Source: Clostridia bacterium
Lineage (GTDB): Bacteria > Bacillota > Clostridia > Peptostreptococcales > Acidaminobacteraceae
Assembly (NCBI GenBank): GCA_014859095.1
Contig: JACUUV010000002.1
Coordinates: forward strand, 1-64,000
Length of the DNA: 64,000 nucleotides
Direction: 5' to 3'
In this document: one piece after another, positions 1 to 64,000 of the stretch
How the letters are laid out: the number at the start of each line of letters is the position of its first letter
Position numbering within the stretch: position 1 is the first letter of the stretch
Translations under genes and position numbers: made by a program
Notes under the pieces: generated by a model
The model's database searches: none
What the model was told of the DNA's origin: nothing
Seen by the model: the letters and a program-made list of their open reading frames with translations, nothing else

Positions 1-2
1 AT

Positions 3-53
3 GTCACCGTTAGGCGACTTAACTATCTTACTATAGGTTGTACCTTGAGTCAA
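3..53 (-). promoter_or_regulatory. Strong rRNA-type promoter with leader hairpin, reading out of the window
   Basis: On the minus strand TTGACT (48-53) is separated by 17 bases from TAAGAT (25-30). About seven bases downstream lies a GTCGCC-TAAC-GGTGAC hairpin (3-18). An AAGTCGCC...GGTGAC leader just after the start site is typical of rRNA operon promoters in Clostridia and Bacilli, and lysS commonly sits beside an rRNA operon. That an rRNA operon begins left of position 1 is inference, since no rRNA sequence is inside the window. Confidence 0.7.
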
Positions 54-59
54 CCATTT

Positions 60-90
60 ATTTGAAGTTTTTTTGAAAAAAACTTCAAAT
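60..90. repeat. Perfect 15-bp AT-rich inverted repeat
   Basis: Arms 60-74 and 76-90 (ATTTGAAG plus seven T, against seven A plus CTTCAAAT) are perfectly complementary around one central base. It lies just upstream of the leftward promoter and about 60 bases beyond the lysS terminator. It could be a second transcription stop or an upstream DNA element of the strong promoter. Confidence 0.6.
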
Positions 91-153
91 CTGCTGACAA
101 ATTTATTGATACCCCCGAACGCTACCTTTAAACATCACATAAAACATTTTCTC

Positions 154-197
154 AAAAAACTGGAATCATTACGACTTTTTCAATCGCAATGATTCCA
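154..197 (-). terminator. Intrinsic terminator of lysS
   Basis: The arms 161-170 and 188-197 (TGGAATCATT and its complement) form a 10-bp stem that GCGA/TCGT extends by four pairs (one G-U). In the minus-strand transcript it is followed at once by GTTTTTTG. It lies 17 bases past the lysS stop. Confidence 0.85.
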
Positions 198-213
198 TTA
201 ACTCTTTTAATTA

Positions 214-1686
214 TTATTTTATTGGCTTCATCGTAGGGAATAAAATGACATCTCTGATTGATGTTGCATTGGTAATCAACATGATCAGACGATCAACACC
301 GATTCCAAGTCCTCCTGTTGGAGGCAATCCGACTTCAAGCGCATTGATAAAGTCCTCGTCCATCATATGAGCTTCATCATCCCCTGCCTCTTTTTGCAAC
401 AATTGATCTTCAAAACGTTGTTTTTGATCGATTGGATCGTTGAGTTCAGAAAATGCATTGGCAATCTCCCATGTATTTACAAAAGCTTCAAATCTATTTG
501 TGATTGCTGGATTGTCAGGATTTCTCTTGGCAAGTGGTGAAACTTCAACAGGATGATGCAATACAAAAGTAGGTTGTATCAAATCAGATTCGCAGAACTC
601 CTCAAAAGCTAAATTGACAAGATGTCCTCTTGACATTCTGGTCTCCACTTCCAAATGAAGTTGTTCCTTGGCAATTTTACGCGCTTCCACATCTGTGGCA
701 ATCTCGTAGAAATTCACACCTGTTTTTTTCTCGACGAGTTCATGCATTGAAGAACGGATCCAGGGTGGTTTGAAATCAATCATTGTTCCCTGATAGTTGA
801 CCACAGTGGTGCCATGTACCTTCTCACAACAATATGCCACCACATTTTCAGTGAGTTCCATCATATATTCATAGTCTTCATATGCCGCATAAAGTTCAAC
901 TGCGGTATATTCAGGATTGTGCTTGATGGACATCCCCTCATTTCTGAACATCTTTCCCATTTCGTAGACTTTGTCGAATCCACCTACTATGAGCCTTTTC
1001 AGATAAAGTTCATTGGCGATTCTCATATACATATCCAGGTCCAAAGTATTGTGATGTGTGATGAATGGCTTGGCAGTGGCACCACCGGCAATTGTACTGA
1101 GAATAGGTGTGTCCACTTCAAGGAAACCTTCACGATCAAAATACTCTTTCATTGATTTGATTATGACTGAACGTTGAAGAAATTTTTCTTTGACTTCAGG
1201 ATTTACAATCAGGTCCACGTATCTTTGACGATATCTGATTTCCTGATCTTTTAAGCCATGCCATTTTTCAGGTAATATTTGTAAAGACTTGGACATCAGG
1301 ATTACTTCTTCAGCTCTGATGGAAATCTCATCTTTTTGGGTTTTGAAAACAATGCCCTCAACTCCTACTATATCACCGATATCATAGGTCTTAAAGATTT
1401 CGTATTGCTCTTCACCGAGAGCATCTTTTCTCACATAGGATTGAATTCGTCCTTCACTGTCCTGAATATCAATGAATGATGCCTTTCCCATATCCCTTTT
1501 GGCCATGATACGACCGGCTACTCTAACATTTACTCCATCATGGGTGGTAAAATTGTCAAGGATCTGTTTTGAAAAATGCGTACGATCGTATTTTTCTATT
1601 TTAAATGGATCTTGACCAATTTCTCTTAATTTCGATAGTTTGTCTCTACGAATCTGTAGCAATTCACTTAAGTTCTCCACTTGCAA
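214..1686 (-). CDS. lysS: Lysyl-tRNA synthetase, class II
   Basis: Charges tRNA-Lys with lysine using ATP in the cytoplasm. The 490-residue protein has the usual length and order: a short N-terminal helix, an OB-fold anticodon-binding domain (about residues 50-155), then the class II catalytic core. Motif 2 is visible as [15 protein letters not shown], and motif 3 as [15 protein letters not shown] near the C-terminus. The start is preceded by GGGAGG at good spacing. It follows dusB by 60 bases but has its own consensus-like promoter, so it can be transcribed independently, and a terminator follows. The dusB-lysS-rRNA order is the conserved Firmicute arrangement. Nothing is unusual in the sequence. 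Confidence 0.97.
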
Positions 1687-1716
1687 TTCCTCCCAGTTTT
1701 TATTTATATTCAGTCT

Positions 1717-1745
1717 ATTATAGTATAGCGAAGTTCCAAAGTCAA
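1717..1745 (-). promoter_or_regulatory. lysS promoter
   Basis: Minus-strand TTGACT (1740-1745), 17-base spacer, TATAAT (1717-1722). The start site would fall about 25 bases before the lysS start codon. It sits in the dusB-lysS gap and abuts the dusB stop. Confidence 0.75.
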
Positions 1746-1746
1746 T

Positions 1747-2703
1747 TCAACTGAACGCCTCAACCAGAATGTATTTCAAAACTTCCACGTCGGTGATACT
1801 GTTCACTTCATTTTTATAATGGGCAGCTTTCTGCAGGCCCTTCAAATACCAAGCCGCATGTTTTCGCATTTCCAGTGTCGCTATATGATTGCCTTTATAA
1901 GCAATCAGATTGTCATAATGTTCAAGAACCGTCAATAAACGTTCCGACTTTGTTGGTCTTAAAACCGGGCTCTCTCCCTTTAAATAGGCGGCAATCTCAC
2001 CCAAAAGCCACGGATTGCCCTGAATCCCTCGTCCAACCATTATGCCGTCGCAATTGGTTTGTTCCCTCATTTTTTTGGCGTCTTCCACAGTGAATACATC
2101 ACCATTTCCGATTACAGGAATTTTAACTGCCTCTTTCACTGCCTTTATGATTTGCCAGTCGGCTTTTCCGGTATACAACTGTTCACGTGTTCTTCCGTGA
2201 ATTGCAATTGCTTCCACTCCGGAAGCTTCAGCAATTTTTGCGATTTCCACAGCATTGACGGATTGGTCATCCCAACCTTTTCTTATTTTCACAGTCACTG
2301 GCTTCGTTGAGATCTTAACTGCCATTTTCAAGAGCTGTTCAGCTTTTTTCAGATCTTTCATCAACGCGGAGCCTTCTCCATTGTTGACGATTTTAGAAGC
2401 CGGGCAGCCCATGTTGATGTCCAGAATATCATTGTTGTGGCCATTAAGCACATCTTGGATGGCCTCAAGTTTATCGGGTTCCGCAGTGAAAATTTGTAAA
2501 GCGATCGGACGTTCTTCTTCCAGAATTCTCATCAATCTTTGTGTCTTCTGATCTTTATAATAAAGGGCATTGACACTGATCATCTCACTGACCATCAATC
2601 CTTCGTGAAACTTCTTGCAAATCAATCTGAAAGCCATATCGGTCACTCCAGCCATTGGGGCAAGAACAACATCATTTTTCAGCTCAATATCACCAATTCT
2701 CAT
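1747..2703 (-). CDS. dusB: tRNA-dihydrouridine synthase
   Basis: FMN- and NADPH-dependent reduction of uridine to dihydrouridine in tRNA. The 318-residue protein is a TIM barrel of the Dus family: LAPMAGVTDMAFR at the N-terminus, the NMGCPASKI motif with the catalytic cysteine near residue 100, VTVKIRKGWD, and the FMN-phosphate-binding stretch VIGNGDVFTVEDAKKM. It begins one base after the coaX stop, so the two are probably translationally coupled in a birA-coaX-dusB transcript. The Bacillus orthologue (yacF) has the same position before lysS. Whether it is DusB rather than another bacterial Dus class rests on this synteny. Confidence 0.93.
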   Translation of the reverse strand: MRIGDIELKNDVVLAPMAGVTDMAFRLICKKFHEGLMVSEMISVNALYYKDQKTQRLMRILEEERPIALQIFTAEPDKLEAIQDVLNGHNNDILDINMGCPASKIVNNGEGSALMKDLKKAEQLLKMAVKISTKPVTVKIRKGWDDQSVNAVEIAKIAEASGVEAIAIHGRTREQLYTGKADWQIIKAVKEAVKIPVIGNGDVFTVEDAKKMREQTNCDGIMVGRGIQGNPWLLGEIAAYLKGESPVLRPTKSERLLTVLEHYDNLIAYKGNHIATLEMRKHAAWYLKGLQKAAHYKNEVNSITDVEVLKYILVEAFS

Positions 2704-2704
2704 A

Positions 2705-3499
2705 TTACTTCAGTTCCTCTGTCTGTTTAGGATGACGATTCATATGATATATGAAGTTCAATCCATCCAAAGTTAAAAATTTGTCTACAACATCAATCTC
2801 TTTTGATTCTGAAGCTATTAATGTGGATAATCCACCCGTCGCAATCACTTTGACCTCATTGCTGCCCAGTTCTTGCTTCATTTTTCCGACAATATAATCC
2901 ACACTTCCCACATAACCGTATATGATTCCCGCTTGTACACTTTGTGTCGTGTTTTTGCAGATGACACGATCCGGTTTGACCAATTCAACACGCGTAAGTT
3001 TCGCAGCGCGTTCATACAGCGCATCTGCTGATATTTTTATGCCTGGAAGGATTGCACCCCCGAGATATTCACATTTTTCACTCACTGCGCAAAAAGTGGT
3101 CGCTGTCCCGAAATCAATAATGATCAAAGGACCACCATACTTCTTGAATCCTGCCACCGCATTGACTATTCTGTCTGCTCCAACTTGTCTAGGATTGTCA
3201 TACTTGATATTCATACCTGTTTTTATTCCAGGGCCGATTACTATGGCTTCTTTCCCAAAATATTTTTGAGCCATATGAAGCAAAGAATACATGACATGAG
3301 GGACAACGGAAGAAATTATGATATCCTGTACTTCATCAATTCTCAAATTTTCGTATTTGAAAAGCTGCGTTATGAAAATTCCAAGTTCATCTGCTGATTT
3401 CGAATGGTCTGTGGCCATCCTCCAATTGGTCAACAGTTGACTGTCTTTGTAAACCCCCATGACAACATTGGTGTTGCCCACATCAAAAGTTAATAACAT
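2705..3499 (-). CDS. coaX: Type III pantothenate kinase
   Basis: Phosphorylates pantothenate, the first step of coenzyme A synthesis. It belongs to the ASKHA fold: [17 protein letters not shown] carries the phosphate-1 loop, [11 protein letters not shown] and [13 protein letters not shown] the later motifs. The ATG at 3499 is chosen because GGGAGGAAC lies immediately before it and the family starts here. A further upstream in-frame ATG at 3517 would add six residues, destroy this spacing and overlap the birA stop. That leaves 264 residues, normal for CoaX. It lies 17 bases after birA and one base before dusB. CoA supply fits the CoA-thioester chemistry coded nearby, although coaX in this position is also ordinary Firmicute synteny. 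Confidence 0.95.
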
Positions 3500-3516
3500 A
3501 GTTCCTCCCGGTATCA

Positions 3517-4503
3517 TTATACATATCCATTAATGCCTCTAACAGATACTTCTCCGAAAAATACAGCCTCATCTGTTCCATCTTCATTGGTCACAATAAG
3601 ATTCCCGGCATTGTCTATGGTTTTCGCAAAAGCAGTTCTTGTTCCGTCCCCTATTGTAATATTTACGTTTTCACCAATGGTGACTGATTTTTTTATATTG
3701 TATTCCACAACAGAATCATATAACCCGTCATGAACGAATTGATTATAATACATTTCGAATATTTCTACAAATCTTTTAATAATATTTAATCGGTTGACAG
3801 GTTTCCCACGATTTTCAATCATCAGTGAAGTGGCTTTATCTGCAATGGACTCATCAAATACGCTCTGACTGACATTGATTCCGACTCCAACCACCATATA
3901 ATGGATGTGTCCAAGTTCAGCGCTGAGTTCCGCCAATATCCCGCATACTTTTTTGCGTTCGATGACGATATCATTTGGCCATTTTATTCCAGTGACCAGC
4001 CCAGTCTCCTCTTCTATGGCTCCACTCGCGGCAGCTGCTGCTATTAGTGTGATCTTGGAGACCATGTCAGGCGATAAGGAAGGTTTTAAAAGCAAACTCA
4101 ACCATATTCCGGAATCCTTTTCCGAAATCCATGTTCTTCCCATTCTACCTTTCCCTTTGACCTGTTCTCTTGCGACAATCAGAGATTCCATGAAATCGCT
4201 TGTTTCTCCAAGTCTCTTGGCTTCATTGTTGGTAGAGTCCACTTGATCGAAGTAAAGAATCTGATTGACAAGATTCGAATTGCAAGTGATCTGCTCAAGT
4301 GCAATCTGGTCGATATCAGAAGACTTGCGTTTCAAATGGTATCCTTTATTGGTGACTGAAACGATTTGATAGCCTTCTTTTTTTAACGTCTGAATATGTT
4401 TCCAAATTGCAGTTCTAGAGACACCGAACATTTGACTCAGGTTTTCTCCGGAGATATAGCCATCTTTTTGGTCAATCAGCACTTTCAAAATCTTGTTTTT
4501 CAT
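3517..4503 (-). CDS. birA: Bifunctional biotin-protein ligase and biotin operon repressor
   Basis: Activates biotin as biotinyl-AMP and attaches it to a carrier lysine. The ATG at 4503 gives 328 residues, a standard length, with GAGGATGG upstream. A longer frame to 4614 would run through the preceding terminator. The N-terminal winged helix ([21 protein letters not shown], about residues 18-40) marks the repressor type. The ligase domain has STNNEAKRL, the biotinyl-AMP loop [10 protein letters not shown], and [18 protein letters not shown], and ends in the SH3-like C-terminal domain. It lies directly behind the biotin-dependent decarboxylase operon, whose carrier (5826-6227) is an obvious substrate, but a terminator separates the two. 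Any operator it binds is not evident here. Confidence 0.95.
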
Positions 4504-4561
4504 ATGAATACCATCCTCAATAAATTCGATAACATTATAACATAAATCTACGCAACATGAT

Positions 4562-4604
4562 AAAAGAAACCCCAAATCACCATTAAAAATGTGATTTAGG
4601 GTTT
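4562..4604 (-). terminator. Terminator of the methylmalonyl-CoA operon
   Basis: Arms 4567-4580 and 4591-4604 pair over 14 bases. One pair is G-U in the minus-strand RNA and would be C-A on the other strand, so the hairpin is built for leftward transcription. CTTTTATC follows. It separates mmdB from birA. Confidence 0.8.
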
Positions 4605-4633
4605 GAGATCTCATACGTCATTAATTTTTTTTA

Positions 4634-5791
4634 CTAGAATCCACCAAACAGCGAAAGCATTACACCAGCGGATACTGCTGAACCGATTACACCAGCGACA
4701 TTCGGACCCATGGCATGCATGAGAAGGAAATTGCTTGGATCAGCCTTTTGACCGACAACTTGTGATACTCTGGCCGCCATAGGAACAGCAGATACTCCTG
4801 CCGAACCAATCAATGGATTTACTTTTTCTTTAACGAACAGATTCATTAATTTTGCAAGCAATACGCCTGAGCCTGTTCCAATAGCAAATGCCACGACACC
4901 AAGAGCGACAATTGCAAGCGTCTCAACTTTGAGGAACGCTTCAGCGGATGCTGTCGCACCAACTGTAACTCCGAGGAAAATCGTTACGATATTCATAAGT
5001 GCATTTTGAGCAGTGTCAGACAATCTACCTACAACTCCTGATTCCTTAAATAAGTTTCCAAGCATCAGCATACCTACTAGCGCTCCCGCCGGTGGTACAA
5101 TCAATGAAACAATCAGTGTGCCCAAAATTGGGAAAACGATTTTTTCAAGCTTTGAAACCGGGCGAAGTTGCTTCATTTTAATCTGGCGCTCTTCTTTTGT
5201 GGTCAGAAGTTTCATGATCGGTGGTTGAATAACCGGTACAAGTGCCATATACGAATAAGCCGCAACAGCAATCGAGCCCATGATATGTGGTGCCAATTTT
5301 GAAGACAGGAATATGGCAGTCGGGCCATCCGCTCCTCCGATGATACCGATTGAAGCCGCTTCCGCCGGTGTAAACAATCCCGATGCTATCGCACCAAAGA
5401 AAGTAATGAATATACCGAACTGTGCCGCGGCGCCGAGTAACAAAGATTTAGGATTCGCGATAAGCGGGCCGAAATCCGTCATGGCTCCTACACCTAAAAA
5501 AATCAGCGGTGGAAATATTCCAAGTTTGTTTCCCTGGTAAAGATAGTACAGGAGTCCTCCGACTTGGCTAATGCTGCCATCTGCGGCATATACCGGCGGA
5601 GTCATCATACCTGCTTCGGGAAGATTCGTGAGGAACATACCAAATGCTATCGGTACAAGCAACAATGGTTCAAATCCTTTACGAATCGCCAAATAGAGGA
5701 GAAAAAACGACACACCAATCATAATCAACTGTGGACCCGTCATATTATCAAATCCGGTGGTCATGTAAAAATCTTTAATTGTTTGAAACAT
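4634..5791 (-). CDS. mmdB: Na+-translocating methylmalonyl-CoA decarboxylase, beta subunit
   Basis: Integral membrane subunit that decarboxylates carboxybiotin and couples this to Na+ export. It is 385 residues with about nine to eleven hydrophobic segments, and the family signature [16 protein letters not shown], whose Asp is implicated in Na+ binding in the homologous OadB. Further conserved pieces are [15 protein letters not shown] and the C-terminal [20 protein letters not shown]. By sequence alone it could serve oxaloacetate or glutaconyl-CoA decarboxylase, since beta subunits are shared. The surrounding mutase, epimerase and carboxyltransferase genes make methylmalonyl-CoA the substrate. 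Last gene of the operon, 34 bases after the biotin carrier. Confidence 0.93.
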
Positions 5792-5825
5792 AGTGCATCT
5801 CCTTTCATAGCTAGTAATATTCGGA

Positions 5826-6227
5826 TTATCCGATAACTACTAGAACGTCCCCTGAATTTACTGATGCACCTTTATTTGTATTGATGGAAAGAACCTTGCC
5901 ACCTGCCGGTGCCGTGATTTCATTTTCCATTTTCATAGCTTCCAGGATCAATAACACATCCCCTTGGCTTACAGTATCGCCAACTGCCACTTTAATGTCG
6001 AATATTGTTCCAGGCATCGGAGATACGACTTTTTCTCCACCTTCAGCAATTGGTGCAGCTGCAGCTGGTGCTGCCGCTTTAGGTGCTGCAGCTGGTGCAG
6101 GTGCGGCAGTCGCCGCTGGAGCCGTAGCTCTTGGTGCCGTTCTTTGAACTGGTGAGGCTACGCCTCCCACTTCTTCAACTTCAACTTCGTATGCTTTTCC
6201 GTTAACTGTTATATTAAACTTTTTCAT
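5826..6227 (-). CDS. mmdC: Methylmalonyl-CoA decarboxylase biotin carrier (gamma) subunit
   Basis: Carries CO2 on biotin between the carboxyltransferase and the membrane subunit. From the ATG at 6227 it is 133 residues: a short beta-rich N-terminus, an Ala/Pro-rich flexible linker (about residues 30-60), then a biotinyl domain with the acceptor lysine in EAMKMEN and [12 protein letters not shown]. An in-frame ATG at 6236 directly abuts the GGAGG site and cannot be used efficiently, while 6227 lies nine bases from it. The short length and linker match MmdC of Veillonella and Propionigenium. The Ala-rich linker makes the local DNA GC-rich and repetitive. BirA is encoded just downstream. Confidence 0.94.
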
Positions 6228-6254
6228 CACATTCATCCTCCAATAATATTAGCA

Positions 6255-6665
6255 TTAAAATCTAGAAGCCATGACTTCGCTTCTTCCGGTTTGACCCCAT
6301 ACAGGTGTATTGTCCGAAACTCTGGTTATATTACTCACAACAATGTTGTGCATTGATGTATTGAGTGAAGCGGCAATCGCAGCTGTGATTACAGCAATAA
6401 GTTCTGATTGGTCCTCTTCTTTTGGTTCTTCCACAACAGGTTTCTGGGCAACAACAGGCTCGACTGTTTTGATTTCAGGTTTCATGTTTGAATCCATTGC
6501 CATGATGATTTTTGACATCAAGACTGTCAACCCCCAAATCAAAACCAATGCGGTAAATGTTATGCCCATGCCAAGCATTATTACATATATGGTTGCAATG
6601 AGTTTATCTCCCATCGGCATTAGTGCAAAACTATCAGCGTGTGTAAACTGTTCTAAAATTTCCAT
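6255..6665 (-). CDS. mmdD: Methylmalonyl-CoA decarboxylase delta subunit (OadG family)
   Basis: Small membrane subunit that holds the decarboxylase complex together. 136 residues: one hydrophobic segment (about residues 25-50, IYVIMLGMGITFTALVLIWGLTVLM), then an acidic and proline-containing stretch, then a conserved tail (ELIAVITAAIAASLNTSMHNIVVSNI) seen in the OadG/MmdD group. A tail with SNITRVSDNTPVWGQTGRSEVMASR resembles the C-terminus of carboxylase-associated delta subunits that contact the alpha subunit. It sits between mmdA (18 bases) and mmdC (27 bases). Function is assigned from topology, tail and operon position. Confidence 0.88.
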   Translation of the reverse strand: MEILEQFTHADSFALMPMGDKLIATIYVIMLGMGITFTALVLIWGLTVLMSKIIMAMDSNMKPEIKTVEPVVAQKPVVEEPKEEDQSELIAVITAAIAASLNTSMHNIVVSNITRVSDNTPVWGQTGRSEVMASRF

Positions 6666-6683
6666 TTAGTCACCTCTTCCTAA

Positions 6684-8231
6684 CTACATCGGTAGATTTC
6701 CGTGTTTTTTGGCGGGTCTTGTCTCACGTTTAGAAGAAAGCATATCAAATGCATCAATCAATCTTGGACGTGTTGCCGCAGGTTCAATGACATCATCTAC
6801 AAAACCACGCTCAGCCGCTTTATAAGGCGTTGCGAATTCATCTGTGTATTCTTGAATCAACCTAGCGCGGGTCTCAACGGGATCATCAGCGCTTTGAATT
6901 TCTCCTCTGAAAACGATGTTTGCAGCACCCTGTGGTCCCATTACCGCGATTTCTGCTGATGGCCAAGCCAAAACGAGATCCGCACCAAGGTCTTTAGAGC
7001 ACATTGCAAGATATGCGCCACCATATGCTTTTCTGACGATCAATGTCAATTTCGGTACAGTCGCCTCACTATAAGCATAAAGCATTTTTGCACCGTGACG
7101 AATAATTCCACCATACTCTTGTTGAGTTCCAGGAAGGAAACCAGGAACGTCTACAATGTTCAACAAAGAAATATTAAAAGAGTCACAAGTTCTAATGAAA
7201 CGGGCTGATTTGTCTGATGCGTTCACATCGAGGCAACCCGCCAATATTTTTGGTTGATTGGCTACAATACCGATTGTCTTACCATTCAATCTCGCAAAAC
7301 CAGTAATGATGTTCTTTGCGTAATGTGGCAAATACTCCATGAAATCTCCACCATCAACTACAGCGCGAATCAAATCATGCATGTCATATGGTTTGTTGGG
7401 ATTTTCAGGCATCATGGAATTCAGCGCTTCTTCAAGAGCGTTTATGTCATCCTCACATGCATACTCAGGAGCAGTCTCCATATTGTTTGATGGAAGGTAA
7501 CCAAGTAGCCTTCTGATGTCTTCAATGCACTCTTGATCGGTCTTGGCGATAAATTGTGACACACCACTTACCGAGTTATGTGTCATTGCTCCACCAAGTG
7601 CTTCAGCAGTAACTTCTTCGCCGGTTACAGTTTTGATGACTTGTGGTCCAGTGATAAACATTTGTGATGTCTTATCCACCATGAAGACGAAATCCGTAAG
7701 TGCTGGCGAATAAACCGCACCTCCGGCACAAGGTCCCATGATAGCAGTGATTTGTGGGATTACTCCAGAAGCCATTGTATTCTTGAAAAAGATTTTACCG
7801 TATCCGGATAACGCATCAACAGCTTCTTGAATTCTTGCTCCACCCGAATCGTTGATTCCGACTATCGGTGCACCCATTTTAAGTGCGTTGTCCATTGCCT
7901 TGCAGATCTTGCCTGCATGCATTTCACCAAGTGATCCACCAACAACTGTAAAGTCTTGAGAGTAAGCGTAGACCAAACGGCCGTCTACCTTACCATAACC
8001 TGTTATAACACCTTCTGCAGGTGCTTCGACACTTTCCATGCCAAAATTGGTGCAACGATGCTTAACAAATGCATCCAATTCAACAAATGTGCCTTCGTCA
8101 AACAGCAAATCCAAACGCTCTCTTGCCGTAAGTTTTCCACTTTCGTGTTGTTTGGCTATGCGTTTTTCTCCACCACCAGCTACGATTACTTCTTTCCTAC
8201 GTTTTAAATCATCCAACTTGTTTACAGACAT
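6684..8231 (-). CDS. mmdA: Methylmalonyl-CoA decarboxylase alpha subunit (carboxyltransferase)
   Basis: Moves the carboxyl group from (S)-methylmalonyl-CoA to the biotin carrier, releasing propionyl-CoA. It is 515 residues of the acyl-CoA carboxyltransferase family (PccB/MmdA type), with two crotonase-like halves. The oxyanion and CoA-binding motifs are GGSLGEMHAGKI, NDSGGARIQEAV and MGPCAGGAVYSPALTDF in the first half, and RKAYGGAYLAMCSKDLGADLV and WPSAEIAVMGPQGA in the second. Length and motifs equal the Veillonella MmdA type. PccB of propionyl-CoA carboxylase is the alternative, but no biotin carboxylase gene is nearby and the membrane subunits follow, so decarboxylation is the likely direction. 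Confidence 0.94.
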   Translation of the reverse strand: MSVNKLDDLKRRKEVIVAGGGEKRIAKQHESGKLTARERLDLLFDEGTFVELDAFVKHRCTNFGMESVEAPAEGVITGYGKVDGRLVYAYSQDFTVVGGSLGEMHAGKICKAMDNALKMGAPIVGINDSGGARIQEAVDALSGYGKIFFKNTMASGVIPQITAIMGPCAGGAVYSPALTDFVFMVDKTSQMFITGPQVIKTVTGEEVTAEALGGAMTHNSVSGVSQFIAKTDQECIEDIRRLLGYLPSNNMETAPEYACEDDINALEEALNSMMPENPNKPYDMHDLIRAVVDGGDFMEYLPHYAKNIITGFARLNGKTIGIVANQPKILAGCLDVNASDKSARFIRTCDSFNISLLNIVDVPGFLPGTQQEYGGIIRHGAKMLYAYSEATVPKLTLIVRKAYGGAYLAMCSKDLGADLVLAWPSAEIAVMGPQGAANIVFRGEIQSADDPVETRARLIQEYTDEFATPYKAAERGFVDDVIEPAATRPRLIDAFDMLSSKRETRPAKKHGNLPM

Positions 8232-8251
8232 TTTGTCCCTCCACCCTTTAT

Positions 8252-8659
8252 TTATTCAGATCGTTCGCTTAATTCCACCAAAACCCTGTTTGAGCTTTTC
8301 GGGTGAACAAATGCAATCTTTGCTCCACCTGCACCATATCTCGGTTTTTCATCGATCATCTTCATACCTTTTGAAAGCATATATTCAATCGCCTCTTCAA
8401 TATTGTCCACTTTGAATGCGATATGTTGAACGCCTTCGCCATTTTTTTCAATGAAATTGGCTATTGGTCCTTCTTCTGATGTGGATTCGAGCAGTTCAAT
8501 CTCTGTATCACCAACCGGTAAAAATGCCACACGAACTTTCTGATCATCAACAACTTCAGTTCCTTGTAACTCTAGACCGAGTATATCTTGGTAAAACTTG
8601 ATGGATTCATCCAGATTCTTCACAGCAATACCGATATGATCGATTTTTAATGTTTTCAT
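8252..8659 (-). CDS. mce: Methylmalonyl-CoA epimerase
   Basis: Interconverts (R)- and (S)-methylmalonyl-CoA, linking the mutase product to the decarboxylase. The 135-residue protein is a vicinal-oxygen-chelate fold with two beta-alpha-beta-beta-beta halves. Metal ligands can be read as His in [18 protein letters not shown], His in [11 protein letters not shown] and Glu in NRVLVELSE, with the further acidic stretch EIELLES. The length equals the Propionibacterium enzyme. It lies 20 bases before mmdA and 132 bases after meaB. That 132-base gap is AT-rich, and I could not define a convincing promoter or terminator in it. Confidence 0.94.
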
Positions 8660-8791
8660 TGATATCCCTCCGCATTTGCCTTTACTATTTTAACAATTCT
8701 AAAAATTCAAGTAAATATACTAATTAAACGATAACTCGTTTTGACTTACTAAAATAAAGTCTTTTTTTCACCTAATATATATTTTTTTAAC

Positions 8792-9748
8792 TCACACTTG
8801 AAGTGCCATTTTGACATCATCAAATACAGCATCTACTGCTGAATATGGATCCATCGCGCGATCTGCGACCCGTTTAGCGTAATATTCGAGTTTCTCCTCT
8901 TTTTGAGATTTGTCCAGTATAGTATGTTCAATGCGTTCTTTGATCAACTCGACAACTTCATTTTTCGCATTGTTGGCTCGTCTTTCATCGAATAATTCAT
9001 TGTCAATCATATAAGTCCGATGCATGTGAATGGCTTCCAACAGTTCATCAATTCCTTGATTATCAACAGCTACCACCATTTTAACAGGAGGTCTCCATTT
9101 GATGTCCTTATTGAAATCGAGCATCATCTCAATTTCTCTGGCAGTTCTTTTCGCTCCATCCCTATCTGATTTGTTGACCGCAAACACATCTCCTATTTCC
9201 ATGACTCCCGCTTTAATCGCTTGAATATCATCCCCTAAACCTGGAACCATAACCATAACAGTTGTATCGCAGTTTTTAACGATGTCTATTTCAGATTGAC
9301 CGACACCGACAGTTTCAATAAATATATAGTCTGAACCCATTATGTCCAGTACCTTTATTGCCGCTGATGTCGCTTCTGAAATGCCACCCAGATGGCCTCT
9401 CGCTCCCATGCTTCTTATAAACACGCCGGAATCCATACTTAAATCGTTCATGCGAACTCTGTCACCGAGTATGGCTCCGCCTGTAAAGGGAGAGGTTGGG
9501 TCCACTGCAATTATGGAAACCGATTTATCTTGTTTTCTTAGTGCTTTGGCGAGCTTGTCGGTCAATGTGCTTTTTCCCGCTCCAGGAGGTCCTGTAATTC
9601 CTATGACAAATGCATTTCCGCTTTTGTGATAGAGTCTTTTGAGAATTACCAATCCCTCCGGATCTTTGTTTTCAAGCAATGAGATCAACCTTGCAGCAGC
9701 ACGTTTGTCTTTTCCGAGCAGTCTTTTTTCGATATCCATATTTGCCAT
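8792..9748 (-). CDS. meaB: MeaB/ArgK-family GTPase, chaperone of methylmalonyl-CoA mutase
   Basis: G3E-family GTPase that gates B12 loading of methylmalonyl-CoA mutase and protects it from inactivation. 318 residues. Walker A is GITGPPGAGKSTLTDKL, switch residues lie in VDPTSPFTGGAILGDRVRM, Walker B and G3 region in IFIETVGVGQSEIDIV, and the base-recognition motif is NKSD. The C-terminal helices serve dimerisation. Old databases call this family ArgK (lysine/arginine/ornithine transport kinase), which is wrong for genes next to the mutase. It follows the mutase small subunit by 37 bases. Confidence 0.95.
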   Translation of the reverse strand: MANMDIEKRLLGKDKRAAARLISLLENKDPEGLVILKRLYHKSGNAFVIGITGPPGAGKSTLTDKLAKALRKQDKSVSIIAVDPTSPFTGGAILGDRVRMNDLSMDSGVFIRSMGARGHLGGISEATSAAIKVLDIMGSDYIFIETVGVGQSEIDIVKNCDTTVMVMVPGLGDDIQAIKAGVMEIGDVFAVNKSDRDGAKRTAREIEMMLDFNKDIKWRPPVKMVVAVDNQGIDELLEAIHMHRTYMIDNELFDERRANNAKNEVVELIKERIEHTILDKSQKEEKLEYYAKRVADRAMDPYSAVDAVFDDVKMALQV

Positions 9749-9785
9749 CCTCCCAAGTGACCATGGGTGTTTAGGTCATTGATTT

Positions 9786-10184
9786 CTATCTTTTTGCCAC
9801 ATTCTCTCTGATGTAATCTATAGTGACTTGTGTAGGTGTTCCTGGTGTGAAAATTGCTTTGATTCCTTTTTCTTTTAGTGCAGGAATATCATCCGTAGGG
9901 ATTACTCCCCCACCGATTACAAGAATATCATCTGCTTCCTCCGCTTTCAAAAGATCTACCACTCTAGGCAAAAGCGTATTGTGGGCGCCTGATAAAATAC
10001 TCATGGCAATACAATCCACGTCTTCCTGAATCGCTGCATTTACAATTTGTTCAGGCGTTTGTCTAAGTCCTGTATATATTACTTCCATGCCCGCATCACG
10101 AAGTGCTCTAGCAATTACTTTCGCACCCCTGTCATGTCCGTCAAGGCCCGGTTTAGCCACTAAAACTCTTATTGGTCTATCCAT
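9786..10184 (-). CDS. mcmA2: Methylmalonyl-CoA mutase, B12-binding small subunit
   Basis: Holds adenosylcobalamin for the mutase. 132 residues of Rossmann-like B12-binding domain, with the DxHxxG signature in [12 protein letters not shown] (the His ligates cobalt) and the downstream SILSGAH and VIGGGVIP motifs that contact the nucleotide tail. In many bacteria this domain is fused to the C-terminus of the large subunit. Here it is a separate gene 26 bases after it, the arrangement found in archaea and several Clostridia. Position and length leave little doubt. A corrinoid-protein domain of a methyltransferase is the only alternative and would not lie here. Confidence 0.95.
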
Positions 10185-10210
10185 TTTTTCCTCCTCATAT
10201 CCACTATGAA

Positions 10211-11890
10211 CTATAAGTTTACCGTTTGTTGGTACTCTCCGAAGACTGCTCTCATGACATCACAGATCTCACCGAGTGTCGCATAGGTCTTAACAGCTTC
10301 AAGTACATAAGGCATTACATTTTCAGTACCTTCACATGCTTTTTTGAGGGCTGATAAAGTTCCTTCGACTTTTGCATTGTCTCTTTTTGCTCTGAGTTCA
10401 ACCAATTTCTGTTTTTGCATTTCCCCGACTGTAGGATCTACTCGAAGCAAACCTTTAGGCGCTTCTTCTTCAATTTGAAATTTGTTGACACCGACAACAA
10501 TAAGCTCATTATTCTCAATCTTCTTCTGATAATCATATGCCGCATCCATAATTTCTTGTTGGATGTATCCTGAATCAATCGCTTTTGCTGCACCACCGAT
10601 ATCATCAATCTTTTTAATATAAGCATACGCCTCATCTTCAATCTCTTTTGTTTTAGCTTCAATATAGTAGGATCCTGCCAATGGGTCGACCACATCTGTG
10701 ACACCACTTTCATTGGCAACAATTTGTTGTGTTCTAAGTGCAATTCTCACCGAATCTTCAGTTGGAAGAGCCATAGCTTCATCTCTGGAGTTGGTGTGCA
10801 AACTCTGAGTTCCACCGAGTACAGCAGCAAGCGTTTGAATAGCTACTCTGACAATATTGTTGTCAGGTTGTTGGGCTGTAAGTGTAGAACCACCTGTTTG
10901 GGTATGGAACTTGAGTTGCATTGATTTTGGATCCTTTGCACCGAATCTATCTTTCATGATTCGAGCCCAAAGTCTTCTGGCTGCCCTGTATTTCGATACT
11001 TCTTCAAGCAAATCGTTGTGTGCGTTGAAGAAGAATGACAACCTAGGCGCGAAATCATCAATGTCAAGACCGGCTTTTATGGCCGCTTCAACATACGCGA
11101 CTCCGTCAGCGAGTGTAAATCCGACTTCTTGGGCTGCTGTGGATCCAGCTTCTCTAATGTGATACCCTGAAATAGATATCGTATTCCACTGTGGCACTTC
11201 TTTTGAACAATATGCAAATATATCTGTGATCAATCGCATTGAGGGTTCCGTTGGAAAAATGTACGTGCCTCTTGCGATATATTCTTTAAGTATGTCATTT
11301 TGGATGGTACCTCTGAGTTTTTCAGATGATGTACCTTGTTTTTCGGCTACTGCGATATACATTGCCAACAGTACTGAAGCTGGAGCGTTGATGGTCATCG
11401 ATGTGCTGACTTTATCAAGAGGAATACCATCGAACAAAATCTCCATATCCGCCAAGGAGTCGATTGCAACCCCTACTTTTCCGACTTCACCTTCAGATAA
11501 AGGATGATCCGAGTCGTAACCGATTTGCGTAGGTAAGTCAAATGCAACTGAAAGACCGCTTGATCCTTGCTCTACCAAGAACTTGTACCGCTTGTTCGAT
11601 TCTTCTGCTGTAGCGAATCCCGCATACATTCTCATTGTCCAAAACTGACCTCTGTACATGGTCGGTTGAACACCTCTCGTATAAGGGTACTGTCCTGGAA
11701 ATCCTAAGTCATTTGCATAATCCATATCTGCAATATCAACAGGTGTGTACAATCTATTCACCACCGAACCCGATCCTGTAGTGAATTCTGTCTTTCTTTC
11801 CGGACGTTTTTGCAATTTTTCTTGCGTTTTAGCATTTTCTTTATCTACAGCATCTTTAAGAATAGAAATCTGATCCTTGTTAAACATCAT
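10211..11890 (-). CDS. mcmA1: Methylmalonyl-CoA mutase, large (substrate-binding) subunit
   Basis: Rearranges succinyl-CoA and (R)-methylmalonyl-CoA by a B12 radical mechanism. 559 residues, a TIM barrel without the B12 domain. Recognisable parts are [30 protein letters not shown] at the N-terminus (quoted here only as the family start), [35 protein letters not shown] and [25 protein letters not shown] precedes two adjacent ATG codons (11890 and 11887), and either may be used. It is the first gene of the eight-gene operon and has a promoter with an overlapping inverted repeat upstream. Isobutyryl-CoA mutase is a related alternative, ruled out by the epimerase and decarboxylase genes. Confidence 0.94.
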
Positions 11891-11976
11891 TAACTCCTCC
11901 TTTAATTATTGACCGCATAAGGCATTTTGCCTATATAAGAATATCACAAAATCAACCAAACATCATTGTTTTTGTT

Positions 11977-11996
11977 AAAGTATAATTGTATACTTT
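11977..11996. promoter_or_regulatory. Candidate operator overlapping the mutase operon -10 region
   Basis: AAAGTATA-ATTG-TATACTTT is a perfect 8-4-8 inverted repeat. It covers the predicted -10 hexamer of the operon promoter, which is where a repressor would block RNA polymerase. The core GTATA...TATAC also occurs in the nifJ promoter spacer. No binding protein can be named. Confidence 0.5.
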
Positions 11997-12015
11997 CATA
12001 ACCATTTGTCATCAA
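11987..12015 (-). promoter_or_regulatory. Promoter of the methylmalonyl-CoA operon
   Basis: Minus-strand TTGATG (12010-12015), 17-base spacer, TATACA (11987-11992). The transcript would have a leader of about 90 bases that contains a small AGGCA/TGCCT hairpin (11920-11932). No cobalamin riboswitch fits in this space. Confidence 0.55.
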
Positions 12016-12041
12016 CTAACAAAAAAAGACCAATAATTTTG

Positions 12042-12059
12042 TTGCAAGATTTCTTGCAA
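12042..12059. repeat. Perfect palindrome between fumarase and mutase operons
   Basis: TTGCAAGA-TT-TCTTGCAA, an 8-2-8 inverted repeat 23 bases past the methyltransferase stop. It may be part of a weak terminator of the fumarase operon (a T7 run follows 20 bases later on the minus strand), or an upstream operator of the mutase promoter. A two-base loop suits DNA binding better than an RNA hairpin. Confidence 0.4.
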
Positions 12060-12081
12060 TACTATCTTCAAGTCAAATTCA

Positions 12082-12675
12082 TCACTTTTTGATTAAAACA
12101 GCGTTGAGCCAATATTGATGTGGATGGCTTTCTCTGGCATCTTGAGTTTTCCACAATGTATCCACTTCAAAATCATTTTGTTTTGCCATGAGGTCGGTAA
12201 ATTTCAATTCATCAAAATCGTTGAAGAAACGACCATGTCTCAACTTTTCATCAGTCCCATATTTGAATGACATATAAAGTGCTCCACCGGGTTTCAAGGC
12301 TTTCTTGAATTTGGAAATAATCTCTATGATCTCTTCAGTATGAAAATGTAAAAGAATAGCGCTCGCCCAAATGCCGTCAAATTCGTTTTCATACTTGATA
12401 TTCATCACATCGACTTGAAGCACTTCATTGTTGAGAAGTATTTTACCTCTATCGACCACTTCCTTCGCAAAATCAATTGAAACTACTTCATATTTTTGAT
12501 CATTGAAATAATGGCTGTCCCGTCCGGATCCAAACCCAACATCCAAGATTTTATCACCAGGTTTGAGATGCTTCTCGAACACAGAATAAATACCGCTAAG
12601 GTCAATCCCAAAAGTATTTTTGTAAAGATCCATCGCATGGGTGTTATAATACTGCTTCATCATTTGTTTAGACAT
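12082..12675 (-). CDS. Class I SAM-dependent methyltransferase, substrate unknown
   Basis: 197 residues with the Rossmann-type methyltransferase core. Motif I is ILDVGFGSGRDSHYF, where G-x-G-x-G binds S-adenosylmethionine; then VVSIDFAKEVV (acidic loop), VDVMNIKYENEFDGIWASAILLH (motif II-III region) and LKPGGALYMSFKYG. The N-terminus MMKQYYNTHAMDLYKNT is typical of UbiE/COQ5-like small-molecule methyltransferases and of tellurite-resistance-type TehB relatives. AAAGGAG precedes the ATG. It lies 16 bases after fumB and is the last gene of that cluster. The substrate cannot be inferred. Confidence 0.85.
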   Translation of the reverse strand: MSKQMMKQYYNTHAMDLYKNTFGIDLSGIYSVFEKHLKPGDKILDVGFGSGRDSHYFNDQKYEVVSIDFAKEVVDRGKILLNNEVLQVDVMNIKYENEFDGIWASAILLHFHTEEIIEIISKFKKALKPGGALYMSFKYGTDEKLRHGRFFNDFDELKFTDLMAKQNDFEVDTLWKTQDARESHPHQYWLNAVLIKK

Positions 12676-12690
12676 GATATCTCCTTTCGT

Positions 12691-13248
12691 CTATGTTGTT
12701 GCTTTGTATTTGACAGGTTCGGTTTCATAGAGATTGTTGCCATGAGCATCAATGACCACAATAGCCTTGAATTCCTCTACTTCAAGCTTCCTGATTGCTT
12801 CTGCACCAAGATCATCATACGCGATGACATCATTTTTTTTGACCGCTCTGGCAATAAGTGCTCCAGCACCGCCGATTGCGGCAAAATAGACTGCTTTGTG
12901 TGTTTGCATAGCTTCAATGACTTCTTGACTTCTTTCTCCCTTTCCAATCATCCCTTTCAGTCCCAATCCGAGAAGAGGCAAAGTCATTTCGTCCATTCTA
13001 TAACTGGTCGTCGGTCCGCAAGCTCCTATGACCTTTCCTGGTGCAGCCGGCGAGGAACCTGAATAATAAATGATTGATCCATTTAGCTCAAATGGCAAGT
13101 CCTCTCCTTTTCTAATGGTTTCAATCAATCTCTGGTGTGCTGCATCTCTAGCTGTGAAAATGGTTCCCGAAAGCTCGACTTGATCTCCAGCTTTAAGATT
13201 CTGTATCGATTCATCTGTAAGTGGTGTTTGAATTTTTATAATAGACAT
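12691..13248 (-). CDS. fumB: Class I fumarate hydratase, beta (C-terminal) subunit
   Basis: Swivelling domain of the two-subunit, [4Fe-4S]-dependent fumarase. 185 residues. Conserved parts are ARDAAHQRLIETI, YYSGSSPAAPGKVIGACGPTTSYRMD and KAVYFAAIGGAGALIARAV, then the substrate-binding C-terminal half AIVVIDAHGNNLYE. It follows the alpha subunit by nine bases with a GGAGG site. L-tartrate dehydratase beta is the closest alternative. Nothing here points to tartrate, and fumarase fits the succinate-propionate route coded next door. Confidence 0.92.
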   Translation of the reverse strand: MSIIKIQTPLTDESIQNLKAGDQVELSGTIFTARDAAHQRLIETIRKGEDLPFELNGSIIYYSGSSPAAPGKVIGACGPTTSYRMDEMTLPLLGLGLKGMIGKGERSQEVIEAMQTHKAVYFAAIGGAGALIARAVKKNDVIAYDDLGAEAIRKLEVEEFKAIVVIDAHGNNLYETEPVKYKATT

Positions 13249-13257
13249 TTGAACCTC

Positions 13258-14100
13258 CTACAAATAAGCCACAGCGTGTCTGGATGCATGGCAATTGATA
13301 TTGACGACAATAGGAAGACCCGCGATATGAGTCGGATAGATTTCCACATTGACTCCAAGTGCGGTATTTACACCACCAAGTCCCTGAGGACCGATTCCCA
13401 AGTGGTTTATTTTTTCGAGGAGCCGATTTTCCAGTTCCGAGATGTGAGGCAGGGGACTTGATTCATCCACATTTCTGAATAGTGCTTTTTTGGCGATTTG
13501 TGCGGCTTTGTCCACTGTTCCTCCAATTCCGACGCCCACCACGATCGGTGGACAGGGATTGGGGCCCGCCTCCTTTACAGTATTTAGAACAAAATTCTCC
13601 ACGCCCTCCATTCCGTCAGACGGCTTCAACATTTTAAGTTTTGACATGTTCTCACTTCCAAAACCTTTGGCTGCAAGCGATATTTTCAGCTGATCTCCTG
13701 CGACCAGTTCATAATAAACAACTCCCGGTGTATTGTCTTTCGAATTGATTCTAAGTAAAGGATCACTCACTACCGACTTTCTCAAAAAACCTTTTTCATA
13801 GCCATCTCGAATACCTTGCTGTATAGCTTCTTCAAGCACTCCACCCGAAATGTGGACCTCTTGGCCTATTTCCACGAAAACCACGACCATTCCGGTGTCC
13901 TGACAAATGGGCATCTGTACATCTTTTGCTATTTGGGAATTGAGCAGCAAGTCACTTATAATACTTTTTCCAATGGGAGAAATCTCATTTGTTTCCGCCC
14001 TTGCAAGCGCATCTTCAATGTCCTTTCCAATATTGTAATTGCAATCGATACACATTTGACTTATCTTTTGAATTATTTGATCCACACGAATTTCACGCAT
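13258..14100 (-). CDS. fumA: Class I fumarate hydratase, alpha (N-terminal) subunit
   Basis: Catalytic [4Fe-4S] subunit, interconverting malate and fumarate. 280 residues. The three cluster cysteines are visible in QMPICQDTGMVVVFVEIG, GPNPCPPIVVGVGIGG and VVNINCHASRHAVAYL. GVGIGGTVDKAAQIAKKAL and NTALGVNVEIYPTHIAGLP are further family signatures. The oxygen-labile class I type fits an anaerobe. Its first codons overlap the end of the thioesterase gene by eight bases, which suggests coupled translation. With fumB it supplies fumarate for the reductive branch leading to succinyl-CoA and propionyl-CoA, or runs oxidatively; the direction cannot be read from sequence. Confidence 0.93.
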   Translation of the reverse strand: MREIRVDQIIQKISQMCIDCNYNIGKDIEDALARAETNEISPIGKSIISDLLLNSQIAKDVQMPICQDTGMVVVFVEIGQEVHISGGVLEEAIQQGIRDGYEKGFLRKSVVSDPLLRINSKDNTPGVVYYELVAGDQLKISLAAKGFGSENMSKLKMLKPSDGMEGVENFVLNTVKEAGPNPCPPIVVGVGIGGTVDKAAQIAKKALFRNVDESSPLPHISELENRLLEKINHLGIGPQGLGGVNTALGVNVEIYPTHIAGLPIVVNINCHASRHAVAYL

Positions 14101-14494
14101 TTTTGCCTCTTTTTTCTTCTACTTTGTCCATGAATTTTTCCACATTGATTATATAGCGTTCGTGCCTGCCCTCTCCGATTTTCTCGATTTCATCATAAGC
14201 CTCAATCTTAAAAGTCAATCTTTTTCCTTCAATGCCTACGAGCTCCGCAACCGCTTTTACCTTTTGACCGGTCGGTGTGGCAGCGACGTGTACGACGTCC
14301 ACCGACATCCCTACAGTGCTGTAATCGGAATCAAGGCCTTTCTCAGCACATTTGAGCGCCGCATTTTCCATCAAACCGATCATCATCGGTGTTGAAAAGA
14401 CGAAAATACTCCCACTTCCAAAGGCTGCCGCAGTATGTTTTTCTTCTACTATGAGTTCTGATGTATATGTGTCCCCAACATTTAATCTGTTCAT
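14093..14494 (-). CDS. FlK-like hot-dog-fold thioesterase
   Basis: 133 residues of the thioesterase group that includes fluoroacetyl-CoA thioesterase FlK. The FlK catalytic triad seems kept: Thr in FSTPMMIGLMENAAL, Glu eight residues later, and His in DVVHVAATPTGQKV. The remainder (VKAVAELVGIEGKRLTFKIEAYDEIEKIGEGRHERYI is the strand-rich end of the hot-dog fold, cited by position 14120-14230) is ordinary. The ATG at 14494 is preferred over an upstream TTG at 14518 because AAAGGA precedes it. It is the first gene before fumA and overlaps it by eight bases. The true acyl-CoA substrate is unknown; fluoroacetate detoxification is only one possibility. Confidence 0.8.
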   Translation of the reverse strand: MNRLNVGDTYTSELIVEEKHTAAAFGSGSIFVFSTPMMIGLMENAALKCAEKGLDSDYSTVGMSVDVVHVAATPTGQKVKAVAELVGIEGKRLTFKIEAYDEIEKIGEGRHERYIINVEKFMDKVEEKRGKNA

Positions 14495-14561
14495 AATCCA
14501 GTTCCTTTCTCTTTCCAAATATTTATGTCTATCATATCATCAGTGACTGGAATTATACAAC

Positions 14562-14593
14562 AAAAAAACTCCGGGACTGTTCATACCGGAGTT
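14562..14593 (-). terminator. Terminator of ftsH
   Basis: AACTCCGG (14586-14593 complement) and CCGGAGTT form an eight-pair GC-containing stem with an 11-base loop. A run of T follows in the minus-strand RNA. It lies 13 bases past the ftsH stop. Confidence 0.88.
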
Positions 14594-14606
14594 CGATCGA
14601 TTTTGA

Positions 14607-16607
14607 TTATGCATTACTTTCAAAAGGGTTTTCACCATCTTTCTTTGACGAAGCATCCTTTTCTTCCTCATCTGAATCTTCACTGAGTTTTTCATTCAAC
14701 TTATCAAATGCGGCTTTTTCTTTTTCTTCCTGTTCTCTGGTCAATCGTCTTTCTTCTTCGATTTTCCCTTTGGTGCTTTCGACTTTCTCAGTCAAAGCTT
14801 CGATGCCTTCATCATAAGCGACTTTGAATTCCTCACCACTGATGGTCTCATATTTGAGAAGCGCTTCAGCTATGACGTGGAGTTTGTCCACATGTTCTTC
14901 AAGCAATGTCTTCGCTTTATCATACGCCTTGTCGACAATATTTCTTACTTCTCTATCTATTTCAGAAGCGACATGTTCCGAGTAATTTTTCATCGATGTG
15001 AAATCTCTTCCAAGGAAAACTTCATCTTCGGTATCATAACTCATTGATCCGAGATTATCGCTCATGGCATACTTTGTTACCATGGCACGCGCAATTTTCG
15101 TGACTCTTCCGAGGTCGTTTTGTGCTCCTGTGCTGATATCACCAAGAATCAAACTTTCTGCCACTCTACCACCAAGTAGTATGATGAGTTCTCTTTCCAT
15201 ACCTTTTTTAGTAGCATAACTTCTGTCTTCCTCAGGCAATTGCATCGTGAATCCGCCTGAGCGGCCTCTAGGAATTATGGTGACTTGGTGAACCGGATCG
15301 GTTTCTGGAAGGGATTGAGCGATTACAGCGTGACCTGCCTCATGATAGGCCGTCAATTTTCTTTCCTTTTCACTCACAAGTCTGCTTTTTTTCTCAACTC
15401 CTGCAATAACCTTTATGATTGCATCTTTTATGGTTTCCATTCTAATGATCTTATCACTGATTCTGGCTGACAGCAATGCCGCCTCATTCATGACGTTTTC
15501 AAGATCGGCCGGTGTGAATCCCGGTGTACTTTGTGCAAGTTTTGCATAGTTCACATCGTCGGCAATAGGTTTGTTTTTCGCATGAACCCTTAGAATTTGT
15601 TCTCTTTCTCTGACATCCGGTATTCCAATCATTACTTGTCTATCAAAACGACCTGGTCTGAGTAGTGCGGGATCCAATATGTCAGGGCGGTTTGTTGCAG
15701 CAATTATGATGACGCCCTGATTATCAGTAAAACCATCCATTTCAACCAAAAGTTGATTTAAGGTTTGTTCTCTCTCATCATGACCACCACCCATACCTGC
15801 GCCTCTTCTACGTCCAACCGCATCAATTTCATCGATAAAAACAATACAAGGCGCGTTTTTCTTGGCTTCCTCGAATAAATCTCTTACCCTTGAAGCACCA
15901 ACACCTACGAACATCTCTACGAAATCGGAGCCAGATATGGTATAGAAAGGAACCCCTGCTTCGCCGGCACAAGCCCTTGAAAGATATGTTTTACCTGTTC
16001 CTGGAGGGCCAACCATCAAAATACCCTTTGGAATTCTCGCACCAAGTGCTAGGTAACGTCTAGGCAGTTTTAGGAAATCCACGATTTCTTCCATTTCCTC
16101 TTTTTCTTCTTTGAGTCCAGCGACATCTGCGAATGTGATTTTTCTACCGGAATCTTTGACAATTTTCGCTTTGCTCTTACCAAATGACATCACTTTGGAG
16201 CCGCCGCCTTGCGAATTTTGCATAAATACAAACCAAAACACCACAAGCAGCAATATCATGATGATGGTTGGCAATATCTCGATCAGGAATGGTGTGTTGG
16301 CAGGCGGAATGCCTGTCACTTTCACAAGATTTCCACTTTCTTTAAGCTCCAGTAGCAACTCACCGGTCTTTTGTGCCAACATACTTGGAACATAGCTGGT
16401 GAATTTCGAGCCGTCATTCAACAGACCCGTAATGCTGTTGCCGTCTATTTGAACTTCCTGAATTTGATTGTTTTCCAATTTAACCATGAATTCATCATAT
16501 GAAAAATCAACTGACTTCTGGGTATTAACACCCGACATCGTCACCAATATCAAAATCCCAATGAAAATTGCAATATAAATTGATGCGCCTCTTAAACCTT
16601 TCTTCAT
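14607..16607 (-). CDS. ftsH: ATP-dependent zinc metalloprotease FtsH
   Basis: Membrane-anchored AAA+ protease for membrane-protein quality control and regulator turnover. 666 residues. Two N-terminal membrane segments (about residues 8-26 and 105-130) flank an extracytoplasmic domain. The AAA+ module has Walker A GPPGTGKT, Walker [13 protein letters not shown] and the second-region-of-homology arginines in [11 protein letters not shown]. The zinc site HEAGH lies near residue 430, with the downstream acidic ligand in the [11 protein letters not shown] area. The C-terminus is a long charged coiled-coil tail rich in Glu and Lys. It follows tilS by 44 bases with its own promoter. Confidence 0.97.
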
Positions 16608-16639
16608 AGCATCCTCCCTTATCGAGTGTACATCACATT

Positions 16640-16668
16640 ATTTTAGCACAATTATCGTTTTTCAACAA
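16640..16668 (-). promoter_or_regulatory. ftsH promoter
   Basis: Minus-strand TTGTTG (16663-16668), 17-base spacer ending TGC (extended -10), TAAAAT (16640-16645). The -35 box lies inside the last codons of tilS. Confidence 0.55.
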
Positions 16669-17995
16669 TATCTTGTAGGCTTATTATCATAATGTTTTTT
16701 GTGTCTTTTGTTATTTTACAATGGTCGTGGATACGCATGCCATGGACCCATACAATTTTTTCGTCATCACAAACCAACCATATCGCATCCCGTTTTGCCA
16801 CCTGCACTTTTTCATCAATAAAGAAGTCCTTGATTTTTTTATGTCCTTTCATCCCCAATGGTATGAATCGGTCTCCTGTGTTTCTGTTCCTGACTGTCAA
16901 CTTTCCATTAACCTGATCGGCATCTATTGCCACTACCCATTCATCTGTGGTGACACCCGAAAACCTTTTAATATCCATATGGGTTACACATAGTTCAGGT
17001 GCTTTTTCAGTCCTTCTGCGGGTATCAATTTTTGATACCACATAATCACCATATACATTTGCCACTTCATAATGTTCATCCAAACGAATAGAAGTATTGG
17101 TTCTACTGAGATTTAGAATCTGGTTCAGCTGATCGGATGATATATCGACCAAATGTTTTCGAATACTCTTGATGCAATACCGCATCAGTTGCTTTTGTTC
17201 GGAAACAGTCAGTAAAGTAAAGGATGTGCCCCTGATGATTATCTTATCTTCTTCTGAAACGCACATGCTTTTGAACATGTTTTGGACATGGATTTTCCAG
17301 AATGATTTCTCTTCTTTCATCATTTCTGTGGTTCTGAAAATGGTGTCATTGATTGAAGGATTGAAGTTGTTTTTTATATAAGGTATGAGTTCATTACGGA
17401 TTTTATTTCTGACATAGTCATTTTCATCATTGGTATGATCTCTTCTGGCCACAAGATCGTTTTGTTCACAATAAAGCTCTATCATGGCCCGATCCACTTC
17501 CAATAACGGCCTGATGAAAACACCATCTCGGATGTATTCGATGGATGATAGTCCATCGATTCCGGATCCTCGAAACAAATTTATAAAAAAAGTCTCAACC
17601 AGATCGTTACGATTCTGACCAATGGCGATTTTCGTTCCCCCGATTTTGATCCTCACTTCCTCAAATTTCTCATAACGGACCCTGCGACCGGCTTCCTCGA
17701 ATGATAGTCCATGCCCTAATGCATACTCGGATACATCGACTTTGAAGGTGTGACATTCAACTCCAAGTTTCAAACAAAACTCCATTACGAACTTTTCATC
17801 CGCATCAGCAAGTTCACCTCTGAGCAAATGATTCACATGCACTGCGACAATGTCAATACCAGCACTTTTTGAAATTTGAAAAAGCGCATGAGTGAGAGCC
17901 AAAGAATCAGGTCCACCTGACAATCCGACTATAACCTTGTCCCCATGGGAAAGCATATTATGTTTTTCAACCGTCACAAGCATTGTTTTAATCAA
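16652..17995 (-). CDS. tilS: tRNA(Ile)-lysidine synthetase
   Basis: Converts cytidine 34 of the CAU-anticodon tRNA-Ile to lysidine, changing its reading from AUG to AUA. 447 residues. The N-type ATP pyrophosphatase loop is VGLSGGPDSLALTHAL near residue 25. HVNHLLRGELADADE and the family motif GQNRNDLVETFFINLFRGSGIDGL follow, and the usual C-terminal TilS domains complete the length. The start has a workable site in the 10-base gap after tldE. In most Firmicutes hprT lies between tilS and ftsH; here it does not. Confidence 0.94.
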   Translation of the reverse strand: MIKTMLVTVEKHNMLSHGDKVIVGLSGGPDSLALTHALFQISKSAGIDIVAVHVNHLLRGELADADEKFVMEFCLKLGVECHTFKVDVSEYALGHGLSFEEAGRRVRYEKFEEVRIKIGGTKIAIGQNRNDLVETFFINLFRGSGIDGLSSIEYIRDGVFIRPLLEVDRAMIELYCEQNDLVARRDHTNDENDYVRNKIRNELIPYIKNNFNPSINDTIFRTTEMMKEEKSFWKIHVQNMFKSMCVSEEDKIIIRGTSFTLLTVSEQKQLMRYCIKSIRKHLVDISSDQLNQILNLSRTNTSIRLDEHYEVANVYGDYVVSKIDTRRRTEKAPELCVTHMDIKRFSGVTTDEWVVAIDADQVNGKLTVRNRNTGDRFIPLGMKGHKKIKDFFIDEKVQVAKRDAIWLVCDDEKIVWVHGMRIHDHCKITKDTKNIMIISLQDIVEKR

Positions 17996-18005
17996 TTTGT
18001 TCTCC

Positions 18006-19355
18006 TTAAATCCCAGAAATTGCCATTTTTTTGATTGTAATCGAAGGGGCCCCCATATAATCGTTAGCCATTATTGAAAAAATCAAATCATCCGCAACAC
18101 GCTCAATCTCATTAATCATTTCGAAAAAATTACCCGACACTGTAATTTGGCTCACCGGTTTTCCGATTTTTCCATTGCCCACCTCGAATCCATGACATTG
18201 CAATGAAAAATCACCGGAAATAGAATCCAGCCCGGCATGCAATCCTTGAAAACCTACAATCAAGACGCCTTCATCAATGCTGGAGACCATCTCGTCAAAT
18301 GATACATCGCCAGGTTCAATGTAGATATTTGAAGGTGCGGTTCCTATAGTGCCTTTATAAGATCCCTTGCTGGCATTACCGGTAGAATTTACTCCACCTT
18401 TTTTTGCTGTCTTCAAATTATATAAATAAGTTTTGAGAACTCCGTTTTCTATCAGTCTCTTCGGTACTGTGGGAACCCCCTCAGCATCGAATGACGCAGA
18501 AGCCATAGCACCTGACATGTGTGGATCTTCTATCAATGTGATCATATCCACTGCAATCTTTTGACCGATTTTCCCTTTCAATGCAGACATATCCTTTTGA
18601 ACCCGATCAGCACTGAATATACCCATAAATGCGCTGAATAATTGTGCAAAAGCCTCATTTTTCAACACTATAGGGCATGTCTTTGAGGAAATCGGCTCGG
18701 CACCAAGCATTCCAAGCGATTCCCTTGCGGCAGCTTCAGTGATCTTTGATCTGGACAAAGCATAAAAATCATTTCCGATATCATAGCCAAGACCCGTCCT
18801 CGTGTCACCGTCAGACTCCACAACCGGCATGGCATATGCCATACAATAGTTGCTTTTATCCTCAACATCCAATCCTTCTGTGTTGACGATGAATTTGGAA
18901 CTTTCCACTTCAACATAATTGTTGTATGAAAGTCTCTTGATTCTGGAATCATATGCTCTCAGGTCATTTTCCAGATCGATTAGAAATTTTATTTTGTCAT
19001 CCATTGACTGTTTAGTGAGTTCAGGATTAAAATCGTCGATTTCAACATAAGTACCACTTCCGTCATGCAAAAACACTTCATCTTCGGATTCTATGACTTC
19101 AGCATTGCCATGCGCTTCATTTAAAAGCAAGTCCATGGCTTCATCATCAAATCTTTCAGAATAGGCATAACCCATCTTGCCTCCATGGATCACACGGTAT
19201 GACAAGCCACCATCTTCAGATAATGTAAATTTGTCCACTTGTCCTTCAAAAACGGAAATAGTGAGTTTCTTATTTTCCTGATAATAAACTTCTTGGGCAG
19301 TAAAACCTTTGGCTCTGCCCTTATCAAACAAAGAGTCGATTTGAATGCGGATCAT
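18006..19355 (-). CDS. tldE: TldE/PmbA-family metalloprotease partner
   Basis: Non-catalytic partner in the TldD-TldE heterodimeric peptidase. 449 residues of the TldD/PmbA family, lacking the HExxxH zinc motif that its neighbour carries. Typical pieces are QEVYYQENKKLTISVFEGQVDKF near the N-terminus, GSYKGTIGTAPSNIYIEPGD and the C-terminal FSLQCHGFEVGNGKIGKPVSQITVSGNFFEM. The gene starts one base after tldD ends. In E. coli the pair degrades unfolded peptides and matures microcin precursors. No peptide precursor gene was recognised beside it, so a housekeeping role is likelier. Confidence 0.9.
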   Translation of the reverse strand: MIRIQIDSLFDKGRAKGFTAQEVYYQENKKLTISVFEGQVDKFTLSEDGGLSYRVIHGGKMGYAYSERFDDEAMDLLLNEAHGNAEVIESEDEVFLHDGSGTYVEIDDFNPELTKQSMDDKIKFLIDLENDLRAYDSRIKRLSYNNYVEVESSKFIVNTEGLDVEDKSNYCMAYAMPVVESDGDTRTGLGYDIGNDFYALSRSKITEAAARESLGMLGAEPISSKTCPIVLKNEAFAQLFSAFMGIFSADRVQKDMSALKGKIGQKIAVDMITLIEDPHMSGAMASASFDAEGVPTVPKRLIENGVLKTYLYNLKTAKKGGVNSTGNASKGSYKGTIGTAPSNIYIEPGDVSFDEMVSSIDEGVLIVGFQGLHAGLDSISGDFSLQCHGFEVGNGKIGKPVSQITVSGNFFEMINEIERVADDLIFSIMANDYMGAPSITIKKMAISGI

Positions 19356-19356
19356 A

Positions 19357-20745
19357 CTAAGCTTCCTCCCTTCCGCCTACGGTTATCTCTGAAACCTTTA
19401 ATGCAGGTTGTCCCAATCCAGCCGGAATCGAACCGCTGATTGAGCCGCACATGCCTTCACTGGACTCAAAATTATCACTCACCATTTCAATCCTGTTCAG
19501 AATATCCATGCCCGTGCCTATCAATGTCGCACCTTTGACCGGAACTGTGATTTTTCCGTTTTCAATCATGTAACCTTCCTGGACAGCGAAATTGAATTCT
19601 CCAGTGGCGGTATTCACCGAACCACCCCCAAGATATTTTGCATAAAGCCCTTTGTCTATGGATTGTATCATATCTTCAAATTTGGAATTGCCGTTTAAAA
19701 TGTAAGTGTTTGTCATTCTGGATGTCGGAGCAAATTTATAGGACTGCCTCCTGGCGGATCCAGTTGATGGCATATTCATTCGTCTTCCATTCAGTTTATC
19801 GATCATATAACTTTTGAGTATGCCATTCTCGATCAGTACATTTCTTTGGGTTGGCATTCCCTCATCGTCATAATTTGCGGAACCCCATTCATTTAGGACA
19901 GTTCCATCGTCAACTGCAGTGACAATATCCGATGCGATTTTCTGACCCAGTTTACCTGCGAACACACTGTTCCCTTTCGCGACTGAAGTTGCTTCAAGAC
20001 CATGCCCACACGCTTCATGAAAGATGACACCGCCAAACTTGTTGTCGATGACAACAGGAAATTTCCCACTTGGAGCTGGTCTTGCATCAAGCATCGTACA
20101 TGCTATACGTGCCGCTTCCCGGCCGATCATTTCAACATCGGTCTCCTCATACAGTTCAAACCCTTTTCCAGAACCTTTTCCGATAGATCCCGTTTGCATC
20201 GCACCATTTTTCTCTGCCACTGCACTTACTGTATATCTGGTTCTGGTGCGTTCATCTTCGACAAACTTGCCTTCCGAATTGGCGATCAGCACATTTTGAG
20301 TGTAATCCATATAATTGACGACCACTTGATTTACTCTTGAGTCCAAACCATAAGCAGCCTCAAATCCTTTTCTCATAAGATCCACTTTGATGTTTTTAGG
20401 GACTGATTGAGGATCGGTTTTGATTATATGGCTTTCTTTTGAATTATCCATCTGGAAATTGATTTTAGCACTCACGGGAATGCCTTTTAAAGCTATGGAT
20501 GCTTTTTTGGCAACTTCCACCAGATTGAGAGGGTTTGAATTGTTAGTGTATGTATAAACACTGTTCAATCCGCTGAAAATCCTGATTCCTACGCCATAAT
20601 CCCTACCTGATAGTGTTTTTTCTATTTTACCCTTAATCATTTCTATCGATGTATTGAAACGGTCTTCAACATATATTTCCGCAAAATCGCCACCCTTTGA
20701 AAGCGCAGCCAGTAAAACTTCCCTTACCAGTCGTTGTTCAAGCAT
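19357..20745 (-). CDS. tldD: TldD-family zinc metalloprotease
   Basis: Catalytic half of the TldD-TldE peptidase. 462 residues. The zinc motif HEACGHGLEA (HExxxH) lies near residue 245 and a later GGGSVNTATGEFNFAVQEGYMIENGK stretch (19560-19640) carries the glycine-rich family signature. The N-terminal half has YVEDRFNTSIEMIKGKIEKTLSG, the strand-loop region that forms the substrate tunnel. GGTGAGG precedes the ATG. It is first of the tldD-tldE-tilS row. The 227 bases upstream are AT-rich, with no confident promoter, and end at the tRNA hairpin. Confidence 0.92.
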   Translation of the reverse strand: MLEQRLVREVLLAALSKGGDFAEIYVEDRFNTSIEMIKGKIEKTLSGRDYGVGIRIFSGLNSVYTYTNNSNPLNLVEVAKKASIALKGIPVSAKINFQMDNSKESHIIKTDPQSVPKNIKVDLMRKGFEAAYGLDSRVNQVVVNYMDYTQNVLIANSEGKFVEDERTRTRYTVSAVAEKNGAMQTGSIGKGSGKGFELYEETDVEMIGREAARIACTMLDARPAPSGKFPVVIDNKFGGVIFHEACGHGLEATSVAKGNSVFAGKLGQKIASDIVTAVDDGTVLNEWGSANYDDEGMPTQRNVLIENGILKSYMIDKLNGRRMNMPSTGSARRQSYKFAPTSRMTNTYILNGNSKFEDMIQSIDKGLYAKYLGGGSVNTATGEFNFAVQEGYMIENGKITVPVKGATLIGTGMDILNRIEMVSDNFESSEGMCGSISGSIPAGLGQPALKVSEITVGGREEA

Positions 20746-20885
20746 GAATAATCCTCACCTTCTTTTTTCCCATCATTTATCATCATACCTTTAATTAATA
20801 GCGTAATTAAGGCATTAATGTTAATTTTCTATTAATTGATATTACTACAACCTCATTCAATTGTACACAATCTAGATGGATAAAT

Positions 20886-20937
20886 AAAGAAGCATTGTAA
20901 ATCTGCCCCATCAAGGGTATCTTTACAATGCTTCTTT
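20886..20937 (-). terminator. Long hairpin downstream of the tRNA genes
   Basis: Arms 20886-20901 and 20922-20937 (AAAGAAGCATTGTAAA and complement) are a perfect 16-bp stem around a 20-base loop containing a CCC/GGG mini-stem. It lies 35 bases past tRNA-Thr on the minus strand. The T tract after it is poor (TTTATTTA), so it may stop transcription weakly or act in 3-prime processing. Confidence 0.6.
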
Positions 20938-20972
20938 GATCCATGAATCGACATGGAAATTCAAACTTGGAT

Positions 20973-21048
<76 letters not shown>

Positions 21049-21056
21049 AAATAAAT

Positions 21057-21133
21057 TGGCGATCCAGAAGGGACTCGAACCCTCGACCTCTAGCGTGACA
21101 GGCTAGCGTTCTAACCAACTGAACTACTGGACC
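21057..21133 (-). tRNA. tRNA-Asp (anticodon GTC)
   Basis: Reverse complement begins GGTCCAGTAGTTCAGTTGG and folds as a cloverleaf. The acceptor GGTCCAG pairs with CTGGATC, the anticodon loop CTGTCAC gives GTC, and the T-arm has GGGTTCGAGTCCC. The discriminator is G and CCA is encoded. It is the first of the two-tRNA transcript. Confidence 0.96.
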
Positions 21134-21150
21134 ATTTTCCAACAAGGTTA

Positions 21151-21179
21151 ATATTACAGTATTTATAAATGACTGTCAA
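21151..21179 (-). promoter_or_regulatory. tRNA operon promoter
   Basis: Minus-strand consensus TTGACA (21174-21179), 17-base spacer, TAATAT (21151-21156), with the start site about 11 bases before tRNA-Asp. Confidence 0.78.
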
Positions 21180-21185
21180 CCTCTT

Positions 21186-22109
21186 TTATTTTTTTGACAG
21201 CGAGTGGACCAAATATCCCTCAAGATTATCAAAATCACTGAATTCAAAGCTTTCAAGTCCAAGTGAACCTAGTATTTTTTCCAATATGATACCACCTGCG
21301 AATATGATGTCGGCACGTTTTTCTTCAAGTCCGACAATCTCTTTTCTTTCCAAGTTGGTCATCTTCATCAATTGATTATTGATTTCACGAATGTTGTCGA
21401 TTGTGACTACGGTGCCATGAATATTTTCACGATTGTATACTTCCATTTTTTCTAGCATGGTCGCATACGATGCGGCAGTACCACCTATTCCAATGGCTTT
21501 CCTCACATTAAATTTCCTTAGCGTTTCATAGACAGAAGCTGTTATATCGTCAATTGCCCGCCTCATTTTCTCAAGTTCTGTGGAATCTACAGGATCCTGA
21601 TTCAAGAAAGCTCCAGTCATCCTCACTGCACCGACATCCAGACTCATTGAAAACAATATACCTTCATGGTCTCCAGTTATAAGTTCGGTCGACCCACCTC
21701 CGATATCTATGACGAGATATAGACCGCTCTCATCTTTAATCCCTGCCAAAACACCTGCAAAACCGATTTCAGCTTCAAGCTCACCTGAGATCACTTCGAT
21801 TGAAATCCCAGTTTCGAGCAATACCATATCGGTGAATTCTGATGCGTTTGAAGCATCTCTTACTGCACTGGTGGCCATGATATACAGTTTTTCAGCACCA
21901 TAATCTCGGCTTTCTTCAACAAATTGTTTCACTATCTTTGCTGTTTCCAGCATTCGTTCGAAGTCGAGCATTTTGGTTTCATTGACGCCTTTTCCAAGAC
22001 GGGTCATTTCCACTTTTTTGTGTACGTCATGAAATTCACCTTCATCAAATGCGCACAACAACAAACGAACTGAATTTGTTCCGATATCGATTGTCGCATA
22101 TTTTTTCAA
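21186..22109 (-). CDS. ppx: Ppx/GppA-family phosphatase
   Basis: Hydrolyses polyphosphate or the guanosine pentaphosphate alarmone. 307 residues, i.e. the short form with only the two ASKHA domains and no C-terminal HD domain. The phosphate loops are IDIGTNSVRLLLC at the N-terminus and VIDIGGGSTELI near residue 135; the catalytic Glu lies in the ISGELEAEIGFAG stretch. GIGGTAASYATM is another family motif. It starts two bases after divIC, so the genes are coupled. Which of the two substrates is preferred cannot be decided from the sequence. Confidence 0.9.
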   Translation of the reverse strand: MKKYATIDIGTNSVRLLLCAFDEGEFHDVHKKVEMTRLGKGVNETKMLDFERMLETAKIVKQFVEESRDYGAEKLYIMATSAVRDASNASEFTDMVLLETGISIEVISGELEAEIGFAGVLAGIKDESGLYLVIDIGGGSTELITGDHEGILFSMSLDVGAVRMTGAFLNQDPVDSTELEKMRRAIDDITASVYETLRKFNVRKAIGIGGTAASYATMLEKMEVYNRENIHGTVVTIDNIREINNQLMKMTNLERKEIVGLEEKRADIIFAGGIILEKILGSLGLESFEFSDFDNLEGYLVHSLSKK

Positions 22110-22111
22110 GT

Positions 22112-22423
22112 TTAATCACTGTCCTTTTCGTTTAATGTTCTAATCAAATATATAATTTCGTTGGGTTTGACCATTTTTAATTTTTCGCGGGCGATTCTTT
22201 CTATCGCCTCAGGTGTTTGTGTATACTCATAAGTATCGTTCAACTGTTCGATTTCGCTTTCCAGAGACTCGATTTCATTCTTCAGGTCAGCTTGAACAGC
22301 CCTGTATTCAACAAGTTTTTTATTGGTCTGGACCGTTGAATATCCGTAGTATCCTATAATTAGGATCAAGAACAACACCAAAAATTTATTGCGCCTGAAA
22401 AAAGATCTGCTTTTTCTTTTCAT
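22112..22423 (-). CDS. divIC: Septum formation initiator, DivIC/FtsB family
   Basis: Small bitopic division protein that works with FtsL and DivIB in the divisome. About 103 residues: a basic cytoplasmic N-terminus (MKRKSRSFFRRNK), one membrane segment (FLVLFLILIIGYYGYSTV), then a coiled coil (KNEIESLESEIEQLNDTYEYT) and the conserved EAIERIAREKLKMVKPNEII ending. The ATG at 22423 has only a G-run as ribosome site; an in-frame TTG at 22435 is possible. Position between rqcP and ppx equals divIC of Bacillus, where yabP and yabQ normally intervene. Confidence 0.9.
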   Translation of the reverse strand: MKRKSRSFFRRNKFLVLFLILIIGYYGYSTVQTNKKLVEYRAVQADLKNEIESLESEIEQLNDTYEYTQTPEAIERIAREKLKMVKPNEIIYLIRTLNEKDSD

Positions 22424-22441
22424 GTAACCCCCCAAGGCGTA

Positions 22442-22699
22442 TCACATGTCTTGTTTTTCAGTTACCACTTCATAGAGATTTTTTGAGATTTCTTTAGTGA
22501 CATGCTCTTCCAGTCCTGTGATCTTAATCGTAATGGTCTTATTGCCGAGATTCATATCGATTATATCGTCCACTGCCACTTCTGTCCCTGGTTTTGCAAC
22601 TTTTCCGTTGACCAGAATTCTTCCATGGTCACAGGCGTCCTTTGCTACAGTTCTTCTCTTGATCAATCTTGCGTTCTTTAAATATTTGTCAACTCTCAT
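22442..22699 (-). CDS. rqcP: RqcP, S4-domain ribosome quality-control factor
   Basis: Binds 23S rRNA and P-site tRNA on stalled 50S subunits and helps RqcH add alanine tails. 85 residues, one S4 fold: MRVDKYLKNARLIKRRTVAKDACDHGRILVNGKVAKPG is typical of Bacillus YabO (now RqcP); the quoted start covers residues 1-38 and the key residues are Arg2, Lys5 and Arg16. The general heat-shock homologue Hsp15 (HslR) is longer. Synteny with mazG and divIC confirms the assignment. Confidence 0.92.
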   Translation of the reverse strand: MRVDKYLKNARLIKRRTVAKDACDHGRILVNGKVAKPGTEVAVDDIIDMNLGNKTITIKITGLEEHVTKEISKNLYEVVTEKQDM

Positions 22700-22759
22700 A
22701 TAGGCCTCCTGAAATTTAGAGGATAAATCAAGAAAAAGCAGCTAGGCTGCCTTTTCAAA

Positions 22760-23038
22760 TTATTTGTTTACAGTTTCTTTTAATGCTTTACCCGCTTTAA
22801 AAACAGGAGCTTTTGATGCAGGAATGTTAATTGTCTGTTTAGGATCTCTTGGATTTCTACCAGTTCTTTCTTTTCTCTCTCTAACATCGAAAGTACCGAA
22901 GCCTACCAATTGAACTTTACCGCTCTTAGCAAGTTCTTCTTCAACGCTTTTCATAAATGCGTTCAATGCCAATTCAGCGTCCTTTTTTGTTAAACCCGAT
23001 TTTTCAGCCATGCTAGCTACTAATTCAGCTTTATTCAC
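22760..23038 (-). CDS. hup: HU-family DNA-binding protein
   Basis: Histone-like nucleoid protein, bends DNA as a dimer. 92 residues: MNKAELVASMAEKSGLTKKD is the N-terminal helix pair, FGTFDVRERKERTGRNPRDP the beta arm with the intercalating proline in NPRDP, and the C-terminal helix closes the body. AGAGGAGG precedes the ATG. It has its own promoter with a palindromic spacer. In Bacillus an HU gene is not in this spot, but in many Clostridia it lies between mazG and rqcP. Confidence 0.97.
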   Translation of the reverse strand: MNKAELVASMAEKSGLTKKDAELALNAFMKSVEEELAKSGKVQLVGFGTFDVRERKERTGRNPRDPKQTINIPASKAPVFKAGKALKETVNK

Positions 23039-23081
23039 AATAAAACCTCCTCTAAAATATTAAGTTGTTATAACTATTATT

Positions 23082-23110
23082 AGTATACGTTGAAATTTCA
23101 ACTTTTACAA
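23082..23110 (-). promoter_or_regulatory. hup promoter with palindromic spacer
   Basis: Minus-strand TTGTAA (23105-23110), 17-base spacer, TATACT (23082-23087). Fourteen of the spacer bases form a perfect palindrome, GTTGAAATTTCAAC (23089-23102), in the position expected of an operator. Confidence 0.65.
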
Positions 23111-23127
23111 GTGCTTTTACTTATTTT

Positions 23128-24588
23128 TCATGATTTTTCTATTTTTTTTGAATCTTGCCAAAATTGTTCCATATTTTCTACAAAGTCTGTATTCATAAGC
23201 ATTCCGGCAGATGTGATCTCATTTTCCACAAATCGGAATCTTTTAATGAATTTGTCGATGGCATCATTGAGTACGAGTTCGGCATCCAACCCTAAATTTT
23301 TAGCTATATTGCTGATGATCAAAAGAATATCACCCATTTCTTCTTTCACAGACTGTTGATCTCCTGATTTTATGGCTTCTTTCAATTCCAATATTTCTTC
23401 AGAAACCTTGTCGAACGCACTTTCAGTATTTTTCCAGTCAAAGCCGATATCAGATGCTTTCTTTTGTACTTTCTGACTTCTGAGCAATGCAGGAAGGCTA
23501 CCTGTGACAGCTTCCATGGAATCTGCAATTGATTTGATTGACTTCTCTCCGTCTTTGATGACTTGCCAATTTGCGAGCACTTCATCCGAATTCTTCACAT
23601 CGACATCCCCAAACACATGAGGATGACGTCTGATCATTTTTTCACAAATCGCTGACATTATGTCCGAAAGTTCAAAATAACCATCCTCTTCGGCGATTGT
23701 TGCATGAAAAACCACTTGGAGCAGCACATCACCAAGCTCATCCACCAAAGAGTGGTCATCCTCATGGATCACTGCATGTCTCACTTCATAAGCCTCTTCA
23801 ATCAAATAAGGCGCCAAAGTCTCATGGGTCTGTTCCCTATCCCATGGACAACCGTCTTCCGACCTCAAAGTTCTCATGATTCTCACAAGATCTCCCAAGC
23901 CATATTTGTGGTTCAATGGTCGTTCGACAAACACGCTTGTCAGATGATTGAAGAGTTCGGGTTCCCTGTCCATTTCATACAAGGGTTTCAATACAATTTT
24001 TTCAAGTTCGGGAATTCCCGCAGCCTGTATGATGGTTACCAAATGGTCATCTTCATAGCTATCCATCAATTTCAATTTTAGATTGGAAGCAATTGAGACA
24101 TTGTAGACTTGGATCCATAGATAATCCTGTTTGGTCTGAACTTCCACTTCGTCAAGATCAAGAGCATCAAGAATACTCACCCCGACCACAGGATCATATC
24201 GGAGAGATGTCAAAATCGCATCAATAAAGCTGACACCATGGACAATTTTGACTTCCACACCTTCATTCTTTGCTCTTTCAAGTATTATGGATACGGTCTT
24301 TTCCGCCACAAAAGGATTGCCTGGGACCGCATAAACAACATCTTTTATTTCACAGTGATCAAATATGGAATCGGATATCGAATAATACACATCATCAAAC
24401 ACTTCAGATGACTCATATAGTTCATCATATGATTTGTAGACCATCCCCTGATCTTTCAGCGTCTGCACTATGGGATGACGCTCTGTCCTAAGGTGCACAC
24501 AATCAGAATCCAGTAGAATCTTGTAAGCTTCCATGGTCAGGAACGTTTCGCTTCCCGGTCCCATCCCAACGATTGTAATCTTATGCAT
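23128..24588 (-). CDS. mazG: MazG-family nucleotide pyrophosphohydrolase fused to a tetrapyrrole-methylase-like domain
   Basis: 486 residues in two parts. The N-terminal half (about 1-220) has the SAM-binding fold of tetrapyrrole methylases (GMGPGSETFLTMEAYKIL, VYAVPGNPFVAEKTV), of unknown activity in this family. The C-terminal half is MazG, which removes pyrophosphate from non-canonical or excess NTPs: RTLRSEDGCPWDREQTHETL, the metal-binding EEAYEV and ELGDVLLQVVFH motifs, and a second partial repeat (EEMGDILLIISNIAKNLG). It equals Bacillus YabN. It lies 14 bases after the SpoVB-like gene. Confidence 0.93.
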   Translation of the reverse strand: MHKITIVGMGPGSETFLTMEAYKILLDSDCVHLRTERHPIVQTLKDQGMVYKSYDELYESSEVFDDVYYSISDSIFDHCEIKDVVYAVPGNPFVAEKTVSIILERAKNEGVEVKIVHGVSFIDAILTSLRYDPVVGVSILDALDLDEVEVQTKQDYLWIQVYNVSIASNLKLKLMDSYEDDHLVTIIQAAGIPELEKIVLKPLYEMDREPELFNHLTSVFVERPLNHKYGLGDLVRIMRTLRSEDGCPWDREQTHETLAPYLIEEAYEVRHAVIHEDDHSLVDELGDVLLQVVFHATIAEEDGYFELSDIMSAICEKMIRRHPHVFGDVDVKNSDEVLANWQVIKDGEKSIKSIADSMEAVTGSLPALLRSQKVQKKASDIGFDWKNTESAFDKVSEEILELKEAIKSGDQQSVKEEMGDILLIISNIAKNLGLDAELVLNDAIDKFIKRFRFVENEITSAGMLMNTDFVENMEQFWQDSKKIEKS

Positions 24589-24602
24589 TGATCGGCCTCC
24601 AA

Positions 24603-26225
24603 TTATTTATTGTCAAAATAACGTTCATTGATTTTTCTTAGCTTTTTCCCTCCAGGAAGCATTTCAAAATCTTCCTCCACAAGGGTTTTTGTATATAACA
24701 ACATATAAAAATACGTAATGATACCAATGCTTATTCCAAACACCGTCGCGTATTTGCCTGGTAGAATCATATTGGAACCATGATATGCAAGCAACACCAC
24801 AACACTCATCACCGCAACCGACATGAGTGGTTTGATGAGAACCTCACGAACATCAAAAACGATTTCCGCTCTGCGTTTTAGTGTCATCAAGTTTAGAATC
24901 GCAGCAACCGCATACGCAACAACACTTGAAAATGCCGCTCCATAAATATTGATGGACGGGATTCCAACGAGGATATAGGTCAATAGTATTTTTGAAATCG
25001 CACCCATCGCAAGGTTGATGGCTGGTCGATTCTGAAGACTGAGTCCTTGTAGAATACCCGTTGTCACTTGAAACAATCCAAGAAAAACCACACCAAAGCC
25101 CAATATGGATAGAATCGCACCAGTTGTTGCGGCATGTTCTATTTGTCTCGGGTAAAGCAGTTCCATGATTGGTCTGGCCAATACCACAAGTCCTGCTGTT
25201 GCGGGCAGACTAACAATTAGTGCCATTCTGACACCGCTTTGAATGGTTTTATTCAAGTCTTTATTGTTTTTCTTGACATACAGTCCGGCAATCGCGGGCA
25301 CAATACTGATTTGGATGGCTGCTGTGACCACTTGAGGCAAGTTGACTAAAGTTGCCGCATAACCTACAAGCATTCCATACAAATCGTTCGCGTTCTCAAC
25401 AATCCCAATATCATGCAGTCGATTCATGACCAGAACCACATCAATGGTGTTCATAAGCGGCATTACCGCCGCCCCCAGTGTTATCGGCACTGCTATCAAA
25501 ACGATTCTTTTTATGAGTTCGGTAGATGAGCTCACTTCACCGGATGATAACGAATCAAAATGAACATCGTTTTTTTTCCGAAACTTCTTATACATGAACA
25601 CGATCACAACGAGTCCCGCCAAAGCACCGGAAGTAGCACCAAATGTCGCCCCAGCCGCCGAAAGCGCGGTGCTGGTACGAAGAAGAGCCACAGCTAGCCC
25701 ATAACCAATAATCACACGTCCAAGTTGTTCAATGATTTGAGAAACAGCAAATGGTTTCAAGTGTTGGAATCCTTGAAAATATCCTCTGAAAACAGCCAAT
25801 ATCGAGACCAAAAAAATTGCAGGCGCCAAAGCTTTGAACGAATAGATCGCTTGGGGGTTCTTGATGCCCTGAACCAAGTATTCAGCACCAAAATACATGA
25901 ATATTGCTCCTGAAAGACCTATTGATGTCATCAGTATCATACCCGAAATAAAAGTCTTATCCATGTTCCGATAGTTTCCAAGCGCTCTTTGTTCAGAAAT
26001 GATCTTGGCAAGTGCGGTTGGCAAACCTGCTGTGGCGAGAACAATGAAAAAATTGTAAATCGGATATGCGCTGACATAGTAGCTCATGCCTTCCGGACCG
26101 AGAATATTTCCAAGTGGAATTTTAAAAAAAGCACCCAATATCTTGACAAAGATACCTGAAACGCCTAAAAGTACAGCTCCTTTGACGAACGACTCAGAAT
26201 GATCATGATCCCTTTCCTGATTCAT
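24603..26225 (-). CDS. SpoVB/MurJ-like polysaccharide flippase (MOP superfamily)
   Basis: Polytopic transporter probably moving an undecaprenyl-linked intermediate such as lipid II across the membrane. 540 residues with about 14 hydrophobic segments. The N-terminal FVKGAVLLGVSGIFVKILGAFFKIPLG (residues 15-41) and LGPEGMSYYVSAYPIYNFF are characteristic of the Bacillus SpoVB/YtgP/YabM group. Its position between prsA/mfd and mazG equals yabM. The name spoVB is not used because a sporulation role is not supported here: sporulation genes are otherwise missing from this block. Confidence 0.88.
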   Translation of the reverse strand: MNQERDHDHSESFVKGAVLLGVSGIFVKILGAFFKIPLGNILGPEGMSYYVSAYPIYNFFIVLATAGLPTALAKIISEQRALGNYRNMDKTFISGMILMTSIGLSGAIFMYFGAEYLVQGIKNPQAIYSFKALAPAIFLVSILAVFRGYFQGFQHLKPFAVSQIIEQLGRVIIGYGLAVALLRTSTALSAAGATFGATSGALAGLVVIVFMYKKFRKKNDVHFDSLSSGEVSSSTELIKRIVLIAVPITLGAAVMPLMNTIDVVLVMNRLHDIGIVENANDLYGMLVGYAATLVNLPQVVTAAIQISIVPAIAGLYVKKNNKDLNKTIQSGVRMALIVSLPATAGLVVLARPIMELLYPRQIEHAATTGAILSILGFGVVFLGLFQVTTGILQGLSLQNRPAINLAMGAISKILLTYILVGIPSINIYGAAFSSVVAYAVAAILNLMTLKRRAEIVFDVREVLIKPLMSVAVMSVVVLLAYHGSNMILPGKYATVFGISIGIITYFYMLLYTKTLVEEDFEMLPGGKKLRKINERYFDNK

Positions 26226-26274
26226 AAAGCTCTCCTATAGTAATGAGGCCAGCATATGCCGACCTCATCGATGT

Positions 26275-27288
26275 TTATTCTTCTGTTTTTGGTGCCACTT
26301 TTTCGAGATATGTCTCGATTGTAGCTTCCGCTCTCAACGCTTCAATTTTTTCAGCATAGAAATCGCTGAAAAGTGTGGATTTTACGGTGTCTTTATATTG
26401 AGTGATCAATTCTTCGTCGTCACCGGCTTCAACCATCTGATTGACTGTTTTTATATCTTCCACTTTGATGATGTGATATCCGAATTGCGAAGCCACCGGT
26501 TCACTTATTGAACCAACAGGTTGTGAAAATGCGACTGCTTCAAACTCTGGGACCATGACACCTCGTGTGAAATATCCTAAACTTCCTCCTGCTGCCACCG
26601 AACCCGTGTCTGTCGAGTACTCAGTCACCAAAGTGGCGAAGTCTTCTCCAGCATCAAGTTTTGCTTTGATTTCAAGTGCGAGTTCTTCTTCTTTCACTAA
26701 AATGTGGCTTGCATTCACTTCCACTACGAAATTTTCATATAATGTATCCAGTTTTGCCTGATCGCTTTCGATCATCTTTTCAATGACTCTGCTGAATTCT
26801 TCGAGGATGATGCTGCTTTCAACTTGCATCTTCAAAAATACATCGTCTACCCCGATTGCATCATACATGGCTTTGCTTTCCTCATCTTCCTCAAGTAATC
26901 CCTTGAGTTCCGAAAACTTCGCAGCATACAAATCTGGATCTATGGAAAAACCAGTAGATTGTATATAGCTTCTGATCAGAGAATCTTCAATCAAAGTATT
27001 GATAACTTCCTCTTTGATCACTTCAGAGAATTTTACACCCTGAAACTCCTGCTCCATAATATCTTCACCATAGTACTGTTTGTAAACAGTTTCGTGCATT
27101 GAATAGAATATATTGAAGGTGTTGATATCAACAACCTCTTCATTGACCAATGCGATTGCGTTGGTTGTATCTATGTTTTTCGAAGCTTCGTTTTCCGTAC
27201 CATTTTCCCCGGTTTCAGTTGCGCAGCCTGCCAATAACGCCATGACCAACACCAATGAAAGCGCGATAAACTTTTTGAATTTTGTCAT
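26275..27288 (-). CDS. prsA: Parvulin-type peptidyl-prolyl isomerase lipoprotein (PrsA/SurA-like)
   Basis: Extracytoplasmic folding factor for secreted proteins. 337 residues: a signal peptide with lipobox LLAGC (acylated Cys22), a SurA-like N-terminal chaperone region (about 40-185), and one parvulin domain (about 192-290) with ASHILVKEEELALEI, the loop GSVAAGGSLGYFTRG, and the end FGYHIIKVEDI. It lies between mfd and the flippase, where Bacillus has spoVT. A related PPIase gene occurs at this spot in several Clostridia. Assignment to PrsA over a SurA-type protein is by lipobox and Gram-positive context. Confidence 0.9.
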   Translation of the reverse strand: MTKFKKFIALSLVLVMALLAGCATETGENGTENEASKNIDTTNAIALVNEEVVDINTFNIFYSMHETVYKQYYGEDIMEQEFQGVKFSEVIKEEVINTLIEDSLIRSYIQSTGFSIDPDLYAAKFSELKGLLEEDEESKAMYDAIGVDDVFLKMQVESSIILEEFSRVIEKMIESDQAKLDTLYENFVVEVNASHILVKEEELALEIKAKLDAGEDFATLVTEYSTDTGSVAAGGSLGYFTRGVMVPEFEAVAFSQPVGSISEPVASQFGYHIIKVEDIKTVNQMVEAGDDEELITQYKDTVKSTLFSDFYAEKIEALRAEATIETYLEKVAPKTEE

Positions 27289-27312
27289 AATTATCTCTCC
27301 TCAATCCTCTTT

Positions 27313-27330
27313 TCCCCAAACAGGTGGGGA
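27313..27330 (-). other. GC-rich hairpin between mfd and prsA
   Basis: TCCCCA-N6-TGGGGA, a six-pair stem in the mfd-prsA gap. No T tract follows, so it is not a standard terminator. It may stabilise the upstream or downstream mRNA. Confidence 0.4.
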
Positions 27331-27345
27331 TATTCTGTCATACTA

Positions 27346-30300
27346 TCATATATTAACATAATCACTATGAAAACTATATATTTTTTCCACAAAATTTTCA
27401 AGGGCAATCAATTGTTGTTCTTTTTTTCTTAATCTGTTTGTAATTTTGATTTTCATGAGTGCCGGATTTCGTGCAATGAATTTGACGTTTTTAGAATCAT
27501 ACTCCATTACTTTGCTTATGAAAAGTGGACTTATCGGTGCGTCAGCGATGAATTTCAATATGAAATCCACACCATCTTCGGATACTTCCTCAATGAACAT
27601 ATCTTCGCACAATGTTTTAATCAACGCGATGGATATCAGGTTACTGACAGATGTCGGCACAGTACCGAAACGGTCCTCAATCTCCTCATAGACAGCATCA
27701 ACCGAGGCTCTGGAATCGATGGAAGCGATTTTCTTGTAGATTTCAATCTTGATCTGATGGTTGTCAATGTAACCTTCCGGGATATAGGCATTGACAGCCA
27801 AATCAATTTTAGCTTGAATCCTTTCTTTGACATGTTCGCCTTTTTTACGCATCATACTCTCTTCAAGGAGTTTGACATACAGTTCATATCCTATAGCTTC
27901 CATATGCCCGTGTTGTGCAGTGCCCAGTACGTTGCCAGAACCTCTGATTTCCAGATCCCTCATTGCAATTTTGAATCCCGCGCCAAGTTCAGTGAATTCC
28001 TTGATGGCCTTCAGTCTTTTCTCTGCGACCTCATTCAAAACCTTGTTTTCTTGGTAAAAGATGTAGCAATATGCCAGTCGATTACTTCTGCCGACCCTTC
28101 CCCTCAGTTGATAAAGCTGGGACAATCCCAAACGGTCTCCATCCTTTATGATGATGGTATTCACATTGGATATGTCCAGACCGGTTTCAATGATTGTCGT
28201 GCAAACCAGAACGTTGAAACTGTTGTTCATGAAATCGATCATAACTTTTTCCAGTGTGTGCTCGTTCATTTGACCGTGCGCGAACTGGACGGTCGCTTCA
28301 GGTACCAATTCCTGTAATTTGGCGGCCACCTGATCGATATCAGCCACTCTATTATGGACGAAATAAATCTGCCCTCCCCTTTCGAGTTCGCGTACTATTG
28401 ACTCTCTTACAAGGAGTTCATCATATTCCACCACATAGGTCTGGATAGGATATCGGTCTTCGGGTGGATCTTCTATGACGCTCATATCACGGATCCCAAT
28501 CATAGACATATGCAAGGTTCTAGGAATAGGTGTTGCAGAGAGTGTCAAAACATCTATGTTTTCCTTCAACTGTTTTATTTTCTCTTTATGTTTGACACCG
28601 AAACGCTGTTCCTCATCTATAACAAGAAGTCCCAAATCCTTGAATTTGACGTCTTCGGATAAAAGTCGATGGGTACCCACTACAACATCCACAACGCCAT
28701 TTTGAATATTCTTTATGATTTTCTCCTGTTCCGCTTTGGAACGGAACCTTGATATCATTTGTATATTGGCGGGATATTTTGAGAATCTTTCAACTATATT
28801 GTTATAATGCTGCTGAGCCAAAATTGTAGTCGGCACCAATATTGCCACTTGCTTTGAGTCCAATACAGCTTTGAATGCCGCCCTGAGGGCCACTTCGGTC
28901 TTTCCATATCCTACATCCCCACAAAGGAGCCTTTCCATTGGCGCAGGTTTTTCCATATCTCGTTTGATTTCCTCGATACATTTCAGCTGGTCACCCGTTT
29001 CCTGATATGGGAACATGGCTTCAAACTCTCGCTGCCAGTCGCTGTCAATTGAAAAGGCATAGCCCTTCCTCGCTTTTCTAAACGCGTAAAGCTCAATCAG
29101 ATCGTCTGTCATGTCTTCAATGGCGCGTTTGGCTCTGGTCTTGGTTCGTTTCCATTCGGGTCCACCCAAACGGTTAAGTTTGACCTTGTCTTGATCGGTA
29201 CCTAGATACTTTTGAATCAAACCGGCACTTTCCACAGGAATATATAGATAGTCGTCTTTCGCGTACCTGATTTTAAGAAAATCTTTCCGTGTCTGATCGA
29301 TCTTGACTTGTTCCACACCAATATATTGTCCGACACCGTGACTTTCATGCACTACAAAATCACCGACTGATAATTCGGAAAAAGCTTTAATGACTTTTCC
29401 CTGCGCCGGCGGTTTCCTAGAAATCTTTCTGCCTTCACCAAACAGTTCATTTTCTGTCAGCAAAACGGTCTTGAAGGTGTCAAAATAAAACCCTTGTCTA
29501 ATAGGGTGGACAAACACTACAGCTTGACCGCTGAGCACCTTATCATACTCTTCGCCGGTACCCATAAGCACTTCGAAGTCATCCATGGTGCGCTTGAAAC
29601 GTTCCAGTCGATCCATAGTGCTGAGTGCAATTAGTACTCGATAACCTTTGACTTTCCATTTTACGATGTCTTGTGCGATCTGATCGTACTTGCCATAATA
29701 TTTATTCATTTCTCGTGATGACATTTTTATGATTTGTGAAGGTTCAAAATAATCAACTCGTTTGATCAACAGTTCATCAAGGATCAAATCCTGGTTTTTG
29801 AGGCCGGAGATGATTTCATCCAAGGTGTGGATTCTTCCGTACTGCTCAGGAACAACTTCTCCACGTTCCAAATAATCTGCAAATTGTCTGCTGTACTCGT
29901 CCACATATTGCTTTAGTCTTCCAGTGGTCTGGTTGTTGCCGATGATGCATACAACCGGCGCATCACAAAGGTCGTAAATGAAATCTCCCTTATCGTAAAT
30001 CAGCGAAAAATATTTGTCGATATTTTCAACGTAAGTTGCTGTTTCAAGGCGTTCAATCATCTCATCGATTTTTTCACGCTTTTGAGCTTTGATCTTTCCT
30101 CTGATTGTAATCAAGCGTTCAACAGTCTTTTTAATCAGTGTGTCTGATAGTACCAATTCACTGCATGGAAATAACTTTAATGCATTTAATTTTTCAATGG
30201 ATTTTTGATTTTCTATATCAAAATTTCTTATGGAGTCTACTTCATCCCCAAAAAATTCTATCCTGTGAGGTGTTTCATAGGTTGGCGAAAAGACATCCAA

Positions 30301-30825
30301 GATACCTCCTCTTAGACTATATTGACCTTTTGCCTCGACGATGTCCACACGCTCGTATCCAAATTCAAAAAGTCTCTTTTGAACGTTTTCAAGTGGCATG
30401 TCTGTTTCCAGATTCAAATCAATGCTCTGGTCTATCCATTCTGCTCTAGAAGGATATTTGTAAGCAAGATTGTTGATAGATGTGAATAAAAGTGCTTTTT
30501 CGGTTCGATCAAGCCTAATGAGCGCTTCCATACGCTCAAGTGAAACCTGATTCGAATGCGCGAAAGAATCGAACCAAACCATCTCACGGCTCGGCAAATA
30601 AATAGCTTCATCAATTTCTTCCGCAGCTACCTTGGCTTTATTCTCGTCCTCAAAAAATACAATGACATTACGATTCAAGTCAATCGCCAGCTTTTGAAGT
30701 ACCCATTTTAGAGCAACCACATCAGAACCATGGATCAAAATCGGAGAAACTTTATCATTTAAACTTTTTTTAAGTGACTGGTATTCAGTTGAATGGTTGA
30801 ATAAATCAAGCATCAAATTCAGCAT
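27346..30825 (-). CDS. mfd: Transcription-repair coupling factor
   Basis: Removes RNA polymerase stalled at DNA lesions and recruits UvrA. 1159 residues, the normal size. In order: UvrB-homology domain (GGILDVFSPTYETPHRIEFFGDEVDSI region near 30150-30300), the RNA-polymerase-interacting CarD-like domain (LSVGDFVVHESHGVGQYIGV), the translocase with Walker A CGDVGYGKTEVALRAAF, the DEEQRFGV box, TLSATPIPRTLHMSM, QLRGRVGRSNRLAYCY, and the C-terminal TRCF domain. It starts 12 bases after pth, a very conserved Firmicute neighbour. Confidence 0.97.
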   Translation of the reverse strand: MLNLMLDLFNHSTEYQSLKKSLNDKVSPILIHGSDVVALKWVLQKLAIDLNRNVIVFFEDENKAKVAAEEIDEAIYLPSREMVWFDSFAHSNQVSLERMEALIRLDRTEKALLFTSINNLAYKYPSRAEWIDQSIDLNLETDMPLENVQKRLFEFGYERVDIVEAKGQYSLRGGILDVFSPTYETPHRIEFFGDEVDSIRNFDIENQKSIEKLNALKLFPCSELVLSDTLIKKTVERLITIRGKIKAQKREKIDEMIERLETATYVENIDKYFSLIYDKGDFIYDLCDAPVVCIIGNNQTTGRLKQYVDEYSRQFADYLERGEVVPEQYGRIHTLDEIISGLKNQDLILDELLIKRVDYFEPSQIIKMSSREMNKYYGKYDQIAQDIVKWKVKGYRVLIALSTMDRLERFKRTMDDFEVLMGTGEEYDKVLSGQAVVFVHPIRQGFYFDTFKTVLLTENELFGEGRKISRKPPAQGKVIKAFSELSVGDFVVHESHGVGQYIGVEQVKIDQTRKDFLKIRYAKDDYLYIPVESAGLIQKYLGTDQDKVKLNRLGGPEWKRTKTRAKRAIEDMTDDLIELYAFRKARKGYAFSIDSDWQREFEAMFPYQETGDQLKCIEEIKRDMEKPAPMERLLCGDVGYGKTEVALRAAFKAVLDSKQVAILVPTTILAQQHYNNIVERFSKYPANIQMISRFRSKAEQEKIIKNIQNGVVDVVVGTHRLLSEDVKFKDLGLLVIDEEQRFGVKHKEKIKQLKENIDVLTLSATPIPRTLHMSMIGIRDMSVIEDPPEDRYPIQTYVVEYDELLVRESIVRELERGGQIYFVHNRVADIDQVAAKLQELVPEATVQFAHGQMNEHTLEKVMIDFMNNSFNVLVCTTIIETGLDISNVNTIIIKDGDRLGLSQLYQLRGRVGRSNRLAYCYIFYQENKVLNEVAEKRLKAIKEFTELGAGFKIAMRDLEIRGSGNVLGTAQHGHMEAIGYELYVKLLEESMMRKKGEHVKERIQAKIDLAVNAYIPEGYIDNHQIKIEIYKKIASIDSRASVDAVYEEIEDRFGTVPTSVSNLISIALIKTLCEDMFIEEVSEDGVDFILKFIADAPISPLFISKVMEYDSKNVKFIARNPALMKIKITNRLRKKEQQLIALENFVEKIYSFHSDYVNI

Positions 30826-30837
30826 ATGTCCCTTTCA

Positions 30838-31395
30838 TCAACCGTTGAACAAATTCATGGCACGGTCGGTTCCTTCTTTCATGATACATTCCACAGCTTC
30901 TGCGGATTTCTTTATGGAATCTGTGATATAAACAGTCTCTTCCGCATCGAATCTTTGTAGCACATAATCCTTAAGGGGTATTCGATCCGACTTCCCGATT
31001 CCGATTCGAACTCTTGGAAACTCGTCTTTGCCAAGCATGTAAATGATATTGCGCATCCCATTGTGCGTTCCGGCACTGCCTTTTTTCCTGACCCTTATTT
31101 TCCCGAGATCGGTATCCACATCGTCATAGATCACAATTAGACGGTCCATCGGCAACTTGTGGTATTCACAAATTCTAAACACGCTCTCGCCGCTTAGATT
31201 CATGAAAGTTTGTGGTTTGACGAGCAAGACTTTTTCATCTCCGATCACCCCTTCACCTACCACTGCCTTGTACTTGATTTTATTGATTTTGATCCCATGA
31301 TTCCTTCCGAGAAGATCCACGACATCAAACCCCACATTGTGGCGTGTTTTATTATAACGGCTGCCCGGGTTGCCCAGGCCGACAATAACATACAT
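30838..31395 (-). CDS. pth: Peptidyl-tRNA hydrolase
   Basis: Cleaves peptidyl-tRNAs dropped from ribosomes. 185 residues: YVIVGLGNPGSRYNKTRHNVGFDV with the catalytic His20 (in TRHNVG) and Asn10, LLVKPQTFMNLSGESV, and VIYDDVDTDLGKIRVRKKGSAGTHNGMRNII with the substrate-binding Asn. GAAGGAG precedes the ATG. It has an extended -10 promoter placed just after the prs terminator and probably leads the long mfd-prsA-mazG transcript. Confidence 0.96.
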   Translation of the reverse strand: MYVIVGLGNPGSRYNKTRHNVGFDVVDLLGRNHGIKINKIKYKAVVGEGVIGDEKVLLVKPQTFMNLSGESVFRICEYHKLPMDRLIVIYDDVDTDLGKIRVRKKGSAGTHNGMRNIIYMLGKDEFPRVRIGIGKSDRIPLKDYVLQRFDAEETVYITDSIKKSAEAVECIMKEGTDRAMNLFNG

Positions 31396-31426
31396 TATTT
31401 ACTCCTTCAGCTTTTTTTGCAAATCA

Positions 31427-31435
31427 ATTATACCA
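31427..31435 (-). promoter_or_regulatory. pth promoter, extended -10
   Basis: Minus-strand TGGTATAAT (TATAAT at 31427-31432) about 32 bases before the pth start. No good -35 is present; TGATTG lies at the correct 17-base distance within the prs terminator loop. Confidence 0.55.
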
Positions 31436-31475
31436 TAAAAAACGCTTAACAATCATTAAAATCGTTAAGCGTTTT
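31434..31475 (-). terminator. Terminator of the glmU-prs transcript
   Basis: AAAACGCTTAAC pairs with GTTAAGCGTTTT (31439-31450 and 31464-31475) and TTTTTT follows in the minus-strand RNA, eight bases past the prs stop. Confidence 0.87.
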
Positions 31476-31482
31476 ATACATC

Positions 31483-32442
31483 CTAGTTTTCAAACATTGT
31501 GCTGACAGAGTCGTTATTGAAAATTCTTCTGATGGCTTCCGCAAATATCGGAGCCACGGAGAGCAAAGTCACATTCTCAAGTTTTCTGATCTCGGGGGAT
31601 AGATTGATCGTATCCAGTACCACGAGTTCCTTAATTTTCGAATTTTGGATTCTTTCTACTGCGGGTCCTGAGAAAACACCATGTGTACAGCATGCGTATA
31701 CATCCTTCGCGCCTAAATCTTTCAAAGCTTTTGCCGCATTGACTATTGTTCCGGCAGTGTCGACCATATCGTCAATCAAAATGACATTTTTACCCTTGAT
31801 ATCACCGATGATGTTCATAATCTCCGATACATTGGCTTCTGGTCTTCTTTTATCAACAATTGCGATAAGAGCGTCAAGCTTATAGGAGAAATCTCTGGAT
31901 CTTGTGACACTTCCCAGATCTGGTGCGACAACAACAAGGTCTGTGATGTTCTTTTGTTTGAAATATTCCGCCAGAATCGGAGCACCTTTGAGGTGATCCA
32001 CAGGGATATCGAAATATCCTTGAATCTGTGAAGCATGAAGGTCCATTGTAAGGACTCTATCCGCTCCTGCCGCAACAATAAGATTTGCAACAAGTTTTGC
32101 TGATATCGGATCTCTAGCTTTCGCTTTTCTGTCCTGTCTTGCATAACCATAGTAAGGAATCACTGCTGTGATTCTTCCCGCTGAAGCTCTCTTAAGTGCG
32201 TCGATCATGATCAAAAGTTCCATCAGATAATCGTTGACCTTAGGCAATGAAAAGGACTGGACCACATAAACATCAACACCTCTGACACTTTCATTGATAT
32301 TGACTGATATTTCACCGTCACTAAAGGTTTTCACAACACTGTCTCCGAGTGGCAATCCGAGTTCCCCACAGATTGCTCTTGCCAAGTCTTGATTCGCATT
32401 ACACGAAAAAACCTTTATTTTCCTTCCTCTTGTATGCATCAA
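31483..32442 (-). CDS. prs: Ribose-phosphate pyrophosphokinase
   Basis: Makes PRPP from ribose 5-phosphate and ATP, for nucleotides, histidine and tryptophan. 319 residues of class I PRS: FSCNANQDLARAICGELGLP, the ATP-binding FSDGEISVNINESVRG, the catalytic flexible loop with YYGYARQDRKAKARDPISAK, and the PRPP loop VILIDDMVDTAGTIVNAAKAL. It begins six bases after glmU ends, the conserved glmU-prs pair. PRPP is also the effector expected for PurR encoded upstream. Confidence 0.97.
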   Translation of the reverse strand: MMHTRGRKIKVFSCNANQDLARAICGELGLPLGDSVVKTFSDGEISVNINESVRGVDVYVVQSFSLPKVNDYLMELLIMIDALKRASAGRITAVIPYYGYARQDRKAKARDPISAKLVANLIVAAGADRVLTMDLHASQIQGYFDIPVDHLKGAPILAEYFKQKNITDLVVVAPDLGSVTRSRDFSYKLDALIAIVDKRRPEANVSEIMNIIGDIKGKNVILIDDMVDTAGTIVNAAKALKDLGAKDVYACCTHGVFSGPAVERIQNSKIKELVVLDTINLSPEIRKLENVTLLSVAPIFAEAIRRIFNNDSVSTMFEN

Positions 32443-32448
32443 ATCCTC

Positions 32449-33819
32449 CTACTTTTTTTTTGAATATTTATTAGACCATTCGGTCTTGTTCACTTGTCTT
32501 TGTCTTGCTATCGCAAGCGCTTCACTTGGCACATCATCCGTGATTGTCGATCCAGCCGCAATATAGGCACCGCTTCCGATTTTGACCGGTGCGATCAGAT
32601 TGCTGTTGCAACCTACAAAAACATCATCTTCAATTTCGGTCAAATGTTTCCTCGAACCATCATAGTTCACAAATACGACACCACATCCGAGATTTACATT
32701 TTTACCTACCATGCCATCACCCACATATGTCAAATGCGAAACCTTGCTGTCATCACCGATTGTACTGTTTTTGATTTCAACAAAATCTCCGATTTTGACA
32801 TTCTTGCCAATCATAGAACCCGGTCGCAAATAAGCGTAAGGTCCGATGACACTTTTTTCTCCGACGTGTGATTTGATCAGTGTTGAATGTTTGATTTGAG
32901 CCTTGGGGTCTACAACGACGTCAAGCAGATCCGCGTTTGGCCCAATGTGGCAATCTTCACCAATCACAGTCATCCCCTTCAATAATGTACCGGGATAAAG
33001 TGTCGTGTCTCGTCCGATGACAACATTCTTTTCTATATAAGTGGTCTCTGGCGAAACTATGGTCACTCCAGACATCATCCATTTTTTTAGAATTTTGCTT
33101 TGCATATATTTCTCAGCAAGAGAAAGGGAATATCTGTCATTGACACCCATGAGTTCATCCGGATCCCCTGTGACGAAAGCGCCTATCCCATGACCGCATC
33201 CTCTTATAATCTCAAAAACATCTGTTAAATAATACTCACTTTGATTGTTTTCGTTTTTTAGTTTTCCAAGTGAGTCTTTTAGGAGCTCCGCTCTAAAAAG
33301 CCCAATTCCCGAATTGATCTCTGTCACTTTTCGTTCTTCATCTGTTGCGTCTTTGTGCTCCACTATTTTAATGAATTCCTGCTTAGAATTTCTTATGATT
33401 CTTCCATACCCTGTAGGGTCGCTGAAATGTGTCGATATAAGGCTCGCTCCATATTCATTTTTGCGATGGAAATCGACAAAAGTCTCAAGAGTTTCCATGG
33501 ACAATAGTGGCGCATCACCGAACAGTACAAGAATTTCACCATTGCGGATGTATTGGTCGGCCATCATTACAGCATGTCCGGTTCCAAGTTGTTCCAATTG
33601 CTCGACGAAGATGATCTGTTCTTCTTTCAACACTTCTTTTACAATCTCTTTGCCATGCCCCACAACACAAATCACTTCGTCACTTTGGACTGCTTTTGCA
33701 AGATCGATGACATGCTTTACCATTGGTTGACCGCCGACCTGATGCAATACCTTCGGTAACTTTGATTTCATTCTTTTACCGTGACCTGCCGCTAAAATGA
33801 CAGTCGTTAAATTTTTCAT
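32449..33819 (-). CDS. glmU: Bifunctional UDP-N-acetylglucosamine pyrophosphorylase / glucosamine-1-phosphate acetyltransferase
   Basis: Makes UDP-GlcNAc for peptidoglycan and wall polymers. 456 residues. The N-terminal uridyltransferase has VILAAGHGKRMKSKLPKVLH and GTGHAVMMAD. The C-terminal half is a left-handed beta helix of hexapeptide repeats (about residues 250-440), with the acetyltransferase residues in the RPGSMIGKNVKIGDFVEIKN and YVGDGMVGKNVNLGCG areas. It follows spoVG with its own extended -10 promoter between them. Confidence 0.97.
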   Translation of the reverse strand: MKNLTTVILAAGHGKRMKSKLPKVLHQVGGQPMVKHVIDLAKAVQSDEVICVVGHGKEIVKEVLKEEQIIFVEQLEQLGTGHAVMMADQYIRNGEILVLFGDAPLLSMETLETFVDFHRKNEYGASLISTHFSDPTGYGRIIRNSKQEFIKIVEHKDATDEERKVTEINSGIGLFRAELLKDSLGKLKNENNQSEYYLTDVFEIIRGCGHGIGAFVTGDPDELMGVNDRYSLSLAEKYMQSKILKKWMMSGVTIVSPETTYIEKNVVIGRDTTLYPGTLLKGMTVIGEDCHIGPNADLLDVVVDPKAQIKHSTLIKSHVGEKSVIGPYAYLRPGSMIGKNVKIGDFVEIKNSTIGDDSKVSHLTYVGDGMVGKNVNLGCGVVFVNYDGSRKHLTEIEDDVFVGCNSNLIAPVKIGSGAYIAAGSTITDDVPSEALAIARQRQVNKTEWSNKYSKKK

Positions 33820-33858
33820 GATTTCAACTCCCCGATACTATGACTTTCAACACGCAAA

Positions 33859-33867
33859 ATTATATCA
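33859..33867 (-). promoter_or_regulatory. glmU promoter, extended -10
   Basis: Minus-strand TGATATAAT (TATAAT at 33859-33864), about 40 bases before the glmU start. The -35 region (TTTTGT) is poor. Confidence 0.5.
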
Positions 33868-33917
33868 CTTTTCATTCTAAAACAAAACAGTTAATACCAA
33901 AATTTGATTAAATGTTC

Positions 33918-33952
33918 GTAAAAAAAAGATTGCCCTTCAGGACAATCTTTTT
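33918..33952 (-). terminator. spoVG terminator
   Basis: AAAGATTGTCC-TGAA-GGGCAATCTTT (one G-U pair) followed by eight T in the minus-strand RNA, 12 bases past the spoVG stop. Confidence 0.87.
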
Positions 33953-33963
33953 ATATCATGCTA

Positions 33964-34257
33964 TTATTCCTCAAAACTTGGTTCTTCAACCGGTACGTTT
34001 TTAGCTTTTTCGTATTCTTCAAATATAATATCTTGAATCCTGGTTCTGGTTTCCTGATTGATTGGATGTGCAATATCCCTGTAATCCGCTTCCCCTACTT
34101 TACGGCTTGGCATTGCAACAAAAAGACCATTTTGTCCTTCAATCACCTTAATATCATGTACAACAAACGCATCGTCGAAGGTTAATGAAACGACTGCTTT
34201 CATTTTTCCTTCATCTTTTAGTTTTCTAATCCTGACGTCCGTGATATTCATTTGCAT
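33964..34257 (-). CDS. spoVG: SpoVG family RNA/DNA-binding regulator
   Basis: 97-residue regulator conserved in sporulating and non-sporulating Firmicutes, acting on septation, capsule and RNA or DNA targets. [28 protein letters not shown]-like [40 protein letters not shown] and the closing [14 protein letters not shown] are near-invariant family segments. It lies between purR and glmU as in Bacillus. An exact sigma-H-type promoter lies 35 bases upstream of the start, as for the classic Bacillus gene. Confidence 0.96.
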
Positions 34258-34291
34258 ATTTCCCCCCTAATTTCTGCTGTATCTTTTAATT

Positions 34292-34318
34292 ATTCTATAA
34301 AGATACATTTTTTCCTTC
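34292..34318 (-). promoter_or_regulatory. Sigma-H-type promoter of spoVG
   Basis: Minus-strand GAAGGAAAA, 11 bases, ATAGAATAA. This satisfies every position of the Bacillus sigma-H consensus RnAGGAwWW-N11-12-RnnGAAT as I recall it. In Bacillus subtilis spoVG is the model sigma-H gene. Sigma-A boxes at the normal spacing are absent here. Confidence 0.6.
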
Positions 34319-34350
34319 TTTTTTTGTTAAGTTTTTTTAATTTTTTAGAT

Positions 34351-35175
34351 TTATTCCAAATTTTCAAAATTAGGGTACACCATAATGCGTTCTTCAGCAT
34401 CGATACCTTCGTATCGAATCAAAGATATATATCTCTCAACCAACTTTTGACTTGGTGTGATCGTGTCGAAAAGCACACATATTCCAGCGACTTTGCACTC
34501 CAGTTCACTGACGAGTTGCGTCATGCCTTTGGCACTGCCTCCCGCTTTCATGAAATCATCCACTATAAGTATATTGGATCCCTTTTTTATGGCATTTTTT
34601 GAAATGTACATGGTTTGAAGATTACCGGTTGAACCCGAGATGTAATTGATGCTGAGTTTCGGTCCTTCGGTCACTTTATTTTCATGTCTGGCAATCACAA
34701 GTGGTACATTTAGACCTCTTGCTGTCATCATGGCGATCGGTATCCCTTTTGTCTCAACAGTCAGTACATAATCCACTTTTTTATCATCATCAGAAAACCT
34801 TTCAGCAAATATATCTCCGATTCCTTTGGTATATGTAGGATTATAGAGCACATCCGCCATATAAAGGAATTTCCCGGGCATCACTCGTTCAGGTTTTCTC
34901 ATATCTTCACAAATTTTTTCGATTAATGTTATCTTTTCAGTTTTGCCCATTGCAGGAACATATTTCGCTCCTCCTGAGGCACCCGCAATGGTAATGACTT
35001 TTCCAAGTGACAGTTCTTCCATAATCTTTTTTACGATGACCAAATCTTCACTAATGGTAGATTTCGCAGAGTCAAACAACTCAGTGAAATAATTTAATGT
35101 GAAAACTTTATTGGGTGAATCACATAGAATTTTAACGATCGCACCAATTCTCTCATTTCTTTTCAACTTACTCAC
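34351..35175 (-). CDS. purR: PurR purine repressor
   Basis: PRPP-responsive regulator of purine genes. 274 residues: an N-terminal winged helix (about 1-72, RNERIGAIVKILCDSPNKVF...) and a phosphoribosyltransferase-like effector domain with the PRPP loop NILIVDDFMKAGGSAKGM. The start is GTG (35175), nine bases after GGAG. It is divergent from murC and lies upstream of spoVG with a 93-base gap. The order murC, purR, spoVG, glmU is common in Clostridia. PurR is thought not to act as an enzyme despite its fold. Confidence 0.94.
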   Translation of the reverse strand: MSKLKRNERIGAIVKILCDSPNKVFTLNYFTELFDSAKSTISEDLVIVKKIMEELSLGKVITIAGASGGAKYVPAMGKTEKITLIEKICEDMRKPERVMPGKFLYMADVLYNPTYTKGIGDIFAERFSDDDKKVDYVLTVETKGIPIAMMTARGLNVPLVIARHENKVTEGPKLSINYISGSTGNLQTMYISKNAIKKGSNILIVDDFMKAGGSAKGMTQLVSELECKVAGICVLFDTITPSQKLVERYISLIRYEGIDAEERIMVYPNFENLE

Positions 35176-35277
35176 ACCATCACACTCCGAATATTCATAT
35201 TGTATATTTTTATTTTATTCGCTTTTCTCCAATTCTTCAATACCCTTTCAACTTTTTCTTTAATGTTTTTCAAAATA

Positions 35278-35286
35278 TGATATAAT
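35278..35286 (+). promoter_or_regulatory. murC promoter, extended -10
   Basis: TGATATAAT (TATAAT at 35281-35286), about 35 bases before the murC start. The -35 region is weak, so the TG extension probably compensates. Confidence 0.55.
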
Positions 35287-35320
35287 CATAATGATTTTAA
35301 AAATAGTTAGGAGCCTGGAT

Positions 35321-36694
35321 ATGATTGATATAAGCACGGTTAAGAACATTCATTTTATTGGTATAGGCGGTGTTAGCAACAGTGCGATCGCGGAAATTCT
35401 TTTGACAAGCGGGTACCATGTGAGCGGGTCGGATCTCCATGCGTCGGACTTTTCAAACCATCTTGCCGATAGAGGAATTGAAGTATTTATTGGACATAGT
35501 GCTGATCATATTACCAATGCAGACCTTGTGGTTTACACTTCTGCTGTCGGAGACGACAATCCCGAACTGAAAGCCGCCGCATCCAAGGGTATCCCTTGCC
35601 TCAGCCGTGCGGAAATGTTGGGCCAATTGATGCTCTCTTATAAAAATAGCATCGCTATTTCAGGAACACATGGAAAAACAACTACTACTTCCATGATCAC
35701 ACGTATGTTCAACGATTCTAAGTTTGACCCCACAGCACTTGTTGGAGGTTATTTCGAAGATATAAAGAGCAACGTCAAAATCGGCAAAAGTGACATATTC
35801 ATAACAGAAGCTTGTGAATATAAAGAAAATTTTCTGTCCTTTTTCCCCAAAATTGGAATCATACTGAATATCGATGAGGACCATCTCGATTATTTCAAGG
35901 ATCTTGATCATATAGTCAACGCCTTCGTCAAATTCACCAAAAATATTCCCAAAGACGGCCTCTTGATTATAAATGGTGATGATTACAATGCAGGAAAAAT
36001 CAAGCCTTATTATAAAGGTAAACTCAAGACCTTCGGTTTATCGGATACTTGTGACTACATCGCAAGAAATATCACTTATAACAACCTCGGTTGCGCATCT
36101 TTCGACATATTTAATGGAGAAAAAAGAATCACCTCCATCGACCTCAAGGTTCCTGGCCAACATAACGTTTATAACGCAATGGCCGCTTTTGTCGCGGGAC
36201 TTCAGCTCACATCGGACGTATCACTGCTTCAATCCAGATTAAGCAGTTTTAAGAATGCCAACAGACGATTTGAGTATGTGGGAAAAGCAAATGGCTATAC
36301 AATCATAGACGATTATGCCCATCATCCCAATGAAATTCGTGCGACACTGGATGCTGCCGCAAGAATTGAAGGCGTCCAAAAAATAATTTGTATTTTCCAA
36401 CCGCATACCTATTCTAGAACGAAAGAATTGCTGCATGGTTTTTCCGGCGCTTTCGGACAGGCCAGCGAAGTGGTCTTATGTGATATCTACGCTGCAAGAG
36501 AGGTCGATCCAGGAGACATACATTCCAAAGACCTCATGAAAGCTTTAGTCAAAGAAGGTATCGATGCAATCCACTTTGATAACTTCGAAGCCATCACCAA
36601 TTATATCCATACCCAAGCAAAACCAGGCGATTTGGTCATCACAATGGGTGCTGGAGATGTAACTGAACTTGGCAAAATGATTCTTAAACAATAA
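35321..36694 (+). CDS. murC: UDP-N-acetylmuramate--L-alanine ligase
   Basis: Adds the first amino acid of the peptidoglycan stem peptide in the cytoplasm. From ATG 35321 it has 457 residues. This start follows TTAGGAG and gives the family beginning IDISTVKNIHFIGIGGVSNS. An upstream in-frame ATG at 35291 falls near the -10 box and is unlikely. The Rossmann-like UDP domain is followed by the ATP loop SGTHGKTTTTSMI, the central metal-binding ITEACEYKENFL, and C-terminal IDDYAHHPNEIRATLDAA. One of the few plus-strand genes, divergent from purR. Confidence 0.96.
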   Translation: MIDISTVKNIHFIGIGGVSNSAIAEILLTSGYHVSGSDLHASDFSNHLADRGIEVFIGHSADHITNADLVVYTSAVGDDNPELKAAASKGIPCLSRAEMLGQLMLSYKNSIAISGTHGKTTTTSMITRMFNDSKFDPTALVGGYFEDIKSNVKIGKSDIFITEACEYKENFLSFFPKIGIILNIDEDHLDYFKDLDHIVNAFVKFTKNIPKDGLLIINGDDYNAGKIKPYYKGKLKTFGLSDTCDYIARNITYNNLGCASFDIFNGEKRITSIDLKVPGQHNVYNAMAAFVAGLQLTSDVSLLQSRLSSFKNANRRFEYVGKANGYTIIDDYAHHPNEIRATLDAAARIEGVQKIICIFQPHTYSRTKELLHGFSGAFGQASEVVLCDIYAAREVDPGDIHSKDLMKALVKEGIDAIHFDNFEAITNYIHTQAKPGDLVITMGAGDVTELGKMILKQ

Positions 36695-36695
36695 T

Positions 36696-36734
36696 AAAAA
36701 ATCTCAATGCTGATTATCAGCATTGAGATTTTTT
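36696..36734. terminator. murC terminator, long palindrome
   Basis: Perfect 19-bp arms (36696-36714 and 36716-36734) around one base. The core is AATGCTGATTATCAGCATT and A/T runs lie at both ends, so it can work in both directions. It follows the murC stop directly. Confidence 0.85.
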
Positions 36735-36743
36735 TAAAATTCA

Positions 36744-36776
36744 CTGAGACGCTAATAAGTTTCCTTCGGAAACTTA
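36744..36776. repeat. Intergenic hairpin repeat element, copy 1
   Basis: CTGAGACGCTAATAAGTTT (36744-36762) leads into a nine-pair hairpin (TAAGTTTCC-TTC-GGAAACTTA, 36756-36776). The same flank and a hairpin with changed but still complementary bases occur at 46072-46102. Both lie between converging genes beside a terminator. Confidence 0.6.
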
Positions 36777-36790
36777 CCTACGCGAAAAAC

Positions 36791-36819
36791 AAAAAAATGC
36801 TGATAATCAGCATTTTTTT
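36791..36819. terminator. Terminator of the LCP gene, near-copy of the murC terminator
   Basis: Perfect 14-bp arms (36791-36804, 36806-36819) around one base, with core ATGCTGATAATCAGCAT and flanking A/T runs. It lies 10 bases past the minus-strand LCP stop. Confidence 0.82.
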
Positions 36820-36829
36820 TGTTTTTTTA

Positions 36830-37828
36830 CTATTCCAAATCAAATCCATAAATTGAAAACAACATCTTTTCTAGTTCATAAGGATCGTGAATCCAGTAGG
36901 ATACACCTTTAATCATATCCGTGTTGCCAGGTACTGTATAAAAATTAATGTTCTCTGGTTTGAGTACTGCCGCTTTCAAAGAATATGCAAGGGCATTTTC
37001 AAGTGTCAAATCTGTTTTCACATACCTGCTGCTGATAATGGTATTGATGACGGATGGCAACTTGAAACTGAGAGCCTTATTCATCATATAATCTACAAAA
37101 TGTTGTTGTCTTGGAATTCTTTGAATGTCACCCTCTCGAATAGAACCATCGTTGTTTTGTCTGAATCTTAAATACTTGACTGATTCGGCGCCGTTTAAAG
37201 TCTGACGTCCAGCTTTGATATCAATATGAAGTGGGGGTGTATCATAAATATCATCATAAACCATATTGAAAGGGACTGTAACTTCATAGCCACCCAGAGT
37301 ATCCACAATGGCCTCAACAGCTTTGAAATCAACTCTGACATAGTAATCTATGGGAACTCCAAGGAAATCAGAAACATATTGTTTCATCCCGTTCACTCCA
37401 CCGATGTCTTTCATGCCGTAAATGGCATTCATTTTCTTCTGCCCTGGATAATTGTGACCTTCAATATAATAATAGGTGTCTCTAGGAACGGATAAGATGT
37501 CGAGTTGAGGAATCTCAGGATCAAAACTGATAAACATCATGGTGTCTGCCAAATATTCATTCAATCCAAAAGCGATGACATTTATTCGCGATGACTCCGC
37601 AGTGATTTTCTCCAGCTCTGTACGGTCATCATTTTCAGGGTCAATCACCTCAACACCTTTAGAATCAGAGGGTAACGTGCCTTTATCAGGATCAACATTG
37701 GAATCAATTGCAACAGTCGCTGCATCTGAAGGACTATAAAGTGTGTTCAGTGCAAAAAACACACCTCCGAACATTGCTAAAAATCCAACAAATGCCACGA
37801 TGAAAATTTTAAAATACGTTCTATTCAT
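36830..37828 (-). CDS. LytR-CpsA-Psr family wall-polymer ligase
   Basis: Probably transfers undecaprenyl-linked glycopolymers to peptidoglycan outside the membrane. 332 residues: one N-terminal membrane anchor (IFIVAFVGFLAMFGGVFFAL), a low-complexity acidic spacer, then the LCP domain with DTMMFISFDPEIPQLDILSV, the arginine/aspartate pair in SVPRDTYYYI, and KYLRFRQNNDGSIREGDIQR followed by IPRQQ, where arginines bind the lipid pyrophosphate. It is a single gene between a terminator and hbd, with its own candidate promoter. Confidence 0.92.
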   Translation of the reverse strand: MNRTYFKIFIVAFVGFLAMFGGVFFALNTLYSPSDAATVAIDSNVDPDKGTLPSDSKGVEVIDPENDDRTELEKITAESSRINVIAFGLNEYLADTMMFISFDPEIPQLDILSVPRDTYYYIEGHNYPGQKKMNAIYGMKDIGGVNGMKQYVSDFLGVPIDYYVRVDFKAVEAIVDTLGGYEVTVPFNMVYDDIYDTPPLHIDIKAGRQTLNGAESVKYLRFRQNNDGSIREGDIQRIPRQQHFVDYMMNKALSFKLPSVINTIISSRYVKTDLTLENALAYSLKAAVLKPENINFYTVPGNTDMIKGVSYWIHDPYELEKMLFSIYGFDLE

Positions 37829-37869
37829 AAGGTTTTCCTTTCAACAAAATTGCATTTCATATTGTTTCT

Positions 37870-37898
37870 ATTCTATCACAATTGATCCTGTGTCAATT
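37870..37898 (-). promoter_or_regulatory. Candidate LCP gene promoter with inverted repeat
   Basis: Minus-strand TTGACA (37891-37896) and TAGAAT (37870-37875) are separated by only 15 bases. An AATTGA...TCAATT inverted repeat (37880-37898) overlaps the -35. The short spacer may mean a regulated or misjudged promoter. Confidence 0.4.
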
Positions 37899-37923
37899 TT
37901 AAATTTCTGTTACACCCTCTGAA

Positions 37924-38769
37924 TTATTTCTTGTAATTGTAAAATCCTTGTCCCGATTTTCTGCCAAGCTGACCAGCTCTTACCATTTTTCTAAGTAAAG
38001 GGTGTGCTCTATATTTGGAATCCCCAAACTCGTCATACAACACATCCATGATTGCAAGATTGACATCATTTCCAATCAAATCTGCAAGCGCAAGAGGCCC
38101 AATCGGGTGATTGGCACCAAGCATCATGGCTTTGTCTATATCTTCTGCACTAGCTACACCTTCCGCATAAATGCCAACAGCTTCATTGATCATTGGAATC
38201 AAAATCCTGTTGACTACAAACCCAGGTGCCTCTTCGACTTTGACAGGTTCTTTTCCCAATTCTCGGGATATTTCTAGTACAATTTCAGTGGTTTCTTCAG
38301 ATGTTGCAATACCTTTGATGACTTCAACCAACTTCATGACAGGCACAGGATTAAAAAAATGCATGCCAATCACGCGATCCGGTCTATTCGTTGCAGCGGC
38401 TATTTCAGTTATGGAAAGAGATGAAGTATTTGTCGCCAATATGGCTTCACTAGTAACATTTTCATCGAGTTCTTTGAAGATTTTCTTTTTTAGCCCCATA
38501 TTTTCTGTTGCCGCCTCAATGATAAGCGCGCAATCTTTTATGGCTTCAAGTTCAACAGATGTAGTGATTCTACCCATGGCGTCATTCATCTGATCCAGAG
38601 TTATTTTCTCTTTTGCGACCATTTTCTGATACGCTTTTTCAATGCCGGATTTCCCTTTTTCAAGCATAGCACTGTCTATATCCCTCATTACGACTTCGAA
38701 TCCTTTTTGTGCAAGTATCTGAACGATACCCGAACCCATTGTTCCCGCACCAAGTACGCCTATTTTCAT
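37924..38769 (-). CDS. hbd: 3-hydroxybutyryl-CoA dehydrogenase
   Basis: Reduces acetoacetyl-CoA to 3-hydroxybutyryl-CoA with NAD(P)H. 281 residues. The N-terminal Rossmann domain has KIGVLGAGTMGSGIVQILAQ; the catalytic region has ATNTSSLSITEIA and GMHFFNPVPVMKLVEVI with the His of the His-Glu pair; the C-terminal helical domain has GFVVNRILIPMINEAV. It is the last gene of a long minus-strand row, 12 bases after crt. Thiolase, butyryl-CoA dehydrogenase and Etf genes are not in the window, so the pathway is incomplete here. Confidence 0.95.
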   Translation of the reverse strand: MKIGVLGAGTMGSGIVQILAQKGFEVVMRDIDSAMLEKGKSGIEKAYQKMVAKEKITLDQMNDAMGRITTSVELEAIKDCALIIEAATENMGLKKKIFKELDENVTSEAILATNTSSLSITEIAAATNRPDRVIGMHFFNPVPVMKLVEVIKGIATSEETTEIVLEISRELGKEPVKVEEAPGFVVNRILIPMINEAVGIYAEGVASAEDIDKAMMLGANHPIGPLALADLIGNDVNLAIMDVLYDEFGDSKYRAHPLLRKMVRAGQLGRKSGQGFYNYKK

Positions 38770-38781
38770 CGTGTCCTCCTA

Positions 38782-39552
38782 TTAAATCCCTCTAAAGTTT
38801 GATTTTTGCTTATTTATAAAAGCAGACATGCCTTCCTTTTGATCTTCCGATGCAAAACAAAGTCCGAAAAACCCTGCCTCTAGCACATTGCCTTCATTCA
38901 CAGTTTGACCATATCCGGAATCAATCGCTTTCTTGCTGTATTTGACGGCCAGAGGAGCATTGCGCTCAATCGTTGAAGCCACTTCAAACGCATACTCAAG
39001 AACGTCGCCATCTACTACTTTGTTTACCAGCCCCATTTGTTCCGCTTCAGCTGCACCAATCACTTTTCCTGTGAAAATCATTTCTTTTGCACGGGCTAAT
39101 CCAATCAGTTTAGGGAGTCTTTGTGAACCTGAGAAACCAGGCGTTATACCAAGTGTCACCTCCGGTTGTCCCAATTTGGCTTTTGTACCCGCATATCTAA
39201 GATCACAAGCGAGTGCAAGTTCACATCCTCCACCCAAAGCGAATCCGTTGATTGCCGCGATGGTCACTTGATCCAGTCTTTCCAATTTGTAAAAAATCTT
39301 TTGTCCAAAGACACCAAAAGCTCTTCCTTCCTCTGGACCCAGTACCGACATTTCCTTAATGTCGGCTCCTGCAATAAAGGCCTTTCCTTCTCCTGTGAAT
39401 ATCACAATCCCAAGTGATGAATCGGTTGAGATTTCATCCAGCAATACGTCTAATTCCTTCAAAGTCTCCAAATTGAGCGCATTAAGTGCTTCCGGTCTAC
39501 TGAACGTGACGATCCCAACAGCGCCACGCTTTTCGATTTTCAAATGATTCAT
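38782..39552 (-). CDS. crt: Enoyl-CoA hydratase (crotonase)
   Basis: Hydrates crotonyl-CoA or related enoyl-CoAs reversibly. 256 residues: the oxyanion-hole motifs AFIAGADIKEM and NGFALGGGCELALACDLRYAG, the catalytic Glu pair in GGCEL and PEVTLGITPGFSGSQRLPKLIG, and the C-terminal trimerisation helices. Pairing with hbd supports 3-hydroxybutyryl-CoA chemistry. It lies 13 bases after lspA, an unusual partner, so the row may be an accidental operon. Confidence 0.94.
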   Translation of the reverse strand: MNHLKIEKRGAVGIVTFSRPEALNALNLETLKELDVLLDEISTDSSLGIVIFTGEGKAFIAGADIKEMSVLGPEEGRAFGVFGQKIFYKLERLDQVTIAAINGFALGGGCELALACDLRYAGTKAKLGQPEVTLGITPGFSGSQRLPKLIGLARAKEMIFTGKVIGAAEAEQMGLVNKVVDGDVLEYAFEVASTIERNAPLAVKYSKKAIDSGYGQTVNEGNVLEAGFFGLCFASEDQKEGMSAFINKQKSNFRGI

Positions 39553-39565
39553 AGTCCTCCCCTTT

Positions 39566-40018
39566 CTAAAAATCGTATTTCAAAAATATCGTTGAAAAAG
39601 CAAGCAATACGACACCGACTACAACACAGACATCAGCAATGTTGAAAATCGGAAAGTCAATGAACTTGAATTCAAGGAAATCCACAACAAAATTGAGCCT
39701 AACTCTATCAATGAAATTGCCAATGGCGCCTGCAATCACAAATACGAATGCAATCTTGACAACAATCGGGGCATCGGTTCTGATGGCTTTGACCAAATAA
39801 CCCGTCATACCCGCCAAAATCAAAAATGTCAATAATATCAATAACAGTTGCTGATCCCTCAGTATGCTAAATGCCGCACCCGTATTCTCAGTGTATCTAA
39901 ATCCTAAAAAACCTTTAATGAACTCACTTGAAGGTTGATTCATCAAAGCACCTATCGCCCAATATTTTGACCACTGGTCTGCTGCGATTAATGCTGCTAT
40001 CGAAATTAAATATATCAA
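39566..40018 (-). CDS. lspA: Lipoprotein signal peptidase II
   Basis: Removes signal peptides of diacylated prolipoproteins such as PrsA and the FMN-binding lipoprotein in this window. 150 residues with four membrane segments. The catalytic aspartates are in GAIGNFIDRVRLNFVVDFLEF (first Asp in FIDR) and FPIFNIADVCVVVG (second in IAD). ADQWSKYWAI near the N-terminus is also conserved. It lies between cls and crt with short gaps. Confidence 0.95.
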   Translation of the reverse strand: MIYLISIAALIAADQWSKYWAIGALMNQPSSEFIKGFLGFRYTENTGAAFSILRDQQLLLILLTFLILAGMTGYLVKAIRTDAPIVVKIAFVFVIAGAIGNFIDRVRLNFVVDFLEFKFIDFPIFNIADVCVVVGVVLLAFSTIFLKYDF

Positions 40019-40031
40019 AAGACCCTCCTTG

Positions 40032-41585
40032 TTATTGTAGTGGTGAAACCAATCGTCCCAATGCTTCCAAAAATTTTCTTTTTAGTTTGCGATTTTTGAA
40101 CTCTTCGAGAACGAACTCATTGCTGTCTTCCAGATCCTTGAGGAAATCTTCCTCAAGCCTTATGATAACATCTTGATCATATAAGAAAGCATTGACTTCG
40201 AAATTGATCTCCATTGAACGGATATCAAGATTTGCTGTCCCCACAGTCGCAGATAGCCTGTCCACAATCATGATTTTCGAATGAATGAACCCGTTTTTGT
40301 ATTGATAGATTCTAACCCCGGCTTCCAGAAGTTTTTGGATATTGGATTGTGAAGCCCAGTATACAAAAAAATGATCCGGTTGAGAGGGTATGATGATTTT
40401 GACATCAATGCCACTTAGTGCCGCTGTTTTAAGACCCATCATCAGACTGTCCTCTGGCACCAGATAAGGTGTTGTAATCCAAATCTTGTCCTCTGCACTG
40501 GCAATCATCTTATAGAAAGCCTGTAAAATACATTTCCATTCAGAATCAGGCCCAGATGCGGCTATTTGAACCAAGGATTGATGTTGCACCATATTCTCCG
40601 GAAAATACTCAGCACCTTCCACAGTCTGTCTCGATACGAAATTCCAGTCGTTCAAAAAGATGGTTTGAAGCGCATATACCGCCTCCCCCTTTATTTCCAA
40701 ATGGGTGTCTCTCCAAAACGAAAATTTGTCAGATTGACCGAGGTATTCGTCACCGATATTCAGCCCACCCACAAATCCAACAATTCCATCGATAATTGCA
40801 ATTTTTCTATGGTTCCTATAATTCAAATCACGTGAAAAAAGTGGCATCGCCACTTTAAAAAATGGCAATATCTCCACACCTTCATCCCTTAACTCTTTTA
40901 AATAGGATTTCCCGAGCTGCCATGAACCGACATCATCATAGATGACCCTAACCTTAATGCCTTCTTTTGCTTTTTCAATCAATAAAGTTTTAAGCTCATT
41001 GCCGATCTGATCATCCTTAATGATGAAATATTCAAGATGGATATGAGATTTTGCATATTTGATAGACTCTATCATCCGATTGAACTTGCTTAGTCCATTC
41101 GTTAGCACGGTCACCTCGTTGCTCATTGAAAATGGGGCTTTTGCATTTTTAAGCAAGAGTTGCATCAATCTTTTGTTGGATGGATTTTCACTATTGGGAA
41201 GTGTCATGTAATCCAACAACCCGATTTGAATTTCCGCTGCCTTTGCCATACGGTTGGAGTCATTAAGATACTTATGTTTTGCTTTTGTTTTTTTTCGGTA
41301 GCTTCTTCCGAACAACATATAGAAAAAGAAACCCAAGAGCGGCAAGACTATCAATACAATCAACCATGCCAGGGTTCTGGAAGGGTTCTCATTCTCCAAA
41401 AATATGACCAGTCCTATCCACAACACGTTGATTCGAACCAAAACAGGTAAAATTGAAAAAAATGCGTTTAAGATTGGTGATTCAAAGCGAACTTCACTAA
41501 AAGTCCCAAAAGTATAAAGCATGAAAAACAAGCCTACGAACAAGGCTATTATAACGTAAAGAGTTTTTTTCAAGAGCTTTTCCAT
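40032..41585 (-). CDS. cls: Cardiolipin synthase
   Basis: Condenses two phosphatidylglycerols to cardiolipin at the membrane. 517 residues from ATG 41585, which has GAGGTG at good spacing; an upstream GTG is less likely. Two N-terminal membrane segments are followed by a short PLDc_N region (RTLAWLIVLIVLPLLGFFFYMLFG, 41310-41380) and two phospholipase D motifs, HRKIAIIDG near residue 240 and HSKIMIVDRLSATVGTANLD near residue 440. It begins 19 bases after trmB. Confidence 0.94.
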   Translation of the reverse strand: MEKLLKKTLYVIIALFVGLFFMLYTFGTFSEVRFESPILNAFFSILPVLVRINVLWIGLVIFLENENPSRTLAWLIVLIVLPLLGFFFYMLFGRSYRKKTKAKHKYLNDSNRMAKAAEIQIGLLDYMTLPNSENPSNKRLMQLLLKNAKAPFSMSNEVTVLTNGLSKFNRMIESIKYAKSHIHLEYFIIKDDQIGNELKTLLIEKAKEGIKVRVIYDDVGSWQLGKSYLKELRDEGVEILPFFKVAMPLFSRDLNYRNHRKIAIIDGIVGFVGGLNIGDEYLGQSDKFSFWRDTHLEIKGEAVYALQTIFLNDWNFVSRQTVEGAEYFPENMVQHQSLVQIAASGPDSEWKCILQAFYKMIASAEDKIWITTPYLVPEDSLMMGLKTAALSGIDVKIIIPSQPDHFFVYWASQSNIQKLLEAGVRIYQYKNGFIHSKIMIVDRLSATVGTANLDIRSMEINFEVNAFLYDQDVIIRLEEDFLKDLEDSNEFVLEEFKNRKLKRKFLEALGRLVSPLQ

Positions 41586-41604
41586 GAAACACCTCACTCA
41601 CCCA

Positions 41605-42243
41605 TTACCTAAACCTAACTTCCACTCTGAAGATAGGATAACCTTGTGAAGAAAATTTTTCCTCATATTCCGTCATGACATTATCCAGTCCATCCTGCTT
41701 ATGAAGGTCAAGGGATATTTCCCTCATGATCAGGTCCAGTTCTGCAAATTCATTGAGTGAAAACTCAAACAGACTTCTGTTGTCTGTCTTGAAATGAATC
41801 CACCCTTCTTTTTTAAGGACCGTTTTATAATTCGACAAAAATCCCCTATAGGTCAATCTTCTCTTGTAATGCCTTCTTTTAGGCCATGGGTCTGAGAAAT
41901 TCAAGTAGATTCGATCCAATTCACCTTCAGCAAATAAATCAAGAACATGTCTCAAATCAAAGAGTATGATTTTGACATTTTCAAGCCCCGATTCCCTTGC
42001 AAGCTCTGCTGCCTTAAGCGCAACTTCTGTAACCGCATCCGCCATAATAAAGTTGATTTCAGGATGTTTTCTTGCCATACCCACTATGAATCGACCCTTA
42101 CCGCCGCCAAATTCGGCATGAATTGGATGGTTGTTGCCAAAAGCACTCCGCCAAGAACCTTTATGGACTTCCGGCTTTTCGATGAAAAACTCTTCAATGG
42201 ATGCCAAAGCCTCGTAAGCACCAGGTTTTTTTCTAACTCTCAA
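41605..42243 (-). CDS. trmB: tRNA (guanine-N7)-methyltransferase
   Basis: Methylates G46 of tRNA. 212 residues of the TrmB family: AEFGGGKGRFIVGMA is the SAM-binding motif, IILFDLRHVLDLF follows, and NFSDPWPKRRHYKRRL carries the catalytic and tRNA-binding residues. FKTDNRSLFEFSL and the C-terminal YEEKFSSQGYPIFRVEV are also typical. It lies between pyrE and cls. Confidence 0.95.
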   Translation of the reverse strand: MRVRKKPGAYEALASIEEFFIEKPEVHKGSWRSAFGNNHPIHAEFGGGKGRFIVGMARKHPEINFIMADAVTEVALKAAELARESGLENVKIILFDLRHVLDLFAEGELDRIYLNFSDPWPKRRHYKRRLTYRGFLSNYKTVLKKEGWIHFKTDNRSLFEFSLNEFAELDLIMREISLDLHKQDGLDNVMTEYEEKFSSQGYPIFRVEVRFR

Positions 42244-42267
42244 TTCTACACCTCATATCTTTATTAT

Positions 42268-42897
42268 TCAATCCGTAAAAATCCTCGGATTTTCTTTCCA
42301 CTTCATCAACGACTCAAGAGAAGAGCCCTCGATATAACCCATTCTAACAGCTATGGGCAACAAAGTTTCGTAATCGGTCAAAGTTGCATAAGGAATGCCC
42401 TTTTCAGAAAACCGATCCTCCACTTGTGCAAAATTGTAACTGAAAATGGCAAGTACGCCCAATACTTCCGCCCCTTCATTTACAAGTGCCTCACATGCTT
42501 GAATCGAACTACCACCTGTAGACAACAGATCCTCAATCAAAACAACTTTTGAATTTTGAGGTAAAACGCCTTCTGTTTGCTTTCCTTTGCCATGCCCTTT
42601 TACGCTGCTTCTCACATAAACCATGGGAAGATTCATTTTTTGTGCTACAAAAGCCGCATGAGGGATACCTGCTGTCGCTGTACCCGCTATAATTTCAACA
42701 TCTGGAAAGGTATCCCTGATCAAAGTGACAAAGCCCTCGGCAATTTTGTCCCTTACATCCGGATAACTGATGGTCATCCTGTTGTCACAATAAACGGGTG
42801 ACTTGATTCCAGACACCCAGGTGAATAAATTGTTTTCGTCAACAACCGTTACAGCTTTAATCTTAAGTAAAGATTCTGCAATCTCATGTGATAACAT
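42268..42897 (-). CDS. pyrE: Orotate phosphoribosyltransferase
   Basis: Joins orotate and PRPP to give orotidine 5-phosphate in pyrimidine synthesis. 209 residues: PVYCDNRMTISYPDVRDKIA, IIAGTATAGIPHAAFVA, YVRSSVKGHGKGKQTEG (the flexible loop with catalytic lysines) and the PRPP loop VVLIEDLLSTGGSSIQACEAL. It stands alone from other pyr genes, nine bases after the DUF4015 protein and 24 bases before trmB. No PyrR attenuator was seen. Confidence 0.95.
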   Translation of the reverse strand: MLSHEIAESLLKIKAVTVVDENNLFTWVSGIKSPVYCDNRMTISYPDVRDKIAEGFVTLIRDTFPDVEIIAGTATAGIPHAAFVAQKMNLPMVYVRSSVKGHGKGKQTEGVLPQNSKVVLIEDLLSTGGSSIQACEALVNEGAEVLGVLAIFSYNFAQVEDRFSEKGIPYATLTDYETLLPIAVRMGYIEGSSLESLMKWKENPRIFTD

Positions 42898-42906
42898 ATT
42901 GCCTCC

Positions 42907-44466
42907 TTATTTTTCTATAAATGCATTCTTTGAATATCTGTTCCCAGCGTTCCAAACCAAATACTCGTTGATGCCATTCGCTTTGAGTGCATCAATCTGT
43001 GCTCTGACTTCTGGCACGCCATACCTTATATACCCTTTTACCCATGGGGCAGTGAAATCTTGAATCCATGGTCTAATCAGTCCCGGAGTCTCCAAATTTG
43101 AATCCCTTTTGAAAGCGTCCTTCATTGACCTGTCAATCGTTTCATAAGGAAAAGCATCCGGAACGGAAAGACCGAAATTATTGGGACCGTAATGGCTTGG
43201 ATACATCATTGGACACATGTAATCCACCACATTGGAAATACCTTCCCATTGCTGCCCTATACCAACATCGTCTAAAGCTGTTGCAGCCCAACCGAAAACA
43301 TCCGCCGCCACATAGACTTCATATGGAGACAGTTCGGAATAAGCATATTTCAAGAACTTTTGTACGGTTGCCATGTGCGATTCTTCTTCCTTGTTTCTGT
43401 AATCCATCCTGCTTTTATTGCCGATTGCCGGATATCTCACGTAATCAAACTGAATCTCATTGAAACCGTATTCAGCTGCTTCCTTAGCGATCCCGACATT
43501 GTATTCCCAAAGAACCCTATCATGTGGAGATGCCCAGATCAAGCCATCTGCATCGCTATAAAGAGATCCTGAATCTTTATAAACGATAGCCCTTTCGGTA
43601 TGCGTCTTCGCATAGATCGGGGATTTGAATGTCACTATTCTGGCAATCAGATAGATTCCACGATCCTTCATTTCCTTTACAAACGATTCCATATCTTTGA
43701 TATAAACATGATTGTTTGCCTCAGGGTTGAATTTTTCCGCGGATTCTGAATAAAACAACAGATAACCGTTGTCATCTTTGACATCGATGACCATGGCGTT
43801 GAGTTCGGTTTCTTCAATCAGTGTATAAAGATCCTGCAAACGATCTCCTCTGGCTGAATGCCCGGTGACATAAACACCCTTTACATCTATTTTGGGATTG
43901 GATTCAAAAGATCCGTTTTTTTGAACTGCCGCATAATCCACATCCTCAATAGGTCTAACGATAAAATCGCTAAGCGACTTTCGAACACTACTCGATTCAA
44001 TATATCCCAAAACAACTTCCGAGTCGATGTCTGACTTGATTTCCATTTTTTTGATCTCACCCGACTCATCTTTCAGATATTCCGAAACATATACTAAAGT
44101 CTTTTCATCAAGTGCATCCACTTCAACAGCATCTTCTGTTGGCTTATCCCATACTTTGGTCCTGTCATTACTGATATAATAAGAGTTTTCTTTGATATCA
44201 GCGAGTTTTTTTTCAAGTTCCGCGGCCTCAGCTTCAACTCTCGCCTTTTCTTCGGCTTCAAGTCTTAATTGCTCTTTACGTTCATTCTCGGCTTCAATCC
44301 GCTCCTGTTCTGCGATAGCCGCTTGCTCCTCATCATTTAGAGTGCTTTTGACCTTACCCGGATTGGTTTCATCTCCCACTGTCGTTCTCAGCTGATTAAA
44401 AGTGAATCCCGCCATGACAACAATCAGTATTGCAGCGATAGTTATCATAAGTCCTTTCTTTTTCAT
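42907..44466 (-). CDS. DUF4015 putative glycoside hydrolase, membrane-anchored
   Basis: 519 residues. An N-terminal membrane helix (LMITIAAILIVVMAGFTF) is followed by a Glu/Ala/Arg-rich coiled coil (about 40-95), an SH3-like part (about 100-165) and the DUF4015 TIM-barrel domain (about 195-519). Family segments include VKGVYVTGHSARGDRLQDLY, MVIDVKDDNGYLLFYS, IYLIARIVTFKSP, GFNEIQFDYVRYPA, where acidic residues resemble glycosidase catalytic acids, and MCPMMYPSHYGPNNFG. The domain is predicted, not shown, to cleave polysaccharide. It is the first gene of the pyrE-to-hbd row and divergent from the beta-CASP gene. Confidence 0.85.
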   Translation of the reverse strand: MKKKGLMITIAAILIVVMAGFTFNQLRTTVGDETNPGKVKSTLNDEEQAAIAEQERIEAENERKEQLRLEAEEKARVEAEAAELEKKLADIKENSYYISNDRTKVWDKPTEDAVEVDALDEKTLVYVSEYLKDESGEIKKMEIKSDIDSEVVLGYIESSSVRKSLSDFIVRPIEDVDYAAVQKNGSFESNPKIDVKGVYVTGHSARGDRLQDLYTLIEETELNAMVIDVKDDNGYLLFYSESAEKFNPEANNHVYIKDMESFVKEMKDRGIYLIARIVTFKSPIYAKTHTERAIVYKDSGSLYSDADGLIWASPHDRVLWEYNVGIAKEAAEYGFNEIQFDYVRYPAIGNKSRMDYRNKEEESHMATVQKFLKYAYSELSPYEVYVAADVFGWAATALDDVGIGQQWEGISNVVDYMCPMMYPSHYGPNNFGLSVPDAFPYETIDRSMKDAFKRDSNLETPGLIRPWIQDFTAPWVKGYIRYGVPEVRAQIDALKANGINEYLVWNAGNRYSKNAFIEK

Positions 44467-44533
44467 AGCATCTCCTCGATTCCCAGATTAGTCATACAGA
44501 CTCTATTCTATTTTAGCAAACCCCACGCTTAAA

Positions 44534-44542
44534 TGCTATAAT
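44534..44542 (+). promoter_or_regulatory. Promoter of the beta-CASP nuclease gene, extended -10
   Basis: TGCTATAAT (TATAAT at 44537-44542) about 33 bases before the start codon. No clear -35 hexamer was found. Confidence 0.5.
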
Positions 44543-44574
44543 ATATGTATCGAATATTATGAATGGAGGAGCAA

Positions 44575-45972
44575 ATGCGTATTCAGTTCTTAGGTGCCGC
44601 AGAGCACGTTACAGGATCCATGTACCGAATTGAATCAAATTCGAAAATTTTTTTGCTGGATTGTGGACTATTCCAAGGGAACATAGAAGAAACCACTCTC
44701 AATGCATTTTACAAGGAACTCGATCCAAGTGCAATTGATTTTGTTATATTGACCCATGCACATATAGATCATTCCGGTCGCCTGCCGTTACTCGTAAAAC
44801 AGGGATTCAAGGGAAAAATTTTTTGTACGTATCCGACTATGCAGCTTGCCGAAATCCTTCTCAGGGATTCCGGAAAAATTCATGAAGTGGAAAACGAATG
44901 GGAGAACAAGAAGCGCAAGCGCTCCGGTCTCGAAACCATTGAACCTCTATACACCGAGGAAGACGCCATAGAAACCATTCAATATCTATATCCGCTTGAA
45001 TACGGCAAACGTATGGATTTAGGCGATGATATGTATTTTGAATACAAAAATGCTGGACACCTGCTTGGTTCATCCATAGCGGTCATTAACTTTTCCCATG
45101 ATGGGCAAGACAAAACCATTGTCTTTTCAGGTGATTTGGGAAATGGCACAAGTTTTCTCGAAGAGCAACCTGAATCCGTTGAAAAAGCGAATTATCTCAT
45201 CGTTGAATCCACATATGGCAACAGATCCCACGAAGGCATTTCTGAACGTGGGGAGAATCTGATCGCCATCATTCTGAAGGCTTATGAGGAAAATGGTACT
45301 GTTCTGATTCCATCTTTTGCCGTGGGAAGGACTCAGGAAATTCTTTTCGAAATCAACCACTATATACGGACACATGACAACGAGCAATCCAAGGTGTTGA
45401 ACCAAATTCCGATTTATCTGGATTCTCCACTGGCACTCGATGCGACTGAGATCTATTCAAAACACAGCGCATATATGAGTGAACTGATTCAAACCTACGG
45501 TGAAAGTCCATTCAAACTCAAGAATCTCCACATCATCAATCATGTAGAGGATTCCATTGCACTCAATTTCAACACCTCTTCCAAGGTCATCATTTCGGCC
45601 AGCGGCATGTGCGAGGCGGGACGAATCAAACACCATCTCAAACACAACCTTTGGAAACCGAATACTCATGTGATTTTCGTTGGTTACCAAGGTGAAGAGA
45701 CTCTCGGAAGATCCATCCTGACGGGAACCAAAACGGTTCGAATCATGGATCACGAAATTGCCGTCAAAGCAAAGATTCACGAAGTCACCGGATTTTCAGG
45801 ACATGCCGATGAATCTCAGCTTACAAACTGGGTGACGGGAATTAAAGGACTTGAAAAAGTATTCGTTACTCATGGAGAAGTTGAAAGCAGCCATTATTTT
45901 GCGGATAAACTCAAGACCGAGTATGGTCTAGACACTTATGTACCCAAGTTGTACGAGATAGTAGAATTTTAA
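44575..45972 (+). CDS. Beta-CASP metallo-beta-lactamase-fold RNase
   Basis: Predicted RNA-processing zinc nuclease related to CPSF73/Ysh1. 465 residues from ATG 44575, which follows GGAGGAGCAA; the in-frame ATG at 44563 overlaps that site. The metal motif THAHIDHSGRLP (HxHxDH) lies near residue 55, GHLLGSSIAVI supplies another His, and FSGDLG the Asp. The beta-CASP part has the LIVESTYGNRSH and ISASGMCEAGRIKHHL motifs, and VTGFSGHADESQL with the last His closes the site. It is monocistronic. This family differs from RNase J, and its targets in bacteria are little known. Confidence 0.92.
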   Translation: MRIQFLGAAEHVTGSMYRIESNSKIFLLDCGLFQGNIEETTLNAFYKELDPSAIDFVILTHAHIDHSGRLPLLVKQGFKGKIFCTYPTMQLAEILLRDSGKIHEVENEWENKKRKRSGLETIEPLYTEEDAIETIQYLYPLEYGKRMDLGDDMYFEYKNAGHLLGSSIAVINFSHDGQDKTIVFSGDLGNGTSFLEEQPESVEKANYLIVESTYGNRSHEGISERGENLIAIILKAYEENGTVLIPSFAVGRTQEILFEINHYIRTHDNEQSKVLNQIPIYLDSPLALDATEIYSKHSAYMSELIQTYGESPFKLKNLHIINHVEDSIALNFNTSSKVIISASGMCEAGRIKHHLKHNLWKPNTHVIFVGYQGEETLGRSILTGTKTVRIMDHEIAVKAKIHEVTGFSGHADESQLTNWVTGIKGLEKVFVTHGEVESSHYFADKLKTEYGLDTYVPKLYEIVEF

Positions 45973-46025
45973 AAGAAGGTGCTGAAGCAAAACTTATTTA
46001 ACTAGTCTTGCATCAGCACCTTCTT
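45973..46025. terminator. Bidirectional terminator after the beta-CASP gene
   Basis: Perfect 13-bp arms (45973-45985, 46013-46025; AAGAAGGTGCTGA and complement) with an inner GCAA/TTGC pair. A T-rich stretch follows in both directions. Confidence 0.8.
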
Positions 46026-46071
46026 ATTTATGTTTACAAATTAACAACTCAGTGGCATCTTGAAATGTCTG

Positions 46072-46102
46072 CTGAGACGCTAGTAAGTTTGCGCTGCAAA
46101 CT
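46072..46102. repeat. Intergenic hairpin repeat element, copy 2
   Basis: CTGAGACGCTAGTAAGTTT (46072-46090) matches copy 1 in 18 of 19 bases. The hairpin AGTTTGC-GCT-GCAAACT (46086-46102) keeps pairing although bases differ from copy 1 (CC/GG became GC/GC). It lies one base past the end of the minus-strand membrane protein gene. Confidence 0.6.
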
Positions 46103-46103
46103 C

Positions 46104-46742
46104 TTATCTTTTAGCAAAAGTCAGCAAAATCCCAAGCACCAAAGACAACGCGGCCGCTACAAGCACTCTATATTCCGGTGGCAACAAAAATGTGACCGTG
46201 TGTGCCGGTATCCAAAAGAACGGAATCGTCTTTAAGACTACAAATCCAATAAATCCACTCCAGTCAATACGTTTCGCAACCTGTGCAACAGTCGGTTTCG
46301 CAATATTCTCTCCAAATTTAAGATCCAAGAATGTATCCGTAAACCTATGAAAAGCCATAAATGAAGGCGCAAAAGTCAAGTTCATAATCGCACTGATCAA
46401 CAATGCAGTTATGAAAGGACTATCCTTCCCAATCAAATACCCCTCTTGAATCGCATGGTTCACTCCGCCGGCAAAGACCTGGAATATCAAAGTGATGACC
46501 ATTCCGAGCACACCCCAGATCACAACACGCCAAATGAAACCAGGCGCTTTTTCCCAGTTGCCTTTTTTCAAACGCACAACAAGCATTTCACCCATAGTTG
46601 CAAGCAAAGCAAACTTCAGGAATCCACCGATATATGGATGAGCTGTTGTGGAAGACACGAAAATCTCATGTGTTGCAGGGTACACAACAAAAGCTATGAA
46701 GGCAAGTAAAATGCCTCCCCAAATAAAATCACCTTTTTTCAA
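46104..46742 (-). CDS. Membrane protein, possibly Mpv17/PMP22-like
   Basis: 212 residues with four or five hydrophobic segments (about 8-28, 40-55, 72-92, 110-130, 160-205). No signal peptide or catalytic motif is visible. The end FWIPAHTVTFLLPPEYRVLVAAALSLVLG (46110-46200), with its W-P-x-H-x-V-x-F-x-x-P-x-x-x-R-V pattern, resembles the C-terminal signature of Mpv17/PMP22 proteins, which are better known from eukaryotic organelles and poorly understood in bacteria. It lies 23 bases after the aldo/keto reductase gene. The family call is tentative. Confidence 0.5.
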   Translation of the reverse strand: MKKGDFIWGGILLAFIAFVVYPATHEIFVSSTTAHPYIGGFLKFALLATMGEMLVVRLKKGNWEKAPGFIWRVVIWGVLGMVITLIFQVFAGGVNHAIQEGYLIGKDSPFITALLISAIMNLTFAPSFMAFHRFTDTFLDLKFGENIAKPTVAQVAKRIDWSGFIGFVVLKTIPFFWIPAHTVTFLLPPEYRVLVAAALSLVLGILLTFAKR

Positions 46743-46765
46743 TTCTACACCTCTTCATCAAATGT

Positions 46766-47896
46766 TTATCCTTCAAATTCCAATGCAACTTCTTTTAGCA
46801 TTTGGATAATTTGAATTTTTTGTGGACATTGCGGTTCACAAAGACCACATTCTTTACAATTGCTGGCTTTTGCTTCAGCTGCGGTCGCATTGTATTGCTC
46901 TTTTATCGAATCTACCGCATTGAAGATGTGGGCTCGATTGTAAAGTGTGAACGATCGTGGGATTTCAACTCCGTGCGGACAAGGCATGCAATACTTGCAC
47001 TGTGTACACGGTACCTTTACTCTGGATTCGTAAGTAGCTCTTACGCGCTCAATTAGAGCAAGACCTTCGTCATCCAGTGACTCTGGTAACAAGCGATCCG
47101 CAATTTCAATGTTTTCTTTCAACTGTTCCATTGAGGACATGCCACTGAGTACGACTTTCACATTTTTAAAGTTCGCCACAAACTGAAGTGCCCATTCCAC
47201 GGGAGATTTATTGTCGGAGTGCGATGCCCATAACGCTTCCACATCTTCGGGTGGCGAAGCGAGCATTCCGCCTTTGAGCGGTTCCATTACGATTACCGGC
47301 AACCCTTTTGACTCGGCGTAGTTAAGACCTTCGAGTCCTGCTTGCTCATTTACATCCATATAATTGAACTGAATCATACATAAGTCCCAATCGTATCCAT
47401 CCACTATTTCTTTGAACTGATCAAGATTGTCATGAAACGAAAAACCGACATGCTTGATTTTTCCACTTGCTTTCGCCCGCTCAATCGCTTCAAAAACATT
47501 GATTTTCTTCATGTTTTCCCATCGTTCTTTTCCAAGTGCATGCATAAGGTAAATGTCAAGATGGTCTGTTTGCAGTTTTTCGAGCTGCTCGTCCAAGTAT
47601 TTGTCAAAATCTGCTTGTTCGTTGAGGAGCCAAGTGGGTGCTTTCGAGATCAAAATGACGCGTTCACGATATCCGTCTTTAAGCGCTTCTCCTAAAAAAG
47701 TCTCACTGTTTCCACCATGATAAGGATATGCCGTATCCACGTAATTGACACCATGATCGATAGCATACCTGATTATTTCAGCACCCTTTTTGTAATCAAT
47801 TTTATCAGAATCGCCTTCAACTATAGGCAATCTCATACAGCCAATGCCAAGTACCGAGGCATCCAAACCTGTTTTTCCAATAGTCCTATATTTCAT
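46766..47896 (-). CDS. Aldo/keto reductase with C-terminal 4Fe-4S domain
   Basis: 376 residues. The first 280 form an aldo/keto reductase barrel: YRTIGKTGLDASVLGIGCMR, YVDTAYPYHGGNSE with the catalytic Asp-Tyr, LISKAPTWLL with Lys, and the His in DIYLMHALG. The rest is ferredoxin-like, with CTQCKYCMPCPHGVEIP and CKECGLCEPQCPQKIQI able to hold Fe-S clusters. The family is frequent in anaerobes and its substrate is unknown. The C-terminus suggests electron exchange with ferredoxin, consistent with PFOR encoded nearby. Confidence 0.9.
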   Translation of the reverse strand: MKYRTIGKTGLDASVLGIGCMRLPIVEGDSDKIDYKKGAEIIRYAIDHGVNYVDTAYPYHGGNSETFLGEALKDGYRERVILISKAPTWLLNEQADFDKYLDEQLEKLQTDHLDIYLMHALGKERWENMKKINVFEAIERAKASGKIKHVGFSFHDNLDQFKEIVDGYDWDLCMIQFNYMDVNEQAGLEGLNYAESKGLPVIVMEPLKGGMLASPPEDVEALWASHSDNKSPVEWALQFVANFKNVKVVLSGMSSMEQLKENIEIADRLLPESLDDEGLALIERVRATYESRVKVPCTQCKYCMPCPHGVEIPRSFTLYNRAHIFNAVDSIKEQYNATAAEAKASNCKECGLCEPQCPQKIQIIQMLKEVALEFEG

Positions 47897-47973
47897 ATAC
47901 CCTCCACTGTTATTATTTCCACACTCGAAACATCACTAATATTTTACGTTATTTGAACGATCTAGTCAATTGA

Positions 47974-48357
47974 CTAACGAGTTTTCAGGAGGCTTGAATT
48001 AAGATCTTTATCTTCAATGATCCATGATTGGTTGAACTTGAATCGTATATCTTCAAGAATCTTCTCACCTTTTTCAATCGAAGACTCAACAGGTGAGTCA
48101 ATTGAATCTTTGGTTTTTACAAGCAGTTGAATTTCAGTACAGTATTCTGTTTTCTGGGTACATTGCATCAAATGGAACTCAAAGACCAAGTTCTGGTGAT
48201 CTGAATCATCAAATCTCCAAATGACCTGGTTGTCATTCACCTGATCAATATAGGCAGGAATATTTCCAGTCCAGTTCTGAATGCGCTGTTCAGAGCTGAG
48301 CATTCTTAGGGCATTGATCACATCGGTATTCAGACGCGTTTTTCTTCTTATGAACAT
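47974..48357 (-). CDS. Uncharacterised cytoplasmic protein, possibly SRPBCC-like
   Basis: 127 residues from ATG 48357, chosen because GGAGGAT precedes it; a longer frame would run back into the nifJ terminator. The protein is soluble and acidic, without signal peptide or membrane segment. The order of an RLNTDVINALRMLSSEQRIQNW helix, strand-rich middle (VIWRFDDSDHQNLVFEFHLM, EIQLLVKT) and a final long helix is reminiscent of the SRPBCC/START fold, but no clear motif was seen. It is probably cotranscribed weakly, if at all, with nifJ, whose terminator lies just upstream. Confidence 0.6.
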   Translation of the reverse strand: MFIRRKTRLNTDVINALRMLSSEQRIQNWTGNIPAYIDQVNDNQVIWRFDDSDHQNLVFEFHLMQCTQKTEYCTEIQLLVKTKDSIDSPVESSIEKGEKILEDIRFKFNQSWIIEDKDLNSSLLKTR

Positions 48358-48383
48358 ATCATCCTCCACTGGTTTCAGATAAA

Positions 48384-48432
48384 GAAAAGCCTGTTCCAAA
48401 GGCCGTTTTTCGACACTTCGGAACAGGCTTTC
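48384..48432 (-). terminator. nifJ terminator
   Basis: AAAGCCTGTTCC (48386-48397 complement) pairs with GGAACAGGCTTT over 12 bases around a 22-base loop, and TCTTTATC follows in the minus-strand RNA. It begins nine bases past the nifJ stop. Confidence 0.75.
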
Positions 48433-48441
48433 TATTAGATC

Positions 48442-51999
<3,558 letters not shown>

Positions 52000-52019
52000 T
52001 CAATGTTGATTACAAATAC

Positions 52020-52049
52020 AGTATAGTATACAATATACACAACTGTCAA
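52020..52049 (-). promoter_or_regulatory. nifJ promoter
   Basis: Minus-strand consensus TTGACA (52044-52049), 18-base spacer, TATACT (52020-52025). The spacer contains GTATA-TTG-TATAC, an inverted repeat like that at the mutase operon promoter. Confidence 0.7.
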
Positions 52050-52078
52050 TCGACTCGCATCACTATTCTTTTTACATG

Positions 52079-52096
52079 TTGTTAATTAATAAACAG
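52079..52096. promoter_or_regulatory. Rex-like redox operator candidate
   Basis: TTGTTAA-TTAA-TAAACAG differs from the Clostridial Rex consensus TTGTTAA-N4-TTAACAA in two positions. It lies about 30 bases upstream of the nifJ -35 box. Rex senses the NADH/NAD ratio and controls fermentation genes in Clostridia; that it acts here is inference. Confidence 0.35.
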
Positions 52097-52201
52097 TGTG
52101 TCGTCCCTACCAAAACCTTTCAGATTTATTATATAAGAGTTTTCTATCATTGTAAACCATTTAACGATTTCAGCACAACTGCATTATAACATATTTGTAT
52201 T

Positions 52202-52211
52202 TTGTATACAA
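52202..52211. repeat. Perfect palindrome upstream of fprA
   Basis: TTGTATACAA, a ten-base palindrome flanked by TGCATT (from 52181) and AATGCA (52210-52215) that are also complementary. The GT...AC form is common in GntR-type operators, but no regulator can be assigned. Confidence 0.35.
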
Positions 52212-52318
52212 TGCATTAGACTTTTCTGCTCTCTATAAATTTAAACTATAATTATCCGTTTTTTTATTTTATAATGGTATCAGAACGAATACCAATTTTG
52301 TACAAACGAGGTGAGAAA

Positions 52319-53524
52319 ATGAATTGCAGATTAAGCATTAAAGACAATGTCCATTGGATTGGTGTCAACGATAGGGAAACAACACTTTTTGAGAATTACT
52401 GGCCCCTCGAGAAAGGTGTTGCTTACAATTCCTATATTATCAATGATGAAAAAATTGCCATTATGGATACTGTCAAGTTCAATAAAACAACAGAGTACCT
52501 TGAAAAGATTAAAGAAATCATAGGTGATCGTCCTGTTGACTATTTGGTTGTCAACCATATGGAGCCGGACCATTCAGGTTCCATGCTCGCTCTGCTCGGC
52601 GCTTATCCGGATATGCAGATTGTCGGCAACAAAAAGACCTTTCCTTTTATTGAAGGCTTTTATGGCATCACCAAAAATTATCACATCATCGACGATGGCG
52701 ATACACTTGATCTCGGTGAACATAAGTTGAGATTTTATCTTACCCCTATGGTTCACTGGCCTGAAACCATGATGACATACGATGAAACGAGTAAAATACT
52801 ATTTTCAATGGATGCTTTTGGAGGATTTGGCGCCCTTGATGGCGGCATTTTCGACGATGAGATCAATTTTGAATTCTATGAAGACGAAACTCGCCGTTAC
52901 TATTCCAATATAGTCGCCAAATACAGCCCCATGGTTCAAAGAAGCCTAAAAAAGCTAAGCGGTCTGGATATTCAAATGATCGCACCGACCCATGGTCCCG
53001 TATGGCGAACCAATCCAGGAAAAATAATTGAACTTTATGACAAATGGTCCAGATTTGAAGCCGAAAAAGGGATTGTCATCGTATATGGTTCCATGTATGG
53101 CAACACAGCAAAAATGGCGGATTATCTCGCCAGAATCGCTGCAGAAAACGGAATCAAGAATGTCAAGGTTTTCGATGCATCGAAAACACACAGCTCGTAT
53201 ATACTCAGTGAGATTTGGAAGTACAAAGCTGTGATCATAGGTTCTTGTGCTTATAACACAAAAGTATTCTCATCCGTTGAGACAGTACTTGCCAAACTTG
53301 GCAATTCGGGCCTTAAGGATAGATTCATTTCCGTCTTTGGGAACAAATCCTGGTCTGGCGGTGGTGTTTCAGGGATTGAAAAGTTTGTCGAAGAAATTGG
53401 CTGGGAGAAAGTTGGCCCCTCAATCGAAGCGACTTTTTCTCCCAAAGATGAGGAGTTTTTAGCCATGAATGCCATGGCAAAGGAAATCGCTGGCAAACTC
53501 AATAAAATTTATGGAATGGATTGA
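52319..53524 (+). CDS. fprA: A-type flavoprotein (flavodiiron protein)
   Basis: Reduces oxygen to water or nitric oxide to nitrous oxide, protecting anaerobes. From ATG 52319 it has 401 residues; GAGGTG precedes this start and MNCRLSIKDNVHWIGV is the family beginning. The metallo-beta-lactamase-like diiron domain has the ligands in NHMEPDHSG (HxExDH), HWPETM, MDAFGGFG and THGPVWR. The C-terminal flavodoxin domain binds FMN through VIVYGSMYGNTAKMADYL. It is divergent from nifJ, which makes the ferredoxin electrons such proteins usually draw on via a rubredoxin. Confidence 0.95.
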   Translation: MNCRLSIKDNVHWIGVNDRETTLFENYWPLEKGVAYNSYIINDEKIAIMDTVKFNKTTEYLEKIKEIIGDRPVDYLVVNHMEPDHSGSMLALLGAYPDMQIVGNKKTFPFIEGFYGITKNYHIIDDGDTLDLGEHKLRFYLTPMVHWPETMMTYDETSKILFSMDAFGGFGALDGGIFDDEINFEFYEDETRRYYSNIVAKYSPMVQRSLKKLSGLDIQMIAPTHGPVWRTNPGKIIELYDKWSRFEAEKGIVIVYGSMYGNTAKMADYLARIAAENGIKNVKVFDASKTHSSYILSEIWKYKAVIIGSCAYNTKVFSSVETVLAKLGNSGLKDRFISVFGNKSWSGGGVSGIEKFVEEIGWEKVGPSIEATFSPKDEEFLAMNAMAKEIAGKLNKIYGMD

Positions 53525-53529
53525 TTAAA

Positions 53530-53569
53530 AAATCCCCACTCGGTTCACATTGGAACCAAGTGGGGATTT
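53530..53569. terminator. Bidirectional terminator between fprA and the CoA-transferase gene
   Basis: AAATCCCCACT pairs with AGTGGGGATTT (53530-53540, 53559-53569), with an inner GGTTC/GAACC stem. A and T runs on both sides suit the two converging genes. Confidence 0.85.
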
Positions 53570-53585
53570 CTCTAAGTAAGAAAGT

Positions 53586-54905
53586 TTACCAAATCATCAT
53601 TTTTTCTGCCTCCGACTCGAGCATTGCCCTAAATTTCGGATGGGCGATGGCAATCAACCGTTTCACTCGCTCTCTCACAGGAGTTCCTCTAAGTGCGGCA
53701 ACGCCATATTCGGTCACTACAAAATCCACATCATTTCTGGATAAACTGACAATGGCACCGGGACTGAGCATTGGCACTATTTTAGATTTTTCTTCCAATA
53801 CACCTGTAAATTTATTCTTGATTTGTGTCGTTGAGTAAAGAGCTATGAAAGATTTCCCGTTTTTAGCATTCTGGGCACCGATAGCTGTGTCCGCCTGACC
53901 ACCAGTACCACTGATTTGTCTTACCCCTACGGATTCAGAGCAGCACTGTCCAGTCAGATCGATTTCAATGGAGGTGTTGATGGACACCATATTGTCATTT
54001 TGTCCAATCACATAAGGATCATTCACATATGTGCCTCTTAGAATATTGACCCCCGGATTGTCATCGATGAAGTCATATAGCTTTTTCGAACCCAGTGCAA
54101 ATGCGGCAATCAATTTGCCTTTATGCAGAGTCTTCCTGCTGTTGTCGATTGCTCCTGACTCATAAAGGTCCACCATTCCATCTGTGAGCATTTCCGTATG
54201 GATTCCAAGATTCTTCTTTGTGGTCAACGCCATGGCGACCGCATTTGGAATCCCACCAATTCCAAGTTGAATTGTTGCTCCGTCTTCTATAAGGTCAGCA
54301 ATGTATGTTCCTATAACCTTATCTTTTTCATTGGGTGTTCCATTGGCAAGTTCAGGAAGTTCATAATCCGTCTCCACAAAATAGTCCACCTGTGAGATAT
54401 GGACCAATGTATCTCCAAATGATCTCGGGACATTGGGGTTTACTTCAAGAACAACAAGATCCGCGATTTCCACCATGTCTTTCTCATAGACGGCACTTGT
54501 CCCGAGCGAGACATATCCGTGATGGTCAACAGGCGAACAATTTCCAAAATAGATGTTTGGCTTCTTATAGGAGACTCTTTTGGTGGATGCGAAGTGAAGG
54601 TGATTCGGAATGAAAGTGATGTTCTTGTTTACATGAAGTTTTCTCATCATCCCACTGTAAAACCAACCTTCCATAAGAAAGGATCCCATGTGGGCAGGAT
54701 TGGTGAAAAACTCGTATTCTCCCATTGGCAAACAATTGATCACATGGATGTCATCCAACCTGTAAGAATCATGGTGTATATTTTCAAGAATGGAACGCGG
54801 TTCGGAAGCTCCGAGTCCGACTACAATATGATCTCCGGATTTTATCAGGGCAATGGCATCTTCCTCCCGTATTCTCTTTTTCTGATAAATCGTCTTATCG
54901 AACAT
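53586..54905 (-). CDS. CoA-transferase / acetyl-CoA hydrolase family (4-hydroxybutyrate CoA-transferase-like)
   Basis: Moves CoA between acyl-CoAs and carboxylic acids. 439 residues from ATG 54905, with AAGGAGG upstream; a TTG one codon earlier is possible. Family segments: VVGLGASEPRSILENI, LGIGGIPNAVAMAL, GIHTEMLTDGMVDLYESG with Glu238, which falls at the number of the catalytic Glu238 reported for the Clostridium aminobutyricum enzyme, and SESVGVRQISGTGGQADT. In butyryl-CoA:acetate transferases the last motif usually reads GGQLDF, so the substrate may differ. It overlaps the ketoacyl-synthase-like gene by 11 bases and shares its sigma-54 promoter. Confidence 0.88.
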   Translation of the reverse strand: MFDKTIYQKKRIREEDAIALIKSGDHIVVGLGASEPRSILENIHHDSYRLDDIHVINCLPMGEYEFFTNPAHMGSFLMEGWFYSGMMRKLHVNKNITFIPNHLHFASTKRVSYKKPNIYFGNCSPVDHHGYVSLGTSAVYEKDMVEIADLVVLEVNPNVPRSFGDTLVHISQVDYFVETDYELPELANGTPNEKDKVIGTYIADLIEDGATIQLGIGGIPNAVAMALTTKKNLGIHTEMLTDGMVDLYESGAIDNSRKTLHKGKLIAAFALGSKKLYDFIDDNPGVNILRGTYVNDPYVIGQNDNMVSINTSIEIDLTGQCCSESVGVRQISGTGGQADTAIGAQNAKNGKSFIALYSTTQIKNKFTGVLEEKSKIVPMLSPGAIVSLSRNDVDFVVTEYGVAALRGTPVRERVKRLIAIAHPKFRAMLESEAEKMMIW

Positions 54906-55938
54906 CAACTGCTCCTCCTTCTCCCCATCTGATCACATTAGCTGCCCAGGCATAACCGATTCCAGCTGCGATCATGGATATTATCGAGCCTTCTTTAACT
55001 TTTCCCTCTTTTAGTGCAAGATGAAGCGACAAAATCTGATCCACTTGGCCAATATGTCCATATTCGCTGAGGTAAATGGATTGACTCTCGCTCAGTCCAA
55101 GCAGATCAAGCATGTGAAGATGCATCGAATATTTGAAGTGCAGAACTGCCAAGTAGTCAAGCTCCTCTTTTTGAACGCCCGATTTTTCAAAAGCTTTGTT
55201 GATGCAATGCATCCAATTCTCCATGGACACTTCTCCCAGCCTATTTTTCATGTGCTCCGGATTCATGAGTTTCAGAGATTTGTAAGCCGAATCCAAATTG
55301 TCTTTATTGATGAGATTCACTGTTCCGCCTATTTCAACGCCCACATCTCTTGCCATGCTCCCATCTGAAATGATATGAGTTTCAAGAAGCAGATTTTTTT
55401 CGTATCCTGCTTTCAAAATGATGGCACCACCCCCGGCTCCTAGATTGAACATCATGCTCATGTTTTTATCGGAATAATCTACTAAATCACCATTCCTATA
55501 ACCTCCACAGATCATAATTGTATCAATGGTTTCATCCGATACCAACATATCCTTGGCAATTTTCATTGCGGAAACGGTTGTACAACACCTGTTTTGAATA
55601 TCGATTCCCCAAGCATTCTTGGCTCCAATTCTATCTTGGATGTAGATGGCCGAGGTCGTAAGCGGATATTCTTTCCACTCTTCACCCATACATAGAATTA
55701 CATCTATATCCATCGGGTCGACTCCGGTGTTCTTCAAACAATCCATTGCAGCTTTCACTCCCATTTCCTGAGTACCATCCCCAGGTCCGGGAATCGGTTT
55801 CTTCGTGAATCCCAGTTTATCTATGATTGCCTGTTCCGCCCATATGCCGTGGGTGGCCTCAGAAATTTCTTTCGCACTGATTGTTCCACTGGGTATATAA
55901 ATTCCGGTACCTACTATGCCAACAGGCCTTTTACTCAT
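54895..55938 (-). CDS. Ketoacyl synthase III / HMG-CoA synthase-like condensing enzyme
   Basis: 347 residues of the thiolase superfamily. The start at 55938 follows AAGGAGG and gives MSKRPVGIVGTGIYIPSG. The nucleophile is Cys118 in GIDIQNRCCTTVSA. His267 (LAVLHFKY) matches the FabH histidine. The third residue, Asn in FabH (GN), is His295 (EYGHIGQVDQ). KPIPGPGDGTQEMGVKAA recalls archaeal HMG-CoA synthases. No acyl-carrier or fatty-acid gene is nearby; its partner is a CoA-transferase, so a CoA-thioester condensation or cleavage is likelier than fatty-acid initiation. The substrate is unknown. A sigma-54 promoter lies 38 bases upstream. Confidence 0.82.
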   Translation of the reverse strand: MSKRPVGIVGTGIYIPSGTISAKEISEATHGIWAEQAIIDKLGFTKKPIPGPGDGTQEMGVKAAMDCLKNTGVDPMDIDVILCMGEEWKEYPLTTSAIYIQDRIGAKNAWGIDIQNRCCTTVSAMKIAKDMLVSDETIDTIMICGGYRNGDLVDYSDKNMSMMFNLGAGGGAIILKAGYEKNLLLETHIISDGSMARDVGVEIGGTVNLINKDNLDSAYKSLKLMNPEHMKNRLGEVSMENWMHCINKAFEKSGVQKEELDYLAVLHFKYSMHLHMLDLLGLSESQSIYLSEYGHIGQVDQILSLHLALKEGKVKEGSIISMIAAGIGYAWAANVIRWGEGGAVDVR

Positions 55939-55975
55939 GTAAACCTCCTTGTGATTTGCGTATGCAATTGATAAT

Positions 55976-55991
55976 TGCAAAAGGCATGCCA
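55976..55991 (-). promoter_or_regulatory. Sigma-54 promoter of the condensing enzyme/CoA-transferase operon
   Basis: Minus-strand TGGCAT-GCCTT-TTGCA. The invariant GG (-24) and GC (-12) are ten bases apart as required for sigma-54. Predicted start near 55965, with the ribosome site about 20 bases further. A TGCAATT-GAT-AATTGCA inverted repeat (55963-55979) overlaps the -12 box. The activator gene lies directly upstream. Confidence 0.8.
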
Positions 55992-56077
55992 AAGGATTAT
56001 GCATATTAAATGACGATAGTTGTTCCCGATTTATCTTTTTATGTATGAATTACTGTACAAATTTACGACAGTGTTCA

Positions 56078-56096
56078 ATTTGTGTACAACACAAAT
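56078..56096. promoter_or_regulatory. Candidate enhancer site for the sigma-54 activator
   Basis: ATTTGTGT-ACA-ACACAAAT, a perfect 8-3-8 inverted repeat about 90 bases upstream of the -24 box, the usual place for an activator site. A second TGTACAA half-site lies 29 bases nearer (56054-56060), within an ACTGT...ACAGT pair (56052-56072). Confidence 0.5.
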
Positions 56097-56102
56097 AAAA
56101 GA

Positions 56103-56136
56103 AACACACATCAATCTGTTTGGTTGATAGTGTGTT
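56103..56136 (-). terminator. Terminator of the sigma-54 activator gene
   Basis: AACACACTATCAA pairs with TTGATGTGTGTT with one bulged base and a nine-base loop; TCTTTTATTTG follows in the minus-strand RNA. It separates the activator transcript from the enzyme operon. Confidence 0.65.
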
Positions 56137-56145
56137 CCTCATAAT

Positions 56146-57573
56146 TTATTGGGGCAGATCCATATGATATTTTTCGATTTTCTCATAGAGACTGGTTCTA
56201 CTGATTCCCAGAATTTTGGCCGCTTTTAGTTTATTGTAATTTACTGCTTTGAGACATCTTAGTATTGTCGTTTTCTCTATATCTTCGACCGCTTCCCTCA
56301 ATGAGATGAAGTTGGCGGGTTCCTGCTTTTCAAGTTCAAGATGATTGGGCTTATGGGCTATGACATATGCGGGGAGGTGATGTATTTCAATGGTTTCCTG
56401 GTCAGTGAGATTAATGGCCCTTTCTATGACGTTTTCGAGCTCCCTGATATTCCCTGGCCAATTGTATGATTTCAGACTCTCAAGTGCATCCACTGTGATA
56501 TTGCTGACGAATCTTCCAAGCGAATTTGAAAGCTTGTCCATCAATTTCAGTGTCAATATCTCAATATCATCTTTCCTCGCTCTAAGCGGGGGCACTTCGA
56601 CATTGATGACATTGAGTCTATAGTAGAGATCTTCTCTGAACATATTTTCCTTGATTCTTTGCTGTAATTCCCTGTTGGTTGCTGCAATAATCCGACAATC
56701 CACCGGAATAGTCTTATTCCCGCCAATCCGTTCAATTTCCTTTTCTTGAAGCACTCTAAGAATTTTAACCTGCATATCCAGCGGCATATCCCCAATTTCA
56801 TCCAAGAATATTGTGCCCCCCGATGCCAGTTCGAATTTTCCTATTTTACCTTGTTTCTTTGCGCCGGTAAATGCGCCTTCCTCATAGCCGAACAACTCGG
56901 ATTCAAGTAGATCTTTTGGAATCGCAGCACAATTTATTTTTACAAAAGGACCATCAGCACGCCTTGAATCATTGTGTATAGCATGAGCAAACAACTCTTT
57001 GCCAGTCCCACTCTCTCCAACAATCAGAACGTTTGAGTCCGTTTTTGCAGATTTTGCAGCCATACTTTTCACGCTTTGCATCACCAAGGAATTTCCGACT
57101 ATTGTTTTCCAATTGTATTTTGCACCGCGCATATTTTTAAGTTCTTCTTGATATACCGACAATTTGCCTTCAAGTAATTTATTCTTCTCTAACACTTCCT
57201 GGAGTTGTTTGATGTCATCAAACACAACCATCCCAAACCCGTAAACCACTTCACCGTCATCATCAAGCACAGGAATTCTATGTACAATGGCCGTATGACC
57301 GTTTGAAAATTTGTGCTTATATGCAATTTCCGGTTTTTTATTTTTAATGACATAAGGAAATCTGGTGTTGGGATCGACATCAGAGACCTTTTTTCCGATC
57401 AACTCGTCACGGGGATGTTCCAAATACTTAGCAAACGCCTCATTGATCATCACGATTTCCGTATCTTTGTTCACCATTATAAATGGCACTGAAATCGGAT
57501 CGAAAATCTGATGCAAACGCGTCATAAATGACGAATCCATAAAACCATCTTTTTTGCCGGCATAAGTACTCAT
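56146..57573 (-). CDS. Sigma-54-dependent activator with PAS, AAA+ and Fis-type HTH domains
   Basis: 475 residues, RocR/AcoR-like layout. A PAS sensor (about 20-120: [21 protein letters not shown]) is linked by a coiled coil to the AAA+ domain with Walker A GESGTGKE (186-193), the sigma-54 contact loop GAFTGA (233-238), Walker B in [17 protein letters not shown] and LRALEN-like [12 protein letters not shown]. The Fis-type helix-turn-helix is [20 protein letters not shown] at the C-terminus. There is no response-regulator receiver, so it probably senses a small metabolite or redox state through PAS. It lies between arcC and the enzyme pair, and both it and that pair have sigma-54 promoters. 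A role in arginine catabolism like RocR is possible but no sigma-54 site precedes arcA. Confidence 0.93.
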
Positions 57574-57623
57574 TTTGTCACACCCCTTGTTTTCTACTTT
57601 GATTATTTATATTATATAACGAT

Positions 57624-57639
57624 TGCAACTTTCATGCCA
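57624..57639 (-). promoter_or_regulatory. Sigma-54 promoter of the activator gene
   Basis: Minus-strand TGGCAT-GAAAG-TTGCA, with GG and GC ten bases apart. It equals the downstream sigma-54 promoter in all eleven conserved positions. It sits just after the arcC terminator and 50 bases before the activator start. An overlapping TATAAT at about 57612-57617 could allow basal sigma-A transcription. Confidence 0.75.
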
Positions 57640-57642
57640 CAC

Positions 57643-57679
57643 AAAAAAACCACCCGTCACAACAATCTGTGACAGATGG
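57643..57679 (-). terminator. Terminator of the arginine deiminase operon
   Basis: CCATCTGTCACA pairs with TGTGACGGGTGG (two G-U) around a six-base loop and TTTTTTT follows at once in the minus-strand RNA, 12 bases past the arcC stop. Confidence 0.87.
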
Positions 57680-57691
57680 CCCAATTTCATA

Positions 57692-58636
57692 TTAATCGAG
57701 TACAACAAGTGTTCCAGTAGATCCCTCGATACCTTCTTTTGCTTTTTCAAGAGAGGTGATCAAAGCTTTTCTACCAGGTTTAGATTTAGCGAATTTGAGC
57801 GCTGCCTGTACTTTCGGCAACATGCTGCCTGGTGCGAAATGACCCTCTGCGATATACTTTTCCGTATCTTCAAGATTCATTTTGCTCAACCACTTTTCAT
57901 CTGGTTTTCCAAAATTGATTGCCACTTGCTCAACAGCCGTGAGGATGATCAAATAGTCAGCATCCAGTATTTCCGCAATTTTCTCTGATGCGAAATCCTT
58001 GTCAATGACTGCCGGAATCCCTATGAGTTTATTACCTTCCCTATATACAGGAATACCTCCACCGCCAACTGTGATCACAACGTGACCCTGCTCGACAAGC
58101 GCTGAGACCGTTTCTTTTTCGGCAACATCCACCGGCTGAGGAGATGCAACCACACGTCTATATCCTCGACCAGAATCCTCAATCATGACATATCCTTTTT
58201 CACTGACCATTTTATCGGATTCTTCCTTGGAATAGAAAGCTCCAATCGGCTTTGTCGGATTGACGAATGCAGAATCATTTTTATCTACAATCACCTGAGT
58301 GATTACAGTAGCAACCGGTATATTCATATTTCTATTGAGAAGTTCTTCCCTGATAGCATTTTGTAAATGAAATCCAATATACCCCTGACTCATTGCACCA
58401 CATTCAGGAAACGGCATTTCAGGTGTTCCCGCAGGAGTATTTGCAGCAGTGGACATAGCAAGATTGATCATACCCACTTGCGGGCCGTTGCCATGTGCGA
58501 GTATCACTTCATGTCCAGCTTCAATTAGGTCCACAATCGGTTTTGCCGTGTCTTTAACAAGTGCTCTTTGCTCTTCCGGTGAGTTGCCAAGTGCGTTACC
58601 GCCCAATGCAACTACAATTTTGTCTTTCATTTTCAT
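57692..58636 (-). CDS. arcC: Carbamate kinase
   Basis: Makes ATP from carbamoyl phosphate and ADP, the energy-yielding step of arginine breakdown. 314 residues of the amino acid kinase family: VVALGGNALGNSPEEQRALV, LAHGNGPQVGMINLAM, ASPQPVDVAEKETVSALVEQ, VITVGGGGIPV and KVQAALKFAKSKPGRKALIT at the end. GGAGG precedes the ATG. It follows argF by 22 bases and ends the operon with a good terminator. Confidence 0.96.
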   Translation of the reverse strand: MKMKDKIVVALGGNALGNSPEEQRALVKDTAKPIVDLIEAGHEVILAHGNGPQVGMINLAMSTAANTPAGTPEMPFPECGAMSQGYIGFHLQNAIREELLNRNMNIPVATVITQVIVDKNDSAFVNPTKPIGAFYSKEESDKMVSEKGYVMIEDSGRGYRRVVASPQPVDVAEKETVSALVEQGHVVITVGGGGIPVYREGNKLIGIPAVIDKDFASEKIAEILDADYLIILTAVEQVAINFGKPDEKWLSKMNLEDTEKYIAEGHFAPGSMLPKVQAALKFAKSKPGRKALITSLEKAKEGIEGSTGTLVVLD

Positions 58637-58658
58637 CGCTTACCTCCACATCATATAC

Positions 58659-59651
58659 TTATAAATTTCCAATCGTCGCCACCATGATGGCTTTAATGGT
58701 ATGCATTCTGTTCTCTGCTTCTTCAAACACTACAGAATGTTTGCTTCTGAAGACCTCATCTGTGACTTCCATCGCCGTGAGACCAAATTTTTCCTCTATT
58801 TCTCGTCCTACTTCTGTCATTGTATCATGGAACGCAGGCAAGCAATGCATAAAGATGACATTGCTATTTTTGGTTCTTCTTAACATATCCATATTGACTT
58901 GAAAAGGTTTTAATAGCTTTATACGCTCTTCAAATAAATCCTCTTCTCCCATGGACACCCAAACATCGGTATAGATTACATCAGCGTTTTCCACCGAGTC
59001 CAAATCTTCACTGAATTCAAGTACTGCACCGGTATAATCGGCTACAACCTGCATTTCATCAACAAGCTCTTTCGTTGGCCACAACTCTTTAGGTGCAAGC
59101 GCTACAAAATGCATTCCTACGAGCGCAGCGCCAATCAAAAGAGAATTGCCCATATTGTTTCTGGCATCACCTGCATAAACGAATTTAACCTTATTGAGCG
59201 GTTTATCCACTTGTTCCATTATGGTCAGGAAATCCGCCAGAATTTGAGTGGGATGATACATATCCGTGAGACCGTTCCATACAGGGACTCCAGCATGTTT
59301 CGCAAGGGTCTCCACTGTTTCCTGGCTATATCCACGGAACTCGATTCCATCATAGTACCTGCCAAGTACTTTAGCCGTATCCTCAACACTTTCCTTTTTA
59401 CCCATCTGGCTATTGGTCAGAAAGGTCACATTAGCACCTTCATCACAAGCTGCAACCTCAAATGCACACCTTGTCCTTGTAGATGTCTTTTCAAAAAGTA
59501 GGCATACATTTTTATGTTCAAGTAAGTTGCCCTTGATCCCGGTAAGTTTTCTTGCTTTCAAGTCTACTGACAAATGTAGCAGGTACTTTATTTCTTCAGG
59601 TTTCAAATCTTTCAATGTGATCAAATGTCTTCCTTTTAAATTCACTGGCAT
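58659..59651 (-). CDS. argF: Ornithine carbamoyltransferase (catabolic)
   Basis: Phosphorolyses citrulline to ornithine and carbamoyl phosphate in this context. From ATG 59651 it has 330 residues, with AAGGAGG eight bases before; an earlier in-frame start lacks such a site. The carbamoyl-phosphate loop is EKTSTRTRCAFEVAA, ornithine binding is in the DVWVSMGEE region, and HCLPAFHD carries the conserved Cys. The same enzyme family also serves arginine synthesis, but the place between arcA and arcC shows a catabolic role (often named arcB). Confidence 0.95.
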   Translation of the reverse strand: MPVNLKGRHLITLKDLKPEEIKYLLHLSVDLKARKLTGIKGNLLEHKNVCLLFEKTSTRTRCAFEVAACDEGANVTFLTNSQMGKKESVEDTAKVLGRYYDGIEFRGYSQETVETLAKHAGVPVWNGLTDMYHPTQILADFLTIMEQVDKPLNKVKFVYAGDARNNMGNSLLIGAALVGMHFVALAPKELWPTKELVDEMQVVADYTGAVLEFSEDLDSVENADVIYTDVWVSMGEEDLFEERIKLLKPFQVNMDMLRRTKNSNVIFMHCLPAFHDTMTEVGREIEEKFGLTAMEVTDEVFRSKHSVVFEEAENRMHTIKAIMVATIGNL

Positions 59652-59681
59652 AATGCGTTCCTCCTTATTTTGCAATCCATT

Positions 59682-60923
59682 TTATCGTCTGACAATATCG
59701 TTTCTATATAGTGGCATTGACATGCATCTGGGTCCACCACGACCACGTGAGAGTTCTGAAGAAGGGACTTCATGCAATATGATACCTTCTTCTTCAAGTA
59801 AACGGTTGGTCACATGATTTCTGGTATAGACAATGACTTCACCCGGTGCAAGAGCCAGTGTGTTCGAACCATCGTTCCATTGCTCTCTCCCTGCGTCGAT
59901 GCCACGTTTGCCGCCACATCGGATCAATTTCACATTCTCCACATCCAAATATTTGCTTAAGATGCGATCCAGAGGTTGCGTTTCCTTATCAATCGAGTAC
60001 TTTCCAGGTTCACCGGTTCGCTTTAATGAATATACTGTCAGAGGTCCCTCAATTTCGGGATGTATCGTAAAAACGTTGTGATCCACCATTGTGAACACTG
60101 TATCCAGATGCATGAATGCACGTTCTTTCGGAATATCAAATGCCAGTATGGTTTGGAATGGCTGCCCATTTGAAAATATGTTCTTAGCAAGAATTTCAAT
60201 CGCGTCGGCATCGGTTCGTTGTGATATGCCAATCGCTATTACTTTTTCACTGAGCACCAATATATCTCCACCTTCAACCGCATATTTCTCATCCCGATTG
60301 TACCAGAATGGTGGATTGCTTTCCCTAAGTTTCGGGTGATGTTTGAATATGTAACCTGCAAACAATGTTTCTCTGCGTCTCGTGAGTGTTCGCATGTGGT
60401 TGAGGGCAATACCGTCCCCTATCGTCGAAAACGGATCACGGGTAAAGTAGAGATTTGGCATCGGATCGACGATAAATGGATAGGCTTGATCCATTCTGTC
60501 CGCCAAAGAACTACCATGTGCGATCTTGAGTTCTTCTCTTCTTATGCCGGCCATCATCTTGTCCACCATTTTTCGATTGTCATCGAAATCCAGATAATAC
60601 TCTTTGACTTGTTTTAACCGAATTTCCTTCCTGATTCCAGACTCTTTTAGAAAATCGTCCACAAAAGCTTCTTTAATTGCTTTGTCCTCAATGGTTTCAG
60701 CCATCAAGTCCTCAAGATAAAAAACTTCCACACCATTTTTTCTGAATACGTCAGCGAAGACATCGTGTTCTTCCCTGGCCACTTTCATGTATGGTATGTC
60801 ATCAAAAAGCAACCTCTTCATCAGATCAGGAGTCAGATTTTCGATTTCTTCTCCCGGTCTGTGCAACAGGACTTTCTTCAATCTTCCGATTTCCGAATAG
60901 ACATGCAACCCTTTGACATTCAT
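59682..60923 (-). CDS. arcA: Arginine deiminase
   Basis: Hydrolyses arginine to citrulline and ammonia. 413 residues. The N-terminal [20 protein letters not shown] is typical, [18 protein letters not shown] carries the Asp of the guanidine site, [16 protein letters not shown] follows, [19 protein letters not shown] has the catalytic His, and the nucleophilic Cys is in [13 protein letters not shown] near the end. It is first in the arcA-argF-arcC operon and has a sigma-A promoter. An arginine/ornithine antiporter gene (arcD) is not in the window, and no ArcR or RocR-type sigma-54 site precedes it. Confidence 0.97.
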
Positions 60924-61247
60924 TATAACACCTCTTTCTTAATTGAATTGGTATAAACTGGCAAATTATTCACATGCATTACCTTTAAATCCAGTATACC
61001 ACTTTTGTCATTTTATAATCAAGCCTTGATAATACAATGCTTTGGTAATTTTCTGATTTTTAGATTAATTTGCTGTATATTCATTCGTTGAATAAAATTA
61101 CATTATATGGGTATTATATTCCAAGCTCGTTGACACATCACAAAAAAGCACTTCTTTAGATTCTGAATATTCTGAATTGTCTGAATTAAAATGAATATTA
61201 ATTCATAAACATGATTTTAGACAAAAAAAATAAGGGTTACCCTTATT
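60924..61247. other. Arc operon upstream region without genes
   Basis: 324 very AT-rich bases between arcA and veg. Besides the arcA promoter and the veg terminator I see no gene and no riboswitch-like fold. TTCTGAATATTCTGAATTG (61159-61177) is a short imperfect direct repeat of TTCTGAAT, and GTTGACACATCACAA stands near 61130 without a matching -10. Confidence 0.5.
60993..61022 (-). promoter_or_regulatory. arcA promoter
   Basis: Minus-strand TTGATT (61017-61022), 18-base spacer ending in GTGG, TATACT (60993-60998). The leader before arcA is about 60 bases. Confidence 0.55.
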
Positions 61248-61249
61248 TT
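61223..61249 (-). terminator. veg terminator
   Basis: AAAATAAGGG-TAA-CCCTTATTTT, a ten-pair hairpin that overlaps the veg stop codon, followed by a T run in the minus-strand RNA. Confidence 0.85.
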
Positions 61250-61526
61250 AAGAAACTTGTATTGCATCTGCGGTACCAATCACTGTCACTTCGACCGCTT
61301 CTGTTAAGATATCCGAATAGCTAAAAGACATCGTTCTCTCTGCGTCGGTTCCCTGATCTATTCTCACTGTGAATATACACGGAAATACATTTTCAATAGT
61401 GCCTTCACGAACTTTGACTTTTCTTTTACCCTTATTGGTTCTAAGGATGACCTTTTTGCCTAAACATTCCATCACATTGCTTTTAATAGTGTCTAATGTC
61501 TGTCGCGTCGCCAAATACACCACCAT
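61248..61526 (-). CDS. veg: Veg family protein
   Basis: Small conserved Firmicute protein (DUF1021); in Bacillus Veg stimulates biofilm matrix genes by opposing SinR. About 90 residues: RQTLDTIKSNVMECLGKKV, LRTNKGKRKVKVREGTIENV, FPCIFTVRIDQG and MSFSYSDILTEAVEVTVI match the family along its length. GAGAGG directly abuts the ATG at 61526, so translation may really begin at one of the next two GTG codons (61523 or 61520). It stands alone with a consensus promoter and terminator, as the very strongly transcribed veg of Bacillus does. Its Bacillus neighbours (sspF, ispE, purR) are not beside it here. Confidence 0.92.
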   Translation of the reverse strand: MVVYLATRQTLDTIKSNVMECLGKKVILRTNKGKRKVKVREGTIENVFPCIFTVRIDQGTDAERTMSFSYSDILTEAVEVTVIGTADAIQVS

Positions 61527-61576
61527 CCTCTCAATCGCTATTATAATTGTAACATCAATTCCATAAAAAGTCAATT

Positions 61577-61605
61577 ATTATACAATCAATTACAACGGTT
61601 GTCAA
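61577..61605 (-). promoter_or_regulatory. veg promoter, full consensus
   Basis: Minus-strand TTGACA (61600-61605), exactly 17 bases, TATAAT (61577-61582): both hexamers match the sigma-A consensus perfectly. The Bacillus veg promoter is likewise among the strongest known. Confidence 0.88.
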
Positions 61606-61742
61606 TACTTAGCTTCTTAAATTTTATTTTGATATTTAATTATTATTTAATAATTTCTTAAGATTTCTTATCAGGTAAATTGTTAAAATGAAAAGAGCCA
61701 CATTACTTCATACATATGTTTCTTAAAATGTGAAGGGATTGA

Positions 61743-61967
61743 TTGTATATGATTAAATTATCGAGTATTGTTTTTGTAGGTTTGTTGGCTACTCTGTTTC
61801 TAATGAGCTTTTTGACCATATTTTTGCCTGCTTTGGGTCTATTGACTGTGCTTATAAACATTTTTGCTGTACTATTATTGATTACGGGTATAATATTAAT
61901 TGTATCCCTGATTGTTGATCGCTACAAGGATTCAAAGAACGAAGGGGATGACTATAAAAAATATTAA
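61743..61967 (+). CDS. Small two-pass membrane protein, unknown function
   Basis: 74 residues from TTG 61743, or 72 from ATG 61749. AAGGG lies five bases before the TTG and eleven before the ATG, so the TTG is the better fit. Two hydrophobic segments (about 6-27 and 32-57) are separated by a single Pro-Gly turn, followed by a charged cytoplasmic tail (DRYKDSKNEGDDYKKY). No family was recognised. It lies 20 bases before the YbjQ gene and is probably cotranscribed with it. Confidence 0.6.
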   Translation: MYMIKLSSIVFVGLLATLFLMSFLTIFLPALGLLTVLINIFAVLLLITGIILIVSLIVDRYKDSKNEGDDYKKY

Positions 61968-61987
61968 GTCAAATTGGGAGGTTCATT

Positions 61988-62305
61988 ATGTTGCTTGTCA
62001 CTACACCCGATGTCCCTGGTGTTAAGATTTTGAAGACGATCGGCCTTGTAAGAGGCAGTACGATTAGAGCGAAACACATTGGCAAAGATATCTCTTCAGC
62101 TTTTCGGCATCTAGTAGGTGGCGAAATGAAGGAATACAGCGAAATGCTGCAGGAAGCCAGGCAAATCGCCACCAAACTTATGGTGGATGAAGCAGAAAGT
62201 CTAGGTGCCAATGCAATTATCAACATGAGGTACACAACATCGTCCGTCATGCAGGGAGCAGCAGAAATCATGGCATATGGTACCGCTGTGATCATAGAGG
62301 AATAG
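61988..62305 (+). CDS. YbjQ/UPF0145 family protein
   Basis: 105 residues. LLVTTPDVPGVKILKTIGLVRG is the family start, followed by STIRAKHIGKDISSAFRHLV, GGEMKEYSEMLQEAR, and the conserved end AESLGANAIINMRYTTSSVMQGAAEIMAYGTAV. The family forms pentameric rings and is sometimes called a heavy-metal-binding domain, but its function is not established. GGGAGG precedes the ATG at good spacing. A terminator follows. Confidence 0.9.
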   Translation: MLLVTTPDVPGVKILKTIGLVRGSTIRAKHIGKDISSAFRHLVGGEMKEYSEMLQEARQIATKLMVDEAESLGANAIINMRYTTSSVMQGAAEIMAYGTAVIIEE

Positions 62306-62313
62306 AATTTGAT

Positions 62314-62335
62314 AAAAACGCTCTTCAGCGTTTTT
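62314..62335 (+). terminator. Terminator after the YbjQ gene
   Basis: AAAAACGCT-CTTC-AGCGTTTTT, a nine-pair stem with a four-base loop and a further T run (GTTTTTTT). Confidence 0.88.
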
Positions 62336-62376
62336 GTTTTTTTATGTTAATTTAATGTCAACATTATTGAATTCTG

Positions 62377-62405
62377 TTGAATTTATCAATGGTTTTGGTT
62401 ATAAT
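62377..62405 (+). promoter_or_regulatory. Promoter of the FMN-binding lipoprotein gene
   Basis: TTGAAT (62377-62382), 17 bases, TATAAT (62400-62405), followed by a leader of about 35 bases with TTAGGAGG. Confidence 0.72.
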
Positions 62406-62444
62406 ATGGTGTAGGTTGTTTGCAAAACACTTAGGAGGTGGCTT

Positions 62445-63329
62445 ATGAGGAAATTATTAAGCTTAATGCTCGTTTTGGTATTGACGGGAAGCTTATTTAT
62501 CGGATGTGCAAAAAAAGAAGAACCAGTAGTTGAAACACCTGTTACTGAAACACCAGTTACGGAAGAGCCTGCTACAGAAGAGCCTGCTGTTGATGGAGAG
62601 TATGCTGATGGCATTTACTTCGCAACTGAAGACGTATTCGCAGAAGGTTCAGGATGGAAAGGTGCTTTAACACTTGAAGTTGTAGATGGAAAAATTACAT
62701 CTGTAGACTGGAATGCAGCACATATTTCAGCTGGCAAAGATAAGAAAACATCGTCAATCGATGGCGATTATGGTATGGTAGCATACGGTAAAGCTCAATC
62801 AGAATGGCACGAACAAGCTGCTTTGGCTGAATCATACTTGATTGAAAACCAAACATTGGCTGGAATCAATTATACTGATGCAGAAGGTAAAACAGACACT
62901 ATCGCAGGCGTATCCGTCTCAGTAGATGATTTTGAAGTTCTAGTCAACAAAGCACTTACTACAGGTCCTGTTGGAACTGGAATATACAAAGATGGTACTT
63001 TCTATGCTGAAGAAGCTGATTTCAACGATTCTGGTTGGAAAGACACTGTATCTTTCACTGTAATCAACGGCAATATCGTTGCCGCTAACTGGAACGGTAT
63101 CAGCAAAGATGGCGACAAAGACAAGAAAACAGCTTCTATCGACGGAGATTACGGAATGGTAGCGTATGGTAAGGCTTCTTCCGAATGGCACGAACAAGCT
63201 ATCGAAGTTGAAAACTTCTTACTCAGCACTCAAGAAGTAGATGCGATCGTTGCTGATGCAGTAGCTGGCGTATCAATCGGCGTTGATGGATTCATGGGTC
63301 TTGCTAAAGAAGCACTTGAATTAAGATAA
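62445..63329 (+). CDS. Lipoprotein with two FMN-binding-like repeats
   Basis: 294 residues. A signal peptide with lipobox FIGC (Cys21) and a Glu/Thr/Pro-rich linker (25-50) precede two repeats of about 115 residues (54-172, 178-292). Each has D-G-x-Y-x-A-E/T-E, a GWK motif, a shared K-D-K-K-T block with SIDGDYGMVAYGKA, then SEWHEQA. The place where ApbE attaches FMN (Dxx[ST]GA[ST]) reads DTIAGVSVS (151-159) and DAVAGVSIG (271-279), so Ser replaces the usual Thr and Val the Ala. The gene faces apbE. Related lipoproteins carry flavin for extracellular electron transfer in Listeria (PplA). The protein is monocistronic and probably abundant, given its strong promoter and terminator. Confidence 0.85.
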   Translation: MRKLLSLMLVLVLTGSLFIGCAKKEEPVVETPVTETPVTEEPATEEPAVDGEYADGIYFATEDVFAEGSGWKGALTLEVVDGKITSVDWNAAHISAGKDKKTSSIDGDYGMVAYGKAQSEWHEQAALAESYLIENQTLAGINYTDAEGKTDTIAGVSVSVDDFEVLVNKALTTGPVGTGIYKDGTFYAEEADFNDSGWKDTVSFTVINGNIVAANWNGISKDGDKDKKTASIDGDYGMVAYGKASSEWHEQAIEVENFLLSTQEVDAIVADAVAGVSIGVDGFMGLAKEALELR

Positions 63330-63375
63330 TCAATCAATAGATAGAGAATGCAAACAACAACCAAACAAAATATTT

Positions 63376-63407
63376 AGGAGCCTTCTCATGTGAGAAGGCT
63401 CCTTTTT
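63376..63407. terminator. Terminator between the lipoprotein gene and apbE
   Basis: AGGAGCCTTCTC-ATGT-GAGAAGGCTCCT, a perfect 12-pair stem followed by TTTTT on the plus strand; it lies ten bases from the converging apbE stop and may also stop that gene. Confidence 0.87.
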
Positions 63408-63417
63408 ATCGTCTTGA

Positions 63418-64000
63418 TTATTTGCTTTTAATTGTATACTTATTATTGGTGAGTAAAAATTTTGATTCAATTCCCGATGTCATATAAATCGATCCGTCAT
63501 CCAAGACGAACATTGCATCGACACCTTCCAGCGATTCTATGAAATCATAACCTGTCTCAAATCCCATAAGGAATCCCGCTGTCGAAAGTGCGTCTCCATC
63601 TACGGAAGCACCCGTGACTATTGATATGGACAGTAGATTGCTTTGTTCAGGATAGCCTGTCTCGGGATTGATCAAATGGTGGTATCTCACATTATCTTTT
63701 ATAAAAAACCGCTCATAAACTCCAGATGAGACAATCGCGTTGTCCTCAAGATTCAAAATACCAACAAGTCCTCCCATTTCAGACTGGGGATCTCTAACTC
63801 CCACCGACCAGTGGTCGCTGTTCGGTTTAAAACCTACAGTCAAAACATTGCCACCCAAATTGATAATGGCACTTTTATAACCGTTTTTCTGAATGACTTT
63901 CTTGACCTCATCAGCAATATAGCCTTTGGCGACAGCACCCAAGTCCAAGACCATCCCTTCCTCAGGTAAAAATACCGTGTTTTTCTCAGAATCCAGTTCA
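63418..64000 (-). CDS. apbE: FAD:protein FMN transferase ApbE (partial, start outside window)
   Basis: Transfers FMN from FAD to a Thr or Ser of extracytoplasmic flavoproteins. Only the C-terminal 194 residues or so are present: the frame is open to the right edge, and the ATG at 63954 is internal (MVLDLGAVAKGYIADEV). Typical pieces are LDLGAVAKGYIADEV, SAIINLGGNVLTVGFKP, WSVGVRDPQ, YHHLINPETGYPEQ and VTGASVDGDALSTAGFLMG, whose Asp binds Mg2+. It converges on the FMN-binding lipoprotein gene, its likely substrate. The N-terminus, with any signal peptide, lies outside the window. Confidence 0.93.
   Translation of the reverse strand, partial: ELDSEKNTVFLPEEGMVLDLGAVAKGYIADEVKKVIQKNGYKSAIINLGGNVLTVGFKPNSDHWSVGVRDPQSEMGGLVGILNLEDNAIVSSGVYERFFIKDNVRYHHLINPETGYPEQSNLLSISIVTGASVDGDALSTAGFLMGFETGYDFIESLEGVDAMFVLDDGSIYMTSGIESKFLLTNNKYTIKSK

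Follow-up and report, generated by a model that had tools for sequence, protein, structure and literature searches.

At loci of the kind described here, the activator gene is typically under the control of a sigma-54-independent promoter (PMC4941409). A departure from this arrangement has been characterized for AnfA of Azotobacter vinelandii, the gene for which has a self-activated sigma-54 start in addition to basal starts; deletion of anfA strongly lowers the activity of the anfA promoter (PMC9542535). In the Clostridiales, Nie et al. included mopR and dioR in the predicted sigma-54 targets of their own products (PMC6615313, Table 1). With regard to the placement of the enhancer, Bacillus subtilis rocG is served by an enhancer located 1.5 kb downstream of its promoter, in an intergenic region that also serves rocABC (PMC4941409). 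The locus analyzed here contains a gene for a sigma-54 activator (bEBP) with a putative sigma-54 promoter of its own and a candidate enhancer beyond the 3' end of the gene. The close relatives of this organism that bear names are Fusibacter species, and a literature search for Fusibacter together with sigma-54 found no paper in the collection searched. The features of the locus are as follows, with coordinates referring to the window, that is, the whole 64-kb stretch of DNA that was analyzed.

57692 to 60923, minus strand: arcC, arcB and arcA (arginine deiminase pathway), the upstream neighbors, set apart by a terminator
57647 to 57682, minus strand: intrinsic terminator of the arcABC unit, with a 16-pair stem, a 4-nt loop and a T-run
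57635 to 57640, minus strand: possible weak -35 element, GTGGCA, at an 18-nt spacing to TATAAT (10/12 matches for the pair)
57624 to 57639, minus strand: predicted sigma-54 (-24/-12) promoter of the activator gene, TGGCATGAAAGTTGCA, an exact match to a rare consensus, kept in 13/13 Fusibacteraceae orthologues
57613, minus strand: +1 of sigma-54 transcription as predicted from the position of the -12 C (57625), 40 nt ahead of the ATG
57611 to 57616, minus strand: TATAAT, which overlaps the predicted sigma-54 start and is probably the -10 element of a basal sigma-A promoter (motif match, 13/13 orthologues)
56146 to 57573, minus strand: sigma-54 activator of 475 amino acids with PAS, AAA+ (GAFTGA) and Fis-type helix-turn-helix (HTH) regions (profile matches and translation)
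56099 to 56140, minus strand: probable terminator of the activator gene, a hairpin (-16.8 kcal/mol) followed by a T-rich stretch
56054 to 56088, minus strand: twin enhancer (UAS), two TGT-N11-ACA sites in an 18-bp register, kept at 13/13 promoters of the KAS III-like gene
55976 to 55991, minus strand: predicted sigma-54 promoter of the enzyme operon, TGGCATGCCTTTTGCA, an exact match to the consensus
54895 to 55938, minus strand: KAS III-like enzyme, target gene 1 (family match, NCBIfam PRK06840)
53586 to 54908, minus strand: protein of the acetyl-CoA hydrolase/transferase family (CoA-transferase-like), target gene 2 (family match)

The activator was recognized by its Sigma54_activat (E value of 4.2e-75) and HTH_8 (E value of 3.7e-12) domains, and the GAFTGA motif can be read directly in its translation. 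Its best NCBIfam match is PrdR, the proline reductase regulator (TF_PrdR), but an identity as PrdR was rejected because the score of 483.4 bits lies below the equivalog cutoff of 795. For the KAS III-like target gene, the longest open reading frame (54895 to 56004) begins upstream of the gene's own sigma-54 promoter, and the ATG at 55938, which follows an AAGGAGG, is more likely the true start. On the other side of the activator gene, the RNA of the arcABC terminator has a folding energy of -22.2 kcal/mol (z score of -5.0), with 0 of 200 shuffled sequences folding as well, and its T-run stops a few bases before the activator's sigma-54 site. Because this strong terminator separates the two units, co-transcription of the activator with the arc operon was discounted, although some read-through may occur.

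The first-pass annotation had pointed to a sigma-54 motif 50 bases before the activator that shares its conserved positions with the promoter of the enzyme operon, and both statements are borne out. The minus-strand sequence from 57639 to 57624 has no mismatch to the -24/-12 consensus TGGCAYGN4TTGCW, its GG and GC dinucleotides are correctly spaced when examined with TGGCAYR-N4-TTGCW, and 50 nt separate the end of the site from the ATG at 57573. The only other site in the 64-kb window with zero mismatches to TGGCAYGN4TTGCW is the one ahead of the KAS III-like gene and thus of the target operon (55991 to 55976, minus strand). By comparison, 0.02 to 0.11 exact matches per 64 kb are expected from three Markov models trained on the window, and for the looser pattern TGGYA-N6-TTGC these models predict approximately 0.002 matches per 200-nt upstream region. 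Across the 2.98-Mb genome, a slightly wider pattern (TGGCAYRN4TTGCW) has 13 exact matches and the reversed control pattern has none. The genome also encodes RpoN (Pfam Sigma54_AID; E value of 1.2e-17; G000:C112). The sigma-54 promoter of the activator gene is very probably real. The RNA predicted to begin at 57613 folds no better than shuffled sequences, and hence no structured leader was detected in it.

The annotation had also proposed that the same motif be sought upstream of orthologous activators. We compared the neighborhoods of orthologues that are 75 to 98% identical and come from five genera of the same family. All 13 Fusibacteraceae orthologues with upstream DNA, including that of the window, have a TGGYA-N6-TTGC site, at distances of 66 to 128 nt to the start codon; the -24 and -12 elements are retained throughout, while the spacer and the distance to the gene vary. 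In the genera of Fusibacter paucivorans and Fusibacter sp. 3D3 the -24 element reads TGGTA, which counts against the explanation proposed below. None of the more distant orthologues (approximately 51 to 61% identity), which come from Tissierellia, from other families of the order and from a further genus of the same family as the window (L044 and L046), has a sigma-54 site directly before the activator, while nearly all of them have one after the activator gene. In a maximum-likelihood tree, one change with a support of 100/100 explains the trait, and a single gain of the promoter, specific to the Fusibacteraceae lineage, appears well supported. An upstream site is also uncommon among activators at large, as had been supposed: in a sample of 89 it was found before 11, all of them the Fusibacteraceae orthologues, leaving 0 of the 78 non-orthologues or distant orthologues, and it was found before 0 of 38 in a second, clostridial sample, although both samples lean toward the query's relatives and toward family members with high scores and provide only a rough base rate. 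Within the genome itself, none of the nine other activator genes is directly preceded by a sigma-54 site on its strand.

Two further features of the Tissierellia group were noticed in the course of this comparison. In L110, L112, L113, L117 and L158, a strict sigma-54 site lies approximately 940 to 960 nt before the activator, one gene upstream, and the gene behind it looks by eye like a short-chain dehydrogenase; since a strict site precedes this gene, the regulon in Tissierellia may include it. In L110, L111 and L158, which are devoid of a sigma-54 promoter before the activator, the first codons of the activator gene contain a TGT-N11-ACA sequence; it could mediate autorepression or may be a chance product of the coding sequence.

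Besides the sigma-54 site, each of the 13 orthologues has a TATAAT sequence 38 to 63 nt ahead of its start codon, with a probability of 2 to 11% of arising by chance in each case, depending on the composition of the leader; the accompanying -35 elements are weak. A basal sigma-A promoter is likely to be present as well and, because the TATAAT is conserved in all 13 orthologues, basal expression from it probably coexists with that from the sigma-54 promoter. The gene is thus likely to have a basal sigma-A promoter together with a sigma-54 booster. In the window the two overlap, and the two polymerases would compete there since the -24 element also supplies the weak -35 element.

The twin TGT-N11-ACA enhancer lies beyond the activator gene; it precedes the enzyme promoter by 63 bp and follows the activator promoter at a distance of 1.54 kb. 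As a perfect pair it is found at only this one place in the 2.98-Mb genome, an indication that the regulon consists of one operon, perhaps together with the activator gene. With a weight matrix built from the enhancers of the target promoters, on which real sites score 13.8 to 23.6 bits, the 1.5 kb preceding the activator gene of this genome gave no score above 1.8 bits. Likewise, an unbiased search of ten genomes for a shared dyad of any type in the 250 bp above the activator promoter yielded nothing beyond the level of shuffled sequences; the same search on the target promoter returned TGT-N11-ACA as the top dyad in 9/9 genomes. Several individual matches were considered and rejected: a TGT-N10-ACA sequence in arcC (at -249) is not conserved, and enhancer-like matches upstream in L041 and L042 (16.6 bits, beside a likely terminator) and in L036 (12.2 bits) are not shared by the remaining genomes. 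As a separate observation, the hairpin of the activator-gene terminator is overlapped for 20 to 25 nt by the twin enhancer in L034 to L037 and L039 to L043, where the spacer of the second enhancer site is the T-run of the terminator, so that one stretch of DNA would act as both enhancer and terminator; no such overlap exists in the window, L032 or L038.

To account for these findings, we propose that the sigma-A promoter provides a basal level of activator and that the -24/-12 promoter would add transcription once a sigma-54 activator is engaged. This activator would most likely be the product of the gene itself, after its PAS domain has sensed a signal, acting from the twin enhancer that lies between this gene and the enzyme operon. 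The shared enhancer would serve the enzyme promoter from 63 bp upstream and would reach the activator promoter by looping from approximately 1.5 kb downstream, in the way that rocABC and rocG share the RocR enhancer, and the outcome would be a signal-dependent amplification of a small regulon, probably of one operon. We assign a probability of about 0.6 to this explanation as a whole. That the activator activates its own gene is, judged from the DNA, probable; since the 1.5 kb upstream contain no detectable enhancer, this would need looping from the shared enhancer, and the assignment of the downstream enhancer to the activator promoter is tentative. Its geometry does have a precedent because the rocG arrangement of B. 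subtilis is alike. It is conceivable, if somewhat doubtful, that one enhancer drives both sigma-54 promoters, with the activator gene located inside the loop formed by its own product, and that this compact, self-amplifying module arose once in the Fusibacteraceae over an older sigma-A promoter. The first-pass annotation had deduced positive feedback with switch-like behavior. The part that concerns the gene's own sigma-54 promoter is upheld by its presence in 13/13 orthologues, while the part that makes the activator itself the driver finds no enhancer site nearby to support it. Switch-like behavior does not follow from the data, as a conserved basal promoter and dependence on a signal fit simple amplification equally well.

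The main rival to self-activation through the shared enhancer, which we prefer, accepts the sigma-54 promoter as real but has another of the genome's activators drive it, in a cascade rather than by self-feedback. The genome does have nine further activators, and no enhancer of the activator's own type is found upstream of its gene. However, no conserved dyad of any type is seen in the 250 bp above the promoter across ten genomes, although the search recovers the enhancer of the target promoter; furthermore, an enhancer of the right type is present downstream, at a distance known to work for rocG. We regard a cascade as unlikely.

The other two alternatives concern the relationship between the sigma-54 site and the TATAAT element, and for both of them the arrangement in the orthologues is informative. 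Four sequences (the window, L032, L033 and L036) have their TATAAT on or next to the predicted sigma-54 start, at a spacing that fits a sigma-A promoter. With GTGGCA, 18 nt before TATAAT, as a -35 element that matches at 10/12 positions together with its partner, the TATAAT promoter alone might transcribe the gene and the sigma-54 match would be incidental. The same overlap would allow the sigma-54 holoenzyme to act not as a booster but as a roadblock that represses the sigma-A promoter through a silent closed complex at its landing site. In the other nine orthologues, however, the TATAAT is located well downstream of the predicted sigma-54 start and is separate from the sigma-54 site, and TGGYA-N6-TTGC is kept nonetheless, without any overlap of elements. 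These nine cases speak for independent selection on the two elements and so make a sigma-A promoter in disguise less credible; in addition, the retained -12 TTGC has no role in sigma-A recognition, and a chance occurrence is improbable given the expected number of such sites per upstream region. An incidental match is thus very unlikely, and repression by a bound holoenzyme is at most as probable, since the site persists where there is nothing overlapping for it to block. Self-activation through the shared enhancer, on top of a basal sigma-A promoter, remains our preferred reading.

Once gained, apparently in a single event, the promoter was retained while the DNA around it changed. Orthologues without it (Tissierellia and other families) and with it (Fusibacteraceae) offer a clean before-and-after comparison, which lets one ask what self-amplification adds to a small regulon, and the locus lends itself to a natural test of whether the promoter of an activator gene can be served by an enhancer located downstream of the gene.

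Other activator genes with a sigma-54 promoter of their own have been described before, and the possible twist here is an enhancer located beyond the activator gene. As for AnfA, the gene appears to have its own sigma-54 promoter along with other, basal starts, the latter being predicted in our case; the two systems belong to different phyla and have different targets, and what was shown by experiment for AnfA is inferred here. MopR and DioR resemble the present activator in that their genes are listed as their own predicted sigma-54 targets, but their enhancer motifs and target genes differ, and the compilation in PMC6615313 (Table 1) covers genera other than the Fusibacteraceae group. With PrdR, the activator shares an enhancer of the TGT...ACA type, as listed for that regulator, while its target genes are different. 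A parallel in layout is the RocR-controlled rocG-rocABC region, in which two units of the same orientation likewise flank one enhancer, placed approximately 1.5 kb beyond the first promoter and ahead of the second; there, the first gene encodes an enzyme (rocG), whereas here the gene with the putative downstream enhancer is that of the activator itself.
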